Assembly (NCBI GenBank): GCA_910589415.1
Contig: OU342630.1
Span: 26,879,867-26,943,866 of the forward strand
DNA length: 64,000 nucleotides
Direction of reading: 5' to 3'
From: Malachius bipustulatus
Lineage: Eukaryota > Arthropoda > Insecta > Coleoptera > Melyridae
The notes under the pieces were generated by a model, which saw only the letters and a list, made by a program, of their open reading frames with translations, searched no databases and was not told where the DNA came from. The translations under genes were made by a program, and so were the position numbers. The stretch's first letter is position 1. The number at the start of each line of letters is the position of its first letter. Below, piece after piece: positions 1 to 64,000 of this stretch.

Positions 1-452
1 TTAACACTCAGATATCATTAAATTTATATCAAATATACGTAAAGGAAAGTTACCTTATTATCCAAATGGCAATTATTAAGGGAATTTTCATAACAATCAC
101 TATCCATATTAATAAATTCACTCATTGAGACCTTACAAGAATCTTTGCAAAACTATCTAAAATTTTAATTAAATTATGACGTTTATCGAATTAAATCGTT
201 TCGTTACCAGGCAACGTCGATTACGATAAAAGACAGTTTGAAAATCCAAGTTTAATAACATAAATCATTTTTCCGACATAATTTTCAGTTATCTAACTAC
301 GTTTTTCGACATTCTGACACTGATATTTCTTCTCGCAGAAAAAAATTGTATATTACACACAAGAAAAAAGTGCGATGTTGGCTCTCGATGTGTTTGTCCC
401 CTCCGCTAGCTAAAATCTATCACTTTTTTCTCTTGTATAATAAATAACTATT
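1..452. repeat. Arm of a palindromic repeat, second copy at 46230..46720
   Basis: The first 450 bases match 46230..46720 nearly base for base, beginning TTAACACTCAGATATCATTA. This copy lacks about 29 bases that the other has after CCCCTCCGCTA (the segment containing CGCGTCGGGGACGAAATC). The window opens inside the element, so its left end is not visible. No coding potential. Confidence 0.8.
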
Positions 453-527
453 TTTTGAAAAAAGAATAATAAAATTTTTTAATTTTATTTCATGTTATTA
501 ATTTTTGGTTTCCTTGATTTATTTTAC

Positions 528-1122
528 ACCGAACGACATACAAAATCAATATGGCGGCCAAAAGAAAAATAAAAGTTGGCTATGAAAACTTTGGGATCTA
601 GTCGGCTTTGAAAATTTTTGTAATGTCAAATGGATCGCTTTTGAGGACTTATGTAAGCCTACAAAAAATAATTCATTACTTCTCAATAATAAAAAAGATA
701 TGGCTAAAATAAGAAATTTTGATTTTTCAGTTTTTTCAGGATATTTCACCAATGACTGAAAATATTCGAAAAAATCTTATTAAGCATCAAATTGTGCAAC
801 TTTTCTCTAATTTAACAGAGCCTGTATCTCTTGCCGTTTCCAAGATCCCCATGTACTGCCGCTTCCACTGGACACACTGTATACTCATGCATTAGGTATT
901 TAATAGAGTCATAACTATTTCGAAACTAAAATATCGAAATTTCTTATTTATTGCTGTTGAAAATGAACTGAATATTTTTGTAGGTTCACACAAGTCGTTA
1001 TTTGGCGTATCCATTTGACATTTCAAAAATTTTCAAAGTCGACTAGATTCAAGAGTTTCCATAGTCTACTTTTGTTTTTCCTATGGCGGATGCGATATCT
1101 ATTGTTTTTCATGTCGTTCGGT
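528..1122. repeat. Foldback (inverted-repeat) element, ends ACCGAACGACAT
   Basis: ACCGAACGACAT at 528..539 is matched by ATGTCGTTCGGT at 1111..1122. The homology continues inward over about 110 bases on each side (GTCGGCTTTGAAAATTTTTG against CAAAAATTTTCAAAGTCGAC). A related arm recurs at about 25915..26035. No transposase is present, so it is a non-autonomous foldback. Confidence 0.65.
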
Positions 1123-1610
1123 CTAATAAAAATTAGGGAAACGAAAACTCTAATCTAGATTTTTTTATTCTAGTTTTTTAGAAAAAAAAATTAAATTCGC
1201 CGAATTAATATAAAAAACCACAAAGCGAACTATCTGTGAAAAAAAATTTCTTACGGAAAAAGAAGAATAAAATTTTGATTTTTTTTTTGCACATCTGCAA
1301 TTATATGAAATTCTGTTTCAGATTCGAAGTAACTATAAAATTGTGCACAATTTAAACGACCCTGTAGCCGGTTCCGATATCTTTGACCCTGTAGTAAGCC
1401 ACGAAATAGTTATACAACCCTGTATAATTATATTAAACAAAAGTCGGTTTTTCTAACAGGCTATACATATTGTGAAGTAGATGACATGGACTATTATTGA
1501 AAAATAAAAACGATTTCTAAGCTGCCAGGCAACATAAGTTAACATAGGGTGGAATTGTAACTTTAACATGAAATTCCCTATGGCAACGATTAAAATAAAT
1601 GCACGGTATA
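1123..1610. other. AT-rich intergenic DNA, no gene seen
   Basis: Homopolymer-rich sequence without a plausible reading frame, RNA gene or clear repeat boundary. Confidence 0.5.
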
Positions 1611-2190
1611 CAGGGTCGTGTTTCATTAAGGTAGGTAAGCGACCGTATCTCGGAAACTAATGGGCCTATAACCTCAAAATAAAAAATTTCCAGACATAAG
1701 TGATCACGAGAAATTCAATGAAAATATTTTAGATGGCCGCACTTCCGGAAATACCGGAAGTTGACACCTACTCCGTTATTTTAACGGGAACACCCTGTAA
1801 AATATTTAATTTTTCAAATGTCTGAAGAAATCGAATACAGGTGGTTTTCATCATTGGAATTTAGATTGAGCGGTTTATGAGTTATAAACAAGTGAAAATC
1901 GAAAATTTTCAACTTCAAAGCAGTGTAGAACTAGAACGACTCAAGATATCTAAAAATGGTTCATGTCTCTATCCTAGCTTTTCATGTTCTATCCCATTAT
2001 GCGGAGTAAATTTTAATACAGGGTGATGAAAATTATCCGTTTTTTCATCACCCTGTATTAAATTTTAAACCACATAGAAGGATACTATGTCAAAAGTTAA
2101 GATAAGGACATGTAAACCGTTTTTAGATATCTTGAGCCGTTCTAGTTCTACACTGCTTTGAAGTTGAAAATTTTCGATTTTCACTTACAA
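1611..2190. repeat. Foldback element family H, left part (truncated)
   Basis: The sequence starts TA-CAGGGTCGTG at 1609..1611. An outer module (GGAAATACCGGAAGTTGACA, 1756..1775) leads into a palindrome centred near 2041, where ACAGGGTGATGAAAATTATC is answered by TTTCATCACCCTGTATT. The right arm is cut at about 2190. Fuller copies lie at 38252..39412 and 62190..63049. Confidence 0.75.
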
Positions 2191-2893
2191 ATACTTACAA
2201 ATTGAGCTAGGTAGCAAAAATTTAAATGAGAGAACAATCTTGCACCTAACAATTTGTTTTCAAGTTTGAAAAAAATATTTACAAGAATAGTATGTACGTA
2301 TACAAAGTAAAATTTTTAACAAAATCAATTAAACATACGCCATTTTTTAAATTCTTACAATAAATATCTGAAACTTTCACACTTCACTATTGAAATGACA
2401 TTAATAGATGTGAGCGATATAAAAAAATCTTCAAGTTTTAGTTTGAAAAATACAGAGCACAAAATTATTTCAAACTTACAAAAGTGACAAATTTGATTTT
2501 GTTGGTCATTTACAAAGACCGATAATTTTTGTTAAAAAATGTGATGGTGAAACTTTACAGGTACAGTTTGTTAAGCTTGAAACTTTTACTTTAAAATGAT
2601 CTGTTTAGTTTTATTGAAAAAGTTGAATAGATATATTTTTCTATTTTTTAAACAAAAATCAAATTTCTTTTAGTCCGAATTACGTGAAATTCATTGCTAA
2701 ATAAACTTAGATAGCTTTAACAAAAACAACAAAAAAAATTGCTTTGTCTAACTCATATATTTTTATAATAGGACCTCAAAACAGTACATTCAGTGAAAAA
2801 TATATACGAGTATTTTTTTGATTTTATTTTAAGTGTAATTTGCATAAAAGTATCGTTTTTCAGTAAATCTATGGAAAATGTATTTTTGAAATA
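2191..2893. other. AT-rich intergenic DNA, no gene seen
   Basis: About 80% A+T with long A and T runs. Short open frames here are of chance length. Nothing else is recognisable. Confidence 0.5.
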
Positions 2894-3770
2894 CAGGGTG
2901 TCCCAGCTCATTCGAAGCGGTCTCTGTAGGCCAAACGATGGATTTTTTCAAAAAAAAAATTGCAAATTCAAGTACAGGATCACAATGGCCATAATTTAAA
3001 ATTATTTTGGAGTATACAGAGTGTCCCATATGACAGTGGCATATCAAAGTTATGTTTTTTTAAATGGAATGCTCCTATATTATTGCATTTTTAGATTGTC
3101 TGAGAAGAGAAAATAAGATTAAATTTTACAGTTGGTGTTTAAATTCAGAAGTTTTTGAGTTATAAACAAGTGAAAATCGTCATTTTTCAAGTTCAAAGCC
3201 CTGTACAACAAAAACGGCTGAAGATAGAGAAAAACGGCTTACATGTCCCTATTTTAACTTTTCATGTACTATCCTACGATGTAGATGAAATGTTTATACA
3301 GGGTGATAAAAAATTTGAAAAATTCTGAGATTTCTCCACGCGTCGCCAAATAAAAAAATCAAAGAAAGCACAAATGTTTCTATACCACAGGATAGTACAT
3401 AAAAAGTTAAAATAGGGACATGTAAGCCGTTTTTCTCTATCTTGAACCGTTTTCATTGTACAGGGACTTGAACTTGAAAAATGACGATTTTCACTTGTTT
3501 ATAACTCAAAAACTTCTGAATTTAAACATCAATTGGAAAAGCCAATCCTATTTTCTCTTCTCAGACAATCTAAAAATGCAATAACATAGGAGCATTCTAT
3601 TTAAAAAAACATAACTTTGATATGCCACTGTCATATGGGACACTCTGTATACTCCAGAATAATTTTAAATTATGGCCATTGTGATCCTGTACTTGAATTT
3701 GCTAATTTTTTTTGAAAAAAATCAATCGTTTGGCCTACAGAGACCGCTTCGAATAAGCTGGGACACCCTG
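2894..3770. mobile_element. Foldback element family A, copy 1 (TA target site)
   Basis: CAGGGTGTCCCAGCTCATTC at 2894 is mirrored by GAATAAGCTGGGACACCCTG ending at 3770, with TA on both sides (2892..2893 and 3771..3772). The arms are about 400 bases and very similar; the loop near 3300..3395 is asymmetric. CAGGG ends and a TA duplication fit a Tc1/mariner-type non-autonomous foldback. No transposase is encoded. Copy 2 is at 34512..35406. Confidence 0.8.
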
Positions 3771-4689
3771 TATATTCTCAAGCTAAAATTTAGCTATGAT
3801 GTAGCTTATAATCATGAATTAGAAAAAATTTGTTTGAAAGTTAGAGAGAGATACCTAGAGCATATGAGCATATTGAGCAGGGGCTCGGGATTTATAGCTT
3901 TTATATCGAGATACCTATTGATTTTTTTTTTGTTCTATTATTATTATTATTATAGCCGTTTTTAATAAATCAGTTTTTTGATCCGGCCATATTTGATCAG
4001 TCATTCTGAAATTCTATTTTTATAACATTTTATTTTTGATCAGCTATCTCACAAACACTTTAATATAATTTTTAGTTAAAATGCTTTTGAATTATTTTTT
4101 ATATGCATAATGCTTTCTATTAGATATCAAAGTGATTTCAAAAGTTTTTCAAAGGCCCGTTCTTTTGCTAATTATTCTGAAACGATGTATGTTTTTTTAC
4201 TTAAGCCTTTACTCTACTGAAAAAAAAAATTGATCGGTTCGGCACTACTAAAAACATTCAGTTCATAAAATATTTATCCATTGACAAATCCGTATGACTT
4301 TACTCATCTCCATCTCGAATCATTTAAGGTCGTGTATTCGAAACAAGATAGGTAGGTACATAACATACACAGCTATACTTTAAATTATTCATATAAAGTG
4401 GTATACATTCGCCTATGTGACTTCCGGATATTTGGCAACACTTCTGGACGCCACTACGTATCTGTCATCAAACTAAGCTATAAAATTGTCTGGAAGCCAG
4501 TTCGTATTTTGCGTGAACAGCTTATATACGAATTTTTTTTTTTGAAAAATCGTTACCCCTCTTTTGATATTATTGTTATTCAGCTTCCCCTCATTCCATA
4601 TATGCAAAATTTTTTGTTTATATATCATCGGTTACTACGGAAGTCAGGTCGCCCTCTCAACATAACGGAAGTCACAGCTTAACACGTAT
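3771..4689. other. Intergenic AT-rich DNA, no gene seen
   Basis: Two chance open frames only (3672..3965 overlaps the foldback arm; 4398..4682 has no recognisable motif). Nothing here supports a gene. Confidence 0.45.
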
Positions 4690-4856
4690 CAATATATATA
4701 TATATATATATATCATGGGCAGGTGAATTTTGGAAAACCACTTTTTCGTGATCTGGGGGTCATGATCGGTGGACATTTGATGAGTTTGGGTGATTTTCGA
4801 AAAGTGATGTCGTCCTCAATAGTGTATTTTTTGTTAAAAAAATACACTAATACGAA
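4690..4856 (+). mobile_element. Microsatellite-linked short element (mini-me/Helentron-like), copy 1
   Basis: A (TA)n tract at about 4691..4713 is followed by the conserved GGGCAGGTGAATTTTGGAAA block and ends in a short hairpin, AGTGTATTTTTTGTTAAAAA then AATACACTAATA. The same microsatellite, block and hairpin order recurs at 9786..9950 and, inverted, at 13195..13360. The architecture resembles mini-me or DINE/Helentron-type short elements; this is inferred from layout only. Confidence 0.6.
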
Positions 4857-5389
4857 TGCTGGCTCGAGAGTTTGAATGATATGATACGACCGGCCGGATT
4901 TAAGGGAACACCGGCAGCAGCACCGCTGTGGTGGGTCCTTCTTGCATGCAGGCAAGGAAGATGAAGGAAGTGAGGAGTCAATTATTTATTAGTAATGAAT
5001 AGGACTTTCGATGCGAGGCATCTTGTCCAGTTTACTCCGGAACTGGACTAGTAATTTCCTGTATTTTAATAATAATTATAATCGTTATGATGGACCGGAC
5101 TGGTAATTTCCTGTATTTTAATAATGATTATAATCGTCTTCCTAGTCAACGCGAAGTATTAAAAACCTTCTTGCGCATCAATCGCAGAAATAGTGTATTT
5201 TTATGCGATTCAATTATGAATATTTTCACCGTTTTTTAAATTATTGGCTTTCTGAAATTTTCCATAGTCATGTCATGTTAGCGTAGTGCTTTAATGTGAA
5301 AAATTTTCTGTGATAATTTCATTTCATTTCGTTTGAACACGTGCCTTAGAATGGATTTTTAAATTTAAAAATCAAAAAAATTGGCAAAA
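4857..5389. repeat. Intergenic region with a short direct repeat
   Basis: GGTAATTTCCTGTATTTTAA occurs twice with a period of about 53 bases (5050 and 5103), each followed by ATAATCGT. The remainder is AT-rich. The stretch at 5150..5230 (TTCTTGCGCATCAATCGCAG) is related, inverted, to 23400..23455 plus 24436..24470. No gene. Confidence 0.5.
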
Positions 5390-6830
5390 TTTAACAATTT
5401 TGTCCCTTTTCCTATGCCCGCCACTGGCTAACTTTACTTGAAAAATACTATTTTTTACACTACCTTTAATAAATTCGGAAAAAACTGAAAGGAGAGTTTT
5501 GAAAACCGAAAGTTTGAAATTTTAGAGGAATAAACATCATTTAAAAATATTCGAATATCTCCGCCATTTTTATATTTGCTTCTTGAAATTTTTGAAGGTT
5601 AAATGCTATTAGTATAGTTGTCTACTATCAAAATTTCCGTTCTATTCCTTCAAAAATAAGCTCATGAATGTTTATAGAAATGTAGACATTTTTACCCTTT
5701 TCCTACCCACGCCTCTGGCTTATTAATAGAAATGATGCAAATTGTATTGCATTAGCTCAAATTTCAAATAAGTTTATTCCAATCTTGTTAATTTTGTTTA
5801 AAAGTTTTTGATCTTGCCTATTTAGGGGTTCAAAATCTAGCCATTTTCCAAAAATTGAAAAGGCCGCCATTTTGGAATGTCTTTACCTATTTTACTCAAA
5901 TACAGTACCAGACGACTACTTGAGGGTATCTTACTACTAAAAAAATTTCAGCGCTCTAGATTGAAAACTTCGACCAGAAACCGTGCCTCACGGACGGTTT
6001 TTTTTCTGAAATTCGGAGGGACATCCTGTAGAAGTAACACAACTCTAGGAAAATGTTTTTTACGAAAATCAAACGTCAGCCCTAAGGTTTATAAGAGTAA
6101 AAAATTTCGTTCATTAATTTTGAAAGAAGAAGCTACAGGAGCGTTTTTAAAAATTTAGAGAAATTAATTTAAAAAAAACATCACGTAAAAAAAAATCGAA
6201 TATCTCCGCCATTTTTCTTATTTACTTTTTGAAATTCTCAAGGGTTGAAGTCTATTAGTATAGTTGTCTACTGTAAAAATTTCAGTTTAATTACTTCAAA
6301 AATGTGCTCATAAATAATTGTTGGAGAAATTTAGCCATTTTTACCCTTTTCCTACCCACGCCACTGGCTTATTAATAAAAAAAATGCAAATTTTGTTGCA
6401 TGAAATTAAATTTCAAGTCATTTACTTCCAATATTGTGAATTTGATATAAAACTCTTTTTCTATCTAGCTTATACAGGGGTTCAAAAAATAGTCCTTTTT
6501 CAAAAAATTAAAATGACCGCCATTTTGAAACGGCTCAGTCGATTTTGCTCAAGTGCAATACCAGACCACTCCTTGTAGATATCTTACTTCCACAAAAATT
6601 TCAGTCTCCTAGATTGAAAACTGCGACCTGAAATGAGGTGACAAAAACCGGATTTTCCGAATTTTGAAGGGACACCCTGTAGAAGTGACGCGACTTTTGG
6701 AAATTTTTTTAATGAAAATCAAAATTGTTCCTAATATTTAATAAGAGTGCAAAATTTCGTTCACTAATCTTGAAAGATAAAGCTACAGGAGCGTTTTTAA
6801 AATCAAAATTTCGTGATTTTGGAGAAATAA
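5390..6830 (+). repeat. Two tandem copies of a ~650-bp AT-rich repeat
   Basis: AATATCTCCGCCATTTTT, ATTAGTATAGTTGTCTACT and CCCTTTTCCTACCCACGCC recur in the same order about 650 bases apart (5552/6199, 5610/6257, 5697/6347). A related copy in the other orientation lies at about 22700..23453, so this is a dispersed repeat. Short frames in it (5877..6158, 6318..6578) are not conserved between the two copies and are not called as genes. Confidence 0.65.
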
Positions 6831-6958
<128 letters not shown>

Positions 6959-6990
6959 ATAATAGAAGTAATTGCCAAATAAATATATTA

Positions 6991-8354
6991 ATGGAAAATT
7001 GTTAAGGGCTATAGGCAAAAGTCTTTTCTTAAAGTGTGGTCTTTATTATAATATCAACGTTTCGACCGAACAATTTGGGTCATCTTCGGGATTCTAAAAT
7101 GACAAAAAGGAAACAGTTAACGATATAGCAGCTACTTACTAAAGATTACTTACAATAATTTGACCAATTTAATAGGTCTGGAAACATTTGGTAATTAGAA
7201 GAATTAAAAAATTTGTAATTTCTCGTCAACTATTTTCTTTGACAGATGTTTTGTCATTGAAAATTTATAATAATTATTACATAATAGTAGGTATTAAGAC
7301 TAGGAACAATTGAAATAATATAAATATAATAATTACAGAATTTTTGATTGATATTATTGTTTAAAAAAATTGTAATTGTAAATAAAAGTAAAAATTAGCT
7401 AGGTAGTTAATTTTTGTTCATTGTTTTTTGAGAATTTTTGTTATGTATGTCTGTTAATTTTGTTGTCATATAATAATATGGAGTTGTAAATAATGTTAAG
7501 GTCGTTTATCTCTGATTTGGTGTTAATGGAATTACTATCTTCATTTATATAACACATCTCAAGAAAAATTCTTTTTTGAAAATGTTTTTCTTCTGTGAGT
7601 ACAGAAATGTCTTCAAAGTTGGCCTCGTGATTGTTTTCTCTTTGGTGTTTGGCTAAAGCACAACGTTGTGGTCTTAATTTTGTATCACTCTTGTGTAATG
7701 ATATTCGTTGTTTTAAATAGGTGGAACATTGTCCGATGTAAGTACCATTGCAATTTTTACAAGGTATTTTGTAGACGATATCTGATCTTAAAAGGGACGG
7801 TAATTTATATTTCAGTTGTGTAAAAAGAGACCTATTAGTAATTATGTTTTTTTTGGCAATTTTTATATTTAATTCTTTGAAAACGTTCGAAATCTTTGGA
7901 GTGAGATCTGCTATATAAGGTAAAGACATGTGTTTTGGTAAATTAGGTTGTTCTAATGTATCTAATTGATGAGAATTATTCGGATTTATTCCAATAATCT
8001 CTTCTTGATTTTGTCTTGTTTCGAAACCTCTGTTTTGGTTATTAATGCTGTTATAAAGAATCCTATTAAGAAAAGTATTGGAATATCCGTTAAGTAATAA
8101 TAATTTTTTAAGTCTCCCAATGGCTGTGTTGTATAAAGAAGTATGTGTGATTTTTCTTATTCTATCTTTCATTTGAACTATGACATTAATTTTCATGTGA
8201 AGATGATGATAAGATGAATTATGTATATATTTTCCTGAATGTGAAGGTTTTTGGTACCAATCTAAGATGATCTTATTATTAATGTCTCTGATTAATTTAG
8301 TGTCAAGAAAAGGTATAGATCTTTCATTTTCTTCTTCAACAGTAAACTTTAACA
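6991..8354 (-). mobile_element. Penelope-like element, minus-strand arm of a palindrome (5'-truncated)
   Basis: This arm is an almost exact reverse complement of 8424..9785. The outer end is GGAAAATTGTTAAGGGCTAT, and the inner end stops inside the reverse transcriptase. It carries the C-terminal reverse transcriptase part, the GIY-YIG endonuclease and a 430-bp 3' region. Truncated copies in inverted or tandem pairs are typical of Penelope-like elements. Confidence 0.85.
7441..8354 (-). pseudogene. Penelope-like RT C-terminus plus GIY-YIG endonuclease (minus copy)
   Basis: About 303 codons are open to a stop at 7441..7443. The N-terminal part has the RT thumb-side motif SIPFLDTKLIRD. The C-terminal part starts at VYKIPCKNCNGTYIGQC, which is the GIY-YIG nuclease signature with the CxxC pair usual in animal Penelope-like elements. 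An H-rich helix (KHQRENNHEANFED) and a glutamate-containing stretch follow, as in this nuclease. The catalytic RT palm motifs are missing because the copy is 5'-truncated at 8354, so it cannot make a full enzyme. The Met shown by a simple ORF scan lies in the palindrome loop and is not a true start. In the intact element the enzyme would copy RNA into DNA at a nicked chromosomal site in the nucleus. Confidence 0.85.
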
Positions 8355-8355
8355 T

Positions 8356-9335
8356 TATAACATCCATCCCTCATAATAAAATCAATGAAATTTTGAATGT
8401 ATTCAACGATTATGATGATCATTTAAAGTTTACTGTTGAAGAAGAAAATGAAAGATCTATACCTTTTCTTGACACTAAATTAATCAGAGACATTAATAAT
8501 AAGATCATCTTAGATTGGTACCAAAAACCTTCACATTCAGGAAAATATATACATAATTCATCTTATCATCATCTTCACATGAAAATTAATGTCATAGTTC
8601 AAATGAAAGATAGAATAAGAAAAATCACACATACTTCTTTATACAACACAGCCATTGGGAGACTTAAAAAATTATTATTACTTAACGGATATTCCAATAC
8701 TTTTCTTAATAGGATTCTTTATAACAGCATTAATAACCAAAACAGAGGTTTCGAAACAAGACAAAATCAAGAAGAGATTATTGGAATAAATCCGAATAAT
8801 TCTCATCAATTAGATACATTAGAACAACCTAATTTACCAAAACACATGTCTTTACCTTATATAGCAGATCTCACTCCAAAGATTTCGAACGTTTTCAAAG
8901 AATTAAATATAAAAATTGCCAAAAAAAAACATAATTACTAATAGGTCTCTTTTTACACAACTGAAATATAAATTACCGTCCCTTTTAAGATCAGATATCG
9001 TCTACAAAATACCTTGTAAAAATTGCAATGGTACTTACATCGGACAATGTTCCACCTATTTAAAACAACGAATATCATTACACAAGAGTGATACAAAATT
9101 AAGACCACAACGTTGTGCTTTAGCCAAACACCAAAGAGAAAACAATCACGAGGCCAACTTTGAAGACATTTCTGTACTCACAGAAGAAAAACATTTTCAA
9201 AAAAGAATTTTTCTTGAGATGTGTTATATAAATGAAGATAGTAATTCCATTAACACCAAATCAGAGATAAACGACCTTAACATTATTTACAACTCCATAT
9301 TATTATATGACAACAAAATTAACAGACATACATAA
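8356..9335 (+). pseudogene. Penelope-like RT C-terminus plus GIY-YIG endonuclease (plus copy, frameshifted)
   Basis: This is the mirror copy of the minus-strand reading frame. It carries about 23 extra N-terminal codons (IPHNKINEILNVFNDYDDHL) from the asymmetric loop. The frame breaks in an A run: nine A at 8921..8929 against eight in the other arm, so the RT part ends at 8941 and the GIY-YIG part continues in another frame (ending 9335). Apart from this single indel the two translations agree wherever I compared them. It lacks the RT palm and is dead. The indel could also be a sequencing or assembly error in a homopolymer. Confidence 0.85.
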
Positions 9336-9785
9336 CAAAAATTCTCAAAAAACAATGAACAAAAATTAACTACCTAGCTAATTTTTACTTTTATTTACAA
9401 TTACAATTTTTTAAACAATAATATCAATCAAAAATTCTGTAATTATTATATTTATATTATTTCAATTGTTCCTAGTCTTAATACCTACTATTATGTAATA
9501 ATTATTATAAATTTTCAATGACAAAACATCTGTCAAAGAAAATAGTTGACGAGAAATTACAAATTTTTTAATTCTTCTAATTACCAAATGTTTCCAGACC
9601 TATTAAATTGGTCAAATTATTGTAAGTAATCTTTAGTAAGTAGCTGCTATATCGTTAACTGTTTCCTTTTTGTCATTTTAGAATCCCGAAGATGACCCAA
9701 ATTGTTCGGTCGAAACGTTGATATTATAATAAAGACCACACTTTAAGAAAAGACTTTTGCCTATAGCCCTTAACAATTTTCCATT
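8424..9785 (+). mobile_element. Penelope-like element, plus-strand arm of a palindrome
   Basis: Reverse-complement twin of 6991..8354, joined head to head through a 70-bp asymmetric loop (8355..8423) that belongs to the plus copy. The 3' region (9336..9785) ends CCTATAGCCCTTAACAATTT next to a (TA)n tract. It contains the hairpin GAAGATGACCC...GGTCGAAACG at about 9688..9718. Confidence 0.85.
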
Positions 9786-9950
9786 TATATATATATATAT
9801 ATCGTGGGCAGGTGAATTTTGGAAAACCACTTTTTCGTGATCTGGGGGTCATGATCGGTGGACATTTGATGAGTTTGGGTGATTTTCGCAAAGTGATGTC
9901 GTCCTCAATAGTGTATTTTTTTGTTAAAAAATACACTAATATAACCCCAG
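9786..9950 (+). mobile_element. Microsatellite-linked short element, copy 2
   Basis: (TA)n at 9786..9803, then CGTGGGCAGGTGAATTTTGG and the conserved block, ending in the AGTGTATTTTTTTGTTAAAA / AATACACTAATA hairpin. It abuts the end of the Penelope-like palindrome. Bases 9946..9977 are a fragment of the 163-bp MITE seen at 38515..39013 (ATTGATGAATACGGGCC). Confidence 0.65.
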
Positions 9951-9977
9951 TGGTTATATTTATTGATGAATACGGGC

Positions 9978-10715
9978 CTATGTTAGTTATGTGCAATGTT
10001 TTTAATACGATCTCAAATAGCTGTGATATACACTTTTCTACTTTGAAAGTCATTAAGAACGAAATAAGTCTGAACTGCAACACTGATTAGTTTGTAAGCG
10101 TGTGCTACTATATTATTTTTTTGTACGATTTTTTTTTGTATCATTTATGTGTCTTAAAATATTTCGTTTATTGATTTATACTGTTGGGCGATAAACTTTT
10201 ATTATTATTTTAATTACTATTATTGTTATTATTATTGTTATTATTATTTACTTAGAATTTTTTGATATTTTATGGTGTTGGATTGTACCGACATTTTTTT
10301 ACATTTTTTTTACATTTCCTATTTACATTGCCTATATTGTTTTCGTGCTGATGTTATATGTATGTGTTCTACTGATGTGAATAAGGGTGTTTATTATTAT
10401 TATTATTATTATTTATTATTTATTTAAACAAAGCGTTTTTGAATAACGTGGGTACTCAATCCAAGTTGAATTTTTTCTTTGGTGGGTTCAATATTCGTTT
10501 TAATTTTAATTTTAATTTTATTTATAATTTTGACTAGTCTGTGAACTTTGTATCTGTTAATAAAGGATGTTGTAAATACAATAAACTAATAAAATTTGTT
10601 CGTAAATATACGAAGTTTATTTAAGATAAGATGTTGAAAATTAATCAAATTACCGGTTTCCTGTTAATTAGTCGACTTCAGATTTTTTTAGTTATTATTA
10701 ATAAAATTTATTATA
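9978..10715. other. AT-rich spacer with (TTA)n-type microsatellites
   Basis: Short TTA/TTATTG repeats at about 10199..10255 and 10388..10420 and TTTTAA repeats near 10500. At 10637..10690 the minus strand has a CTGAAGTCGAC...GGAAACCGGT hairpin, like those found near other retroelement ends. No gene. Confidence 0.5.
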
Positions 10716-11241
10716 CAGGGTGTTAAGAAAATGACGGATAAACTCTTCAGTACATTGTAGGGGACACTCACTAAAGTACGGGAAAAATAATTTAAAAAAA
10801 TCCAGAGCTACATTTTGAAAGATATAAACAAAATATTGAACAATAAATTTGGCAACGTTTAACACGATAACAGTTGGTATTTGGTAATTTCGTCTAATAT
10901 CTAACAACGTAGGTAGTCAAGGTATCAAAACCGTTGTTGCCAAATGCTTTTTTTTCAGCATCTTAGAAAAGAAAAAAAATTCTTATTAAATTTTCCAAGC
11001 CAGATTTTTTTAATTGATAACGATTAAAGTACCCTTTTTATATCTGTAAAATCATTTAGTTTTTGCAAATACCGAAAAACAATAATAGTAAAATGTTTAC
11101 TTTGGCATTTTTTATCTCACCAAATTGAGAAGAAATTTTTTAAATTTTTCTCCAGAATTTTTTAAATTATTTTTCCCGGACCCTACTGAGTGTCCCCTAC
11201 AACGTACTGAAGAGTTTATCCGTCTTTTTCTTAACACCCTG
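10716..11241. mobile_element. Foldback element family B, copy 1
   Basis: CAGGGTGTTAAGAAAATGAC at 10716 and its inverse ending at 11241, both flanked by TA (10714..10715, 11242..11243). The arms run GGATAAACTCTTCAGTACA to the GGGGACACTC block and then on through most of the element. Copy 2 is at 33556..34078. No transposase. Confidence 0.8.
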
Positions 11242-11264
11242 TATAACAAAATTTATTATATCAC

Positions 11265-13095
11265 TATCTATAAATGCGCCAGGTATACGAGATAAATTCT
11301 CAAAATTATAATTTTTTTTCATACCTTAAAATAAGGGTGACAGAAGTGCACTATAGATTTTTGAAAAGAGGGACTTTCGGAAGACTTTTGGCAAAAATTG
11401 CATTAACGCACATATCACACAAGGGTTGTTAGAGGGGGATGAATATTGATATAAATCCGTCAGGTATACTAGGTGAACTCTCAATTTTAATAATTTTTCC
11501 CCACCCCTGTTCAAGGGTGACAAAAGTTCACCATAGATTTTTGGAAAGAAAGACTTCCGGAGGACTTTTGGCAAAAATTTGCATTAACGCACATATCACA
11601 CAAGGGTTGTTAGAGGGGGATGAATATTGATATAAATCCGTCAGGTATACTAGGTGAACTCTGAATTTTAATAATTTTTTCCCCACCCCTGTTCAAGGGT
11701 GACAAAAGTGCACTATAGATTTTTGGAAAGAGGGACTTTCGGAGGACTTTTGGCAAAAATTTGCATTAACGCACATATCACACAAGGGTTGTTAGAGGGG
11801 GATGAGTATTGATATAAATCCGTCAGGTATACTAGGTGAATTCTCAATTTTAATAATTTTTCCCCACCCCTGTTCAAGGGTGACAAAAGTTCACTATAGA
11901 TTTTTGGAAAGAAAGACTTTCGGAGGACTTTTGGCAAAAATTTGCATTAACGCACATATCACACAAGGGTTGTTAGAGGGGGATGAATATTGATATAAAT
12001 CCGTCAGGTATACTAGGTGAAGTCTCAATTTTAATAATTTTTTCCCCACCCCTGTTCAAGGGTGACAAAAGTGCACTATAGATTTTTGGAAAGAGGGACT
12101 TTCGGAGGACTTTTGGCAAAAATTTGCATTAACGCACATATCACACAAGGGTTGTTAGAGGGGGATGAATATTGATATAAATCCGTCAGGTATATTAGGT
12201 GAACTCTGAATTTTAATAATTTTTTCCCCACCCCTGTTCAAGGGTGACAGAAGTGCACTCTGGATTTTTGGAAAGCAGAAGTTTCGAAGAATATTATATG
12301 AAAATTTTCATTAACGCACATGTCATACAAGGGCCCTTAGGGGGGGTTGAATATTGATATTATAAATGCGCCAGGTATACGAGATAAATTCTCAAAATTA
12401 TAATTTTTTTTCATACCTTAAAATAAGGGTGACAGAAGTGCACTATAGATTTTTGGAAAGAGGGACTTTCGGAGGACTTTTGGCAAAAATTGCATTAACG
12501 CACATATCACACAAGGGTTGTTAGAGGGGGATGAATATTGATATAAATCCGTCAGGTATACTAGGTGAACTCTCAATTTTAATAATTTTTCCCCACCCCT
12601 GTTCAAGGGTGACAAAAGTGCACTATAGATTTTTGGAAAGAGGGACTTTCGGAGGACTTTTGGCAAAAATTTGCATTAACGCACATATCACACAAGGGTT
12701 GTTAGAGGGGGATGAATATTGATATAAATCCGTCAGGTATATTAGGTGAACTCTGAATTTTAATAATTTTTTCCCCACACCTGTTCAAGGGTGACAGAAG
12801 TGCACTCTGGATTTTTGGAAAGCAGAAGTTTCGGAGAATATTATATGAAAATTTTCATTAACGCACATGTCATACAAGGGCCGTTAGGGGGGGTTGAATA
12901 TTGATATTATAAATGCGCCAGGTATACGAGATAAATTCTCAAAATTATAATTTTTTTTTCATAACGCAAATTAAGGGTGACAGAAGTATACTCTGGATTT
13001 TTTGAAAAAAGGACTTTTGGAGGACATTACGCAAAAATTTGCTTTTTTAACGCACATGTCACTTCACTCGGGGGTTGTAGGAGTGAAAAAAGCAT
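11265..13095. repeat. 182-bp tandem satellite, ten units
   Basis: The marker AAGGGTGACA(A/G)AAGT recurs near 11334, 11515, 11697, 11879, 12060, 12242, 12426, 12608, 12790 and 12974, giving a period of 181-185. Three units begin with a variant (AAATGCGCCAGGTATACGAG) at 11272, 12363 and 12911, splitting the array into blocks of six, three and one. Units before a variant carry TTCATTAACGCACATGTCAT. The 60-80 aa frames here repeat with the unit and are not genes. Confidence 0.9.
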
Positions 13096-13194
13096 AACAG
13101 AAAAGAGATAATATCACGTGCATTGTATTTCTATATAAAAAAATTTACATACTTTTGATCGTGGCTAGTTACCAGTCAAGTCAGACGCTTGTAT

Positions 13195-13327
13195 TAGTGT
13201 ATTTTTTAACAAAAAATACACTATTGAGGACGACATCACTTTTCGAAAATCACCCAAACTCATCAAATGTCCACCGATCCTGACCCCCAGATCACAAAAA
13301 AGTGGTTTTCCAAAATTCACCTGCCCA

Positions 13328-13360
<33 letters not shown>
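13195..13360 (-). mobile_element. Microsatellite-linked short element, copy 3 (inverted)
   Basis: The minus strand reads (TA)n (13331..13360), the GGGCAGGTGAATTTTGGAAA block, then the terminal hairpin at about 13196..13224. It is highly similar to the copies at 4690 and 9786. The hammerhead-bearing segment lies just beyond the microsatellite. Confidence 0.65.
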
Positions 13361-13363
<3 letters not shown>

Positions 13364-13470
13364 ATAAATAGAAATCTTTAGAGAGTAATTAATAAATATA
13401 AAGGAAATGATTATTGGGCTTTTTCTCTTAAAATGCACTCCACGGCAACCAGCAACAAAAATCCAAGCAG

Positions 13471-13532
13471 ATCCGGAGCCACGGACAGCGCTGTTTCGGC
13501 CTTCTTTGGCCTCTTCAGCGTAGCACACCGAG
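13471..13532 (-). ncRNA. Type I hammerhead ribozyme
   Basis: On the minus strand the conserved core is complete. Stem I 5' strand is GCTACG (13524..13519), followed by CUGAAGA (13518..13512). Stem II is GGCC-AAAGAA-GGCC (13511..13498), followed by GAA (13497..13495). Stem III is ACAG-CG-CUGU (13494..13485), followed by C17 (13484). Stem I 3' strand is CGTGGC (13483..13478). The stem I strands pair over six positions with one G-U pair. An internal loop follows, then a further CGG/CCG helix (13530..13528 with 13476..13474), the shape expected for loop I-loop II contact. Predicted self-cleavage is between 13484 and 13483. The very short stem III is typical of type I hammerheads in animal retroelements and retrozymes. 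Only one core was found nearby, so a tandem retrozyme is not shown. Confidence 0.8.
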
Positions 13533-13665
13533 AACGCAAGGACAATGCTACCGAAAGCCATGGAATGCGCCAGTTCTATACAAATCACAGGATTTTTACA
13601 TCAGTGACCTGCAAGACAGAACGACTGCGACGACACCTACTGCTGGTGGTAAGAACCACCGACCA

Positions 13666-13828
13666 TCAACAGCAGACAATCGCCTTCGTGAGACAAGACT
13701 CCTCGTGCAGTTACCTGCTATGAGGATTTGACAAGTCCCCGGGGCAGCGCCAGCTAGTGGCCGGCAGCTCCCTTCACCATTAGCCCATGTAAATTGCCTT
13801 GTCTCACGAAGGCGATTGTCTGCTGTTG
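13666..13828. repeat. Short inverted repeat beside the hammerhead
   Basis: CAGCAGACAATCGCCTTCGT (13669..13688) is mirrored by ACGAAGGCGATTGTCTGCTG (13807..13826), with GAGACAAG on the loop side of both arms. The loop is GC-rich (CCCCGGGGCAGCGCCAGCTA). It may be one end of the same mobile unit that carries the hammerhead. Confidence 0.6.
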
Positions 13829-14190
13829 AAATTCAAGTAGGTACAGGATCACAATCCCCATAATTTAAAATTATTTTGGACTATACAGAGTATCCCATAA
13901 ACAGTGGCATGTCAAAGTTATGTGTTTTTAAATGGAATGCTCTTATGTTATTGCATTTTTAGATTATCTGAGAAAAAAAAAATAAGATAGATTTTTACAG
14001 TTGCTGTTTAAATTGAGAAGTTTGTGACTTATTATACAGGATGTTATATAAGATATACGTCTTCAAAGTTTCAAGAATTTCATTCTAAAAATTTATGAAA
14101 CGATAAAAATAATAACGGAACAACCTTACAGTAAACACCTTGTATATAAGAATTATTAGTAACAATTCATTATTAGCAACCATAGCCTCC
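13829..14190. repeat. Fragment of foldback family A arm
   Basis: GTACAGGATCACAAT at 13841 through to AGTTTGTGACTTAT at 14033 matches the left arm of the family A element (2965..3170) with scattered changes. The terminus is missing. The rest up to 14190 holds nothing recognisable. Confidence 0.6.
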
Positions 14191-16028
14191 GGTTCATTGG
14201 TGAATTCAGAGGATACCGAGATGGTTCTAAAATACCCTCTCACGTTCTTAGTAACATAGATTCAGGGTGTTTTATGGATATCGGCAATTTCTTTCGAAGG
14301 TCATAACTAATAAACCATCCTGTATAGTTTTTTGAAATTTGGCAAAAAGTTTCCATTTCGCTGCACAAACGTTTGACATAATAGCCGGAAGAAAAATCCA
14401 GGCCCTGACTTACAACAACTTAATACATATTAGTGTTTGTAAAACAACATGTTTTCAAACTTATAATTTTCAAGATTCGTTTTGGTATTTTAAATGAGCA
14501 AAAAATTTTGAATTAAACAATGTACTTTTTCTAGTTCCGCATCCGATTCTACGAATGGCATTTTGATCTCCAGGTTAGATTATTGCCTAAAACCGTTTCA
14601 AAACATTGAAAAATGTTTTTAGTGAATAACGAACATAAATTATTGTATATTGAAATTTGCGAAAGATGTCTGGCAGTACTTCTGTATGTCATGAAATAAC
14701 TCTGTAAAAGTTTGAATACAGGTCCGTACCAGAACAAAAAATATTGAAATGTTTTGTTTATTTTCTAATACCCTGTAGAAGAAAACATAATATCTACTCG
14801 CTAGTTTTGTCCTACGTGTTAATTCATAATAAAAACATCCATTTAGATAAAGTTAATTTACACGTAATTTTTTGTGTTGAACGTGTAGAGATATTTTTTT
14901 AATTTTCGCCAAACATGACATAAAAGCTTAATTATTAACATTATGACCAGCTATTGCTGCATTTTCATTTTGATCATTTTTCACCATTCTTTGATTAATT
15001 CTCATTGATTTTGGATTGTGACAGTAAATGTACTAGTAAATATGTATACAAAAAAATAAAAGTTGGAAAAATAAACAAAAATTTCAATATTTGTTCTAGA
15101 ATGGACCTGTTTTCAATTTTTTAAGAGTTTTATGAGATACAAAAGTACTGCCAGACACATGATTAACACTTTTAAATGTTTTGAACCGGTTTTCAGCAAA
15201 AATCTAACTTCGAGATCAAAATGCCACTCGTATAGAATCGGATGCGGAACTACAAACAGTATTTATTTCATACTAATACATTATAACATTATTAATAAAA
15301 TAGATAAACCCTTGGTTACCATACCTATAAACATATTCCTAACTCCCTTGGGAGTTATACTGGGCTGTTATTACTCCTTAACTCCCTCTAATGAATTAAC
15401 AAAAATAAACCGACAATTATCGTTTGTTTAATTCTGGTAACCAACAATATTTGGATTTCATATGTCATTTTCTATAAACTTTTCAGTTGATATATCCATA
15501 GTAATCTTGCTTACTCAATTATTAAAAACATTCGTTTAATATTAAAAACCAACAGATTTGGTTTTTATATTTCATTTTGTATGAAATAAAATTATTTATC
15601 TATCACGTGAGTTATTGGAGTTAATAACCTCGGGCAACTTAATAATCCCTCGGGACTTACGTCCCTCGGGATTGCAATATTAGATGATACATAAATAACT
15701 ATTTCTACTCTTATTTACTGCTCTTATTTTCTACTCTTTTAAAATATCAAAACGTAAGCTTTTGTAATTCCATACCTGGATGTTTCTTCCGGCTATTATG
15801 TCAAACATTTGTGCAGGAAAATGGAAACTTTTCAACAAATTTCAAAAAATTATACAGGCTGGTTCGTTAGTTATGTCATGACCTTCGAACGAAATTGGCG
15901 ATATCCATAAAACACTCTGTATCTATGCTACTAAGAACGTGAGACCCATTAACCATGGGTTTTTTAGAACCACCTCGGTGTCCTCCATCCACAGTTACCG
16001 CTTGTCCGATTACCAATGAAACACCCTG
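14191..16028. mobile_element. Foldback element family G, interrupted
   Basis: The right end is ATGAAACACCCTG (to 16028) followed by TA. The arms match inward: TTATGGATATCGGCAATTTC (14274) against GGCGATATCCATAAAACACT (15897), and CCGCATCCGATTCTACGAAT (14537) against CGTATAGAATCGGATGCGGA (15229). The left terminus is degraded near 14190. The right arm is split by an unrelated repeat (15255..15740). No transposase. Confidence 0.7.
15255..15740. mobile_element. Insertion with CCCTCGGGAC hairpin, also at 35490..35960
   Basis: It shares TTTATTTCATACTAATACAT, TTGGTTTTTATATTTCATTT and the hairpin CCCTCGGGACTTACGTCCCTCGGG (split by a four-base loop, about 15647..15670) with the copy at 35490..35960. 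It interrupts the right arm of a foldback, which sets its limits to within a few bases. No coding capacity; class unknown. Confidence 0.65.
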
Positions 16029-16483
16029 TATATTTAAATCTCATTTCATTTTCGTTAATTTTTGTTTGATTTTATAAAATTACTAATTAAATTCCAAAAC
16101 TGACACGTCATGTAAACTGAAAAAAATCAGCTTTTTTGCAAAAAAAAAAGTTAACAAAGCCAGGGCGATCTTGTAATCGAATACTAAATTTATTGTTTCG
16201 GAATACTGCTAATCACAAAAATGTTCAATTGGTCTCTCTTTGGTAACCTTCAAATTCTTCTTGTCATTTTCAATGTTCGATGTTACAACGCAGCATAAAC
16301 AAAAAATATGACCTTGGCAGACTATTTAGAAAAGAATCAGAGTTTAGTTTGATAATAATAATAAATTATAACCGACTTTCTAGTTCAAATAATAACGAAG
16401 TTATCAATAGTGCTTAGTTCAAATGGTTCACATGGTTAATTTATTGACTTATTTTCTAATTTGATTTAAGTATAATAAATAGT

Positions 16484-16803
16484 ATCGTGTGATCCACAAA
16501 ATTTTTCATCAACTGGTGCCTTGAAAGAGAGAGATGTCTATCGCAGTCATGGCTGAGCTCATTTAAGAAAATATTTTTAAAATAACTTTAGTAGTTCAAA
16601 TTCTCATGTGTCAATTCCTGTCAGTTTATAGCATTCCTTTGCATTATGTGTCATTATTTTATTTATTTCTCTATTATCTGTAGATCATTGATTGGAGTTG
16701 TTCAATCACAGGCATTTTAACTGTTTGTATTTAATCTGGCAGACATGTTTCGTTTTATTCAAGGCACTATTATAGTTGATGAAAAATTTTGTGGATCACG
16801 CGA
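16484..16803. repeat. Small foldback, 3' of astacin exon 3
   Basis: GTGATCCACAAAATTTTTCA (16489..16508) is mirrored by TGAAAAATTTTGTGGATCAC (16780..16799). AGTGCCTTGAA-type sequence continues the match inward. It lies in the intron after astacin exon 3 (minus orientation). Confidence 0.65.
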
Positions 16804-16833
16804 TATACCTAATAAGTATAGTAAAAAACTCAC

Positions 16834-17160
16834 GGGTTATAATGTTATCATAATGAACTTTGACGAATTTGTCCCTGTCCCACCTAGACTGTTCGTGGAA
16901 CACTCCAAGAGCATGCATGAGCTCATGGATAGCCCTTCCTTCGGTGCCAAGACAATTAGATCCCCGGTTGTCTGGCGGTTGAAGACTGACCACTTGCGGA
17001 CCTCCCAGCTTTCCCACGAAGGACCAACAACCGCGTGGGTACTGAATCGGCCAAATCAAAAGATAGTCCTTAGACTGCCCATTCCAAGGAACTAGACGAA
17101 CGCAAGTCATGAAATTCAATGTGCGGATGGCGTTCAAGATTGTAGCGCGTTCAGAAGGTT
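16834..17160 (-). CDS. Astacin-family metalloprotease, exon 3 (catalytic zinc site)
   Basis: This exon encodes residues 103-211 of a secreted zinc endopeptidase. The zinc signature HELMHALGVFHEQSRWDRD is at residues 181-199; His181, His185 and His191 bind zinc and Glu182 is the catalytic base. Upstream are the family motifs ERATILNAI, CVRLVPW and CWSFVGKLGGPQVVSL. The acceptor is CCATAG before 17160 and the donor GTGAGT follows 16834; both junctions are phase 1. The usual downstream exon with the Met-turn (SxMHY) was not found in the window, so the gene is partial here, or the exon lies beyond the repeats to the left. Family members process extracellular or digestive proteins, and which substrate applies cannot be read from sequence. 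Confidence 0.9.
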
Positions 17161-17252
17161 CTATGGAAAAATTAAATCAGGAAAAAGGTTTTTTTTGTGT
17201 AAATAGATCAGAATAACAGTCTACTGATTTTATTTAAATCAAGATAACTTAC

Positions 17253-17444
17253 CATATAACGGACTTATCACATATGGAACGGTCCCATTTTTCCATAGTT
17301 TCTCTGGAAAAACGTCCCATCTTAGTGAAACTCTCCAATATTTGTAAATGTCATTGGTCATCGCCATATCGCCTTGAAAGAGTCCTGGCGTAACTTCAGG
17401 GTCGCTGTTTTCCAGCAAGTACTCTGTGTGTTCCTTGAGACCAG
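17253..17444 (-). CDS. Astacin-family metalloprotease, exon 2 (prodomain and start of mature chain)
   Basis: This exon gives residues 39-102. It is too broken by other-frame stops to stand out as a long ORF and was found by translating the minus strand. It reads AGLKEHTEYLLENSDPEVTP, then GLFQGDMAM. This is the astacin propeptide motif ExxPGLFQGDM, whose Asp normally caps the catalytic zinc in the zymogen. Next comes KLWKNGTVPYVISPLY, the start of the mature protease. The acceptor AG (17445..17446) and donor GTAAG (17252..17248) are canonical. Phase 1 at both ends joins exon 1 (GCT, Ala39) and exon 3 (GAA, Glu103) without a frame break. It sits 92 bp upstream of exon 3 in gene order. Confidence 0.88.
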
Positions 17445-18599
17445 CTATGAGGGAAAATTATTGTTATATTAAAAAAAAGTTATTATAAACTTTTAAAAAA
17501 CTTTTTACAGCTTTAATCTTTTGTATTCCTAATTAATTGCAAATTTCATATTGTCTAGTTTTCGTACTAAATTCATGAAAGTCATAACATGAATTTGTCA
17601 TCACTTCATTTAATCAACTACGAAAAATGTGATTTTTTTTGGAATTTCAAATATAGCTATTGGTGGGGTAGATCTAACCTGAAAAACTTCCAGAAACGAC
17701 TCGTTTTTTTTATTTATTTATTTTTTTTTAGTCAACTTAGTGGGCCAATCTTGTTATTTGGCCAATTTGGCGCAAGTCTAGGTCTAGGAGGTGAGGAGGA
17801 AAGAGAAAACAAAATATAATAATAGAGGGAATTAGTTTTTTGTCCCTAGCTTAGCCGTGAGTCAATGGTTAAAAAAAAATCTTTTTTCGGGTAAAAAACC
17901 GAGATCTCGACAGTGCGCACAATCTGGCTGGTGTGGCGCAATAACAAATCCGTCCATTACTTACCGGAGATAACGCCGTTTTGGTTCTTGTTCTTTTTTG
18001 TCAAAACGTGAGTCACCAGAGTAACGGACGGAGTTAGAGGCATAATTCAGGGGAAATTTACAGCAATGAATTTACAGGGGCAAAAAAGTTCACCCCGGTA
18101 AATTTATGTTTACAAAGGGTTTCGGCCAATTTTTGTGCAGATCGGTGTATCAGGGGCGGAGGGAACGAGGGGAAACCTAAAACACACGGATTCGGACATA
18201 ACTCCTACAGTTTTGTTCCATATCGCGCAGTGAAAAACCTAATTTTTTTGGACTGGCCACCTATCGAGTGAATTGATTTTTTTTTTCAAAAATACGCAAA
18301 TGTCGGCAGAAACAAAAAAGGAAAAAACATTTTTCGATTTTTTTATCATGAAGGGGGAGTGGGGAGATTTTTTAGCCAACCGAAAGGTTCTTTCAATCCC
18401 TTGAAAATGAGCCTAGCCTGAGTTCTGTCTATTAATTAGGAGGGGGCGGGAGAGGGTTTTAAACACTGGATTTTTTTATCGATAACACGAGAAGGGAAAG
18501 AGGTAGGGACTTCTAACCGGACTCATTTTTTTTTTAATTTTCATTTTTTTTTTTTACTAAAGCCAGTTGCGCGGGTATAAAAAAGGTAAAAATTGCTAA
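17445..18599. other. Astacin intron 1, proximal part, no gene seen
   Basis: AT-rich DNA with T and G runs (for example AGGGGGAGTGGGGAG near 18353). The frame at 17589..17819 is a chance ORF. No boundaries of mobile elements were recognised here. Confidence 0.5.
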
Positions 18600-18720
18600 A
18601 CGACTCCGCAGAATCCATATAATGGGATTTGGCTCCCGGTCAAATTTGATGTAATTTCGGGGACAAAACCCCCCAAAAATTCCTGTTCTCGGGATATTTG
18701 CCCCTGAAGATGGATTTTTC
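18600..18720. repeat. Left arm of a degenerate ~4-kb inverted repeat
   Basis: CCCGGTCAAATTTGATGTAA (18635..18654) and CCCCCCAAAAATTCCTGTTC (18668..18687) are mirrored at 22500..22690 by TTACATCAAATTTGACCGGG and GAACAGGAGTTTTTGGGGGG. The pair encloses the solo LTR and the PIN/CXC unit. Arms are diverged, and no ends or target duplication could be fixed. Confidence 0.55.
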
Positions 18721-18778
18721 ATTCCTTAATATTGGCTGCCTTACTTACTTATTTTAAAGAGAAATGTTAGATAGATAT

Positions 18779-19450
18779 TGTTACGAATTTCCTAACCGTA
18801 GGCTCGACGGATAATTGGGAAACACAGATTTACTGTTTTATTTATTTATTTAATGTCCATAAGAATTTCAGATTACAATGTTACAAATATCACTACTTCT
18901 TATACACAACAACTTTACTTGGTCTATAACACTACTACTTTTCACTAGTCACTTAGGAATACCGCACTGTCTATATCGCCACTAGTCGCTTAGTTCCTCG
19001 CTTGTTCTTCGCACATACCGCTAGACTGAACTGCCCCAGTTCGCCTGGCTGCTGGCTATTTATAGGACATCCTTACCTCTGGAAGTAGCTTCTGGACGGT
19101 TTACCGACGGCTCGCTTCTATTTCCCGAACAAGTCCAGGAGAAAATCTCGAGAATATTCCCTTTCTGGATGTTCCGCTCCCAGACACTCAAACATCCATT
19201 TCTGGAACTTCTCCACAGGAAATGACCAGAGTTTTCCATTCATTTCCTGTGGTTTTCAGCGAGATCCTCTCTCTGGGTGACAGGAGAGCAGCAGTGTACA
19301 GGACGTCAGAATGTTGACGATCGCATACGGGTGGGCGCGCCCGGCTTGACCCCCACCACGCGCCCCAGCTAACACAGTACACCGGAGGCTGTCGCCGGCC
19401 AACGCTTTCTCCGTCCCGCCCACTTCTTAGTCCACCCTTTATTCGTATCA
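18779..19450. mobile_element. Solo LTR, 672 bp, ATAT target duplication
   Basis: Starts TGTTACGAATTTCC and ends ATTCGTATCA (TG...CA), flanked by ATAT on both sides (18775..18778 and 19451..19454). There is no internal region, so it is a solo LTR left by recombination. A four-base duplication fits a Ty3-like or Pao-like element. A truncated relative lies at 39625..40076. The frame at 19188..19451 lies inside it and is not a gene. Confidence 0.75.
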
Positions 19451-20021
19451 ATATTAGTACGGTGTTATTAAGCTAAAAAAAGGCCTAACCTTGACATCCA
19501 AAGTAAAAGTTTTATTCCAACTCCAAATTGTTCTATATAACCCTCTTATTGTTTGGTAAAAAGTTACACCATTTTGAGCGTCGGGTTTGGGGGGGAGGGG
19601 GAGAAAAAGTAGGAAATTTAGTAGTTTTTTTAGTTGTTTGGAAATTGGTTGAAAACTAAGCTGTTTAGCACAAAGAGTGTTATATACAAAAATATTCTAC
19701 ATGAAATTTTAAACTAAAAATGTCCTATGCATATTCCCTGTAAAATTTACGGTTCATGAGTTGCAGACGGTGTAAAAATAAAAATGATATAATTTTTAAG
19801 GTTTTTTTTTCCAAATACAGCTATATAGAAATAAGTAAATGATTTAATTAAAGAGTAATAATATACCACAGTATTATAGTCAAAAAGAGGCTAAGAGGCA
19901 CCATAGAAGGTTGAAAAAGTAAAAATAATTGTTAGGAGAAACGTGGTAGTACAAGCAGGCATTTGAAATAGGAGCCATATCCATCAAAGCTATTGAAAAC
20001 AAAACATTTAAAGAAATACAC

Positions 20022-21494
20022 ATGAAAAGAAAGTTTGCTGTCAAGTCTCTAGCCTCTATAACGAAGTCGGTGAAAATTAACAACGACATGGTATGTGTAA
20101 ATCCTAACACTCTCTTACATCGGATGGTGTGTACAGTAAGGAGTGATGAGAGATTAGAGGAAATTTTTCAGTTTGAACTTTGTGCATATCCTCCATCACT
20201 GTTTGACGAATCTGGCTTGATGAGGAAGGGGAAAAAATCATCAATGATGACGGTTTTGGTTTCAGATTCAAAAGAATCATCAAACATCGATGACCCAGTG
20301 AAAGTGTCCTATAAATTGACGGAGGCCACCTTCCTACATCGTGTTGTCTGGCAACAGCCTGCTACATTTAAACAGATTTGCGAGCAATATAGTGATTACG
20401 TGTGTACTCATTATGGAAAAGCGACTGTTGTTTTTGATGGTTACGAACGAAGTAACACAAAGGATCAAGAACACCTACGAAGATCACGTTCCAACATTGT
20501 GGTCAAAGTAGAAGACTCAATCCATGTCAACATAAATCAAAATGAATTTTTAGCTAGTGCTAAAAACAAGATGGGTCTAATAACCCTCCTTTCATCGCAC
20601 TTGCAACAATGTGGTTGCACGGTTCTTCAAGCATCGGGTGATGCTGACCTATTAGTAGTCTTAACAGCAATTGATGAAGCAAAGAAAGATGTTCAAACGT
20701 GTGTTATTGGTGATGACACGGACTTATTAGTACTGTTGACTGTCCACGCACCTTCAGGGAATAAACTAAAAATGGTCGTACCTAAAAAAGGAAATCACCA
20801 GGAAAAAGTGTACATTATTTCTGACATTCAGCAAGGCATTGGGGATATGAAAGATGTACTTCTGGTTACATACGCCTTCACAAGATGTGACACTGTGTCT
20901 GCTGTCTATAAGAAGGGAAAAATTGCACCTTATAGGAAAGTTCAAGCCAACACCATTCTTCGTGAAAAACTTCTGGTCTTCAACAACCCCAAAGCCGACC
21001 CCAGTGCAGTGGCTGATGCAGGAAATTACTTCCTACTTGCAATGTTTGGAGCCAAGAACACTGAAGATCTAGATTGTCTCCGCTACCAGTCCTACTTGAA
21101 AACGATTGCAAAGCAGCCTATACATGCATTACTGAAGTTGGATGCACTACCCCCCACTTCAGGAGCGTCCAGACAGCATTCATTTAGGACCTACCACCAG
21201 GTACAACAGTGGCTGAATGAAGATAAGGATCCACTCGAGTGGGGTTGGAAGAAGATTGGCGACCACCTGACACCAATTACAACAGCACGTCCTGCAGCCC
21301 CCCAGGACTTACTGTCCCTTATAATGTGTACTTGCAAAGATGAATGCGTTCGTAATTGTGAATGCAGAAGGAGTGGTCTAAACTGCACTAGCATATGCAG
21401 CAATTGCTCAGGCCAAGCATGTGATAACATGGACAATAATAACATCTTAGACGACGAGCTAGAGGAGGAGGATAATGTGCTGGAGGATGAGTGA
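20022..21494 (+). CDS. PIN/FEN1-like nuclease-fold protein with C-terminal CXC domain
   Basis: The protein is 490 aa, with no signal peptide or membrane segment. Residues 137-154 (VFDG...KDQEHLRR) resemble the FEN1/XPG-type PIN strand and arginine helix. GDADLL (206-211) and GDDTDLL (230-236) resemble the following acidic motifs. AFTRCD (285-290) sits where FEN1 has its helix-turn-helix ILLGCD. Residues 436-468 form a Tesmin/TSO1-like CXC cluster (CTCKDECVRNCECRRSGLNC and on), which in other proteins binds DNA, and an acidic tail follows. The frame is open 24 codons upstream of the chosen Met to a TAG at about 19947, and that stretch reads like family sequence. The gene is therefore probably 5'-truncated or has lost upstream exons. 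AATAAA (21499..21504) follows the stop. From memory, similar multi-copy unnamed proteins exist in invertebrates; this was not checked. Nuclease activity is an inference. Confidence 0.75.
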   Translation: MKRKFAVKSLASITKSVKINNDMVCVNPNTLLHRMVCTVRSDERLEEIFQFELCAYPPSLFDESGLMRKGKKSSMMTVLVSDSKESSNIDDPVKVSYKLTEATFLHRVVWQQPATFKQICEQYSDYVCTHYGKATVVFDGYERSNTKDQEHLRRSRSNIVVKVEDSIHVNINQNEFLASAKNKMGLITLLSSHLQQCGCTVLQASGDADLLVVLTAIDEAKKDVQTCVIGDDTDLLVLLTVHAPSGNKLKMVVPKKGNHQEKVYIISDIQQGIGDMKDVLLVTYAFTRCDTVSAVYKKGKIAPYRKVQANTILREKLLVFNNPKADPSAVADAGNYFLLAMFGAKNTEDLDCLRYQSYLKTIAKQPIHALLKLDALPPTSGASRQHSFRTYHQVQQWLNEDKDPLEWGWKKIGDHLTPITTARPAAPQDLLSLIMCTCKDECVRNCECRRSGLNCTSICSNCSGQACDNMDNNNILDDELEEEDNVLEDE

Positions 21495-21498
21495 AGTT

Positions 21499-21504
21499 AA
21501 TAAA
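21499..21504 (+). promoter_or_regulatory. Polyadenylation signal AATAAA
   Basis: Lies four bases past the stop codon of the PIN/CXC frame. The position is close but usable; by itself it is only suggestive. Confidence 0.35.
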
Positions 21505-22087
21505 GACATTGAACATTCCAAATTTGAAAGATATTTATGCTTAAGAAGTGAATTTATGTTGCAATGTTCGTAGAAAGTTCAGGGTGGGTTTCTCCGTACC
21601 ACAGGTTTATATGGCCTAGGCCTGTGGAAGCCTCTTTTCCCTTAAAAAAGAGTGCCCCTTGATAACGTGGTGAGGTTGTCGTTCCTTCAAGGGCTTATCA
21701 CTAACATACCACCGGCCACTGAAATAGCAACATTCTTCTACGAAGCTTATTTTTTTTTTTAAATTACGAAAAAGTTAACATTTACACCGTCTGTAACTCT
21801 TGAACCGTACAATTTAGAGTGATTATGAGAAAAACCATTCTTATTTGAAATTTAACGTAGAACATTTTTGTATATAACAATGTTTAGGATAAACCGCTTA
21901 GTTTTTGAAATATTTACGAAAAACTAAAAAAACTAGTGATTTTTCAAATTCGCCCCCCCCTCACCCCCAAACCCGACGCTCAAAATGGTGTAACTTTTTA
22001 CCATAGAATAAGGGGACTATGTAGAGCAATTTGGTGTTGGAGGAAAACTTTTACTTTGGATGTTGAGGTTTAGGTCTAATTACACCG

Positions 22088-22499
22088 TACTATATGTTAA
22101 GATTGAAAAGATGCTTTTGTTGGTGTAGTTACATTTTAGGTCTGTTTAACTAAAAACATCTTCCAGAAAATCCCAGAAAAGTTTTCAACTTGCGGTGTCA
22201 TTTTAGTAATAGCCTTGGGTGTGACTTTAAAATTATGTGTTTTATTTTATTAATTTTTGACCTTTTCGTTTGTTGTATTTTTTATTGTTAAAGCAAATGA
22301 AATAATTATGAAAATGAAAACACAAAGTGCAAATTTTTCCTGTTTTTCTCGAAAATGACTCAACAGACCTAACATATAACTACTGCATATTTTGATTTTG
22401 AACCTCAACAAACGATCTAAGATTTCTCTCTTAAATAATTAGGGGGGCAACATGTAAAACTGTAAAACTGTGACTGTCTGTGACTGTGTAAAAAAGCGC
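22088..22499. other. Astacin intron 1, AT-rich, no gene seen
   Basis: Lies between the TIR unit and the right arm of the outer inverted repeat. No frame or repeat was recognised. Confidence 0.4.
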
Positions 22500-22690
22500 G
22501 ACTGTCATGAAAGAAGAATCCCTCTTCAGAGGTCCATCTCGAGAACAGGAGTTTTTGGGGGGTTACTCCCATGGAGACTTCTGATCTACTCATTGAATAC
22601 TATCGATCTTCAAAATTACATCAAATTTGACCGGGAGTCAATTCCCATAAGTATTCAGCGGGGTCCCTTCTATAACCATTTATGAACGTA
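22500..22690. repeat. Right arm of the degenerate ~4-kb inverted repeat
   Basis: Mirror of 18600..18720 with substitutions and small gaps. The 71-aa frame here is a by-product. Confidence 0.55.
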
Positions 22691-23453
22691 TTTTTTTAAA
22701 GAAATTCAACTGAAATTTTTTGATTTGACAGCTATAATGCTAAAAACTTTCGCCAATCAAAATGGCAGCGATGTTCAAAAATTTTATATCACATTTATAA
22801 TATTTCTTCAAAATTTCAAATTTTAAATTCTAAATCGACCCTGTAGCTTTACCTTTCAAACTTTGGGCTCAAAATTTTAAATCCTTGTAAAACTAATGGA
22901 GAAATGTGGATTTTTGTTGAAATTCATCCTCCTAAAAAAAACGTTTTTTTACTGGGTGTTCCTTCAAATTTCGCAAAAACCCGTTCTTATCACTCGATTA
23001 TAGGTTGTAGTTTTCAATCTAGGGAACTGAATTTTTTAATAGTTTGATGTCTGGAGGGAGTTTTCTGGTCTTGCATTTAAGAAATATCGTTCAAGTCATT
23101 TTAAAAAGGTAGCCATTTGATCTTTATAAAACTGCTATTTTTTGAACATATGCAAACCTAAACATAATTTTTCAATCAAATTAACAGAATAAGAAGAATG
23201 TCTTCCAAGGTATACATTTGTGTCAAAACAAATGCCTTTTATTCATTAGTTTACAAGTGGCGTAGCTAGAAGAGATAAAAAATCGGTCGAAATTACTAAT
23301 CTTCTATATCAATTTTAGGGCGCGTTTGCAAAGGAAATAAACTAAAATTTTTACAGTAAACAATTAGGTACTAATACGATGAAAAATTTCAACAAATAAA
23401 TTTCCAAAACATCGAAAATATTCATAATTGAATCAAGGCATAAAAATACACTA
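22691..23453 (-). repeat. Inverted copy of the 5.4-6.8 kb dispersed repeat
   Basis: Read on the minus strand it carries the same succession seen at 5950..6170 (GGACA-type CCCTGTAG block, ACTTCTACAAAA, CTCCGCC-like AT stretch), more diverged than the tandem pair. It is interrupted at 23454 by another element and resumes after 24435 with TTGATGCGCAAGAAGG. Confidence 0.5.
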
Positions 23454-24435
23454 GAGGGTATTTCAGTGAAATATGGCCAAATTTAAAGTGGTAGTTCCAC
23501 TCATAAATATAGGTTAAAAAAATCAATTTCAGCTCAAAATGATGTTTCGTTTAAAAGATACAGGGTGTCAAAGTTTTAAAAAATATAACAGTTATTCAGT
23601 TTTGGCGCCCCTTTTACCTTCCTATCTTCTTAACCACTGACTTTATTGCAAATACTATACGTTATTGTAGCCCATGAATTTTAGAACAAAAAAAGTATTC
23701 CTTAGTTTTTTCATAAGGCACCGTTTATGATATATTTTAGGTTTTCACAGGTAATATTGGGCCCATTTACATTACAAAATTATTGATTTCATTAAAAGTT
23801 ATCAGACTACAATTTTTATGCATTAGGTATGTTTAGTGACATCATAATTAGGTAATGATTAGTGACATTAGACGAAGAAACTTCAAATATCTTTAAAAAC
23901 CAGAAATTAAAGGATAGTTTTTTATTGTAAAATGCATGCATGGGCTATTGAATTATCGTTTGTGTATTTGCAATAAAGTCAGTGGCGTAAAAGTTAGGGA
24001 CGGAAAGTGGGTGCCAACCCTGAATTTTATATTAGTGAATTATTGCGTGAGTAAACTGCAAAATATCTCAAAAACGCCATGTTATGAAAAAAATTACCGG
24101 GAACTTTTTGTTCTAAAATGCACGGCCAATTGAATAACGGTTTTGTAATCGCAATAAAATCAGCGGCGTAAAAGAAGAGAAGGAAAAGTTGACCCAACAC
24201 CGAATATCTACGCCACTGGGAGACGTCTACAAAAACTGAAATAGCCATATTAAAGAGCTTTGTTTGTTTCTTATTCGTGCCAAGTTTCATCGAAATCGAT
24301 TTAAATTTACACGAGCTATAAAAAAAGCTTTTATATTTTTTTTAACTTTGAGACCCTGTATCTTTTAAACGAAACGCAATTTTGAGCTGAAATTTATTTT
24401 TTCAACTTTTTTTATTTTTTCACTAAAACACCCTG
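23454..24435. mobile_element. Foldback/MITE inserted in the dispersed repeat
   Basis: The left end GAGGGTATTTCAGTGAAA follows TA (23452..23453); the right end TTTCACTAAAACACCCTG precedes TA (24436..24437). It splits a sequence that is continuous in related copies (ATGCGATT...GCGCAAGAAGG). Internal inverted blocks include TTTCGTTTAAAAGATACAGG (23546) against TATCTTTTAAACGAAACG (24359). No transposase. Confidence 0.65.
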
Positions 24436-24471
24436 TATTTATATGCGATTGATGCGCAAGAAGGTTTTTAT

Positions 24472-25329
24472 TATTGATTAATGAATAAAATAATAATAAG
24501 TATCCGTTATTAGTATTTGAACTACATACCTCTAATAGATAACGGTCGAATCGTTTCAAACAAAATTACGCCCAATTGAAATTTCGATGGACACACTTCT
24601 TTTAAATAGGTAAGGTAGGAAGCGGTACACGTGTTATTAAGTTATCAGAGCAACATTTACATAAATTACAAATTTTAGCATACGAAGCTTATGTCTCATG
24701 CTATAACGTACCTGTATGAAAGTTTTTAATAAGTTATAGTATTACTGCTTAATCATGCAAGAAGTGTATCGATGAGTTTTCTGTTCAAATTGCCACCCTT
24801 TAAATTGACTAGATTGTTTTTTTGTCATGGACTGAGCTGAAATTAGGTACTGACAATGATTGTAGCCTTGAGGTGTTTTGGGATATCATAAAATGCAATT
24901 AATAAGGTACCGAATAACAAATTCTAACGCTTCTGGTTATATCGGCAGTCACCATCAAATTCGTTGTTTTAAATGGATTTAAACACCTCAGATTTGGGTT
25001 CATAAATACATGAAGAAAGTCATTGATCCTGAGTTAAGTTTTCAAAGTTATTCAGTGTTAAAAATATTTTTGATGAAAAACAAAATCTTGTAGATTCTTG
25101 AGCTAGAAGACGTTCGCATAGTGTCTTTGTGATTTGAAAAATACACTTTGCGAATGACGCCTGACAAAGATGTAAATTTATTCCAAGTTTTTACACTTTA
25201 AAAACAAGAATGACTTTCTGTCCAATATTATTTTTGTCACTAACAACTTTTTGTAGGTTGTATCAATTCCAAAAATGCATCTTTGAAACCCAAAAACCGT
25301 GTGTTTATTTTTAAAATTTATTGTCTTAC
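24472..25329. other. Astacin intron 1, distal part, no gene seen
   Basis: AT-rich intronic DNA running up to the donor of exon 1. No repeat with clear ends. Confidence 0.45.
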
Positions 25330-25444
25330 CATCATCGGGTACCGGAGGATGTAGCACATCAGGGATGTAGGGTAGCGTGTATCTAGCATTTTCCACTTCG
25401 ATAAATAGGAACAACAACACGACTAACCATCGCACATGGCACAT
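25330..25444 (-). CDS. Astacin-family metalloprotease, exon 1 (signal peptide)
   Basis: The start Met is at 25444. Residues 1-20 (MCHVRWLVVLLFLFIEVENA) are a clear secretory signal peptide: a short basic start, a leucine-rich core and a likely cleavage after ENA. Residues 21-38 (RYTLPYIPDVLHPPVPDD) begin the propeptide. The donor is GATG/GTAAGA at 25330/25329, phase 1. Joining it to the acceptor at 17444 makes an Ala codon and the continuous string PVPDDAGLKEH, which is why the three exons are taken as one gene despite a 7.9-kb intron. The product enters the secretory pathway as a zymogen. Confidence in the signal exon is a little lower than for the catalytic exon because it has no conserved motif of its own. 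Confidence 0.8.
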
Positions 25445-26475
25445 CTCGAGTACTCTGTATGAGGACTGAAATGTGGAACACGATTACCCAGAAACGCATC
25501 TTACTTGTCGTGACACTTACAGAGGTGTCGTTAGCATACATAATTATATGCCTTCGTTATAGTGCAAAGCATTCCTCGTGAGTTGATTCTTGTTTGCATC
25601 CAATTCAGTTCATGCCGTTATTAACTTTATAGTAAAGAAATATCATACCTACACCAGATTCATGAAGTGTTCCAAAAGTTATAGGTACCGGCTGACCGTT
25701 TTTAGTTTAAATGCATGGGTATCTCGGTTATCTTGAGAAGTACGAAATAGGTTAAATTGAGACCCAAGTGCATATTTTGTGCTCATTTTTATTTTGAAAA
25801 ATCAACAGGATTACTTCTTTGATAAAATATGCTAAAAAAAATGAAAATACGAAATTTCTTATTTTAGCCATATCTGTCTTATTTATCGTTGAAAATTAAT
25901 TCATTTTTTTAGCCATTTTATTTCAGATATTCGTTTGACATTTCAAAAATTTTAAAAGTCGACTAGATCCACGGGATTTCATAGTCAACTTTCCTTTTCT
26001 TTAAGACTACCATTTGGTTTTTCTGTCATTCGGTCTCAAAAAAAGTACAAAAGTTTTGGAAACGCTGAAACTTTCAGATAGGCCAGTATTTTGGTTACAA
26101 AAAGCCTCTGTAAAATCAGCACGCCAGATGTCGTGACACCTGGCAGTGGCGCGCACGTAAAGGTGTCATTAGAAATAATTTTAATTTGTATCCTCAAATT
26201 GATTTCGGAAGGCTGAAAATTTATCAATAGATAGTCAATGCAATGCATAATCTTAATCAAACAGTCAGACAGCTAAATAATCTAACGCGCTGCGTCAGGA
26301 CAGGTGCGCATCTCGAGAAACGTTTTTGCATTTCTTTTGAAAAAGGTGAAATTTTTTAATATATTAGTTTACTCAGTATTGATAAAACAAACAGTCAGAC
26401 ACCGTTTCAATAGAACACACTCAGTCAGCAGCCAATAGAAGCCTGGAAAATTCGCACGCCCTCCTTGTGGTTATT
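25445..26475. other. Upstream flank of the astacin gene
   Basis: Probably holds the promoter and 5' leader, but no convincing TATA or initiator could be chosen. Bases 25915..26035 match an arm of the foldback at 528..1122 (AAGTCGACTAGATCCACGGG, TTCTGTCATTCGGTCT). Confidence 0.4.
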
Positions 26476-26488
26476 TAGCGGCAGATGC
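26476..26488. repeat. 13-bp target-site duplication, left copy
   Basis: TAGCGGCAGATGC, repeated exactly at 30220..30232. It brackets the LINE. Confidence 0.9.
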
Positions 26489-26502
26489 CGAGGAAAAAGT
26501 AA

Positions 26503-27129
26503 ACACCCACGGAGGAAATAAAGGTAAGCCAGATCAATCTGCAGCACAGCCGGGATGCCACAGCAGAAATGCTAAGCAGCCTGGTAAAAAAACCTGCAGA
26601 TGTGATACTAATTCAGGAACCATATGTCTTTAGGAGCCAGATAAAAGGACTATCAGGCCTGGGCTTCAAACTTCTGGTGGGAGCCAAGGCAGGAGAGACA
26701 CCCAGAAGCTTCATACTGGTGTCCAAGAGGCTAAGCTCGGTACCCTTACCGCAGCTGGGGACCAGGGACGCCACAGCAATGCTTCTGGAATACAAAGTAA
26801 GTGACATCTCACATAAGATAATTCTAAGTAGCTTATATCTCCCATACGACGGTGAACGTCTGCCATCGCAAGAGATGGCAGATATAACAACGTTTGGGGA
26901 AAGCAGAGGGATCCCAGTAGTAATAGGTTGTGACGCCAACGCGCATCACACCCTATGGGGCAGCAACGACGTCAACACACGCGGAGAGGCCCTACTGGAA
27001 TATCTAGCAACTACAGACCTTGAAATAAGTAATAGAGGCAGGGAACCAACCTTTGTCAATCGCAACCGCAAGGAGGTGATTGACATAACCCTAGCCTCCA
27101 AAAACATAACCTGTGATGTACGAGAATGA
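26503..27129 (+). pseudogene. LINE ORF2, apurinic endonuclease domain
   Basis: The frame opens at 26503 after a TAA and reads QINLQHSRDAT, then ADVILIQEPYV, the N-terminal motifs of the APE-type endonuclease. GCDANAHHTLWGS carries the catalytic DAN/H region. A TGA at 27127..27129 breaks the frame just before the SDHR motif (about 27158), which belongs to the same domain in the same frame. The enzyme would nick the target DNA for target-primed reverse transcription. Because of the stop and the missing start this copy is inactive. Confidence 0.85.
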
Positions 27130-27132
27130 CAA

Positions 27133-29271
27133 GTGACGGGCGATGTCCTGCTGTCCGACCACCGCATGATCCGATTCAAGATCAAAGCGAGGATGGCGGC
27201 AGACAAGCCCAAACGAAACCCAAGGACTACTAATTGGGAGATCTTCACAAAAGATCTCCAAATAAGGTTCAAGGGTCCCCCACCTCAAATCACACAGGAA
27301 AACATAGACCAAGAGGTAGAGAAATTAAGCAAAAAGATAACCAAGGCGTACGAAAAGGCGTGTCCCTTGAGAAGGCCTCCAGAAAAGAAAATCAGGTGGT
27401 GGAGCAAAGAACTCCATCACCTCAGGAGGTCAGCGAGGAGGTCACTTCGACAGGCCGTGACCTCAGGAGAGGACACTCAATGGGACCGTTTTCGAGAAGC
27501 CAGAAGAGAATTTAAGAGAGAGTTAAGGCACAGCAAGAGAGCGAGCTGGCGAGAATTCTGCGAGGAGATAACCTCACTCCCGGAGGCTGCCAGGCTCGCA
27601 AAATTGCTTAGTGCCTCAAAACGCAACGAAATAGGCTCGATCAAGAAAGAGGACGGAACCTGGACAGAAACGGAGGAGGAGACAATTGAGCACCTCCTCA
27701 GAATCCACTTCCCGGGAACAGACCAAGTCGACCCAGAGAGGCGGGCGGAGCCAACCTCAGACTGGCAGCTAGCCGAAAATCTGGTAAACGACGAGGTCAT
27801 ACGAAGGGTAAGCAAAGAGTTCCGTCCATACAAGACAGCAGGACCTGATGGCATTTTCCCAGCATTGCTGCAGGCGGGCCTGGAAACGATTCTCCCCAGC
27901 GTGAGAAACATATTCCGGGCTAGCCTAGCAACGGGATATGTGCCCCAGGCATGGAGGAAAGCAAACGTGGTCTTCATTCCCAAACAAGGAAAAGAGGACT
28001 ACACTTTAGCTAAGTCATTCAGGCCTATCAGTCTGACATCCTTCATGCTGAAAATGCTAGAAAGGATAGTCGACAGATACCTGATAGAAAACACACTGCG
28101 TGAGTTCCCGTTTCACAGGGGTCAACACGCTTACCTGAAGCAAAGATCCACGGAAACTGCTCTACACGCAGTGACTAGAGAAATTGAAAAAGCGCTGCAT
28201 CACGGGAACTGGGCCTTGGCCATTTTCTTTGATGTGGAAGGCGCTTTTGACAAGGCAAGAACAAGAACCAAATGCACAGAGCTGCAATCCAGGGGTACCC
28301 CCCCGGTCCTGATTAACTGGATTGCTTCAGCGATCGAAAGCAGGCAGGTGTCGTCGGGTGCGGGAGAAGTTCGAGTGGGCATTGCGGTGAGTGGTGGATG
28401 CCCCCAAGGCAGCTGCCTATCTCCTCACCTGTGGTGCCTGATCATGGACGGCCTCCTAAAGCGCCTGACAGATGACGGACTGTATGCACAGGCATACGCT
28501 GACGATGGGCTGGTTCTAGTAACCGGCCAATTCCTAAGCGTGGTCTGCGATCGCATGCAAAGTGCATGTAAGATAATTGAAAAATGGTGTGAAGAGGCGG
28601 GGCTGACCATCAACCCCGGAAAGACCGACATGGTCCTCTTCACAAGGAAAAGGGAAAAAAGAGGATTCAAACCACCCAGGCTGTTTGGCAAACTCCTAAC
28701 TCTTAGTGGGGAGGCCAAATACCTTGGAATGGTATTAGACAAAAAGCTGACCTGGAAGCCACAGATTGACAGAATAGTCACAAAAACTGTGTCATCTCTA
28801 TGGCAGCTAAGAGGGACAATAGGCAAGGTGTGGGGGCTAAAACCGAAGATAATGCACTGGTTATACACGGCCATCATCAGACCGAGAATCAGTTATGGTT
28901 CGGTGGTCTGGTGGAAAACAACCACAAGCAATACCGTTGCAAACAGGCTAGCTAAACTCCAACGGCTCGCCAGTTTGTTAATAACAAGTGCAATGAGAAC
29001 CACCCCGTCAGCAGCCCTGAATGTCATTCTGGAGCTGCCACCGCTTCCCATTTGGATAAAAGGGGAGGCCATGGCGGCCCACCTAAGAATGCGTGATTCG
29101 GGACTATGGAAAGGCGGAGGTTACAAAGGACACACAGAGATAGCCAAGGTTGCCGAGATGGAGATACCAATCTCAAACCTTATGTCTACCTCAAAAACAA
29201 GAAACAACAAAGAAAACAAGAAATTACCCTGCAAATTCCTGAAAAGGAAAAGTGGGAAAAAAGGGAGGTAG
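27133..29271 (+). pseudogene. LINE ORF2, reverse transcriptase domain
   Basis: Same frame as the endonuclease part, resuming after the TGA with the end of that domain (LSDHRMIRF). RT motifs in order: KTAGPDGIFPALL, FRPISLTSFMLKMLERIV, IFFDVEGAFDKA (first catalytic Asp), GGCPQGSCLSP and YADDGLVLV (catalytic Asp pair), followed by thumb-region motifs (KTDMVLF, KYLGMVLD). The ORF runs out at 29271 in a lysine-rich tail that looks like out-of-frame reading. A frameshift therefore lies between about 29100 and 29230, before RNase H. Confidence 0.9.
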
Positions 29272-30125
29272 CCTTCGAACCAGGAGGACTAGTCTGTTTC
29301 ACAGACGGCTCCAGGAACAAAAATGGCCACGTAGGAGCGGGGCTCTACCTGGCTGGACGGAAACTGGGAAGATCCTACCCTCTTGGGTCCACAGCAACCG
29401 TCTTCCAGGCGGAGATTTATGCTATCCTGCAAGCAGCTAGACTGGAGCAGATAACAGAAGCCGGGGAACGGACGATATACATATGCACGGATAGTCAGGC
29501 CGCCGCGAAAGCGCTGGGCACACACGGAACCAGCTCCCCACTGGTCCAGGAGTGTGTCGAGGCGCTGAACAGACTGGCGGACAGAAAATCGGTGCATATC
29601 GTGTGGGTTCCCGCACACTCAGGTGTACCAGGTAATGAGCTAGCAGATCAATACGCGAAGCTCGGGACCAGGGAAACCTTTTGTGGGCCGGAGCCCGTCC
29701 TGGGTCTGACCAAAAATCTTCTCAAAGAATCTATAAAAGAATGGACTCGCAAGGGTTTAGAGAACCACTGGGAAACAGCACCAGGCTGCAGACAGGCCAG
29801 ACTGTTTCTGGCTGGTCCGATCGGAAACAGATGGACCAGCATGTCCAGAATGAACCGGAGGGAACTCAGACTACTAGCCGGGGTTCTCACCGGTCACAGC
29901 AGTCTGAACAGACACCTGCAAGTGATGGGGGTCACTCGGGACCCGGTCTGCCCTAAATGCGGAATGGATGACGAGGACTCCCACCATTATGTGGGCGTAT
30001 GCGAGGTATACAGTAACCTCAGGCTCAACATCTTTGGGTCAGAGGAGCTACAAGAAGAAGAAATGAAACTCCTCTCATACAACAACCTTCTGGCCTTTAT
30101 TAAAAGGTCGGGGAGGTTCGAGTAG
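29172..30125 (+). pseudogene. LINE ORF2, RNase H domain and zinc knuckle
   Basis: Reads in a different frame from the RT. RNase H motifs: CFTDGS (first Asp), AEIYAILQA (Glu), CTDSQAA (Asp) and WVPAHSGVPGNELAD (His/Asp), so all four catalytic positions are present. A C-terminal CPKCG...HHYVGVC knuckle follows at about 29951..30004. The stop is at 30123..30125, about 95 bp before the (TAC)n tail. The apparent start at 29106 is an artefact of the frameshift. Confidence 0.88.
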
Positions 30126-30219
30126 GAGTTTCACCATGGTTCGGGTAAGGCGAAAAGGGCCCTCGGTGGCCTAGTCGCTTGGGGTGTACCACCCCAACCC
30201 ACCATACTACTACTACTAC

Positions 30220-30232
30220 TAGCGGCAGATGC
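30220..30232. repeat. 13-bp target-site duplication, right copy
   Basis: Exact repeat of 26476..26488, directly after the (TAC)n tail. Confidence 0.9.
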
Positions 30233-30329
30233 GTCATAGTTGACGAAGAATGCCACACAGTGCGAAATAATCGTTCGCGTATAGATGTTGGTGCTACGTG
30301 GAGAATTTATCATGGATCATATACATATA

Positions 30330-31391
30330 CAGGGTGTATCTAAAATGAACCGAGAAAATTCAAGGGGTGATTGAAGAGATCATTTTAAGAAAAAAAGTGA
30401 GTTACCGTTAAGAGGCTTAACTTTTTAACTACAGGGTGTTGAAGTTTAAAAAAAATCGTTTTCTAATAATAACTTTGATAAGAATCAAAATATTTTCGTG
30501 AAAATTTGTGTACACCTTCCATGCATCAAGAGACATTTTCCAACGTATAACTTTTAGTTATTGTAGCAGTGGCGTTCGTGCAAATTGCGTTACACTTAAT
30601 ATTAAAAATAAAATAATAGTACGCCACTGCTTTATTATGAAAATAACATTATTTTTCAAATCCTCTTTCATTTCTGAATCTTTTGACTTTTTTCAACCGA
30701 TTCAAGGTTTTCTGATTAAAAAAATAGAATACATTTTTAGGTTGCCTCTTTCTGAAATTGCTACAAAACTGCAGAAGTCCGATTCAATCTGTACTCCGAT
30801 AGAAAAAAACGTGTTCTCATAATATCTGACTCTTCAAAAGATGGCCTGTGGATAGTAAACGTCGTTTAACGTAAATAAAAGCGAAACTGTCGAATTTGTA
30901 AATTTATTTTCATTTGTAAAATCCAACTCTCTACTCAAACACAGGTGTCTAAACATATGATTTTTTTATCGAAAAACCTTACATCAGTTGAAAAAAAGTC
31001 ATGAGATCATATTTACTCAGACATGAAAGAGGATTGAAAAGCACATGAAAAGCACAGACAAAAGCAGTGGCGTACTATTTTTTTTTACAAAAATATGTAA
31101 GTGTAACGCGACTTGCACGAACGCCACTGTTACAATAACGAAAAGTTATACATTGGGAAATGCCTCTTGATGCATGGAAGGTGTCCACAAATCTTCACGA
31201 AAATATATATTGATTCTTATCCAAAATTATTATTAAAAAACCATTTTTTTCTTGAAACTTCAACACCCTGTAGTTAAAAAGTTTAGCCTCTTAGGATTCA
31301 TTCATTAGGATAGTTCATATTTACTTTTTTTCTTAAAATGATCTCATCAATCACCCCCTGAATTTTCTCGGTTCATTTTAGATACACCCTG
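30330..31391. mobile_element. Foldback element family C
   Basis: CAGGGTGTATCTAAAATGAA at 30330 is mirrored by its inverse ending at 31391, with TA on both sides. The arms also contain an inverted pair of GTGGCGTTCGTGCAA (30567) and TTGCACGAACGCCAC (31111), itself the end of a CAGTGGCG-type short element. The 104-aa frame at 30508..30822 has no recognisable motif. Confidence 0.8.
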
Positions 31392-32315
31392 TATATTATG
31401 TTTTCATATACAGAGTGAGTTTTTTCCAATGTTTAGTACAGGGATTTTGGAAACACTGTAGTTAGAGGAGCGGTTAAAGGAAGAAAGAAGTGCAGTTTTA
31501 TGAGGTAAATTCTAAGCAACTTCTGTTTTTCTGAAAAACTTCATGGGTTGCTTGATATTTGACATACACTAAATTTCGCGAATTTCTTTATAGATATTGA
31601 TCGTAGCACTCCTATTATTAGGATCGGGGAAAAAACGTAAAACATAAAATGCTTTAGATAATTTTATAACCAATAAAATGGCATTATAATTTTTTTGTCG
31701 TGTCATTTACGAGTTATGACATAAACTTGTGTTTTTTTTTTCAATGTAAGTGTTCGGCCAGGCTGGCGAGCGATTTGTCGTGAACGGAAAATCGTGGACG
31801 ATAATGTAGTGAGCAATATGCGACATTCTGTCCACCGCTAAGCGATTAATTATTTAGTTTAAGCGATGTCGCTCACGAAAACGTCGAATTATTCCTCTGC
31901 TTTTGGAAGACGATATTTTGCCCAGTTACTTTTCTCAGAGTAAAAAAAATAATATGGTGTACATCCCGTTGATAGACACAGACAGGAGTTGAATTCAGAG
32001 TTTCATCATTTGTACAGACAGTTGCGAAAAAATCCGGAAAGTTTTTTCCAGTACCTTAGGATGTCTGTAAAAATGTGATGATGTAAAAATGATGTTTTTG
32101 AAATTTTTATTATTTTTGTCTTGCCATAGAACAGGCCTACGAACTTCTGATATCAAAATTTCTTTGAAACACGAAGCCATGCTGGCGTATTGATAACGCG
32201 GCAGCTAAATACCTGAGCGACAACTAAATATCGCTCAGATATCAAACAACGTTGAATTTAGAACGACACGCTCAGTCGCTAAGCGATATGTCGCGCATGT
32301 TTTGTGTCAGTATTA

Positions 32316-33096
32316 AGGCGGGCGGCCATTGCGCGCGAAGCTAAGCTAAGCGAAGCAGAGCTAAGATTTTTATAAATTAGCTCCTATGTAATCTTATGAA
32401 CGCGCGGCAATTGATGCGAAACTAAACGAAGATGTGCCAGCGAAGATAAACTAAGTTTTTAAACTTCGCTGGCTTTAGCTTGAGACAGGTCCCAGCGAAT
32501 ATTCCTTAGCTTATTAGCTCAGTTTCGTATGCACGTATGTCGTAGAAAGGTACAATAAAAATAAATAAAAATATCTGAGTTAATTATTGTAGTGTATTGT
32601 ATATTAAAGAAAATACCTTAAGCAAATTGCTAGTCATTCCTTGCTCCCAATGGCTTTTCGAAAATTACTGTCTTGCTTTTTGATGTCTTCAGAAATCATC
32701 TCGTGCAATTCATAAAATTGAGGGCATGTCATTCTAAAGTAGTTCTTAAATCTTTCATCTGATAATTTATTTATTAATTTATGAAATTCGCCAAAAGAAT
32801 CTCTTGTTTTCATAAAACCACTTATCCAGTACTTTCTTTTTCTTCTTTTTCGAACATAACAATGCCACTTTCTGATTTTCTTCAAAATTTTATTCGTCAG
32901 AATCCGAACTTAAATCTAATAACAACAATTTATGGTTCATAGCTCCACGTACGTTGCTCTTAAATCTTAAACTAAGCAATCCCTTTTGGGTTGGGATATT
33001 CGCTTCCAATGGCCGAGTTTACTTCGCTTCGTTTAGCTTAACTCAGCTTCAGTTCGTTTCGCTTAGCTTAGCTTCGTGCGCAATGGCCGCCCGCCT
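32316..33096 (-). mobile_element. PIF/Harbinger element nested in another, TTA target site
   Basis: The left end is AGGCGGGCGGCCATTGCGCG and the right end CGCAATGGCCGCCCGCCT, with TTA on both sides (32313..32315, 33097..33099). Subterminal GCTAAGCTAAGCGAAG repeats are inverted between the ends. At 781 bp it keeps only the N-terminal part of a Harbinger transposase on the minus strand. Confidence 0.85.
32634..32940 (-). pseudogene. Harbinger transposase (HARBI1-like) N-terminal remnant
   Basis: An ATG at 32940 starts MNHKLLLLDLSSDSDE and meets TAA. The frame then shifts and runs on from about 32885 as a basic stretch (WHCYVRKRRKRKYW), then FKNYFRMTCPQFYELHEMI and DIKKQDSNFRKAI. The last block, xxFFNYFRMxxxxFxxLxxxI...QDTNxRxAI, is the typical N-terminal region of HARBI1-like nucleases. 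It stops at 32634, before any DDE catalytic residue, so no active transposase is encoded. Confidence 0.8.
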
Positions 33097-33385
33097 TTAT
33101 GGCTGCCCCAATCTGTGTTCACGTGTTTGAATTTCTTTTTTGTCGCTCTGTCGTCCAGGACTTTCCGCTCACGACAAATCGCTCGCCAGCCTGGCCGAAC
33201 CCTAAGTCGTAGTTGGTCAAAAAGGTTTTTTTTTCTTAAAACGATGAATATAAAACTCGATATGATTTTTACTGAAAATAAAGAAATTATGACGGTTTTT
33301 ACATTTAAAAATCACAGGTTTTTGTATAATAACTCGAAAATGACACGACAAAAAAAATACAAGGATCTTTTATTGGTTATGAGAT

Positions 33386-33555
33386 CCGGGCGTATCCCCC
33401 AAAAGTTGATGCAGTCGTTGGTTAACTTTTAGCTTGTACCTACAAGAGACATGCCATCAATTATACAATATGTATTGTGGAAAGTTAGTAACGCATAAAT
33501 TCAATAATTCCGTTGATATTATTTTAATAATAGGTCATAATAATAATAATATATA
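33386..33555. other. AT-rich spacer
   Basis: Short AT-rich spacer with ATAATAAT repeats, no gene. Confidence 0.4.
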
Positions 33556-34078
33556 CAGGGTGTTAAGAAAATGACGGATACACTCTTCAGTACATTTTAG
33601 GGGACACTCAGTAGAGTACGGGAAAAATAATTAAAAAAATTCTGGTCTTCAATTTGGTGAGATAAAAAATGCCAAAGTTAACATTTTACTATCTTTGTTT
33701 TTCAGTATTTGCAAAAAATAAATGATTTTACAGATATAAAAAGGGTACTTTAATCGTTATCAATTAAAAAAAATTGCTTAAGATGTATTACTGGCTTGGA
33801 AAATTTAATAAGAATTTTATTCTTTTCTAAGATATGCTGAAAAAAAGCATTTGGCAACAACGGTTTTGATACCTCGACTACCTACATTGCTAGGAATTAG
33901 ACGAAATTACCAAATACCAACTGTTATCGTGTTAAACGTTGCCAAATTTATTGTTCAATATTTTGCTTAAATCTTTTAAAATGTAGCTCTGGATTTTTTT
34001 AAATTATGTTTCCCGTACTTTACTGAGTGTCCCCTACAATGTACTGAAGAGTTTATCCGTCATTTTCTTAACACCCTG
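33556..34078. mobile_element. Foldback element family B, copy 2
   Basis: CAGGGTGTTAAGAAAATGAC at 33556 and its inverse to 34078, with TA on both sides. It is similar in length and order to 10716..11241, but the inner part is in the opposite orientation, as expected for random insertion of a near-symmetric element. Confidence 0.8.
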
Positions 34079-34511
34079 TATATTAATTTTTTGGGAAAAA
34101 TATCGAAGAGGTATAGCGATTTTTACTGTAGCAAATATTTTCAGCCTATTTTGACTTTCTTATGTCATTTGTTTTTCATGTTATAACGTCATCAATTTTT
34201 TTTAAGGAAACTTGTATTTTTTATTGTTGATTTGAGTAGCACCTACTTTTTATTCCGTTATAAAATAATGTATATGGGGTGTCCCATGTAAAAAACAAAG
34301 ATGGAATTTCTTTTCGCCATATTAAAATGCGCCGCCATCTTGATAATATTTCATTTTGGCTCGTTATAGTCGTTATTATGTATGTTGCCTAGATTTCCAA
34401 TCGAATAGAGAAATCGAACTTTTTCTAATGGGCGCGATAAAAGAATCATCATGTACTATTATATCACAAATGAATAAAGAGTTTGAAACTTTTATAAAAA
34501 TAATTATAAAT
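34079..34511. other. AT-rich spacer, no gene seen
   Basis: Contains GGGGTGTCCCATGTAAAAAA (34275), which looks like a lone end of another foldback family. The 86-aa frame from 34356 runs into the next element. Confidence 0.4.
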
Positions 34512-35406
34512 ACATTGTCCCAACTTATTCGAAGCGATCTCTCTAGGCCAAACGATGGATTAAAAAAAAAAAAAAATTGCAAATTCAAGTACAGGATCAC
34601 AATGGCCATAATTTAAAATTATTTTGGAGTACACAGATTGTCATGACAGTGGCATATCAATAAGTTATGTTTTTTTAAATGGAATGCTCCTATACCTATA
34701 TGTTATTGCATTTTTAGATGGTCTGAGAAGAGAAAATAAGTTTGGCTTTTACAGCAGTTGGTGTTTAAATTCAGAAGTTTTTGAGTTATTATAACAAGTG
34801 AAAATCGTCATTTTTCAAGTTCAAGGCCCTGTACAACGAAAACGGCTGAAGATAGAGAAAAACATTTTACATGTCCCTTTTTTAACTTTTCATGTAGGTA
34901 CTATCCTATGATGTAGATGAAATGTTTATACAGGGTGATAAAAAATGTGAAAAATTCTGAGATTTCTCCACGCGTCGCCAAATAAAAAAATCAAAGAAAG
35001 TACAAGTGTTGCTATACCTACCATAGGATAGTACATAAAAAGTTAAAATAGGGACATGTTAGCGGTTTTTCTCTATCTTGAACCGTTTTTGTTGTACAGG
35101 GCCTTGAACTTGAAAAATTACAGTTTTCACTTGTTTATAACTCAAAAACTTCTGAATTTAAACACCAACTGTAAAAGCCAATCTTATTTTCTCTTCTCGG
35201 ACAATCTAAAAATGCAATAACAAAGGAGCATTCCATTTAAAAAAACATAACTTTGATATGCCACTATCATATGGGACACTCTGTATACTCCAAAATAATT
35301 TTAAATTATGGCCATTGTGATTCTGTACTTAAATTTTCAAAAAGTTGTTTGAAAAAGTCCATCGTTTGGCCTACAGAGACCGCTTCGAATAAGCTGGAAC
35401 ACCCTG
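34512..35406. mobile_element. Foldback element family A, copy 2
   Basis: Same arms as 2894..3770 (GTCCCAACTTATTCGAAGCG, right end AATAAGCTGGAACACCCTG), TA-flanked. The left tip is degraded (CATTGTCCC instead of CAGGGTGTCCC). The loop is in the same orientation as copy 1. Confidence 0.8.
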
Positions 35407-35489
35407 TATACCTTCATAAATATTATTATATATGATTACAGGATTGTGAATAATTTCCTTAAAATAAGTAGCACATCCGTGCATTACAC

Positions 35490-35960
35490 TGTTTATTTCA
35501 TACTAATACATTATAACTAGGTAAACGCTTGGTTACCGTAACTATAAACATACTCATAACTCCCTTGGGACTGTTATGAATCCATAACTCCCTCTAATAT
35601 TACTATTGGTTTAATTCTGGTAACCATTGGATGTTGGTTTTGTTATTGCATTGTTGGTTGAATATTTGGATTTCATATGTCATTTTCTACAAACTTTTCA
35701 GTTGATGTATCCATGGTAATCAATAATGATGCCTACTCAATAATTATTAAAAACATTCTTTTAATTTTAAAAACCAACAGATTTGGTTTTTATATTTCAT
35801 TTAGTATAAAATAAAATAGATTATGTATCACGGGAGTTATTAGATGTTAATAACCTCGGGCAACTTAACAATCCCTCGGGACTAACGTCCCTCGGGATTG
35901 CAAATGTTGCCCTCTGTAATTAACATCCTCATAACTCCCTTGATACATAAATAACTATCA
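35490..35960. mobile_element. CCCTCGGGAC-hairpin repeat, copy 2
   Basis: Matches 15255..15740: TTTATTTCATACTAATACAT, TAACTCCCTTGGGA, GGTTTTTATATTTCATTTAG and the hairpin CCCTCGGGACTAACGTCCCTCGGG read with a loop of four. An extra CATAACTCCCTTGA end is present near 35930. Confidence 0.6.
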
Positions 35961-36190
35961 ATGATTTAACAAGAAGTGTATAATATGACTTGGAATAAGG
36001 CCTCGAGATAAAATTTGTTCATTAGAAATTGTGTGTATTTCTTGAAGAAGTAGGTTTTATGTCTACATTTTGATCATTACAAATTTTAGATAATAAATGG
36101 GGCACTTTACCTTCAGATTTTCCTTCAGTTTTTAGTTGTAATATGGTCAAATTCGAGACAAATGTCAATTCTTTAGAGCTGCATCTTATT
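35961..36190. other. AT-rich spacer
   Basis: No gene or repeat recognised. Confidence 0.4.
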
Positions 36191-37070
36191 CCCAGTCGCG
36201 TTGCGGGCTACGCCAGTCCACACAGCGTCAGTCTCCCCTGGCGCTGGCCGCCTCTCAGTACCCCCTCTCCAACCGTGACTTGCCAGGAAGCCTAGTAATT
36301 TTCCGACGGATAATGCCAGCCGCTGCAACTGACGCGATGCCGGCAGAACGTTAATCTAAACAAACTTCAGAATTACTAATTAATGTAAACTTAAAAGCCA
36401 AATCGATGCCCGATTTGGATTCTTAATCGGGTTTTGGTGGAAGCATTCTGCCTATTTAAACCTTCCAAAGTGAAAAAATCGCTCCAAAAAATTATGTAAG
36501 TTACAACGTTACTCCGGCCAAGGCTCCAAATATAGGACCATAGAATCGCATAATTAGATTAATTAATTTTTTTACTTGGATCACAAAGCGTTAAAAAACT
36601 GTAATTTGGTAGTAATGTGACCAAGATAAAATCGATATTTCTTCAATAAATCGGTATAGAAATCGATTAATAAAATCAAAATCGCTTAAAATAAATATCA
36701 AAAAACTAATTAAAAGCCTTTAATTAAATAAAATACATAAAATATGAAAATGACAGGTAGAATGATTTGTAACGGTTCTTTTGTCACCGTTCCATTTATT
36801 TTCCCTGTTAGTAAATAATAAACATTAGGGCACTGTACACAATGCCTTCATGAGCGTTTGGTGTAGAGAGGTAGGTTGTGTTATACGCCGATCGGTGCGA
36901 CACTGTCATTCGGACTTCCCGAGTCGGGTCGTTTCGACTCGTGGTACCTTAACAGGGGGGGTGGGTCAGTTGATATAAGGGAGAGGGCATTGATGGGTGA
37001 TTTGATTCCTGTTAAAATTTAAGAACAAACCACCTGTTTTAACATAATTACTGTTTGAAAATCAATCAAC
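36190..37070 (+). promoter_or_regulatory. GC-richer stretch, possible promoter/leader region
   Basis: Bases 36192..36350 and 36880..36965 are much richer in G+C and CpG than their surroundings (GCGCTGGCCGCCTCTC, CGATCGGTGCGACACTG, GGGTCGTTTCGACTCG). TGTAACGGTTC at 36767 looks like an LTR start, but no matching end and duplication were found. It could be the upstream region of the weak spliced candidate at 37071..37800. Call is tentative. Confidence 0.25.
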
Positions 37071-37111
37071 ATGTCTCGCAGCTTGAAGCACCCTTTTCCC
37101 CGCTCAGTGAG
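37071..37111 (+). CDS. Candidate small spliced gene, exon 1
   Basis: ATG at 37071 gives MSRSLKHPFPRSV and stops being coding at AG/GTAAGTG (donor at 37112), a perfect donor. Joined to an acceptor at about 37308/37309 it encodes roughly 44 aa. No family is recognised. The evidence is only a good ATG, a good donor and a polyadenylation signal far downstream. Confidence 0.2.
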
Positions 37112-37308
37112 GTAAGTGATCCTTCGCTATACCAGTGAAGGTCGAAAGTGCAAAATGGCTGATTTAATTTTCTTTTTAAATTTCATTAATTTATTATTGT
37201 TTATACTATTAATTTTAGTGCTTTTGCTTTATAATAATTATTGACGGTGAGTTCTCGAGAGTATTGGAGGTTCTTTTTTTAATAACCTTATTTTCTTTAT
37301 CATGTGAA

Positions 37309-37404
37309 GTGGTTGGAGTTATTTATTCAAGAAGCACTCTCGCGGATTCGCGCCGATTCTTATTATGAACCTGCTGGTTCTGAAGTGTTCCGATCTGCTT
37401 TAGG
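37309..37404 (+). CDS. Candidate small spliced gene, exon 2
   Basis: Starts after TATCATGTGAAG. In the phase set by exon 1 it reads WSYLFKKHSRGFAPILIMNL and ends at a TAG at about 37402. An alternative frame starting in the same place (ATG 37304, 104 aa, Ser/Thr/Pro-rich) is longer but equally unrecognised. AATAAA at 37792..37797 could end the transcript. It may be a non-coding transcript or part of a retroelement instead. Confidence 0.18.
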
Positions 37405-37809
37405 GAGTTCGCCCCTTTTTCATGGATGCCTTAACATCAAGACCATCAGGACCGATGACCATAACAGCAAAGATCATGACCGACTAGCCCCAGCACCAAC
37501 ACCAGGACTCCCAGGCAGCACCGTGTCATCTCTGTGGTGCCATGCACCCACGGCTAGCACTACCACCAGCACCATTATTCATGGCAGATCCTCGGGAAGT
37601 CGTGTTGAACACCTTTGAGAGACAGAGGCAACACCACCACCTGCTTTACAAAGCTAAGTAGTTCAACCCTTCACTGATATACCTAGCCTTGTTGCTATTT
37701 TTCATGTCGTTGCTTTTTTAACTGTTATTTCACCTCCAGGGCTCATTGTTTCAATAATTTTCACATTTTGTATTTTTCTCCTTTATGTAATAAAGCAATT
37801 TTTAATAAT

Positions 37810-38251
37810 TAGTATCGCCCCACAGGCCATCGTGTAGGTTTCAATGTCATTTTTCAACTTGTAATCATTTTATCTTTCTTGTTTAATAATTTCATAATTT
37901 CTATAAATCAACTATTTCATTATTATAATTGTTTCATAATTCCTATGAATTTAATATTTCATTATTAATTGTACCTACCTGTGATACCATTTGTATTTTA
38001 CCATCTCGATTGCAATAGTTCTTTTTTTTTGTGATATTTAAATTTGTTCCATTTAAGTACCTACGTACTATATTTTGTGATATTTAAATATTTTATTGTC
38101 TATTATTATATTAATTACTTTGATTATTGTTAATAAAAACTGTTAAAATTTGCTTGTGAATTTTTTTCGATCTGTGACGTTATTCATTTGTGTGCATTGC
38201 CATAACAATAGGTAAATTTTCATTTTTGAGCTAGTTGGCTGCTAAATAGCG
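37810..38251. other. AT-rich spacer, no gene seen
   Basis: ATTTCATTATTAATTG-type repeats (37890..37970) only. Confidence 0.4.
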
Positions 38252-39412
38252 TTCCTTAGAAGAAATCGAATACAGGTGGTTTTTACCGTTAGAATTTAGA
38301 TTGAGCGGTTTATGAGTTATAAACAAGTGAAAATCGAAAATTTTCAACTTCAAAGCAGTCTAGAACTAGAACGGCTCAAGATAACTAAAAACGGTTTACA
38401 TGTCCCTATCCTAACTTTTCATGTTTTATCCCACTATGTGGAGTAAATTTTAATACAGGGTGATGAAAATTATCCGATTTTTCATCACCCTGTATTAAAA
38501 TTTAAACCACATAGGCCCGTATTCATCAATAAATATAACCCCTGGGGTTATATTTTGGATCATGTCATTGGTTGAAAATTCGTAGCGTTCGTAGGGTTTG
38601 AGCTTTAGACCAATCAGCTGTCAGAAAATTCAAAATATAACCCCAGAGTTATATTTTGAAGTTTGATGAATACGGACAATAGGTCCGTATTCATCAATAA
38701 ATATAACCCCTGGGGTTATATTTTGGAGCATGTCATTGGTTTAGAATTCGTAGCGTTCGTAGGGTTTGAGCATTAGACCAATCAGCTGTCAGAAAATTCA
38801 AAATATAACCCCAGAGTTATATTTTGAAGTTTGATGAATACGGACAATAGGCCCGTATTCATCAATAAATTTAACCCCTGGGGTTATATTTCGGAACATG
38901 TCATTGGTTTGAAATTCGTAGCGTCCGTAGGATTTGAGCTTTAGACCAATCAGCTGTCAGGAAATTCAAAATATAACCCCAGAGTTATATTTTGAAGTTT
39001 GATGAATACGGACAATAGTAGGATACTGTGTCAAAAGTTAAGACACGGACATGTAAACCGTTTTTAGATATCTTGAGCCGTTCTAGTTCTACACTGCTTT
39101 GAAGTAGAAAATTTTCGATTTTCACTTGTTCATCACTCATAAACCGCTCAATCTAAATTCCAATGGTGAAAACCACCTGTATTCGATTTCCTCAGACATT
39201 TAAAAAATATAATATTTTACAGGGTGTTCCCGTTAAAATAACGAAGTAGGTGTCAACTTCCGGTATTTCCGGAAGTGTGGCCATCTTGAAAATATTTTCA
39301 TTGAACTTTTCGTGATCACTGATCACTTATGTCTGGAAATTTTTTATTTTGAGGTTATAGGTCCATTAGTCTCCGAGATATAGCCGGTGGCCAGCCTTAA
39401 GCAGACACCTAG
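38252..39412. mobile_element. Foldback element family H, copy 2 (with tandem MITE insertion)
   Basis: The left arm starts AGAAATCGAATACAGGTGG and the mirrored right arm ends near 39200. It is followed by CAGGGTGTTCCCGTTAAAAT (39222) and the outer module to about 39412. The centre is ACAGGGTGATGAAAATTATC with its inverse. Three copies of a 163-bp MITE sit in the right arm at a site that is continuous in the copy at 1611..2190 (CCACATAG/AAGGATACT). Confidence 0.75.
38515..39018. mobile_element. 163-bp MITE in three tandem units
   Basis: Units at 38515..38677, 38683..38845 and 38851..39013, each followed by AATAG. Each begins G(G/T)CCCGTATTCATCAA-like and ends TTGATGAATACGGAC, with an inner ATAACCCCTGGGGTTATA palindrome and AGACCAATCAGCTGTC. 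The flanking base run CATAG on the left and AATAG on the right suggests a target duplication of ATAG. Units differ by a few substitutions. A fragment also lies at 9946..9977. Confidence 0.85.
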
Positions 39413-39624
39413 TATGTATTGCCAAAAAATGTAAGGAAGTTGCCTTTATCGTCTTTCTGTAAAATTGTAAAAACAGCTCTACGAAAAGGTAGCTTTTATT
39501 CAATAAATGAATGTAAAGAGGTATTAATAAATACTTTACCTAAGGTATTGTGTAAATTAGTTAATTAGGGATTTTTGATTTCTTTTTATAATTATAGGAA
39601 TTTGTTTTGTTTATCAATAGTTAT
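39413..39624. other. AT-rich spacer
   Basis: Nothing recognised. Confidence 0.4.
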
Positions 39625-40076
39625 TGTTACGGATTTCCTAACCGTAGGCTCGACGGATAATTGAGAAACACAAATTTACTGTTTTATTTATGTATTTAAT
39701 GTCCACAATAATTTCAGATTACAATGTCACAAATATCACTACTTCTTATACACAACAACTTTACTTGGTCTATAACACTTTACTACTTTTCACTAGTCAC
39801 TTAGGAATACCGCACTGTTCTATATCGCCACTAGTCGCTTGGTTCTTTCGCTTGTTTCTTCGCATACTGCTAGACTAATACTGACTGAGTTCGCCTGCTT
39901 GCTAGCTATTTATAGGGCATCCCTACCTCTGGAAGTAGCTTCTGGAGGGTTTTCTGACGGCTCGCTTCTATTTCCCGAACAAATCCAAGAGAAAGATCTC
40001 GAGAATATTCCCTTCCTAGATCTTCTGCTCCCAGACACACAAACATCAATTTCTGGAACTTCTCCACAGGAAATGA
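39625..40076. mobile_element. Truncated LTR related to 18779..19450
   Basis: Begins TGTTACGGATTTCC and follows the other LTR closely (CTAACCGTAGGCTCGACGGA, CTACTTCTTATACACAACAA) until TCTCCACAGGAAATGA. There it meets the inverted-repeat unit at 40077. The remaining 230 bp of the LTR are not present on the far side. Confidence 0.7.
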
Positions 40077-40160
40077 ATGAGATTAAAAATCGATAAGGCT
40101 TCAAAAATACCTCCAAAGAACAAACACAAACAAAAATCGGTTTTTAAAAACCTTTTTAAA
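40077..40160. repeat. 84-bp inverted repeat, left copy
   Basis: ATGAGATTAAAAATCGATAA and on to TTAAAAACCTTTTTAAA. The reverse complement at 42165..42248 appears identical over about 84 bases. Confidence 0.9.
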
Positions 40161-40347
40161 CCCTTCCCGAGTGGAAGAGTGGCGTTACTGTTTTAGTTTA
40201 GTTTAGTTTTAGTTTTATATTTGCTTGCCATTACAAAATGTTCACAATTGTCAAAATAAATACAAAGAGTAAAAACTACAGTAAACCAAGAGGAATACAT
40301 ACACTACATCAAATACAATAATTAAATTCAACGATACAATTATTAGT

Positions 40348-42105
40348 TCAAGCAAACTCATATTTCAAAAACTCGTCCATGCGGTAAAACGCCTTGCTCA
40401 ACAAGAAATCCTTAATGGTAGTCTTAAACTCCCTCATTGGGAGAAGCTTAATTCCTTCAGGCAATTTGTTAAAAAATACCTTACCATAATAATTTGAACC
40501 AAATCTGGCGGACTCCAACCTAAGAAATTCAATATGAATATTATTCTGCTGCCTTGTGAAATAATTATGAACATCACTAATAAAAGTGCTTTGATTATTT
40601 TTTTTACATTCAACCAAACACTTCAATATATAAAGCGATGGCAGCGTAAGGATTTGAAGCTCAACAAATGTGGGCCTCACATCCTCACGATATTTTTTCC
40701 CAGAAATAAGTCTGATTGCCCTTCTTTGCAAGCCAAACAATCTATGTGTGTGAGATGAGTGACCCCAGGCCGTCAAAGCATAAGACAGGTGCGACTGAAT
40801 CAACGCGAAATAAGCCATACGAAGAGCGTCCCCAGGCATGAGAGGAACAAGATTTCTAATGACAAACAAATTCCTTGAGATAACCGATGCAAGGTGACAG
40901 ATATGGCCCTCCCATTTAAGGGTAGGATCCAATAGAACCCCGAGAAATCTCACAGCGGGTTGATTGACAAAAGTTAGCTCTCGGTGAGTAAACAGCATTT
41001 TTGCTGTTTTGCTTAAGTTAAGGCTGAGGTGATTCACAGAAAACCACCTAAACAAAGCGTCCTGAGACTTGTCCAAAGATTCCATTAAGTCTGACTCCTT
41101 AGAGTTGCTTCCCAGCACACTGGTATCATCAGCAAACAAAATCAGTTCAGTGTCATCAACTGCTCGAACAAGGTCGTTTACAAATATAAGAAAGAGCGTC
41201 GGACCGAGCACCGACCCCTGGGGCACTCCGCTGACGACCCCCGTGCGCTCGGAAGCAACACCGTCAATCACTGTATATTGGGTTCTGTCACAGAGAAACG
41301 AGTCTACCAGACTGCAACTTATCGTATCAAAATTATACAATTTCAGTTTGGCTATTAAAATTTCTGATGAGACACAATCGAAGGCCTTACTTAGGTCATA
41401 GAAACATGTACCTGCTATAAATCCTTGTTCCCAGCCATCCACGATATACTGTACTAACTTATTAACAGCTTGTTCAGTAGACCTGTTCTTACGGAAACCA
41501 AATTGGTTAACAAAAAAGAGGCCAAAGCTCTCAAAATAATGAGTTATCTGACTTTTTAACAACAATTCAAATATCTTGGAGAAAACAGGTACAATTGTTA
41601 TAGGTCTAAAATTATTAGGGTCCTCTAATGGACCACCTTTGTGAATAGGTATTACTTTAGATATCTTAAGGGCTTTCGGAAATATACCCTCCTTGATGCA
41701 TAGATTGAACAGCTTCGTCAAAGGGTGGATAATAATATCTAAGACACCCTTAATCAACTCAACATTCAAGCCGTAATGATCCCTACATTTCTTGCTTGCC
41801 AAGCTACGAATGGTGTCTCCAACTTGAGCAGCTGTTACGTCACCGAAAGCAAATGCCGGAATGTTCACATTCTTCATAAATTCTAAAAAATGTTCATAAG
41901 AACCGCTAACTTTGGGAATTTTCTCTTTTATTTTTGTTGGAATGTCTCGAAAAAAATTATTCAAATCATTTGGATTCAACTGAATGACCTATTATTGTTT
42001 TTAGGACTTATATTTAATTTTACTAAATCCCAATAAGCTTTATTTTTATTATTATTTTCAGCGACATAGTTTTTACTGACTTTAAGGGTTAAAAATGAGA
42101 ATTAA
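40348..42105 (-). pseudogene. Non-LTR retrotransposon reverse transcriptase (CR1/Jockey-like), endonuclease lost
   Basis: An intact 543-codon frame from a Met at 41979, with the same frame open further upstream to about 42105 (VSKNYVAENNNKNKAYWDLV), so the Met is internal. RT motifs: SKVIPIHKGG, NFRPITIVPVFSKIFE, FYDLSKAFDCV (Asp), VVSGVPQGSVLGPTLF, ILFADDTSVL (catalytic Asp pair) and FLGVLLD. No RNase H follows, which separates it from the LINE at 26.5 kb. The endonuclease domain is missing (5' truncation). No stop or frameshift interrupts the RT itself, so the truncation may be fairly recent. The tail on the minus strand has ACTAAA repeats (40188..40220). Confidence 0.85.
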
Positions 42106-42164
42106 TTGAAATTATAAATTTCAGAACAAGTAAAACGGTGGACCGACGTGAAGCGTCGATGATT

Positions 42165-42248
42165 TTTAAAAAGGTTTTTAAAAACCGATTTTTGTTTGTG
42201 TTTGTTCTTTGGAGGTATTTTTGAAGCCTTATCGATTTTTAATCTCAT
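42165..42248. repeat. 84-bp inverted repeat, right copy
   Basis: Reverse complement of 40077..40160. The pair encloses the LINE fragment, so either the LINE inserted into a foldback element or the repeat is part of a composite unit. Confidence 0.9.
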
Positions 42249-42602
42249 GACCACGTGTCTTATAATTTTACATCTAGCCTAGGCCTAGTTTTTAACATGA
42301 TTTGTGAACCTTTTGTGTATGGACCGCGATTCTTGTAAACTGACAAGTGAGTATCTCAAAGAAAAATTTTAAACTTTATAACATCTACATTATTCAAACC
42401 TCACTTGCAGTTGTCCTGCAGATGGGTTAACGCCCGAAACCGGTCGACAAGATATTGCTAATTTTGAAGAAAATATATGGGTACTCTTGACCTACTTATC
42501 GTTGTTTTATTTTCCCGAATTGTTGAGTATACCATGGCCAATTTTGTGAATAGTTATTATGTTTATTTATATGGTGTGTATATTTTTTCAAGTATACATA
42601 TA
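42249..42602. other. Spacer with a retroelement-type hairpin
   Basis: At 42415..42448, CCTGCAGATGGGTTAACGCC continues CGAAACCGGTCGAC. The GGGTTAACGCCC hairpin followed by GAAACCGGTC is similar to motifs beside other retroelements here. No gene; the 81-aa frame at 42477 has no motif. Confidence 0.4.
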
Positions 42603-43390
42603 CAGGGTTATTCACGGTATACGCCACGGAAGATTATGGCCGTGTCTCTGGATTTTAGGATCTTTTTATTTTTGGAGTGGATAGAGACCCGGCAGAGGTA
42701 CGTTTCAAAATTATATTCATAATGTACAGGTGTCCCAAAAGCATGAAACATATCAAAGTTATGTTTTTTTAAATGGAATGCTCCTATGTTATTGCATTTT
42801 TAGATTGTCTGAGAAGAAAAAATAAGATTGGTTTTTACAGTTGGTGTTTAAATTCAGAAGTTTTTGAGTTATAAACAAGTGAAAATCGTCATTTTTCAAG
42901 TTCAAGGCCCTGTACAACGAAAACGCTTCAAGATAGAGAAAAACGGCTTACTTGTCCCTATTTTAACTTTTCATGTACTATCCTATGGTATAGAAACATT
43001 TCTACTTTCTTTGATTTTTTTATTTGACGACGCGTGGAGAAATCTCAGAATTTTTCAAATTTTTTATCACCCTGTATAAACATTTCGTCTACATCATTGG
43101 ATAGTACATGAAAAGTTAAAATAGGGACATGTAAGCCGTTTTTCTCTATCTTGCACCGTTTTCGTTGTACAGGGCCTTGCACTTCAAAAATGACGATTTT
43201 CACTTGTTTAGCATTCCATTTAAAAAAACATAACTTTGATATGTTTCATGCTTTTGGGACAACCTGTACATTATGAATATAATTTTAAAACGTACCTCTG
43301 TCGGGTCTCTAACCACTCCAAAAATAAAAAGATCCAAAAATCCAGAGACACGGCCATAATCTTCCGTGGCGTATACCGTGAATAACCCTG
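42603..43390. mobile_element. Foldback element family E
   Basis: CAGGGTTATTCACGGTATAC at 42603 and its inverse to 43390, TA on both sides. Just inside lie ATACAGGTGTCC-like secondary ends (CAGGTGTCCCAAAAGCATGA, 42726). Within them are the same inner arms as family A (GAGTTATAAACAAGTGAAAA, AACGGCTTACTTGTCCC). It appears to be a composite of two foldback types. Confidence 0.8.
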
Positions 43391-43415
43391 TATAGGTACC
43401 TATCTACATAATATA

Positions 43416-46050
43416 CAGGGTGTCCCACGACCTGACTGCCATAGCTTAAGGGTAGGTGTAGTTTTTCAAGGCGATTCAGGATCTGGTTTTGAAATTTTCC
43501 TGAGGCCGTTCGTTTCGAGTATACAGGGTGATTTGTGCAATTTGCCGAAATCTTTGATGAGCGATATCTTTTGAACGAATTGATCGAATTTAACGAAATT
43601 TGGTAGATATGCTCTACTAATGACACTTAATACCTCGCATTTTTCGCCGATTTGAAAACTGCAGGGCCGTACTTATTTCATTGATATCTTTCGGTTTTGT
43701 CGAAAAGTTCATCCTGTATGCATTTTATTCAAAGTTTGGTGCCATTTTCTAAAACTATGTGAAAAATGCTACAATTGTGGTAAAAAAATACTTGGCATCA
43801 TTAAACTGAATCGAGAAGAAAATTCAGTTTTTTAGTTTTTTATTCGGAATTTCAATTCATGTGTTGTTAATAATTTAAGAAAAATCAAATGTGGTTTTTT
43901 AAAACTTGCGTATTTTGTAGTTATTTTAAATAAATTTACTTTATCTACAGATTTAGCCAAGATTGGGGACCCTTCTACAGATTGTTTCGAGCTAAGAATA
44001 AGTTTTAACAGCAAAATAAATAACACAAATTTAACACATTACCACATAGACAAATCAGTATCCACCAGTGACGGCTCGTCAGGGACGGCAAGGTCGGCCC
44101 GGCCGACCCAAACCACTGCACCAGTAAAATAACATTATTTTTTTAGAAAATAATAAAATAAACTTGATTTTAATTTCTGAGAGCTTTGCAATAATACCAT
44201 TTAATGTTTTTTCTTGCCTAAAAATCTAAGCAAAAAGCAAAAGTGTAGAGCTATTATAGTGAATAGCGAGTGATCCATAAGTTGAAAATAAATGGTAAGG
44301 TCGGCTGGCCGATGCTGGGCGCGAGAGTGCTGGTTAATCGAAGACATACGGCACACAAACTGTGTCGCTTCCAAACCGCAGAGTTACAGTGCACGGCCGG
44401 CGTAGCGTATTCCACACAGGCACGGCCGAGAGCCTCCTGGCCGTACTTGGGATCTATCTATCAGGCGCTCTTCTCTTGGGCGATCCTCGCTGCATTATTG
44501 GGATGGTGTCGAACGCATTTTTATTAATATTTTTTTAAGAAAATGCAACTTGTAGTAACAGAAACAAAAAATGTGTTTCTTGCTTGCCAAATTGCTTTTT
44601 AGAGATTTATTTAATTAATTTAGTAGACTTATTATTTATTAATTAATTATTTAAGATTAATTTACTAATTTATTTATTTAATGTCAGTGTGCGAGTTTGT
44701 TTACCTATTTTATGCAATTAAAAAAAATAAGTAGGTATTAGAATTCGCAAACTACCGATATTGTCAAGTCAACAGCGCACCTACTACACTTTCATTAATA
44801 TTTTTTGAATAAAAAATAAACTAAAAATACCGTTTTACGGAAGGGATTCAATAGATATAAATTCCTAGAACGGAAAATAATAATGAAATCTTCAATGCCT
44901 GTACTTCTTTATCCTTATACCTACCAGCCAGCGCCAGTTAGTTTAGTAGCCATGCAGGGCCAGGGTCGGCTAGCCGTACCGCGCGTGTTATCCATCCATA
45001 TGGTGTCAATGCATGCATAGCATAATATTGCATTCATTCAGTGACTCAAGCAAAAGCACATTTTTATTTTATTACTTTCTTCGTCATCTATTTTTCCTAT
45101 TCGACGATTTTTCCTATTTTTACACATGTATGTATAAGTACATTTTGAACTTAAGGGAATTCGCGTGAACTTGAACCGTAAAAAAAAAATCGCCTGCATT
45201 GCATTTTCCGCGGGGACCTTTTCCCCGGACCCCCCCCCCCCACATATAACGTCGTACATTTTATTTCCACCATTGGCTGGCCGACCCAATTTTTTGAAGC
45301 ACGAGCCGTCACTGGTATCCACATATACGAAACAGGAAGAAAAATATCAACACAAATGTTGGGAAGAAAAACTACAATTCAGTGCAGGTAATGGTCAAGG
45401 AGACCACCATCAAACTCAACACATTTCCTTGACCTTGAAATTAATCTAAAAACCATTTAAAATTTTTTTTAGCTCGAAACAATCTGTAGAAGGGTCCCCA
45501 ATCTTGGCTAAATCTGTAGATTATGTAAATTTATTTGAAATAACTACAAAATACGCAAGTTTTAAAAAACCACATTTGATTTTTCTTCAATTATGAACAA
45601 CACATGAATTGAAATTCCGAATAAAAAAACAAAAAACTGAATTTTCTTCTCGATTCAGTTTAATGATGCCAAGTATTTTTCTACCATAATTGTAGCATTT
45701 TTCACGTAGTTTTGGAAAATGACACCAAACTTTGAATAAAATGCATATAGGGTGAACTTTTCGACAAAGTCGAAAGATATCAAAAAAAAATTAGTACGGC
45801 CCTGCAGTTTTCGAATCGGCGAAAAATGCGAGGTATTAAGTGTCATTAGTAGAGCATATCTACCAAATTTCGTTAAATTCGATCAATTCGTTCAAAAGAT
45901 ATCGCTCATCAAAGATTTCGGCAAATTGCACAAATCACCCTGTATAATCGAAACGAAGGGCCTCAGGAAAATTTCAAAACCAGATCCTGAATCGCCTTGA
46001 AAAACTACACCTACCCTTAAGCTATGGCAGTCAGGTCGTGGGACACCCTG
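43416..46050. mobile_element. Foldback element family D, split by a hAT element
   Basis: CAGGGTGTCCCACGACCTGA at 43416 and its inverse to 46050, TA on both sides. Arms of about 570 bp carry AATTGATCGAATTTAACGAA and its mirror. Without the 1.25-kb hAT insertion it would be about 1.38 kb. No transposase. Confidence 0.85.
44066..45314. mobile_element. Non-autonomous hAT element, 8-bp target duplication
   Basis: CAGTGACGGCTCGT at 44066 and ACGAGCCGTCACTG to 45314. The flanks are GTATCCAC on both sides (44058..44065 and 45315..45322). The eight-base duplication and CAGTG ends are diagnostic of hAT. GGTCGGCCCGGCCGACCC lies just inside the left end, with a GGCTGGCCGACCC match near the right end. 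No transposase frame; a C run (13 or so) is at about 45228..45241. Confidence 0.9.
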
Positions 46051-47408
46051 TATAATCTGAATGTTATTTTTTTTTCTGCGACGGGCTATAAGTTTGACCT
46101 TTTTTCCCCGTTGACAGGTAGAAAAATGCCTCATTATATGAGCTGCATCTTATCGGGGAAATAAATGAATTAGCAGGGAAATAAATGAGTACTTATTTCC
46201 CCGAAATGGCGGCTTAGGTATAGCTACTATTAACACTCAGATATCATTAAATTTATATCAAATATTAGTAAAGGAAAGTTACCTTATTATCCAAATGGCA
46301 ATTATTAAGGGAATTTTCATAATAATCACTATCCATATTATTAAATTCACTCATCGAAAACTAACAAGAATCTTTGCAAAACTGTCTTCAATTTTATTTA
46401 CATTAATATGACGTTTATGTAATAATTAAATCGTTTCGTTACCCAGGCAACGTCAATTACGATAAAAGACAGTTTGAAAATCCAAGTTTAACATAAATCA
46501 TTTTTCCGACATAATTTTCAGTTATCTAACTACGTTTTTCGACATTCTAACACTGATATTTCTTCTCGCAGAAAAAAATTGTATATTACACACGAGAAAA
46601 AAGTGCGATGTTAGCTCTCGATGTGTTTGTCCCCTCCGCTAACGCGTCGGGGACGAAATCACATCTCGAGCTAAAATCTATCACTTTTTTCTCTTGTATA
46701 ATAAATAACTATTATTGTAGGTATTAATTTTATTTTTGGCGTGCCAAAATATATAACCTATACATAAAATGGTGAATATAGCTTTCTATCTATCTATAAC
46801 AACAGCAAGTACCTAAGTAATAAGCGTACAGAAAAGTTATAGGTATTGTTATGAAAAATTGGGTTCAGATAAAGACAAATAGAGATTTCAAGCTGGAATT
46901 GAATTTAAAAACGACACAATTAAATTTATGACTTGCAACAAATAAAAAGTAATAATAATTAGAAATTAGAAATGTCAAAAAGAAATTATTTTGGATTGTT
47001 AAAAAATCAGGAATAATAGTTATTTATTATACAAGAGAAAAAAGTGATAGATTTTAGCTCGAGATGTGATTTCGTCCCCGACGCGTTAGCGGAGGGGACA
47101 AACACATCGAGAGCTAACATCGCACTTTTTTCTCGTGTGTAATATACAATTTTTTTCTGCGAGAAGAAATATCAGTGTTAGAATGTCGAAAAACGTAGTT
47201 AGATAACTGAAAATTATGTCGGAAAATGATTTATGTTAAACTTGGATTTTCAAACTGTCTTTTATCGTAATTGACGTTGCCTGGGTAACGAAACGATTTA
47301 ATTATTACATAAACGTCATATTAATATAATTAAAATTGAAGACAGTTTTGCAAAGATTCTTGTTAGTTTTCGATGAGTGAATTTAATAATATGGATAGTG
47401 ATTATTAT

Positions 47409-48317
47409 GAAAATTTCACGCCATCAATTTTCAGCCAATAAAGTACGAGCATTGCTTACCGTTGCCATGGTTATTTGTGTATTATATCGGAAATTTTCTC
47501 CTGCAGGGGTAAGCTGGAGAGTATTATAGTGGAAATTTTTTTGACGTTTAATAGTGACAAACCGGATCTTTATAAATGTCAACTGTTGACTGTTGCTGTT
47601 ATTAATATTAATCAACCAATGCGTTTTGTTAAAGTTTCTATTATAATTTAATATTAAAGTGATGTTTTCGCCTATTACCACGTATGAAATCACGGATTCA
47701 CTATCGAAAAAATGATCTGAAGAAACCTAATTTACCTAATTTAGTAATTGTATGTGAAATAGGTAGGTACTTACATAATTTTTCGGATTAACTCACGGCG
47801 AATTCATGGGGGTTCGATCACTTTATCTTTATAATTAATTGTATGGCACTTTTTGTTGGTAGAATCCATCTGCTGAGCAAATCCTTGCGCTTTAGAAAGA
47901 ATGGCATCTAATCAATACTAATCATACTACCGTATTATACTGCAATTGTCGACTTATCATTATCAAAAATCACACTCGGCTGGTGAAGGTTAGAAACTAA
48001 AATTTGTGTTTGACAGCGGTTATAATGGCGGCGCAGTTATTAAACGTCAGTTTGGCGTTGTCACGTGATTATGTTACGCCGCCATGTCATATTTTTATTT
48101 AACAATTAAATTGTAATTTTTCTATTCAAAACTAATTTTGTTGTGAAATTTTCTTTCTAAATACCACTCGAAATCAAATTATACCAGGAAATTTTGTTCT
48201 CGCTTACGAATATTTTAAGAAAATTATCCCTCGCCTTCGGCTCGCGATAATTTTCAAAATATTCGTGAGCTCGAAAAAATTTCCGGAAATAATTTGACCT
48301 CTAGTGGTATTACATGT
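47409..48317. repeat. 909-bp tandem duplication, unit 1
   Basis: GAAAATTTCACGCCATCAAT starts at 47409 and again at 48318. Each unit ends with a hairpin (ACCACTCGAAATCAAATTAT ... AATAATTTGACCTCTAGTGG, about 48164..48308). Confidence 0.9.
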
Positions 48318-49226
48318 GAAAATTTCACGCCATCAATTTTCAGCCAATAAAGATCGAGCATTGCTTACCGTTGCCATGGTTATTTGTGTATTATATCGGA
48401 AATTTTCTCCTGCAGGGGTAAGCTGGAGAGTATTATAGTGGAAATTTTTTTTACGTTTAATAGTGACAAACCGGATCTTTATAAATGTCAACTGTTGACT
48501 GTTGCTGTTATTAATATTAATCAACCAATGCGTTTTGTTAAAGTTTCTATTATAATTTAATATTAAAGTGATGTTTTCGCGTATTACCACGTATGAAATC
48601 ACGGATTCACTATCGAAAAAATGATCTGAAGAAACCTAATTTACCTAATTTAGTAATTCTATGTGAAATAGGTAGGTACTTACATAATTTTTCGGATTAA
48701 CTCACGGCGAATTCATGGGGGTTCGACCACTTTATCTTTATAATTAATTGTATGGCACTTTTTGTTGGTAGAATCCATCTGCTGAGCAAATCCTTGCGCT
48801 TTGGAAAGAATGGCATCTAATCAATACTAATCATAATTACTATTGTACCGCACTTGTCGACTTATCATTATCATAAACCACACTCGGCTGGTGAAATTTA
48901 GAAACTAAAATTTGTGTTTGACAGCGCTAATAATGGCGACGCAGTTATTAAACGTCAGTTTGGCGTTGTCACGTGATTATGTTACGCCGCCATGTCATAT
49001 TTTTATTTAACAATTAAATTGTAATTTTTCTATTCAAAACTAATTTTGTTGTGAAATTTTCTTTCCAAATACCACTCGAAATCAAATTATACCAGGAAAT
49101 TTTGTTCTCGCTTACGAATATTTTAAGAAAATTATCCCTCGCCTTCGGCTCGCGATAATTTTCAAAATATTCGTGAGCTCGAAAAAATTTCCGGAAATAA
49201 TTTGACCTCTAGTGGTATTACATGTG
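48318..49226. repeat. 909-bp tandem duplication, unit 2
   Basis: Differs from unit 1 by scattered substitutions (for example GTACGAGCATTG against GATCGAGCATTG). It ends where the outer arm resumes (ATGTGAAAATTCCCTTAATA). Confidence 0.9.
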
Positions 49227-49479
49227 AAAATTCCCTTAATAATTGCCATTTGGATAATAAGGTAACTTTCCTTTACGTATATTTGATATAAATTTAATGA
49301 TATCTGAGTGTTAATAGTAGCTATACTAAGCCGCCATTTCGGGGTAATAAGTGCTCATTTATTTCCCTGCTAATTCATTTATTTCCCCGATAAGATGCAG
49401 CTCATATAATGAGGCATTTTTCTACCTGTCAACGGGGAAAAAAGGTCAAACTTATAGCCCGTCGCAGAAAAAATAGATT

Positions 49480-50095
49480 TTTTTTAATGAAGGAGGAGAA
49501 TGTTTAGATAGCAATGGAAAAAAATTATTAGAGGAGAATTTGAAAGTTCTGACAGAAAGAAAGTAAAAAACGGTGAAATAATTATTTTTAAGAGATAAAA
49601 AGAGAAGAACATGTGATAGCAACGAGAAAAAAGATTAGATAGGAATAAATTATTAAAGAAGAAATTATAGAGAAGTCAAAAAGAAATAGAGGAGAAAATT
49701 TGAAAGCAGGAAGAAGATAAGTAACGGAAAGGAAAGATTTATTTATAAAGGAAAGAGAAGCAGCAAGAATAGGAGAGAGAGAATACAAGGACGAGAGAGA
49801 AGTTTTAATCGTAAAGGGAAGAGGAATAACTAGAGCAGGTGTCGGAGGACAAGGAAAAGAATCTTGGACAAGCGTTGTGAGAGAAAGATTTACGGGAGAT
49901 AGATTGAGATAGATAGTTTGTAAAGAAGAAGAGAAGCAGAAGGACGAAGAGAGAGAAAGAGACATAATTAGAAGATCAAGAAAAGTAATATTAGAGAGGG
50001 TGTCAAAGAAAAGTGGAAAAAGAGAGAAGCAGCAAGAGACGGAGCCAGAGAAAGAAATAGAGGACTAGAGAGAGGATTATAAAGAAAAAGATGTT
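49480..50095 (+). repeat. Purine-rich (A/G) low-complexity tract, ~600 bp
   Basis: The plus strand is almost entirely A and G, with GAGAGAAG, AAGAAGAGAAGCAG and AGAGAGAAAGAGAC motifs and few pyrimidines for about 600 bases. The 125-aa Ser/Leu-rich minus-strand frame (49588..49965) only reflects this composition. Confidence 0.8.
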
Positions 50096-50912
50096 GTAAT
50101 TTTTGGCATTGTTGCTATATCCCATTTCAGACGTTTTTGAATTCAGAGTTGGCTATGGAAAATTCGAATTATGTTGGTACCTTTCCAAAAGCTGAGTTTT
50201 GAACTACCTTTGACAAGCTAAATTTTTTAAGGTTATGGATGTTTCTAATCAAATTTGACTTTGTTTTAAATTTCACCTACGCTGCGTTGCCAAAACAGGA
50301 ATATATTATGTAAAGTAGGTACTTATACTAATATTCGGGGAAATATTTATTTTTGTGTAAAATCAGACAAGGAGGATTTATTTCTTGATCGATTTTTTTC
50401 AACTATATGTGAAATTATTAACGATTCCTTTAAATATGTTTTCTGTATTTCAAAACTTTAATTTTTATCCAAAAAAATACGAAATATAAAAATTATCATA
50501 ATTTATTGTTTGTTTTAAGTTTAGTAATAAAAGATAAAAATACAAGTTATGTTCATTGTCATTAAAATTTCTTGTTTAACGGTTAAAATAAGATTCATAT
50601 ATTATAAGGTAAGCTATATTTCTACACTTCTACACTTCTACAATGCTTTTATTGTTATTGAACAAGAAATATTCAACTAGAAAATTAAGAAATGTTATCC
50701 AGAGAAGTAATTTAAAGGCTAGCGGTTACAACATTATTTATAAAAATCTACATAATATTATTTCGGATTTTTTTGCTCGCGATACTTCTTGATTTTACTC
50801 TCAAATTTTATTGAGTTGGTTTAGATTCGAAGATAAAGATTATGCCCTGGAAATTTATAAAAGGCTATTTCAACAAATTTTTTCAACTGACTTCAATTTT
50901 CCAATATCAAAG

Positions 50913-51143
50913 TTTTTTTTTTAAGAGGGAGCATTGGTCTTAACCGTGTAGATAAGACCTAGTCATTCCAATCTAGTAATTTGGCTCTCAGAACTAGCTA
51001 ATTTGGCCAGACACAAATTTTAAATTTATAAATACATAGTTAAATTACCGAGAAATAACCATGCCGAGCTGGGATTTGAACCCAGGCGGTGGCAGCGTCA
51101 ACGCCTCAATAATTATAGTCAGTGACCTAAACCGCCGCGCTCA
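50913..51143 (-). mobile_element. tRNA-derived SINE
   Basis: The minus strand begins GAGCGCGGCGGTTTAGGTCA (A-box-like) and has a perfect B box GGGTTCAAATCCC (51083..51071). A non-tRNA body follows, and it ends in an A run at 50922..50913. The 5' acceptor strand does not pair with the 3' strand, so it is not a functional tRNA. Confidence 0.65.
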
Positions 51144-51780
51144 AAATAAAAGTTATTTAATAATAATATAATAAAAAACTCAATCACATTTACATTTATG
51201 ATCTTTGATTTGTTCTCTATTGTCTTAAATAACTTAAAGTGCTGGACTTCTCTCTCTCGCGTCATGTGGTGAAATTCAGGAACATATTATATCATATGTC
51301 ATGTCGCCGACTCTTGAAATGCCTAATTTTCACAAGAACATTTGAAGAATAAGTAGGGGTAGTCTTTATTCCTTTATCAACTAATTTAATTCAAATTTTG
51401 GAGAAAGCAGATGGAATGAGCCTCATGATCTTTGTAGGTTGCCAATAAGTTTTTCTTCATTTTCAATTTATTGTAGGGAGTTGGAGGATTTTTTTGCTAG
51501 TTGAGGAAAGTCTTGCTAACTCGGTTGAGGATGAGTTATGACAAATTCTTATCTCGTCATTGTCGTTTGATACTGAGGCTGCCTAAAACATATGAATAAA
51601 AATTATATTTGGGTAGAACTATAAATTTTCTGAATCCAATCGGTTTAATTTAGGTATGGTTATTGGTTACTCCACCTTTATATTTTCTGGATTTCAATTT
51701 GTTATAAAACAGTATATGCATGGATGCAATAGTGTGACGTAGTAGACAAAATTTTCGTCTTTTCGTAGCACACGGCGTGG

Positions 51781-51987
51781 TCATCCTGAAGCAAAGCATT
51801 TCATGCATATGGTGTAGAGCTCATCTTCTTCGAGGTAGGACTGAGTCTCACAAATTCGGGAAGCACGATTCACCGGGGTTTGTATTACAGAGCTCATCGT
51901 TTTTGGGCTGGGTGTTGATTGGAGTTCTTGTTTAAATAACGATCTCTTTGTGTTGGTTTTCGGTAGACACTGTGCCACACGTTTCAA
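51781..51987 (-). CDS. Unrecognised short frame, possible terminal exon
   Basis: 68 codons begin after an in-frame TAA. There is no ATG near the start (first codon TTG), so if real it is an exon, not a whole gene. It reads with ordinary-looking composition: SVIQTPVNRASRICETQSYL, then EEDELYTICMKCFASG and stop. Composition and charge look more protein-like than most short frames here. I do not recognise the family. It lies between the ends of the 50116..52344 TIR element, so it may be a transposon gene remnant or a captured host exon. No acceptor site was fixed. Confidence 0.25.
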   Translation of the reverse strand: MKRVAQCLPKTNTKRSLFKQELQSTPSPKTMSSVIQTPVNRASRICETQSYLEEDELYTICMKCFASG

Positions 51988-52616
51988 TTACTTTTGACAT
52001 TATAATATAATAATGTAGTATTCAAAGGAGATTTAAGTTCTTTTCAATTTTAAAAGGAATGAAATAAGATGCTGAAAATCTGACAGAACTTTTTGAATGA
52101 AGTTACTAAACGTCTAACAATTAAATATTTTTTACTAAAAAATAACAACAATCGTATATTATTGAATTATTGTTTTCATACGTCAAACATATTTTTATTA
52201 GGTAAGAAATTAATCCCAATGGCATATGAGTAAAGTGGGAAGTCATTTGAACTTTTTTAGCTCAAATCGACTGTCCAGGGTATCCAACTTGAAGAAAAAA
52301 TATCACAGCCAACTTGAATCCAAAAACGTCTGAAATGGGATATAGTTTAAATTTTTAGAGTGTAGTTTAACAAATTTTTTAAAATCAGTGAGCTCAAGGT
52401 AGGTTTTGTAATTTTTTTAAATAAAAATTTTGTCAACTTATAAGTCATAAATTAAACGAATTATTCTATAAAATTTTTAATTTTGATTCAAGCAAAGTAA
52501 TAAATTAAAAAAAAATTCAACTGGACCCAACTGCAAAAGAGATTACTATAAGAGATTACTATAATTTTTTTTTAATAAAATAATAGTAATAAATCAGAAA
52601 TTGGAAAAAAAAGGAA

Positions 52617-52646
52617 TACCGTAACAATTGGCGCCCAGCGTGGGAC
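52617..52646 (+). mobile_element. LTR end with tRNA-Lys-type primer-binding site
   Basis: CCGTAACA (LTR end, ...CA at 52625..52626) is followed after two bases by TGGCGCCCAGCGTGGGAC (52629..52646), closely matching the 3' end of a lysine tRNA. The start of the LTR and any gag frame were not found, so this is a remnant. Confidence 0.6.
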
Positions 52647-52649
52647 ACT

Positions 52650-53013
52650 TTCTTTTAGAATATGTTAGAAAATTTCAAAATCAAAATTTTGTCCACTAGT
52701 CAAATTATTATCACTCTTTTGCACGTTATTATTACATATCACTCTTTTGCTCTTATCACTATTATCACACATTTCCGAGATCACAATGGTAACCACCCTG
52801 TAGGTTATTAAATAGAAAGTCTGATACAAACATTCAGAATTGTTGGTCCACTCTGTAGAAATAAAAAATAAAAACCAGTTTTGTAAATCGACACTTAAAC
52901 ATCATGTATCTCGGTTAAAAAAAAATTCGGAAAAAAATTTATTTGAATTTTCTTAATATTTAAGCTTCATCTACACGCCATCCAACTTATGGTACTTCTT
53001 TTAGAAACATCTA
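52650..53013. other. AT-rich spacer
   Basis: Possible decayed retroelement leader after the primer-binding site; no reading frame. Confidence 0.4.
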
Positions 53014-53448
53014 CAGGTGATTTATTAGCTGACCATCAAATTGTGATAAATGGAAGGTGAGGTAGTTAAAAAAAACTTCACATAAACCATAAAATATGTT
53101 AGATTTTAATTATTTAAGGAGTTACAGGACCTCAAAGTTTTCTGCATATAAGGAGCCAATTTAAGAATTTTTATTAACTTCACCTTGGTTTCAACTTGTA
53201 ACAAAACTGGCACAATAAATAGGTAAGTAATTTTTTTAAACAGGTAAAGCAAAGGTAAAGTGGAATAAATATTAATATTAAATATTAAAGTAAAGTAGGT
53301 AAATATTAAATTTACTTTATGCAGAAAACTTTCTGGTTCTGTAACTCACTAATAATTAAAATCGGACATATAATTTTATGAATTTTTTTTGTTTAAACTG
53401 CCTCATCTTTCATTTGCCACAATTTGATGGTGAGCTAATAAATCACCC
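53014..53448. mobile_element. Short foldback element, TA-flanked
   Basis: CAGGTGATTTATTAGCTGAC at 53014 is mirrored by GAGCTAATAAATCACC to 53448, TA outside. The arms include TTTTCTGCATATAAGGAG against TTTATGCAGAAAAC. The right tip lacks one base of the match. Confidence 0.65.
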
Positions 53449-53784
53449 TAATTACTTTTACTTCTTATAGATATATTTTTACTCTTTATGATATGCAACA
53501 AGTTATATTTAATAATTAAAGAAAACTCTACATAGATAATAATTTTTATAAAGTTCCTAATTTTATTTGGGTCTCTTCAAATATCATTAATATTTTTAAT
53601 TGGGACTTAATGCACAAGACTGTCCAAGTCATAAAGAAAAAGAGAAGAATATTTTTAACATTGTCTATCATAGGTATCTGAATACAATCTAATGAAATTA
53701 TTAAACAAATAAATATGTCACTCATTTTGACAACAACAGGTTTGGGAATTTTATAGTGAAGAGATTTGACATATCGAGTATCTA
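53449..53784. other. AT-rich spacer, no gene seen
   Basis: No gene or repeat recognised. Confidence 0.4.
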
Positions 53785-54755
53785 CAGGTGTCCGGGAAAA
53801 TGTGGGAAATCTCTCGGAATCCGATAGAACTTTAAAAAAAAATATGACAAGTTCCCATAATATTTTTTCCTAGCGGCCCTCCCTACGGAGATACAGCCTC
53901 CTAAAGGACGCCACTGTAAATCAATTTTTCTTGAATAACTTTTAAACTACTTGATTAAATTTAATGAAAATTTAAAATTTAAACAGTAGTAAGGATCTCT
54001 TATAATACTGCCCACTGCCCCTAAAACATAAATTAGTTTGTTTAGTTTACCAGGGGCGGACTAGGTTGTACATTTTAATGCTTACATTTTTAACACCCTG
54101 CGTGATAAGGAGTAAAAAAAACAAATTTGGATACCTTGAACGTTAAGCTACAGAAAAGGTATTCTTGTTCCTTGTCGATAAAATGAACCGTTTTCGAGAA
54201 AAAATAACAAAAGAATTAATGTTTCATTTCTATTACATGTACTAGATACTAGACTAACGATTGTTGAACCCACCTATGAAATTTTTTATTGATTATGAAA
54301 TAAAACATTAATTCTTTTATTATTTTTTTTCTCGAAAACGGTTCATTTTATCGACAAGGAACAAGAGCACCTTTTCTGTAGCTTAATGTTCAAGGTTTCC
54401 AAATTTGTTTTTTTTTTAACTCCTTATGATTTTTTGTAGCTCCTTACAGGGTGTTAAAAATGTAAGCATTAAAATGTACAACCTAGTCCGCCCCTGGTAA
54501 ACTGAACTAGATAATTTATGTTTTAAGGGGAGTATTTTAAGAGGTCTTTACTTCTGTTTAATATATCAAAGTTTCATTAAATTTAATCAAGTAGTTTAAA
54601 AGTTATTCAAGAAAAATTGATTTCCAGTGGCGTCCTTTAGGAGGCCGTATCTCCGTAGGGGGGCCGCTAGGAAAAACAATTATGGAAACTTGTCATCTTT
54701 TTTTTAATGTTCTATCTGCTTCCGAGAGATTTCCCACATTTTCCCGGACATCCTG
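53785..54755. mobile_element. Foldback element family F
   Basis: CAGGTGTCCGGGAAAATGTG at 53785 and CACATTTTCCCGGACATCCTG-type end to 54755, TA on both sides. The arms are almost the whole length (GGCGTCC/GGACGCC, CCAGGGGCGGACTAGGTTGT and its mirror), so the element is a near-complete hairpin. Confidence 0.8.
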
Positions 54756-54905
54756 TATATGCTACTTTTCTCTTCACTCTGTAGTTCATAAAACTGTGTT
54801 GTAATAAAAAAAATACAACAATGTTTTGATTCGCATTACACACAATAGTTATGTGTTAAGGCTCACTTACAGGCTATTTAAGTCATTTTGTTATTAACAA
54901 CTTGC

Positions 54906-55162
54906 ATATCGCACCTCCCTTTGAAAACCGTCGTAACTTAAAATCCGGTAATTCGACAGGGAAAGCAAATAAAGTTTTGAGTTAATACACTTAGTATAAA
55001 CTATGTATTAAAAGGGTTCAAAGTATTTGTGTTCAAAGGTTCAAAGCAGTATAATACTGTCTTTTCAGACAAAACTTAGTTCTTTTGGAACCCTATTTTT
55101 GCTGAAAACCGTATAATTGATATGTTTTGATTTACGACGGTTTTCAAAGGGAGGTGCGATAT
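54906..55162. mobile_element. 257-bp MITE, ends ATATCGCACC
   Basis: ATATCGCACCTCCCTTTGAA at 54906 is mirrored by TTCAAAGGGAGGTGCGATAT to 55162, and GAAAACCGTCGTAA by TTACGACGGTTTTC. It lies just downstream of the carrier gene. The target duplication is unclear. Confidence 0.7.
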
Positions 55163-55354
55163 AAGGGAGTAGATTAATATATTTTTTGTTCATTTAAAAG
55201 TTTGGGTTAATATGCATGCCTAGGTAATATTTAAAAATGATTGTAAAATATAGTTCAATTCCAAAAGTATTCCTCTCAAGATAGTTCATAACACACTCTC
55301 AATACTTCAAACACTAAACTCTCAGAATATGTTTCTGACTATAGATCGGAGAAC

Positions 55355-55917
55355 TTAACTGACAGTCTGATGTTGTAAAAATTTACATATCATTTCATAG
55401 CTACTAAAATGTAACGCAGTCGTAGAAACACACTTAATTAAACTTGGATTCAAACCTTTGAAATATCCCAATAATCCTTCTGTTCTATATATTTTTACAA
55501 TGCAATCTTTTAAACTTGTACATTTGAAGACGACACCAAAATCTTTGCGATTATCTTCAAAACCTTGGATTTGAATACGCTTTTTAATTAAATCAAAAGG
55601 ATATACAGTCGTTTTCGCACATAAACCTGCTAAGCTACCTGCTATTAAACTAGTAGTAACGGTAGTCTCCTGAACGGAACCGAAATTTTTACAAATATCA
55701 TTAAACAGCTTATAACACATGAACTGCATCCCCGTGTGGGGGACAGTTTGTAAGACTGTGGGCCATAATCCTCGGTATAGCACAAAAAATCCTTCCGTTT
55801 TGTAAATTCTAATTAAAGCGTGAATATTCCCATAGTACAGCTTCTTCTTTTCTGACTGTGCTACAAGACGAGTCCTGATGACATCAAATGGAAAGGAAAC
55901 TAGTGTTGCAACTGACC
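55355..55917 (-). CDS. SLC25A19: Mitochondrial thiamine-pyrophosphate carrier-like, exon 2
   Basis: Encodes residues 130-316 and the stop. Two of the three mitochondrial carrier repeats are here, with signatures FPFDVIRTRL (about 138-147) and YPFDLIKKRIQIQ (about 235-247). Each is followed by the G-rich helix partner (SLIAGSLAGLCA; GLLGYFKGLNPSL). The acceptor TTAAAG precedes 55917. The split codon joins exon 1 to give AAGSVATLVSF without a break. The upstream 134 bases of this exon are masked by lack of an ATG but are clearly coding (EKKKLYYGNIHALIRIYKTE). The carrier sits in the inner mitochondrial membrane and exchanges thiamine pyrophosphate for nucleotides in known family members; the substrate here is inferred from overall resemblance. 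Confidence 0.88.
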
Positions 55918-56872
55918 CTTTAATAAAAAGATTAATTAAAGTTTAATTTAACCGAATGAGAGAATATTCAAAAAAGTAACTGAACAAAGTTAAAGCCAAC
56001 CTATTTAACAGAATTTCAGATGATCACTTTTATTCTTATTTAAATAAATTACTCAGCTGAATTTAATTTAAGAACCCTCTCCTGTTAATCCATAACAAAG
56101 AAAATTGTGCAATCGTTGTAATGAAAAAGATCAACGAAACTTGTTAATCATCCACTGTTTGATTTAATAATTTATTGATACAATAAGGTGAAATTGTTTC
56201 TTCTTTAAAAAACAAGAATAAAATTTAAAAACAAATTGAACGTCAGATTTTTGGTTTTCTTGATTTTCTTCAGATTTTGAACTGTCAAATGGATTTTGAC
56301 AATCTTATGTATCATGTAGGAGCTTGCAAAAATTATTCAGTTTTTTTCAACATATTTCAGAAAAGACTGAAGTTATTCATAAAAAATTTTCCCATAATGT
56401 ATTAAAAAATATAAAATTGTGCACATTTTTTGTAATTTAACCAACTCCTGTATCGCACATACTTCACAAGATCCTCATGCTGTTTATTCTTATCTTGGAC
56501 ATACTGTATATAAAATAACGAGTCAGAGGTAGCCGGCGCTAAGACAGGTGTCACAAAGAAAAACGCACGTTACTGTGTTGACGTGGCTCATTATAATTTG
56601 ACTGTGCTGTGTTAAACAACTTTTCCAAATAAAATTTTAAATGAATCTGTGAAAGCAAGGGTAGTTTACTCTGAAATCGTTTTCCTATTTTTGGTAACAC
56701 CTCGTATAAGTAAGCAGACAATTTCTCTTTGGTTGTTGGTTTCTACATGTGAAACAATGTAGAAACTTTTTGCAGGAATAAAATTTCCTCGATAGTTTAC
56801 AATGAACAATTTTCCCATTTATGTTTCCAACTTAGTGGTTAAGAAAAAATTTTATTATTTAATAAGTCTTAC
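55918..56872 (-). other. Intron of the carrier gene
   Basis: 955 bp, GTAAGA donor and AAAG acceptor. Contains a diverged relative of the 528..1122 foldback (TTTTGGTTTTCTTGATTTTC, GAACTGTCAAATGG, about 56235..56300). No other gene. Confidence 0.8.
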
Positions 56873-57260
56873 CCGCTGCAGCTCCACAAACAAAATTCAC
56901 AGCTGGCGTCCAGGTAGAATTCAACTCCAAGCTTCGAGAATGCTGTTTTAACGATTCAAAGGTCAAGAATTGGCTTACGCCAAACGATATGGAAAGAAGT
57001 TGGCCAGAAACGTGACCTTTCCATAATGATTTTAAACCTTCTTCCTGTGTAATTAATGTTAGAGCCTGAGTTACAGAGCGATACTTGGCTACTGAAGTGT
57101 TTGATATAGGCTCCACTTGAAGTTGAAATCGAATCTTCAGGACATCTAATGGTTGGCAAAGTAATCTTGTAATGCAACCAGATAACCCACCAGCTATGGC
57201 ATAATCAGTTTTTGAAAGCTGTTTTAATTCTTTTTTTAAATCTTTAATTGTTTCCGCCAT
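56873..57260 (-). CDS. SLC25A19: Mitochondrial thiamine-pyrophosphate carrier-like, exon 1
   Basis: Met at 57260; residues 1-130. The N-terminus is short and charged (MAETIKDLKKELKQLSK). Then come the first transmembrane helix (AIAGGLSGCITRLLCQPLDV) and the first carrier signature QPLDVLKIRFQLQ (36-48), followed by ITQEEGLKSLWKGHVSGQL. The phrase KIRFQLQ with the following short insert is characteristic of the SLC25A19/Tpc1 group among carriers. The donor is GCAGCGG/GTAAGA after 56873, phase 1. Total predicted length is 316 aa, close to the usual 315-330. Other SLC25 members are the alternative, but the order and spacing favour this one. Minus strand, no neighbours in an operon sense. Confidence 0.88.
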
Positions 57261-58731
57261 GTAGAGAAGTACTGATTAATTTCAAACATTAGAAGAATAG
57301 AAATTAGGGGATATCTGTGAAAAAATAACACTGTAAGTTCTATAATAACAACAAAAACATAAGATGTAAATGCTACGACAGCCCAAAGGGCTGAAAGGTT
57401 TTCTTTACCCGTATTCTCCCGGTATGAAAAAGTATCAGGAAAGGACCTCGCAAAATCCTTATGGAGATACGCTCCCGATTAAATTTGTATACAATTTTGG
57501 GAATCGGTAGTACCTGATGTCAAATATCAAAAACATCAAAATAAAAGCTTCGTTCTTTGGAAAATTGTACATAAGAAAACAATCTTCAGCTCTAAGAAAA
57601 TTAAAAAATATACAGTCTGATCAGTAACCCGTATCAGAAAATTTTCATGATTCAGTGGGATAAGGGGATTACAGATCACGATCATAAAAGTAGCTAGAGT
57701 GGGGATTGATCACATTTCAAAAGAACAAGTTACTTTGAATCCGGTTTAGAAATATCCGTTTCGATTGCAATGTTGTGACCAAAAGAACAGGGCTAATAAT
57801 CAGATATTATGTTATATCCCAGCAACCATAATTTTTTGAAACTTTGCTGAACTTGCCATTTCATAATATGCTTCCATGGTAAACTTTCTGGGTATTATAG
57901 GCCGACACTATTTTTCTTCTTAAAGAAGAGTATCATCCAGCATAGTGTTGTAACTTTTATTTGTACATAAATGGTCATATCTTTGGAAAAAAAAAGAACT
58001 CAACAGTAAAAAATTAACAGTAATCCGTATTTCTTTTTTTAATTCTCTTGATCAGTTACTCGCGCACTCAGATATACGGATTACTGTTAATTTTTAATTA
58101 GAAAAAAAAAATTTAATTTTTTATTTAATCCTATAAATGGATTTAATAATAATTAATGTTTACCAATTTTTTCACCACACTCATAATTATGGAAGTTAAC
58201 CTTGTAATGAGCATATTTCACCTGTAATGAGTGTCTTTTGTGACATATTCTAGCCAGAGAGTGCCATGCTTAGTATCTGAACCGCGGGCACAAGTGTAAG
58301 TACCATCTATGCCTTATTTAATGTGATCACAACTTATTTCAGTTCCTATGGTAATAGCTTTGCTGATTATTGTACAATTGTTTTGGAAACTTGGGGGATA
58401 TTATTAGCTAAATAATAAATGAACCGCATCATGAGGTCAAATCTGACCCCAATACTCATGCAATTACTTGCAAACAAAGGTTTAAAAAAAATAGGCAATG
58501 TTGCATTACTGAGTCAAGGAACACCCTATATAATTTTTTTTATATCGATAGACAGTAAATCAAATTACAAAAGTGACCTGTTTTTGTTTTTTTTTTTTTT
58601 CTAAAGCAAAACTTAAAGTTTTATTAGACAGTTGCCAGACTGTCTACGCACCCGGTATAATGTTTAAAATAAACAGACGATATAATAAACAGCCTACTTA
58701 TATGGGAGAAACGATAGATTTAAGAAATGTA
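57261..58731. other. Upstream flank of the carrier gene and intergenic DNA
   Basis: The promoter should lie here but no clear core element was found. AAAAATTAACAGTAATCCGT (58008) is mirrored by ACGGATTACTGTTAATTTTT (58076), a short hairpin of unknown origin. No gene. Confidence 0.45.
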
Positions 58732-59427
58732 CAGTAGAAGCTTGATTATCCGAAGTAATGTGGACAGGACCCATTTCAGATAAGTGAAAGTTCGGATAAT
58801 ATGGAATTTTTAACAAATATGTAGTACATAAAATAATGTGGGTAGGTAAGTTTAACGCCTTTTTATTCTTTAAAGACAACTTAATATGGTAATAAATATT
58901 TTCTTTTAATTTATCATTCCTTGTTACGATCCTCCTTTTTTGCTTTTTTGCTTTTTTTTAATGCTTTTTTAAATTGATGGACGACATGTTTACTATGCTT
59001 AAAGACGATTGCTCACTTGGAACTGAAAATGAAAATCATAAAAGGCACAGTAGTACCGAACTGAAATGGAACTGTTACTCTTACTGTAAAGTGATTAAAG
59101 TGAAGTAAAGAGGAAACAAACCAGTTTTTTATTGGGCAAATTTTGCGAAATTCTAGAACCTCGCCAGTGAAAAAAAATTTTTTCATGAGTAAATGCTTAT
59201 CAATATCTATGTATGATATATGAACAGTACATAGGTACCTATACATATTACAATTTCGGATAATGCGGAGTATTTGAAGGTGCGAGTTTCAAATAACAAG
59301 GAGGACTTGAATTTTCGTGCAAATTTCAGATATGGACCACGATCATTCCGGATAAAGCATCAGATTTAATAATCAATTTTGTTCCGGATTCCTCATAATC
59401 GCGATCCGGATAATCGAGCTTCTACTG
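58732..59427. mobile_element. Pogo/Tigger-type MITE, TA target site
   Basis: CAGTAGAAGCTTGATTATCC at 58732 is mirrored by GGATAATCGAGCTTCTACTG to 59427, TA outside on both sides. CAGTAGAA...GATTATCCG ends are characteristic of pogo/Tigger elements. Secondary copies of TTCGGATAAT occur inside (58791, 59254). No transposase frame, so it is non-autonomous. Confidence 0.85.
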
Positions 59428-60328
59428 TAACAGGGAGGCATCAAAGTTTGATGGCTGGGGTCGATTTTCACCCTGCGATATTAGTTGAGGATTAAAACTA
59501 TCAGTGTCACACCTTACTCACCTTCAAGGCAAAATCTTTAAAGCAAAGCCATTATTGGTTTCACGCCGAATAAGTACCTAAGTACTGTGAATTTAGTTCT
59601 TTAAAAATCTGAAACGCAGTATTACTTCCATTCCGTATACATGAATAAGACGATAAAAATTTAGAAAGGACTCCGAGAGTACCGAACGGACCTCGTTTCT
59701 GGAGGTTTCTGATTTCATATTCATATAGGTAGGTTCGAATTAAATAAAACTAGATACCTACATAACAACTATCGAAATATAATAAAAAAGAAAATAAAAA
59801 CAATAAACTAGGGGACATATAAGGGGACAATAAACAACTCACATACTTAGTGATAGGTACCCTTAGTAGCCAGAAACACCGTTTACTAACTGTGGATTAT
59901 TTCTATTGCTATAATCCTTATTGTTTCACTTGCCTTGTACCGTACCTTAGTTTCACCTCCAATAATTTTCAAAATACATTTTCAATTATTTCAAATTAAA
60001 AACCCTAAATAAAATTGAGGTTAGAGTGTGACTGTTCTTGTTTCTTCCTTTGATACTTACTGACCTTCGCACTTTCATGCATTTGGTCAGTAAGTCCTAG
60101 TCCACCACAATACGTGATTGCGTGTATACACCGTTCACTTACACCGTGTCCTAGCTGCATCCGGGGACTGTAGTACGAGAAAATCGCACGAGAAATTTTG
60201 AGTGTGTCCTAACTGAATGCGTGCGGTTCGTGCGAGAAAATGTTTCCAATCCAACTATTTCTGGTGCAGCTTCAGATGAAATAAGTACGTTTTAGTTTTG
60301 TAAACCAGTATAGGTTGTTGGAGCTTGA
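59428..60328. other. Intergenic DNA, no gene seen
   Basis: Mixed composition with short GTAGGTA-type motifs. No convincing frame, RNA gene or paired ends. Confidence 0.45.
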
Positions 60329-61075
60329 TGGCCGATTGCACCACCCACTCTTAAATCTTAAGTGTCACTTAAAATTCTAAGGGGAACTGTTTCCGTTGCA
60401 CCACTCATTTAAGTACCTAGACCTTAAGAATTTTAAGTGACACTTATCTTAAGGGCCGCAAATCTTCCACTTAAAGTCCCACTTAACCTAAATAAGGTAG
60501 TTTTACAAAAATTTTACTAGGAAAATAAGAAGAAGGAAATAATGCCTAGTCAAAGAGCCAATCAAATAATGCATGAAATCAACATAACCATAAAATCGTG
60601 TTGATGTTCATCAGTATCCTGGCATTCCTGGCTAATAAAAATAAAACTACCCTTGATTTACTAATATAATACGAAAATGGATGTTGTTTTAGAAAACGAT
60701 ACTTTGGAAGATGATCTGGAAATATTCGAAATCATTGATCATGGGTTGCCAAGGTAAATCAATATTCGAAATGAAATATTTCTATACCTTTATTGACTAA
60801 TGACTATGACGTCATACTGTCAATAACCGGCATCGTGTCCACTACAACTCGTCAATCAAAGTGACAACCGACAGAATTCTTACGTCAGTAGTACCACTAT
60901 ACATCACTTTTAGCACAAAAACAACCAGTATTTAGCCTTGTTGACAGATTCACTGCGACTTAGTTAAGTATTTCGTAAGTGGCAGTGGTGCAATGCTATT
61001 AAAATTTAAGTGGCCCTTAAATTTAAGTGTCACTTAACTAAGTCCAGATTTAAATAGAGACTGTGCAATCGGCCA
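60329..61075 (+). mobile_element. PIF/Harbinger-type element with residual transposase exon
   Basis: TGGCCGATTGCACCACCC at 60329 is mirrored by GTGCAATCGGCCA to 61075, with TGA on both sides (60326..60328, 61076..61078). Subterminal AAGTGTCACTTAAAATT blocks are repeated in inverted orientation (60359, 60421, 61017). The three-base duplication and the exon inside both point to PIF/Harbinger. Confidence 0.75.
60677..60753 (+). pseudogene. First exon of a Harbinger-type transposase
   Basis: ATG at 60677 opens MDVVLENDTLEDDLEIFEI and ends IDHGLPR at a GTAAAT donor (60754). The acidic start followed by LExxExxxxGxPR is the usual N-terminus of HARBI1-like insect transposases, which continue into a YxRxDxF block in the next exon. 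Nothing resembling that block or a DDE domain follows inside the 747-bp element, so only the first exon survives. It is too short (25 codons) to stand out in a frame scan. Confidence 0.6.
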
Positions 61076-62189
61076 TGAAAGACTTAAAAATCACAGAAAG
61101 AAACAATAAGACGCAAGTAATCTATAGAAATAGGTATAGATTTGAAAGGACCCAAACCATATAACAACTGCGCATGTTAAAAATTGTAAACTTATGAGTC
61201 GATCCTATTTAGTTATATTCTATGTATTCAAATGTCACTTGTCACTTTTCAAGCTTTCAAAGCAAAAACGTCATTTTTGTCAGTCACTCGATGTATCCAA
61301 AAACGTGGTACGCATTGTCATTAGTCAACACTGAGTGGTCATCTTTCACTTTATTTCTGACATCGAGACAGTGAGCATCAAAACAGCTGCTTTCCATTAT
61401 TTTCATTTTTGTTTGGTTATATTCTCCCAGCATTTGTTATTTGTTTATTTATACCTACACACGTGAGTTCATTTTTATTTATTTATTGTTATTGCAATAT
61501 TATTACAAGAGACTAGCTCTTACCTTTTACTGTTTATTTATTGTTTGAAACATCATTTATTTAAAAAGGACGCGAGGCCTTTGGTTAATTTGTGACTCTC
61601 ATGAAGGAGCCCATAGCGTTTTAAAAAAAAAAACACTACAAAGTCGTTTTTAATCTTCAATAACAGTGATTGATCATTCTTTTCACAAAGCATTATTAAC
61701 CTCTCAAAATAGCCGATCTTTGTTTAATTCAATTTCACAGGGTCACAACCATTTCGTGGTCTACTTACACGCAGGGATATCTGAAACCGACATAATATTA
61801 TGAGTCCATCTATCCGCATTTCCCACACAGTTTCTAATGAATGTTCCCATTCACTTGCGTTTCCTTTTTTAAAGCTTCTTTTTCAAGGAAAATGTAAGGA
61901 AAATGCGAGGGAAAATGATTTCAACTCTGTTGCCGATCCAAATTTAATTTTTCTACAGTCTTAAAGTTTCTACAGCGAATGGTACCTATAAAAATATAAT
62001 TCTGATCTGATCCTAGCAAAGTTCCGGATTTCTCAAGCTTACTTTTATCCTGTAGGTATGTATTTACTATTTTATATACACATATATTGTATTTACAATA
62101 TACTGTGTTGATTAGAAAATTCGAGACGGAGATAACATGTGAAAATATATATTTCCAAATATTTACTCTCCTGGGTTTTATTTTAGAAT
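61076..62189. other. Intergenic DNA, no gene seen
   Basis: AT-rich. The 91-aa minus-strand frame at 61921..62196 shows no motif. No paired element ends were found. Confidence 0.45.
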
Positions 62190-63049
62190 AAACCATTGGA
62201 ATTTAGATTGAGCGGTTTATGAGTTATAAACAAGTGAAAATCGAAAATTTTCATCAACTTCAAAGCAGTGTAGAACTAGAACGACTCAATTATTAAGATA
62301 TCTAAATACGGTTTACATGTCCCTATCTTAACTTTTCATGTTTTATCCCACTATGTGGAGTAAATTTTAATACAGGGTGATAAAAATTATCAGATTTTTC
62401 ATCACCCTGTATTAAAATTTAAACCATGCACATACAGCGGGTATTATAAAGGCTCATTAAGTTAACCGGCAGATTTCTGTGGCCATTTCTGAAGACGGTA
62501 TCGAGTCGATCTAAGTGGAAATTTTTAAAATTTATCTATTCTTGACATGAAAGTAATTACAAAAATATTAATAAAAGTCATTTGGCGTCGATATTAGCTT
62601 CAAAAACGAGCACAGAAATCTGCTCGTTAGCCTAATGAGCCTTTATAATATTGGCTGCAAGTAAGGACACTATGTCAAAAGTTAAGATAGGGACATGTAA
62701 ACCGTTTTTACCTAGATATCTTGAGCCGTTTTAGTTCCACACTGCTTTGAAGTTGAAAATTTTCGATTTTCACTTGTTTATAACTCATAAACCGCTCAAT
62801 CTAAACTGGTGAAAACCAAAACCACCTGTATTTGATTTCTTCAGACATTTAAAAAATATAATATTTTACAGGGTGTTTCCGTTAAAATAACGAAGTAGGT
62901 GTCAACTTCCGGTATTTCTGGAAGTGCGGCCATCTTGAAAATATTTTCATTGAATTTCTCGTGATCACTTATGTCCGGAAATTTTTTTATTTTAAGGTTA
63001 TAGTTTCCGAGATATAGCCGGTAGCCAGGCTTAAGCAGACATTCTGTAT
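62190..63049. mobile_element. Foldback element family H, copy 3
   Basis: Left arm from GGAATTTAGATTGAGCGG (62200), centre TACAGGGTGATAAAAATTAT (62371) with its inverse, right arm to about 62850. Then CAGGGTGTTTCCGTTAAAAT and the outer module follow to CAGACATTCTGTA (63048). A further MITE splits the right arm (62442..62650), and a solo LTR inserted at its right end. Confidence 0.75.
62442..62650. mobile_element. 209-bp MITE inside the foldback
   Basis: TATTATAAAGGCTCATTA at 62442 is mirrored by TAATGAGCCTTTATAATA to 62650; inner GCAGATTTCTGTGG against CACAGAAATCTGC. It interrupts an arm that is continuous in the 1611 copy. Confidence 0.7.
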
Positions 63050-63930
63050 TGTAACGGGATTTTCAGTAAGGTAGAGGTGATGTCCCAGGGATGGGTAATT
63101 GCCCCCTTTTACCCGTGACAAGTCAATTAAAATCTACAATATTTATTTACAATAATACTCTATTTACATATGTCTGTATTTGCCAGATTAATATCGATAA
63201 CCACTGTATCCTGTGGGCCGGCTATCGTTCTTCGCATGCCGTCTGACTGGTCGCAGATAACCGCACCGGGGCGCGTACTAATGCCGATTGGTCGTGTACC
63301 TACGGCCACTTTTGAACGTCTCGTTATCAGCTCGCTAGTGCCAGTCGTCCACTCGCCGTCGCACGGTGCGTGTCGGTTGCTGCAATACCCGGAACACGTA
63401 CCGGGTAGGAAGTTGGGAGAAATACTCTCTGGCGACGAACTACCTGAAACAGAATCCGCTCCCGGAATCTCAATGCGATGCCGGGCGGCTGTTACTGAAT
63501 CCGGCCCTCAACACAGGCCGGGTCGTGACTGAAGGGACTAGCCGGTACTTCAACGTAGCACCGACTGATTCCCTATACTGAATCGATTGCCGGCCAGAGC
63601 TCATTCCACTCTGGACGGTCTATCGACGTCCGGTTATAGTTAGGCTCGACTCATTTCATCGACCTACTGTAGCCGGCTAGGTAAACTGGACGGAGTGCAC
63701 TCACTACATGCCTCCTGAAGACCTCCTAGCTCAATTCACAGGGAGGGAGATGGTTCTCGAGTCAATTCCTCGGAACATCTGACTGGCTTCTCCGCTGGCT
63801 CTGTTTATATAGCCGGTGCCGGCGGAGATAACCTGCTAATCACCGCCGTAAAAACTGTATCCTTCTGATAAACCCCTCAAATAATGCAAATAAATAATAA
63901 TTAACAACGAATGCCTTGGAATTCGTTACA
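63050..63930. mobile_element. Solo LTR, 881 bp, GTAT target duplication
   Basis: Begins TGTAACGGGATTTTC and ends GGAATTCGTTACA, with GTAT on both sides (63046..63049, 63931..63934). GC-rich relative to its flanks. There is no internal region, hence solo. TTTATATAG at 63804 may be its TATA box if transcribed on the plus strand. The 120-aa and 71-aa frames inside it are not genes. Ends and duplication length fit a Ty3-like element. Confidence 0.8.
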
Positions 63931-64000
63931 GTATATTATTCACCTTCCGGATTACTTAAATGTTTGCTCAAGTTTGGACTTTTCTGGATCTTGTAGTGTA

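What the first reader, a model, noticed from the sequence alone, without database searches (positions are those of the whole stretch)
13471..13532. Complete type I hammerhead ribozyme core on the minus strand
All invariant positions of the hammerhead are present in order: CUGAAGA, a 4-bp stem II, GAA, an A-U closed stem III (ACAG-CG-CUGU) and C at the cleavage position. Stem I pairs over six positions and has the internal loop needed for tertiary contact. It sits in a GC-richer mobile-looking fragment beside a (TA)n-linked short element. In animals such ribozymes mark Penelope-like elements and retrozymes (established). That it cleaves here is inference.
Basis: partly seen in the sequence, partly recalled or inferred. 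Interest (0 to 1): 0.85.

Follow-up and report, generated by a model that had tools for sequence, protein, structure and literature searches.

The report
Beetle type I hammerhead ribozyme copy
A stretch of DNA in what appears to be a beetle genome spells out a small self-cutting RNA, the hammerhead ribozyme, which by prediction forms best when two copies pair; it is a new example of a known kind, and whether it still cuts was not tested.

Summary
On the minus strand, 13530-13474 spells a type I hammerhead with every core position, three stems and a predicted cut between 13484 and 13483. No Rfam family reaches its gathering score; Hammerhead_1 gives 25.0 bits against 34. A model I built from 26 phage type I hammerheads gives 36.6 bits, E 9.9e-8, next hit 10.9 bits. 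A strict descriptor hits once in the window and once in 800 simulated windows.

New here: stem III is the perfect palindrome ACAGCGCUGU. Alone, the RNA is predicted to prefer another fold. Two copies, unconstrained, fold as a double hammerhead, as published for newt hammerheads.

The motif lies in a GC-rich, strongly self-paired segment (13435-13829) without a second copy in the window. It has stem III, which published Penelope-type hammerheads usually lack, but no tandem copies, which animal retrozymes have. Best reading: a solitary, probably inactive retrozyme-like copy. The decisive test, other genomic copies, could not be run: 23 requests did not complete. New member of a known kind.

The parts
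13474..13530 (-). Type I hammerhead ribozyme motif with outer stem I
   Evidence: Sequence; Rfam Hammerhead_1 25.0 bits, gathering 34; own model 36.6 bits, E 9.9e-8
13512..13518 (-). Core CUGAAGA (A at variable position 7)
   Evidence: Sequence
13498..13511 (-). Stem II GGCC-AAAGAA-GGCC
   Evidence: Sequence; paired in both models
13485..13494 (-). Stem III: perfect palindrome ACAGCGCUGU, 10 bp between two copies
   Evidence: Unconstrained two-strand fold
13483..13484 (-). Predicted cleavage site between C17 (13484) and 13483
   Evidence: Position in the motif; inference, no cleavage data
13435..13568 (-). Long imperfect hairpin that extends stem I, hammerhead at its tip
   Evidence: Fold of 13432-13571: minus -66.6 kcal/mol, z -5.36, 0 of 200 shuffles as low; plus z -2.62, 3 of 200. 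Stretch picked from the minus-strand fold
13569..13625 (-). Second imperfect hairpin in the same segment
   Evidence: Fold of 13569-13626: z -4.69 minus, -0.67 plus; picked from the minus-strand fold
13666..13829 (-). Hairpin with 32-nt perfect inverted arms 13666-13697 and 13798-13829, 100 nt between
   Evidence: the repeat finder
13435..13828 (-). GC-rich (53.6%) self-paired body: candidate RNA-derived element
   Evidence: Composition; folds; upper edge adjoins repeat X, whose other copies mostly run about 70 bp further
13361..13434 (-). AT-rich (GC 21.6%) stretch between body and (TA)n, affiliation unknown
   Evidence: Composition

Best explanation
The segment is the DNA copy of a small, highly self-paired RNA that carried a canonical type I hammerhead ribozyme: a solitary, retrozyme-like retroelement copy in what is most likely a beetle genome. 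In its working state, transcripts holding two hammerheads (tandem copies or two molecules) would pair through the palindromic stem III into a double hammerhead and cut after C17 (13484), leaving a 2',3'-cyclic phosphate and a 5'-OH. The released monomers would be circularised by a host ligase and copied back into DNA by another element's reverse transcriptase. Shown here: motif, statistics, strand-biased self-pairing, predicted dimer. Inferred: cleavage, circularisation, mobility. This single copy is probably not active in that cycle, because a lone hammerhead releases no unit-length RNA.
For: Complete motif, the only one found in 64 kb. Own model 36.6 bits, E 9.9e-8, next 10.9 bits; Hammerhead_1 25.0 bits with no pair marked non-standard. 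The unconstrained dimer fold is a double hammerhead, -60.3 against 2 x -25.2 kcal/mol. The part outside the perfect inverted repeat, 13435-13665, folds with z -5.35 on the ribozyme strand (0 of 200 shuffles as low) and -1.79 on the other (10 of 200). A body of about 394 nt would lie in the published 170-400 nt range, and highly self-paired circRNAs are reported for animal retrozymes (PMC7229834, abstract, two of three parts of Results, and Discussion). Palindromic stem III allowing dimers is published (PMC3088659, one supplement legend; axolotl in PMC7229834). A frame across the hammerhead has no homologue in a word-based search and no Pfam match.
Against: No Rfam family reaches gathering score. 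The minimum-energy monomer is not the hammerhead, while 25 of 26 phage hammerheads fold correctly alone in my control; PMC7761336 (passages) says that most invertebrate type I hammerheads have a stable helix III and cut as monomers. The dimer energy gain alone is not telling: all 26 control dimers also lie below twice their monomer, 4 of them by more than the window's 52-nt piece, and 3 of 26 share stem III pairs. No tandem copy, no second copy in the window, no convincing target-site duplication. Body GC 53.6%, against below 50% for animal retrozymes; with the AT-rich stretch 48.5%, but then 468 nt long. The G-U over A-C excess in the arms is not robust (22:2 with arms from the fold; 14:8 strand-neutral, shuffles 324:181).
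Confidence: 0.6

Rival explanations
1. The hammerhead belongs to the pseudo-LTR of a decayed Penelope-like element whose other parts are lost here.
For: A Penelope-like palindrome with a GIY-YIG-like domain (E 0.00066, below the Pfam cut-off) lies at 6979-9796; Penelope elements carry type I hammerheads, for which dimeric action is proposed too (PMC11167929 passages; PMC7761336 passages).
Against: Published Penelope hammerheads are minimal and usually lack stem III; this one has it. The window's own Penelope copies show no nucleotide match to the segment, and 9600-9800 of them no hammerhead family match. Frames over the segment show no Penelope domain.
Confidence: 0.15
2. Chance: a hammerhead-like string in unrelated GC-rich DNA.
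For: Below all Rfam gathering scores; monomer fold is not the hammerhead; model and descriptor count stem III pairs that a monomer cannot make; 1 of 800 simulated windows also gave a strict hit.
Against: E 9.9e-8 with a separate model, 25.7 bits above the next hit; double-hammerhead dimer without constraint; strand-biased self-pairing of the surroundings.
Confidence: 0.06
3. The segment is an endogenised viroid-like or other circular RNA rather than a retrozyme copy; the hammerhead served rolling-circle replication.
For: About 394-nt, GC-rich, largely self-paired body with a hammerhead on one strand; single copy in the window.
Against: No hammerhead found on the other strand and no replication evidence; animal retrozymes already explain size and pairing.
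Confidence: 0.1
4. A host-gene hammerhead, in an exon or an intron.
For: An open frame crosses the motif on the minus strand (13292-13600).
Against: No homologue for 63 residues of that frame (the search needs shared 5-residue words) and no Pfam match; repeats flank the segment on both sides.
Confidence: 0.04

Closest known systems
Animal non-LTR retrozymes (coral, mussel, axolotl; PMC7229834)
   Same: Canonical type I hammerhead with stem III, self-paired RNA body of a few hundred nucleotides, Penelope-like elements in the same genome
   Different: No tandem copies here, GC of the body above 50%, no target-site duplication found, copy number unknown; invertebrate members are reported to cut mostly as monomers
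Newt and axolotl repeat hammerheads (PMC6155905, PMC7229834)
   Same: Weak monomer, palindromic stem III region, dimer as the predicted active form
   Different: Here up to 3 bp plus a GCGC tetraloop rather than one or two pairs; not in a tandem array
Penelope-like and Terminon minimal hammerheads (PMC7761336)
   Same: Type I topology, proposed dimeric action; a Penelope-like element is in the window
   Different: Those usually lack stem III; this one has it, and no Penelope frame adjoins it
Dolichopoda cave cricket pDo500 hammerhead (PMC2837043)
   Same: Insect hammerhead; C1.1 next to the core and a core that varies mainly at U7
   Different: pDo500 is a satellite DNA with many copies; this is solitary in the window

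Membership tests
Type I hammerhead ribozyme | Core CUGANGA, GAA, A15.1-U16.1, H17 | tested here: met
   Sequence
Type I hammerhead ribozyme | Three stems, open at stem I | tested here: met
   No pair marked non-standard; stem III with 3 bp plus tetraloop in a monomer, 10 bp in a dimer
Type I hammerhead ribozyme | Rfam gathering score | tested here: not met
   25.0 bits, gathering 34. A curated cut-off, not a functional feature
Type I hammerhead ribozyme | Loop 1-loop 2 tertiary contact | tested here: inconclusive
   Internal loop UGU/U in stem I and loop AAAGAA exist; contact not modelled
Type I hammerhead ribozyme | Self-cleavage | not testable with these tools
   Needs a transcription assay
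Animal non-LTR retrozyme | Canonical type I hammerhead with stem III | tested here: met
Animal non-LTR retrozyme | Tandem copies of 150-450 bp | tested here: not met
   Two 12-nt direct-repeat pairs are all that was found in 13000-14400; no other copy in the window
Animal non-LTR retrozyme | GC below 50% | tested here: inconclusive
   53.6% for 13435-13828, 48.5% for 13361-13828; true borders unknown
Animal non-LTR retrozyme | Multicopy in genome, circular transcripts | not testable with these tools
   The genome search unanswered 23 times; no RNA data held
Penelope-like element | RT plus GIY-YIG frame next to the hammerhead | tested here: not met
   No such domain in 3 frames over the segment; Penelope-like frames lie at 7441-9335
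Penelope-like element | Minimal hammerhead without stem III | tested here: not met
   Stem III present

The most novel reading that the evidence does not exclude
A new kind of non-tandem hammerhead element of beetles: a GC-rich RNA of about 394 nt with its hammerhead at the tip of a long stem-I rod and a 34-bp hairpin at the other end, inserted as a single unit and working only as a double hammerhead, possibly an endogenised circular RNA replicon.
Probability: 0.13. Interest if true: 0.65.

Novelty: new member of a known kind. Interest (0 to 1): 0.35.

Why it matters
Type I hammerheads are reported from insects, but in the papers seen here solitary copies are little described. A likely beetle copy with a palindromic stem III gives a directly testable case of the dimer requirement outside amphibians. 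It also shows that a motif below Rfam's curated cut-off can stand out clearly with a simple phage-derived model.

Tried and rejected
Coding exon across the motif: no homologue for 63 residues; of 3 frames over the segment 2 have no Pfam match and one a weak match to a reovirus core-spike domain, E 0.021, 15.2 bits against a cut-off of 27, taken as chance. G-U over A-C excess as proof of RNA-level selection: dropped; 22:2 rested on arms chosen from the minus-strand fold, and strand-neutral arms gave 14:8 (9:4 with stricter scoring) against 324:181 (198:104) in 40 shuffles each. An earlier strand-neutral scoring was too loose: 77.5 observed, shuffles up to 74.5. By strand-neutral scoring the hammerhead hairpin arms are not beyond shuffles (21.0; five best of 40 shuffles 25.5 to 28.5). 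Relatives in viral contigs: an 18-mer of the inverted repeat hit 3 contigs; no longer match to them was shown, taken as chance; a core pattern with this loop II hit 0. A minimal hammerhead in the window: none. A hammerhead family match in the Penelope 3' stretch 9600-9800: none. Target-site duplication at four assumed border pairs: only a 5-nt match away from the border. Literature: the titles listed in 6 searches (capped lists, 20 of 22, 20 of 32, 20 of 108, 12 of 174, 2 of 2 and 15 of 36 papers) show none on beetle hammerheads; this is no proof that none exists.

Model R1: of 120 type I-like sequences in 120 viral loci, 61 passed length and stem filters and 44 remained after removing near-copies; I gave 26 of these 44, chosen by eye for similar length, to the alignment.

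Full report
What is there. The minus strand of 13530-13474 reads CGG UGU GCUACG CUGAAGA GGCC AAAGAA GGCC GAA ACAGCGCUGU C CGUGGC U CCG. These are all core positions of a type I hammerhead, with C17 at 13484. Position 7 is A instead of U. A study of cave-cricket hammerheads calls U7 the only core position that may vary (PMC2837043, passages), and 6 of 120 phage type I-like sequences in my set have A there.

Is it more than chance. Rfam at gathering scores finds nothing in the window. With E-value thresholds the matching families are HH9, 21.7 bits, gathering 52, E 0.066 in 5 kb, and, in 121 nt, Hammerhead_1, 25.0 bits, gathering 34, E 0.0002, with no pair marked non-standard. A covariance model from 26 phage type I hammerheads gives 36.6 bits, E 9.9e-8; with filters off the next hit has 10.9 bits. 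A strict descriptor gives 1 hit in the window, 1 in 800 Markov windows and 0 in 200 windows of local composition; the relaxed one gives 1, and 2 in 60. Both models and the descriptor count stem III pairs with a loop of 0 or 2 nt, which a single molecule cannot form in full.

How it would work. The minimum-energy monomer pairs CGCUG with CAGCG and buries the core. Forcing the hammerhead in the 470-nt RNA costs 4.8 kcal/mol (-201.5 against -206.3). As a control, 25 of 26 phage hammerheads fold correctly alone; the window's does not. Its stem III is a perfect palindrome. Two copies, unconstrained, fold into a double hammerhead with a shared 10-bp stem III, -60.3 kcal/mol. In the control set 3 of 26 dimers share stem III pairs; all 26 control dimers lie below twice their monomer, by 5.2 to 17.9 kcal/mol, against 10.7 for the window's 52-nt piece, so the energy gain itself is not telling (differences computed by hand from its table). 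Dimer action is published for newt and axolotl hammerheads (PMC6155905 passages; [quoted passage not shown] Against this, most invertebrate type I hammerheads are said to have a stable helix III and to cut as monomers (PMC7761336 passages). The folding programs ignore tertiary contacts and magnesium, so monomer activity is not excluded.

Surroundings. The hammerhead sits at the tip of an imperfect hairpin 13568-13435 that extends stem I (z -5.36, 0 of 200 shuffles as low; opposite strand -2.62, 3 of 200). A second hairpin follows, then one with perfect 32-nt arms. The first two stretches were picked from the minus-strand fold, which favours that strand. The stretch 13435-13665, which only leaves out the perfect repeat and the AT-rich end, has z -5.35 on the ribozyme strand and -1.79 on the other. 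In a tiling of the window with 30 shuffles each, the segment scores -7.55 and -1.40; 8 of 278 tiles are as low, and these are four positions that are low on both strands, as DNA palindromes are. Three further tiles are below -5 on one strand only, apart from one that overlaps this segment. The body has 53.6% GC against 34.2% for the window.

Borders. On the high side the segment meets repeat X at 13829. In 4 of the 5 other copies that I aligned (of 6 found) X runs about 70 bp further; the 42704 copy diverges there. On the low side lies an AT-rich 74 nt, then (TA)n and a short element. That (TA)n abuts the same end of the short element in 3 of 3 copies with different DNA beyond, so it belongs with the short element. 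No convincing target-site duplication was found.

Host. A mitochondrial carrier frame at 55355-55942 has as its 16 best matches proteins from species whose genus names I recall as beetles, 61 to 66% identical. The Penelope-like frame's only named match, 1 of 8, is from Coccinella septempunctata. The host is thus most likely a beetle; the species is unknown.

Verdict. A genuine type I hammerhead motif with stem III in a solitary, self-paired segment; most likely a retrozyme-like copy, probably not active as a lone unit. Membership in the retrozymes is not established, because tandem copies are absent here and genome copies could not be examined.

Noticed in passing
window 6979-9796: A near-perfect palindrome (98.6% identical to its own reverse complement over 2.8 kb) of two head-to-head Penelope-like C-terminal frames with a GIY-YIG-like domain; real inverted duplication or assembly fold-back artefact.
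   Followed up: partly
window 13189-13349, 4692-4853, 9783-9944: Short element, 3 copies, the other two 96-98% identical to the first, each with (TA)n at one end and a hairpin TAGTGTATTTTTT..AAAAAATACACTA at the other.
   Followed up: partly
window 9684-9745 and its mirror near 7046-7110: Penelope 3' region holds GAAGATGACC...GGTCGAAACG, which reminds me of a decayed minimal hammerhead; no Rfam match in 9600-9800 and no match by my model. The resemblance is recalled, not tested on relatives.
   Followed up: partly
window 11333-13042: Tandem array of a 182-bp unit, 9.4 copies.
   Followed up: no
window 26503-30125: Reverse-transcriptase frame (RVT_1) with neighbouring frames that look by eye like the endonuclease and RNase H parts of a LINE.
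   Followed up: no
window 46461-46691 (-), 1841-2071 (-), 29901-30131 (+): Tiles with strong predicted RNA folding (z below -5) on one strand only.
   Followed up: no
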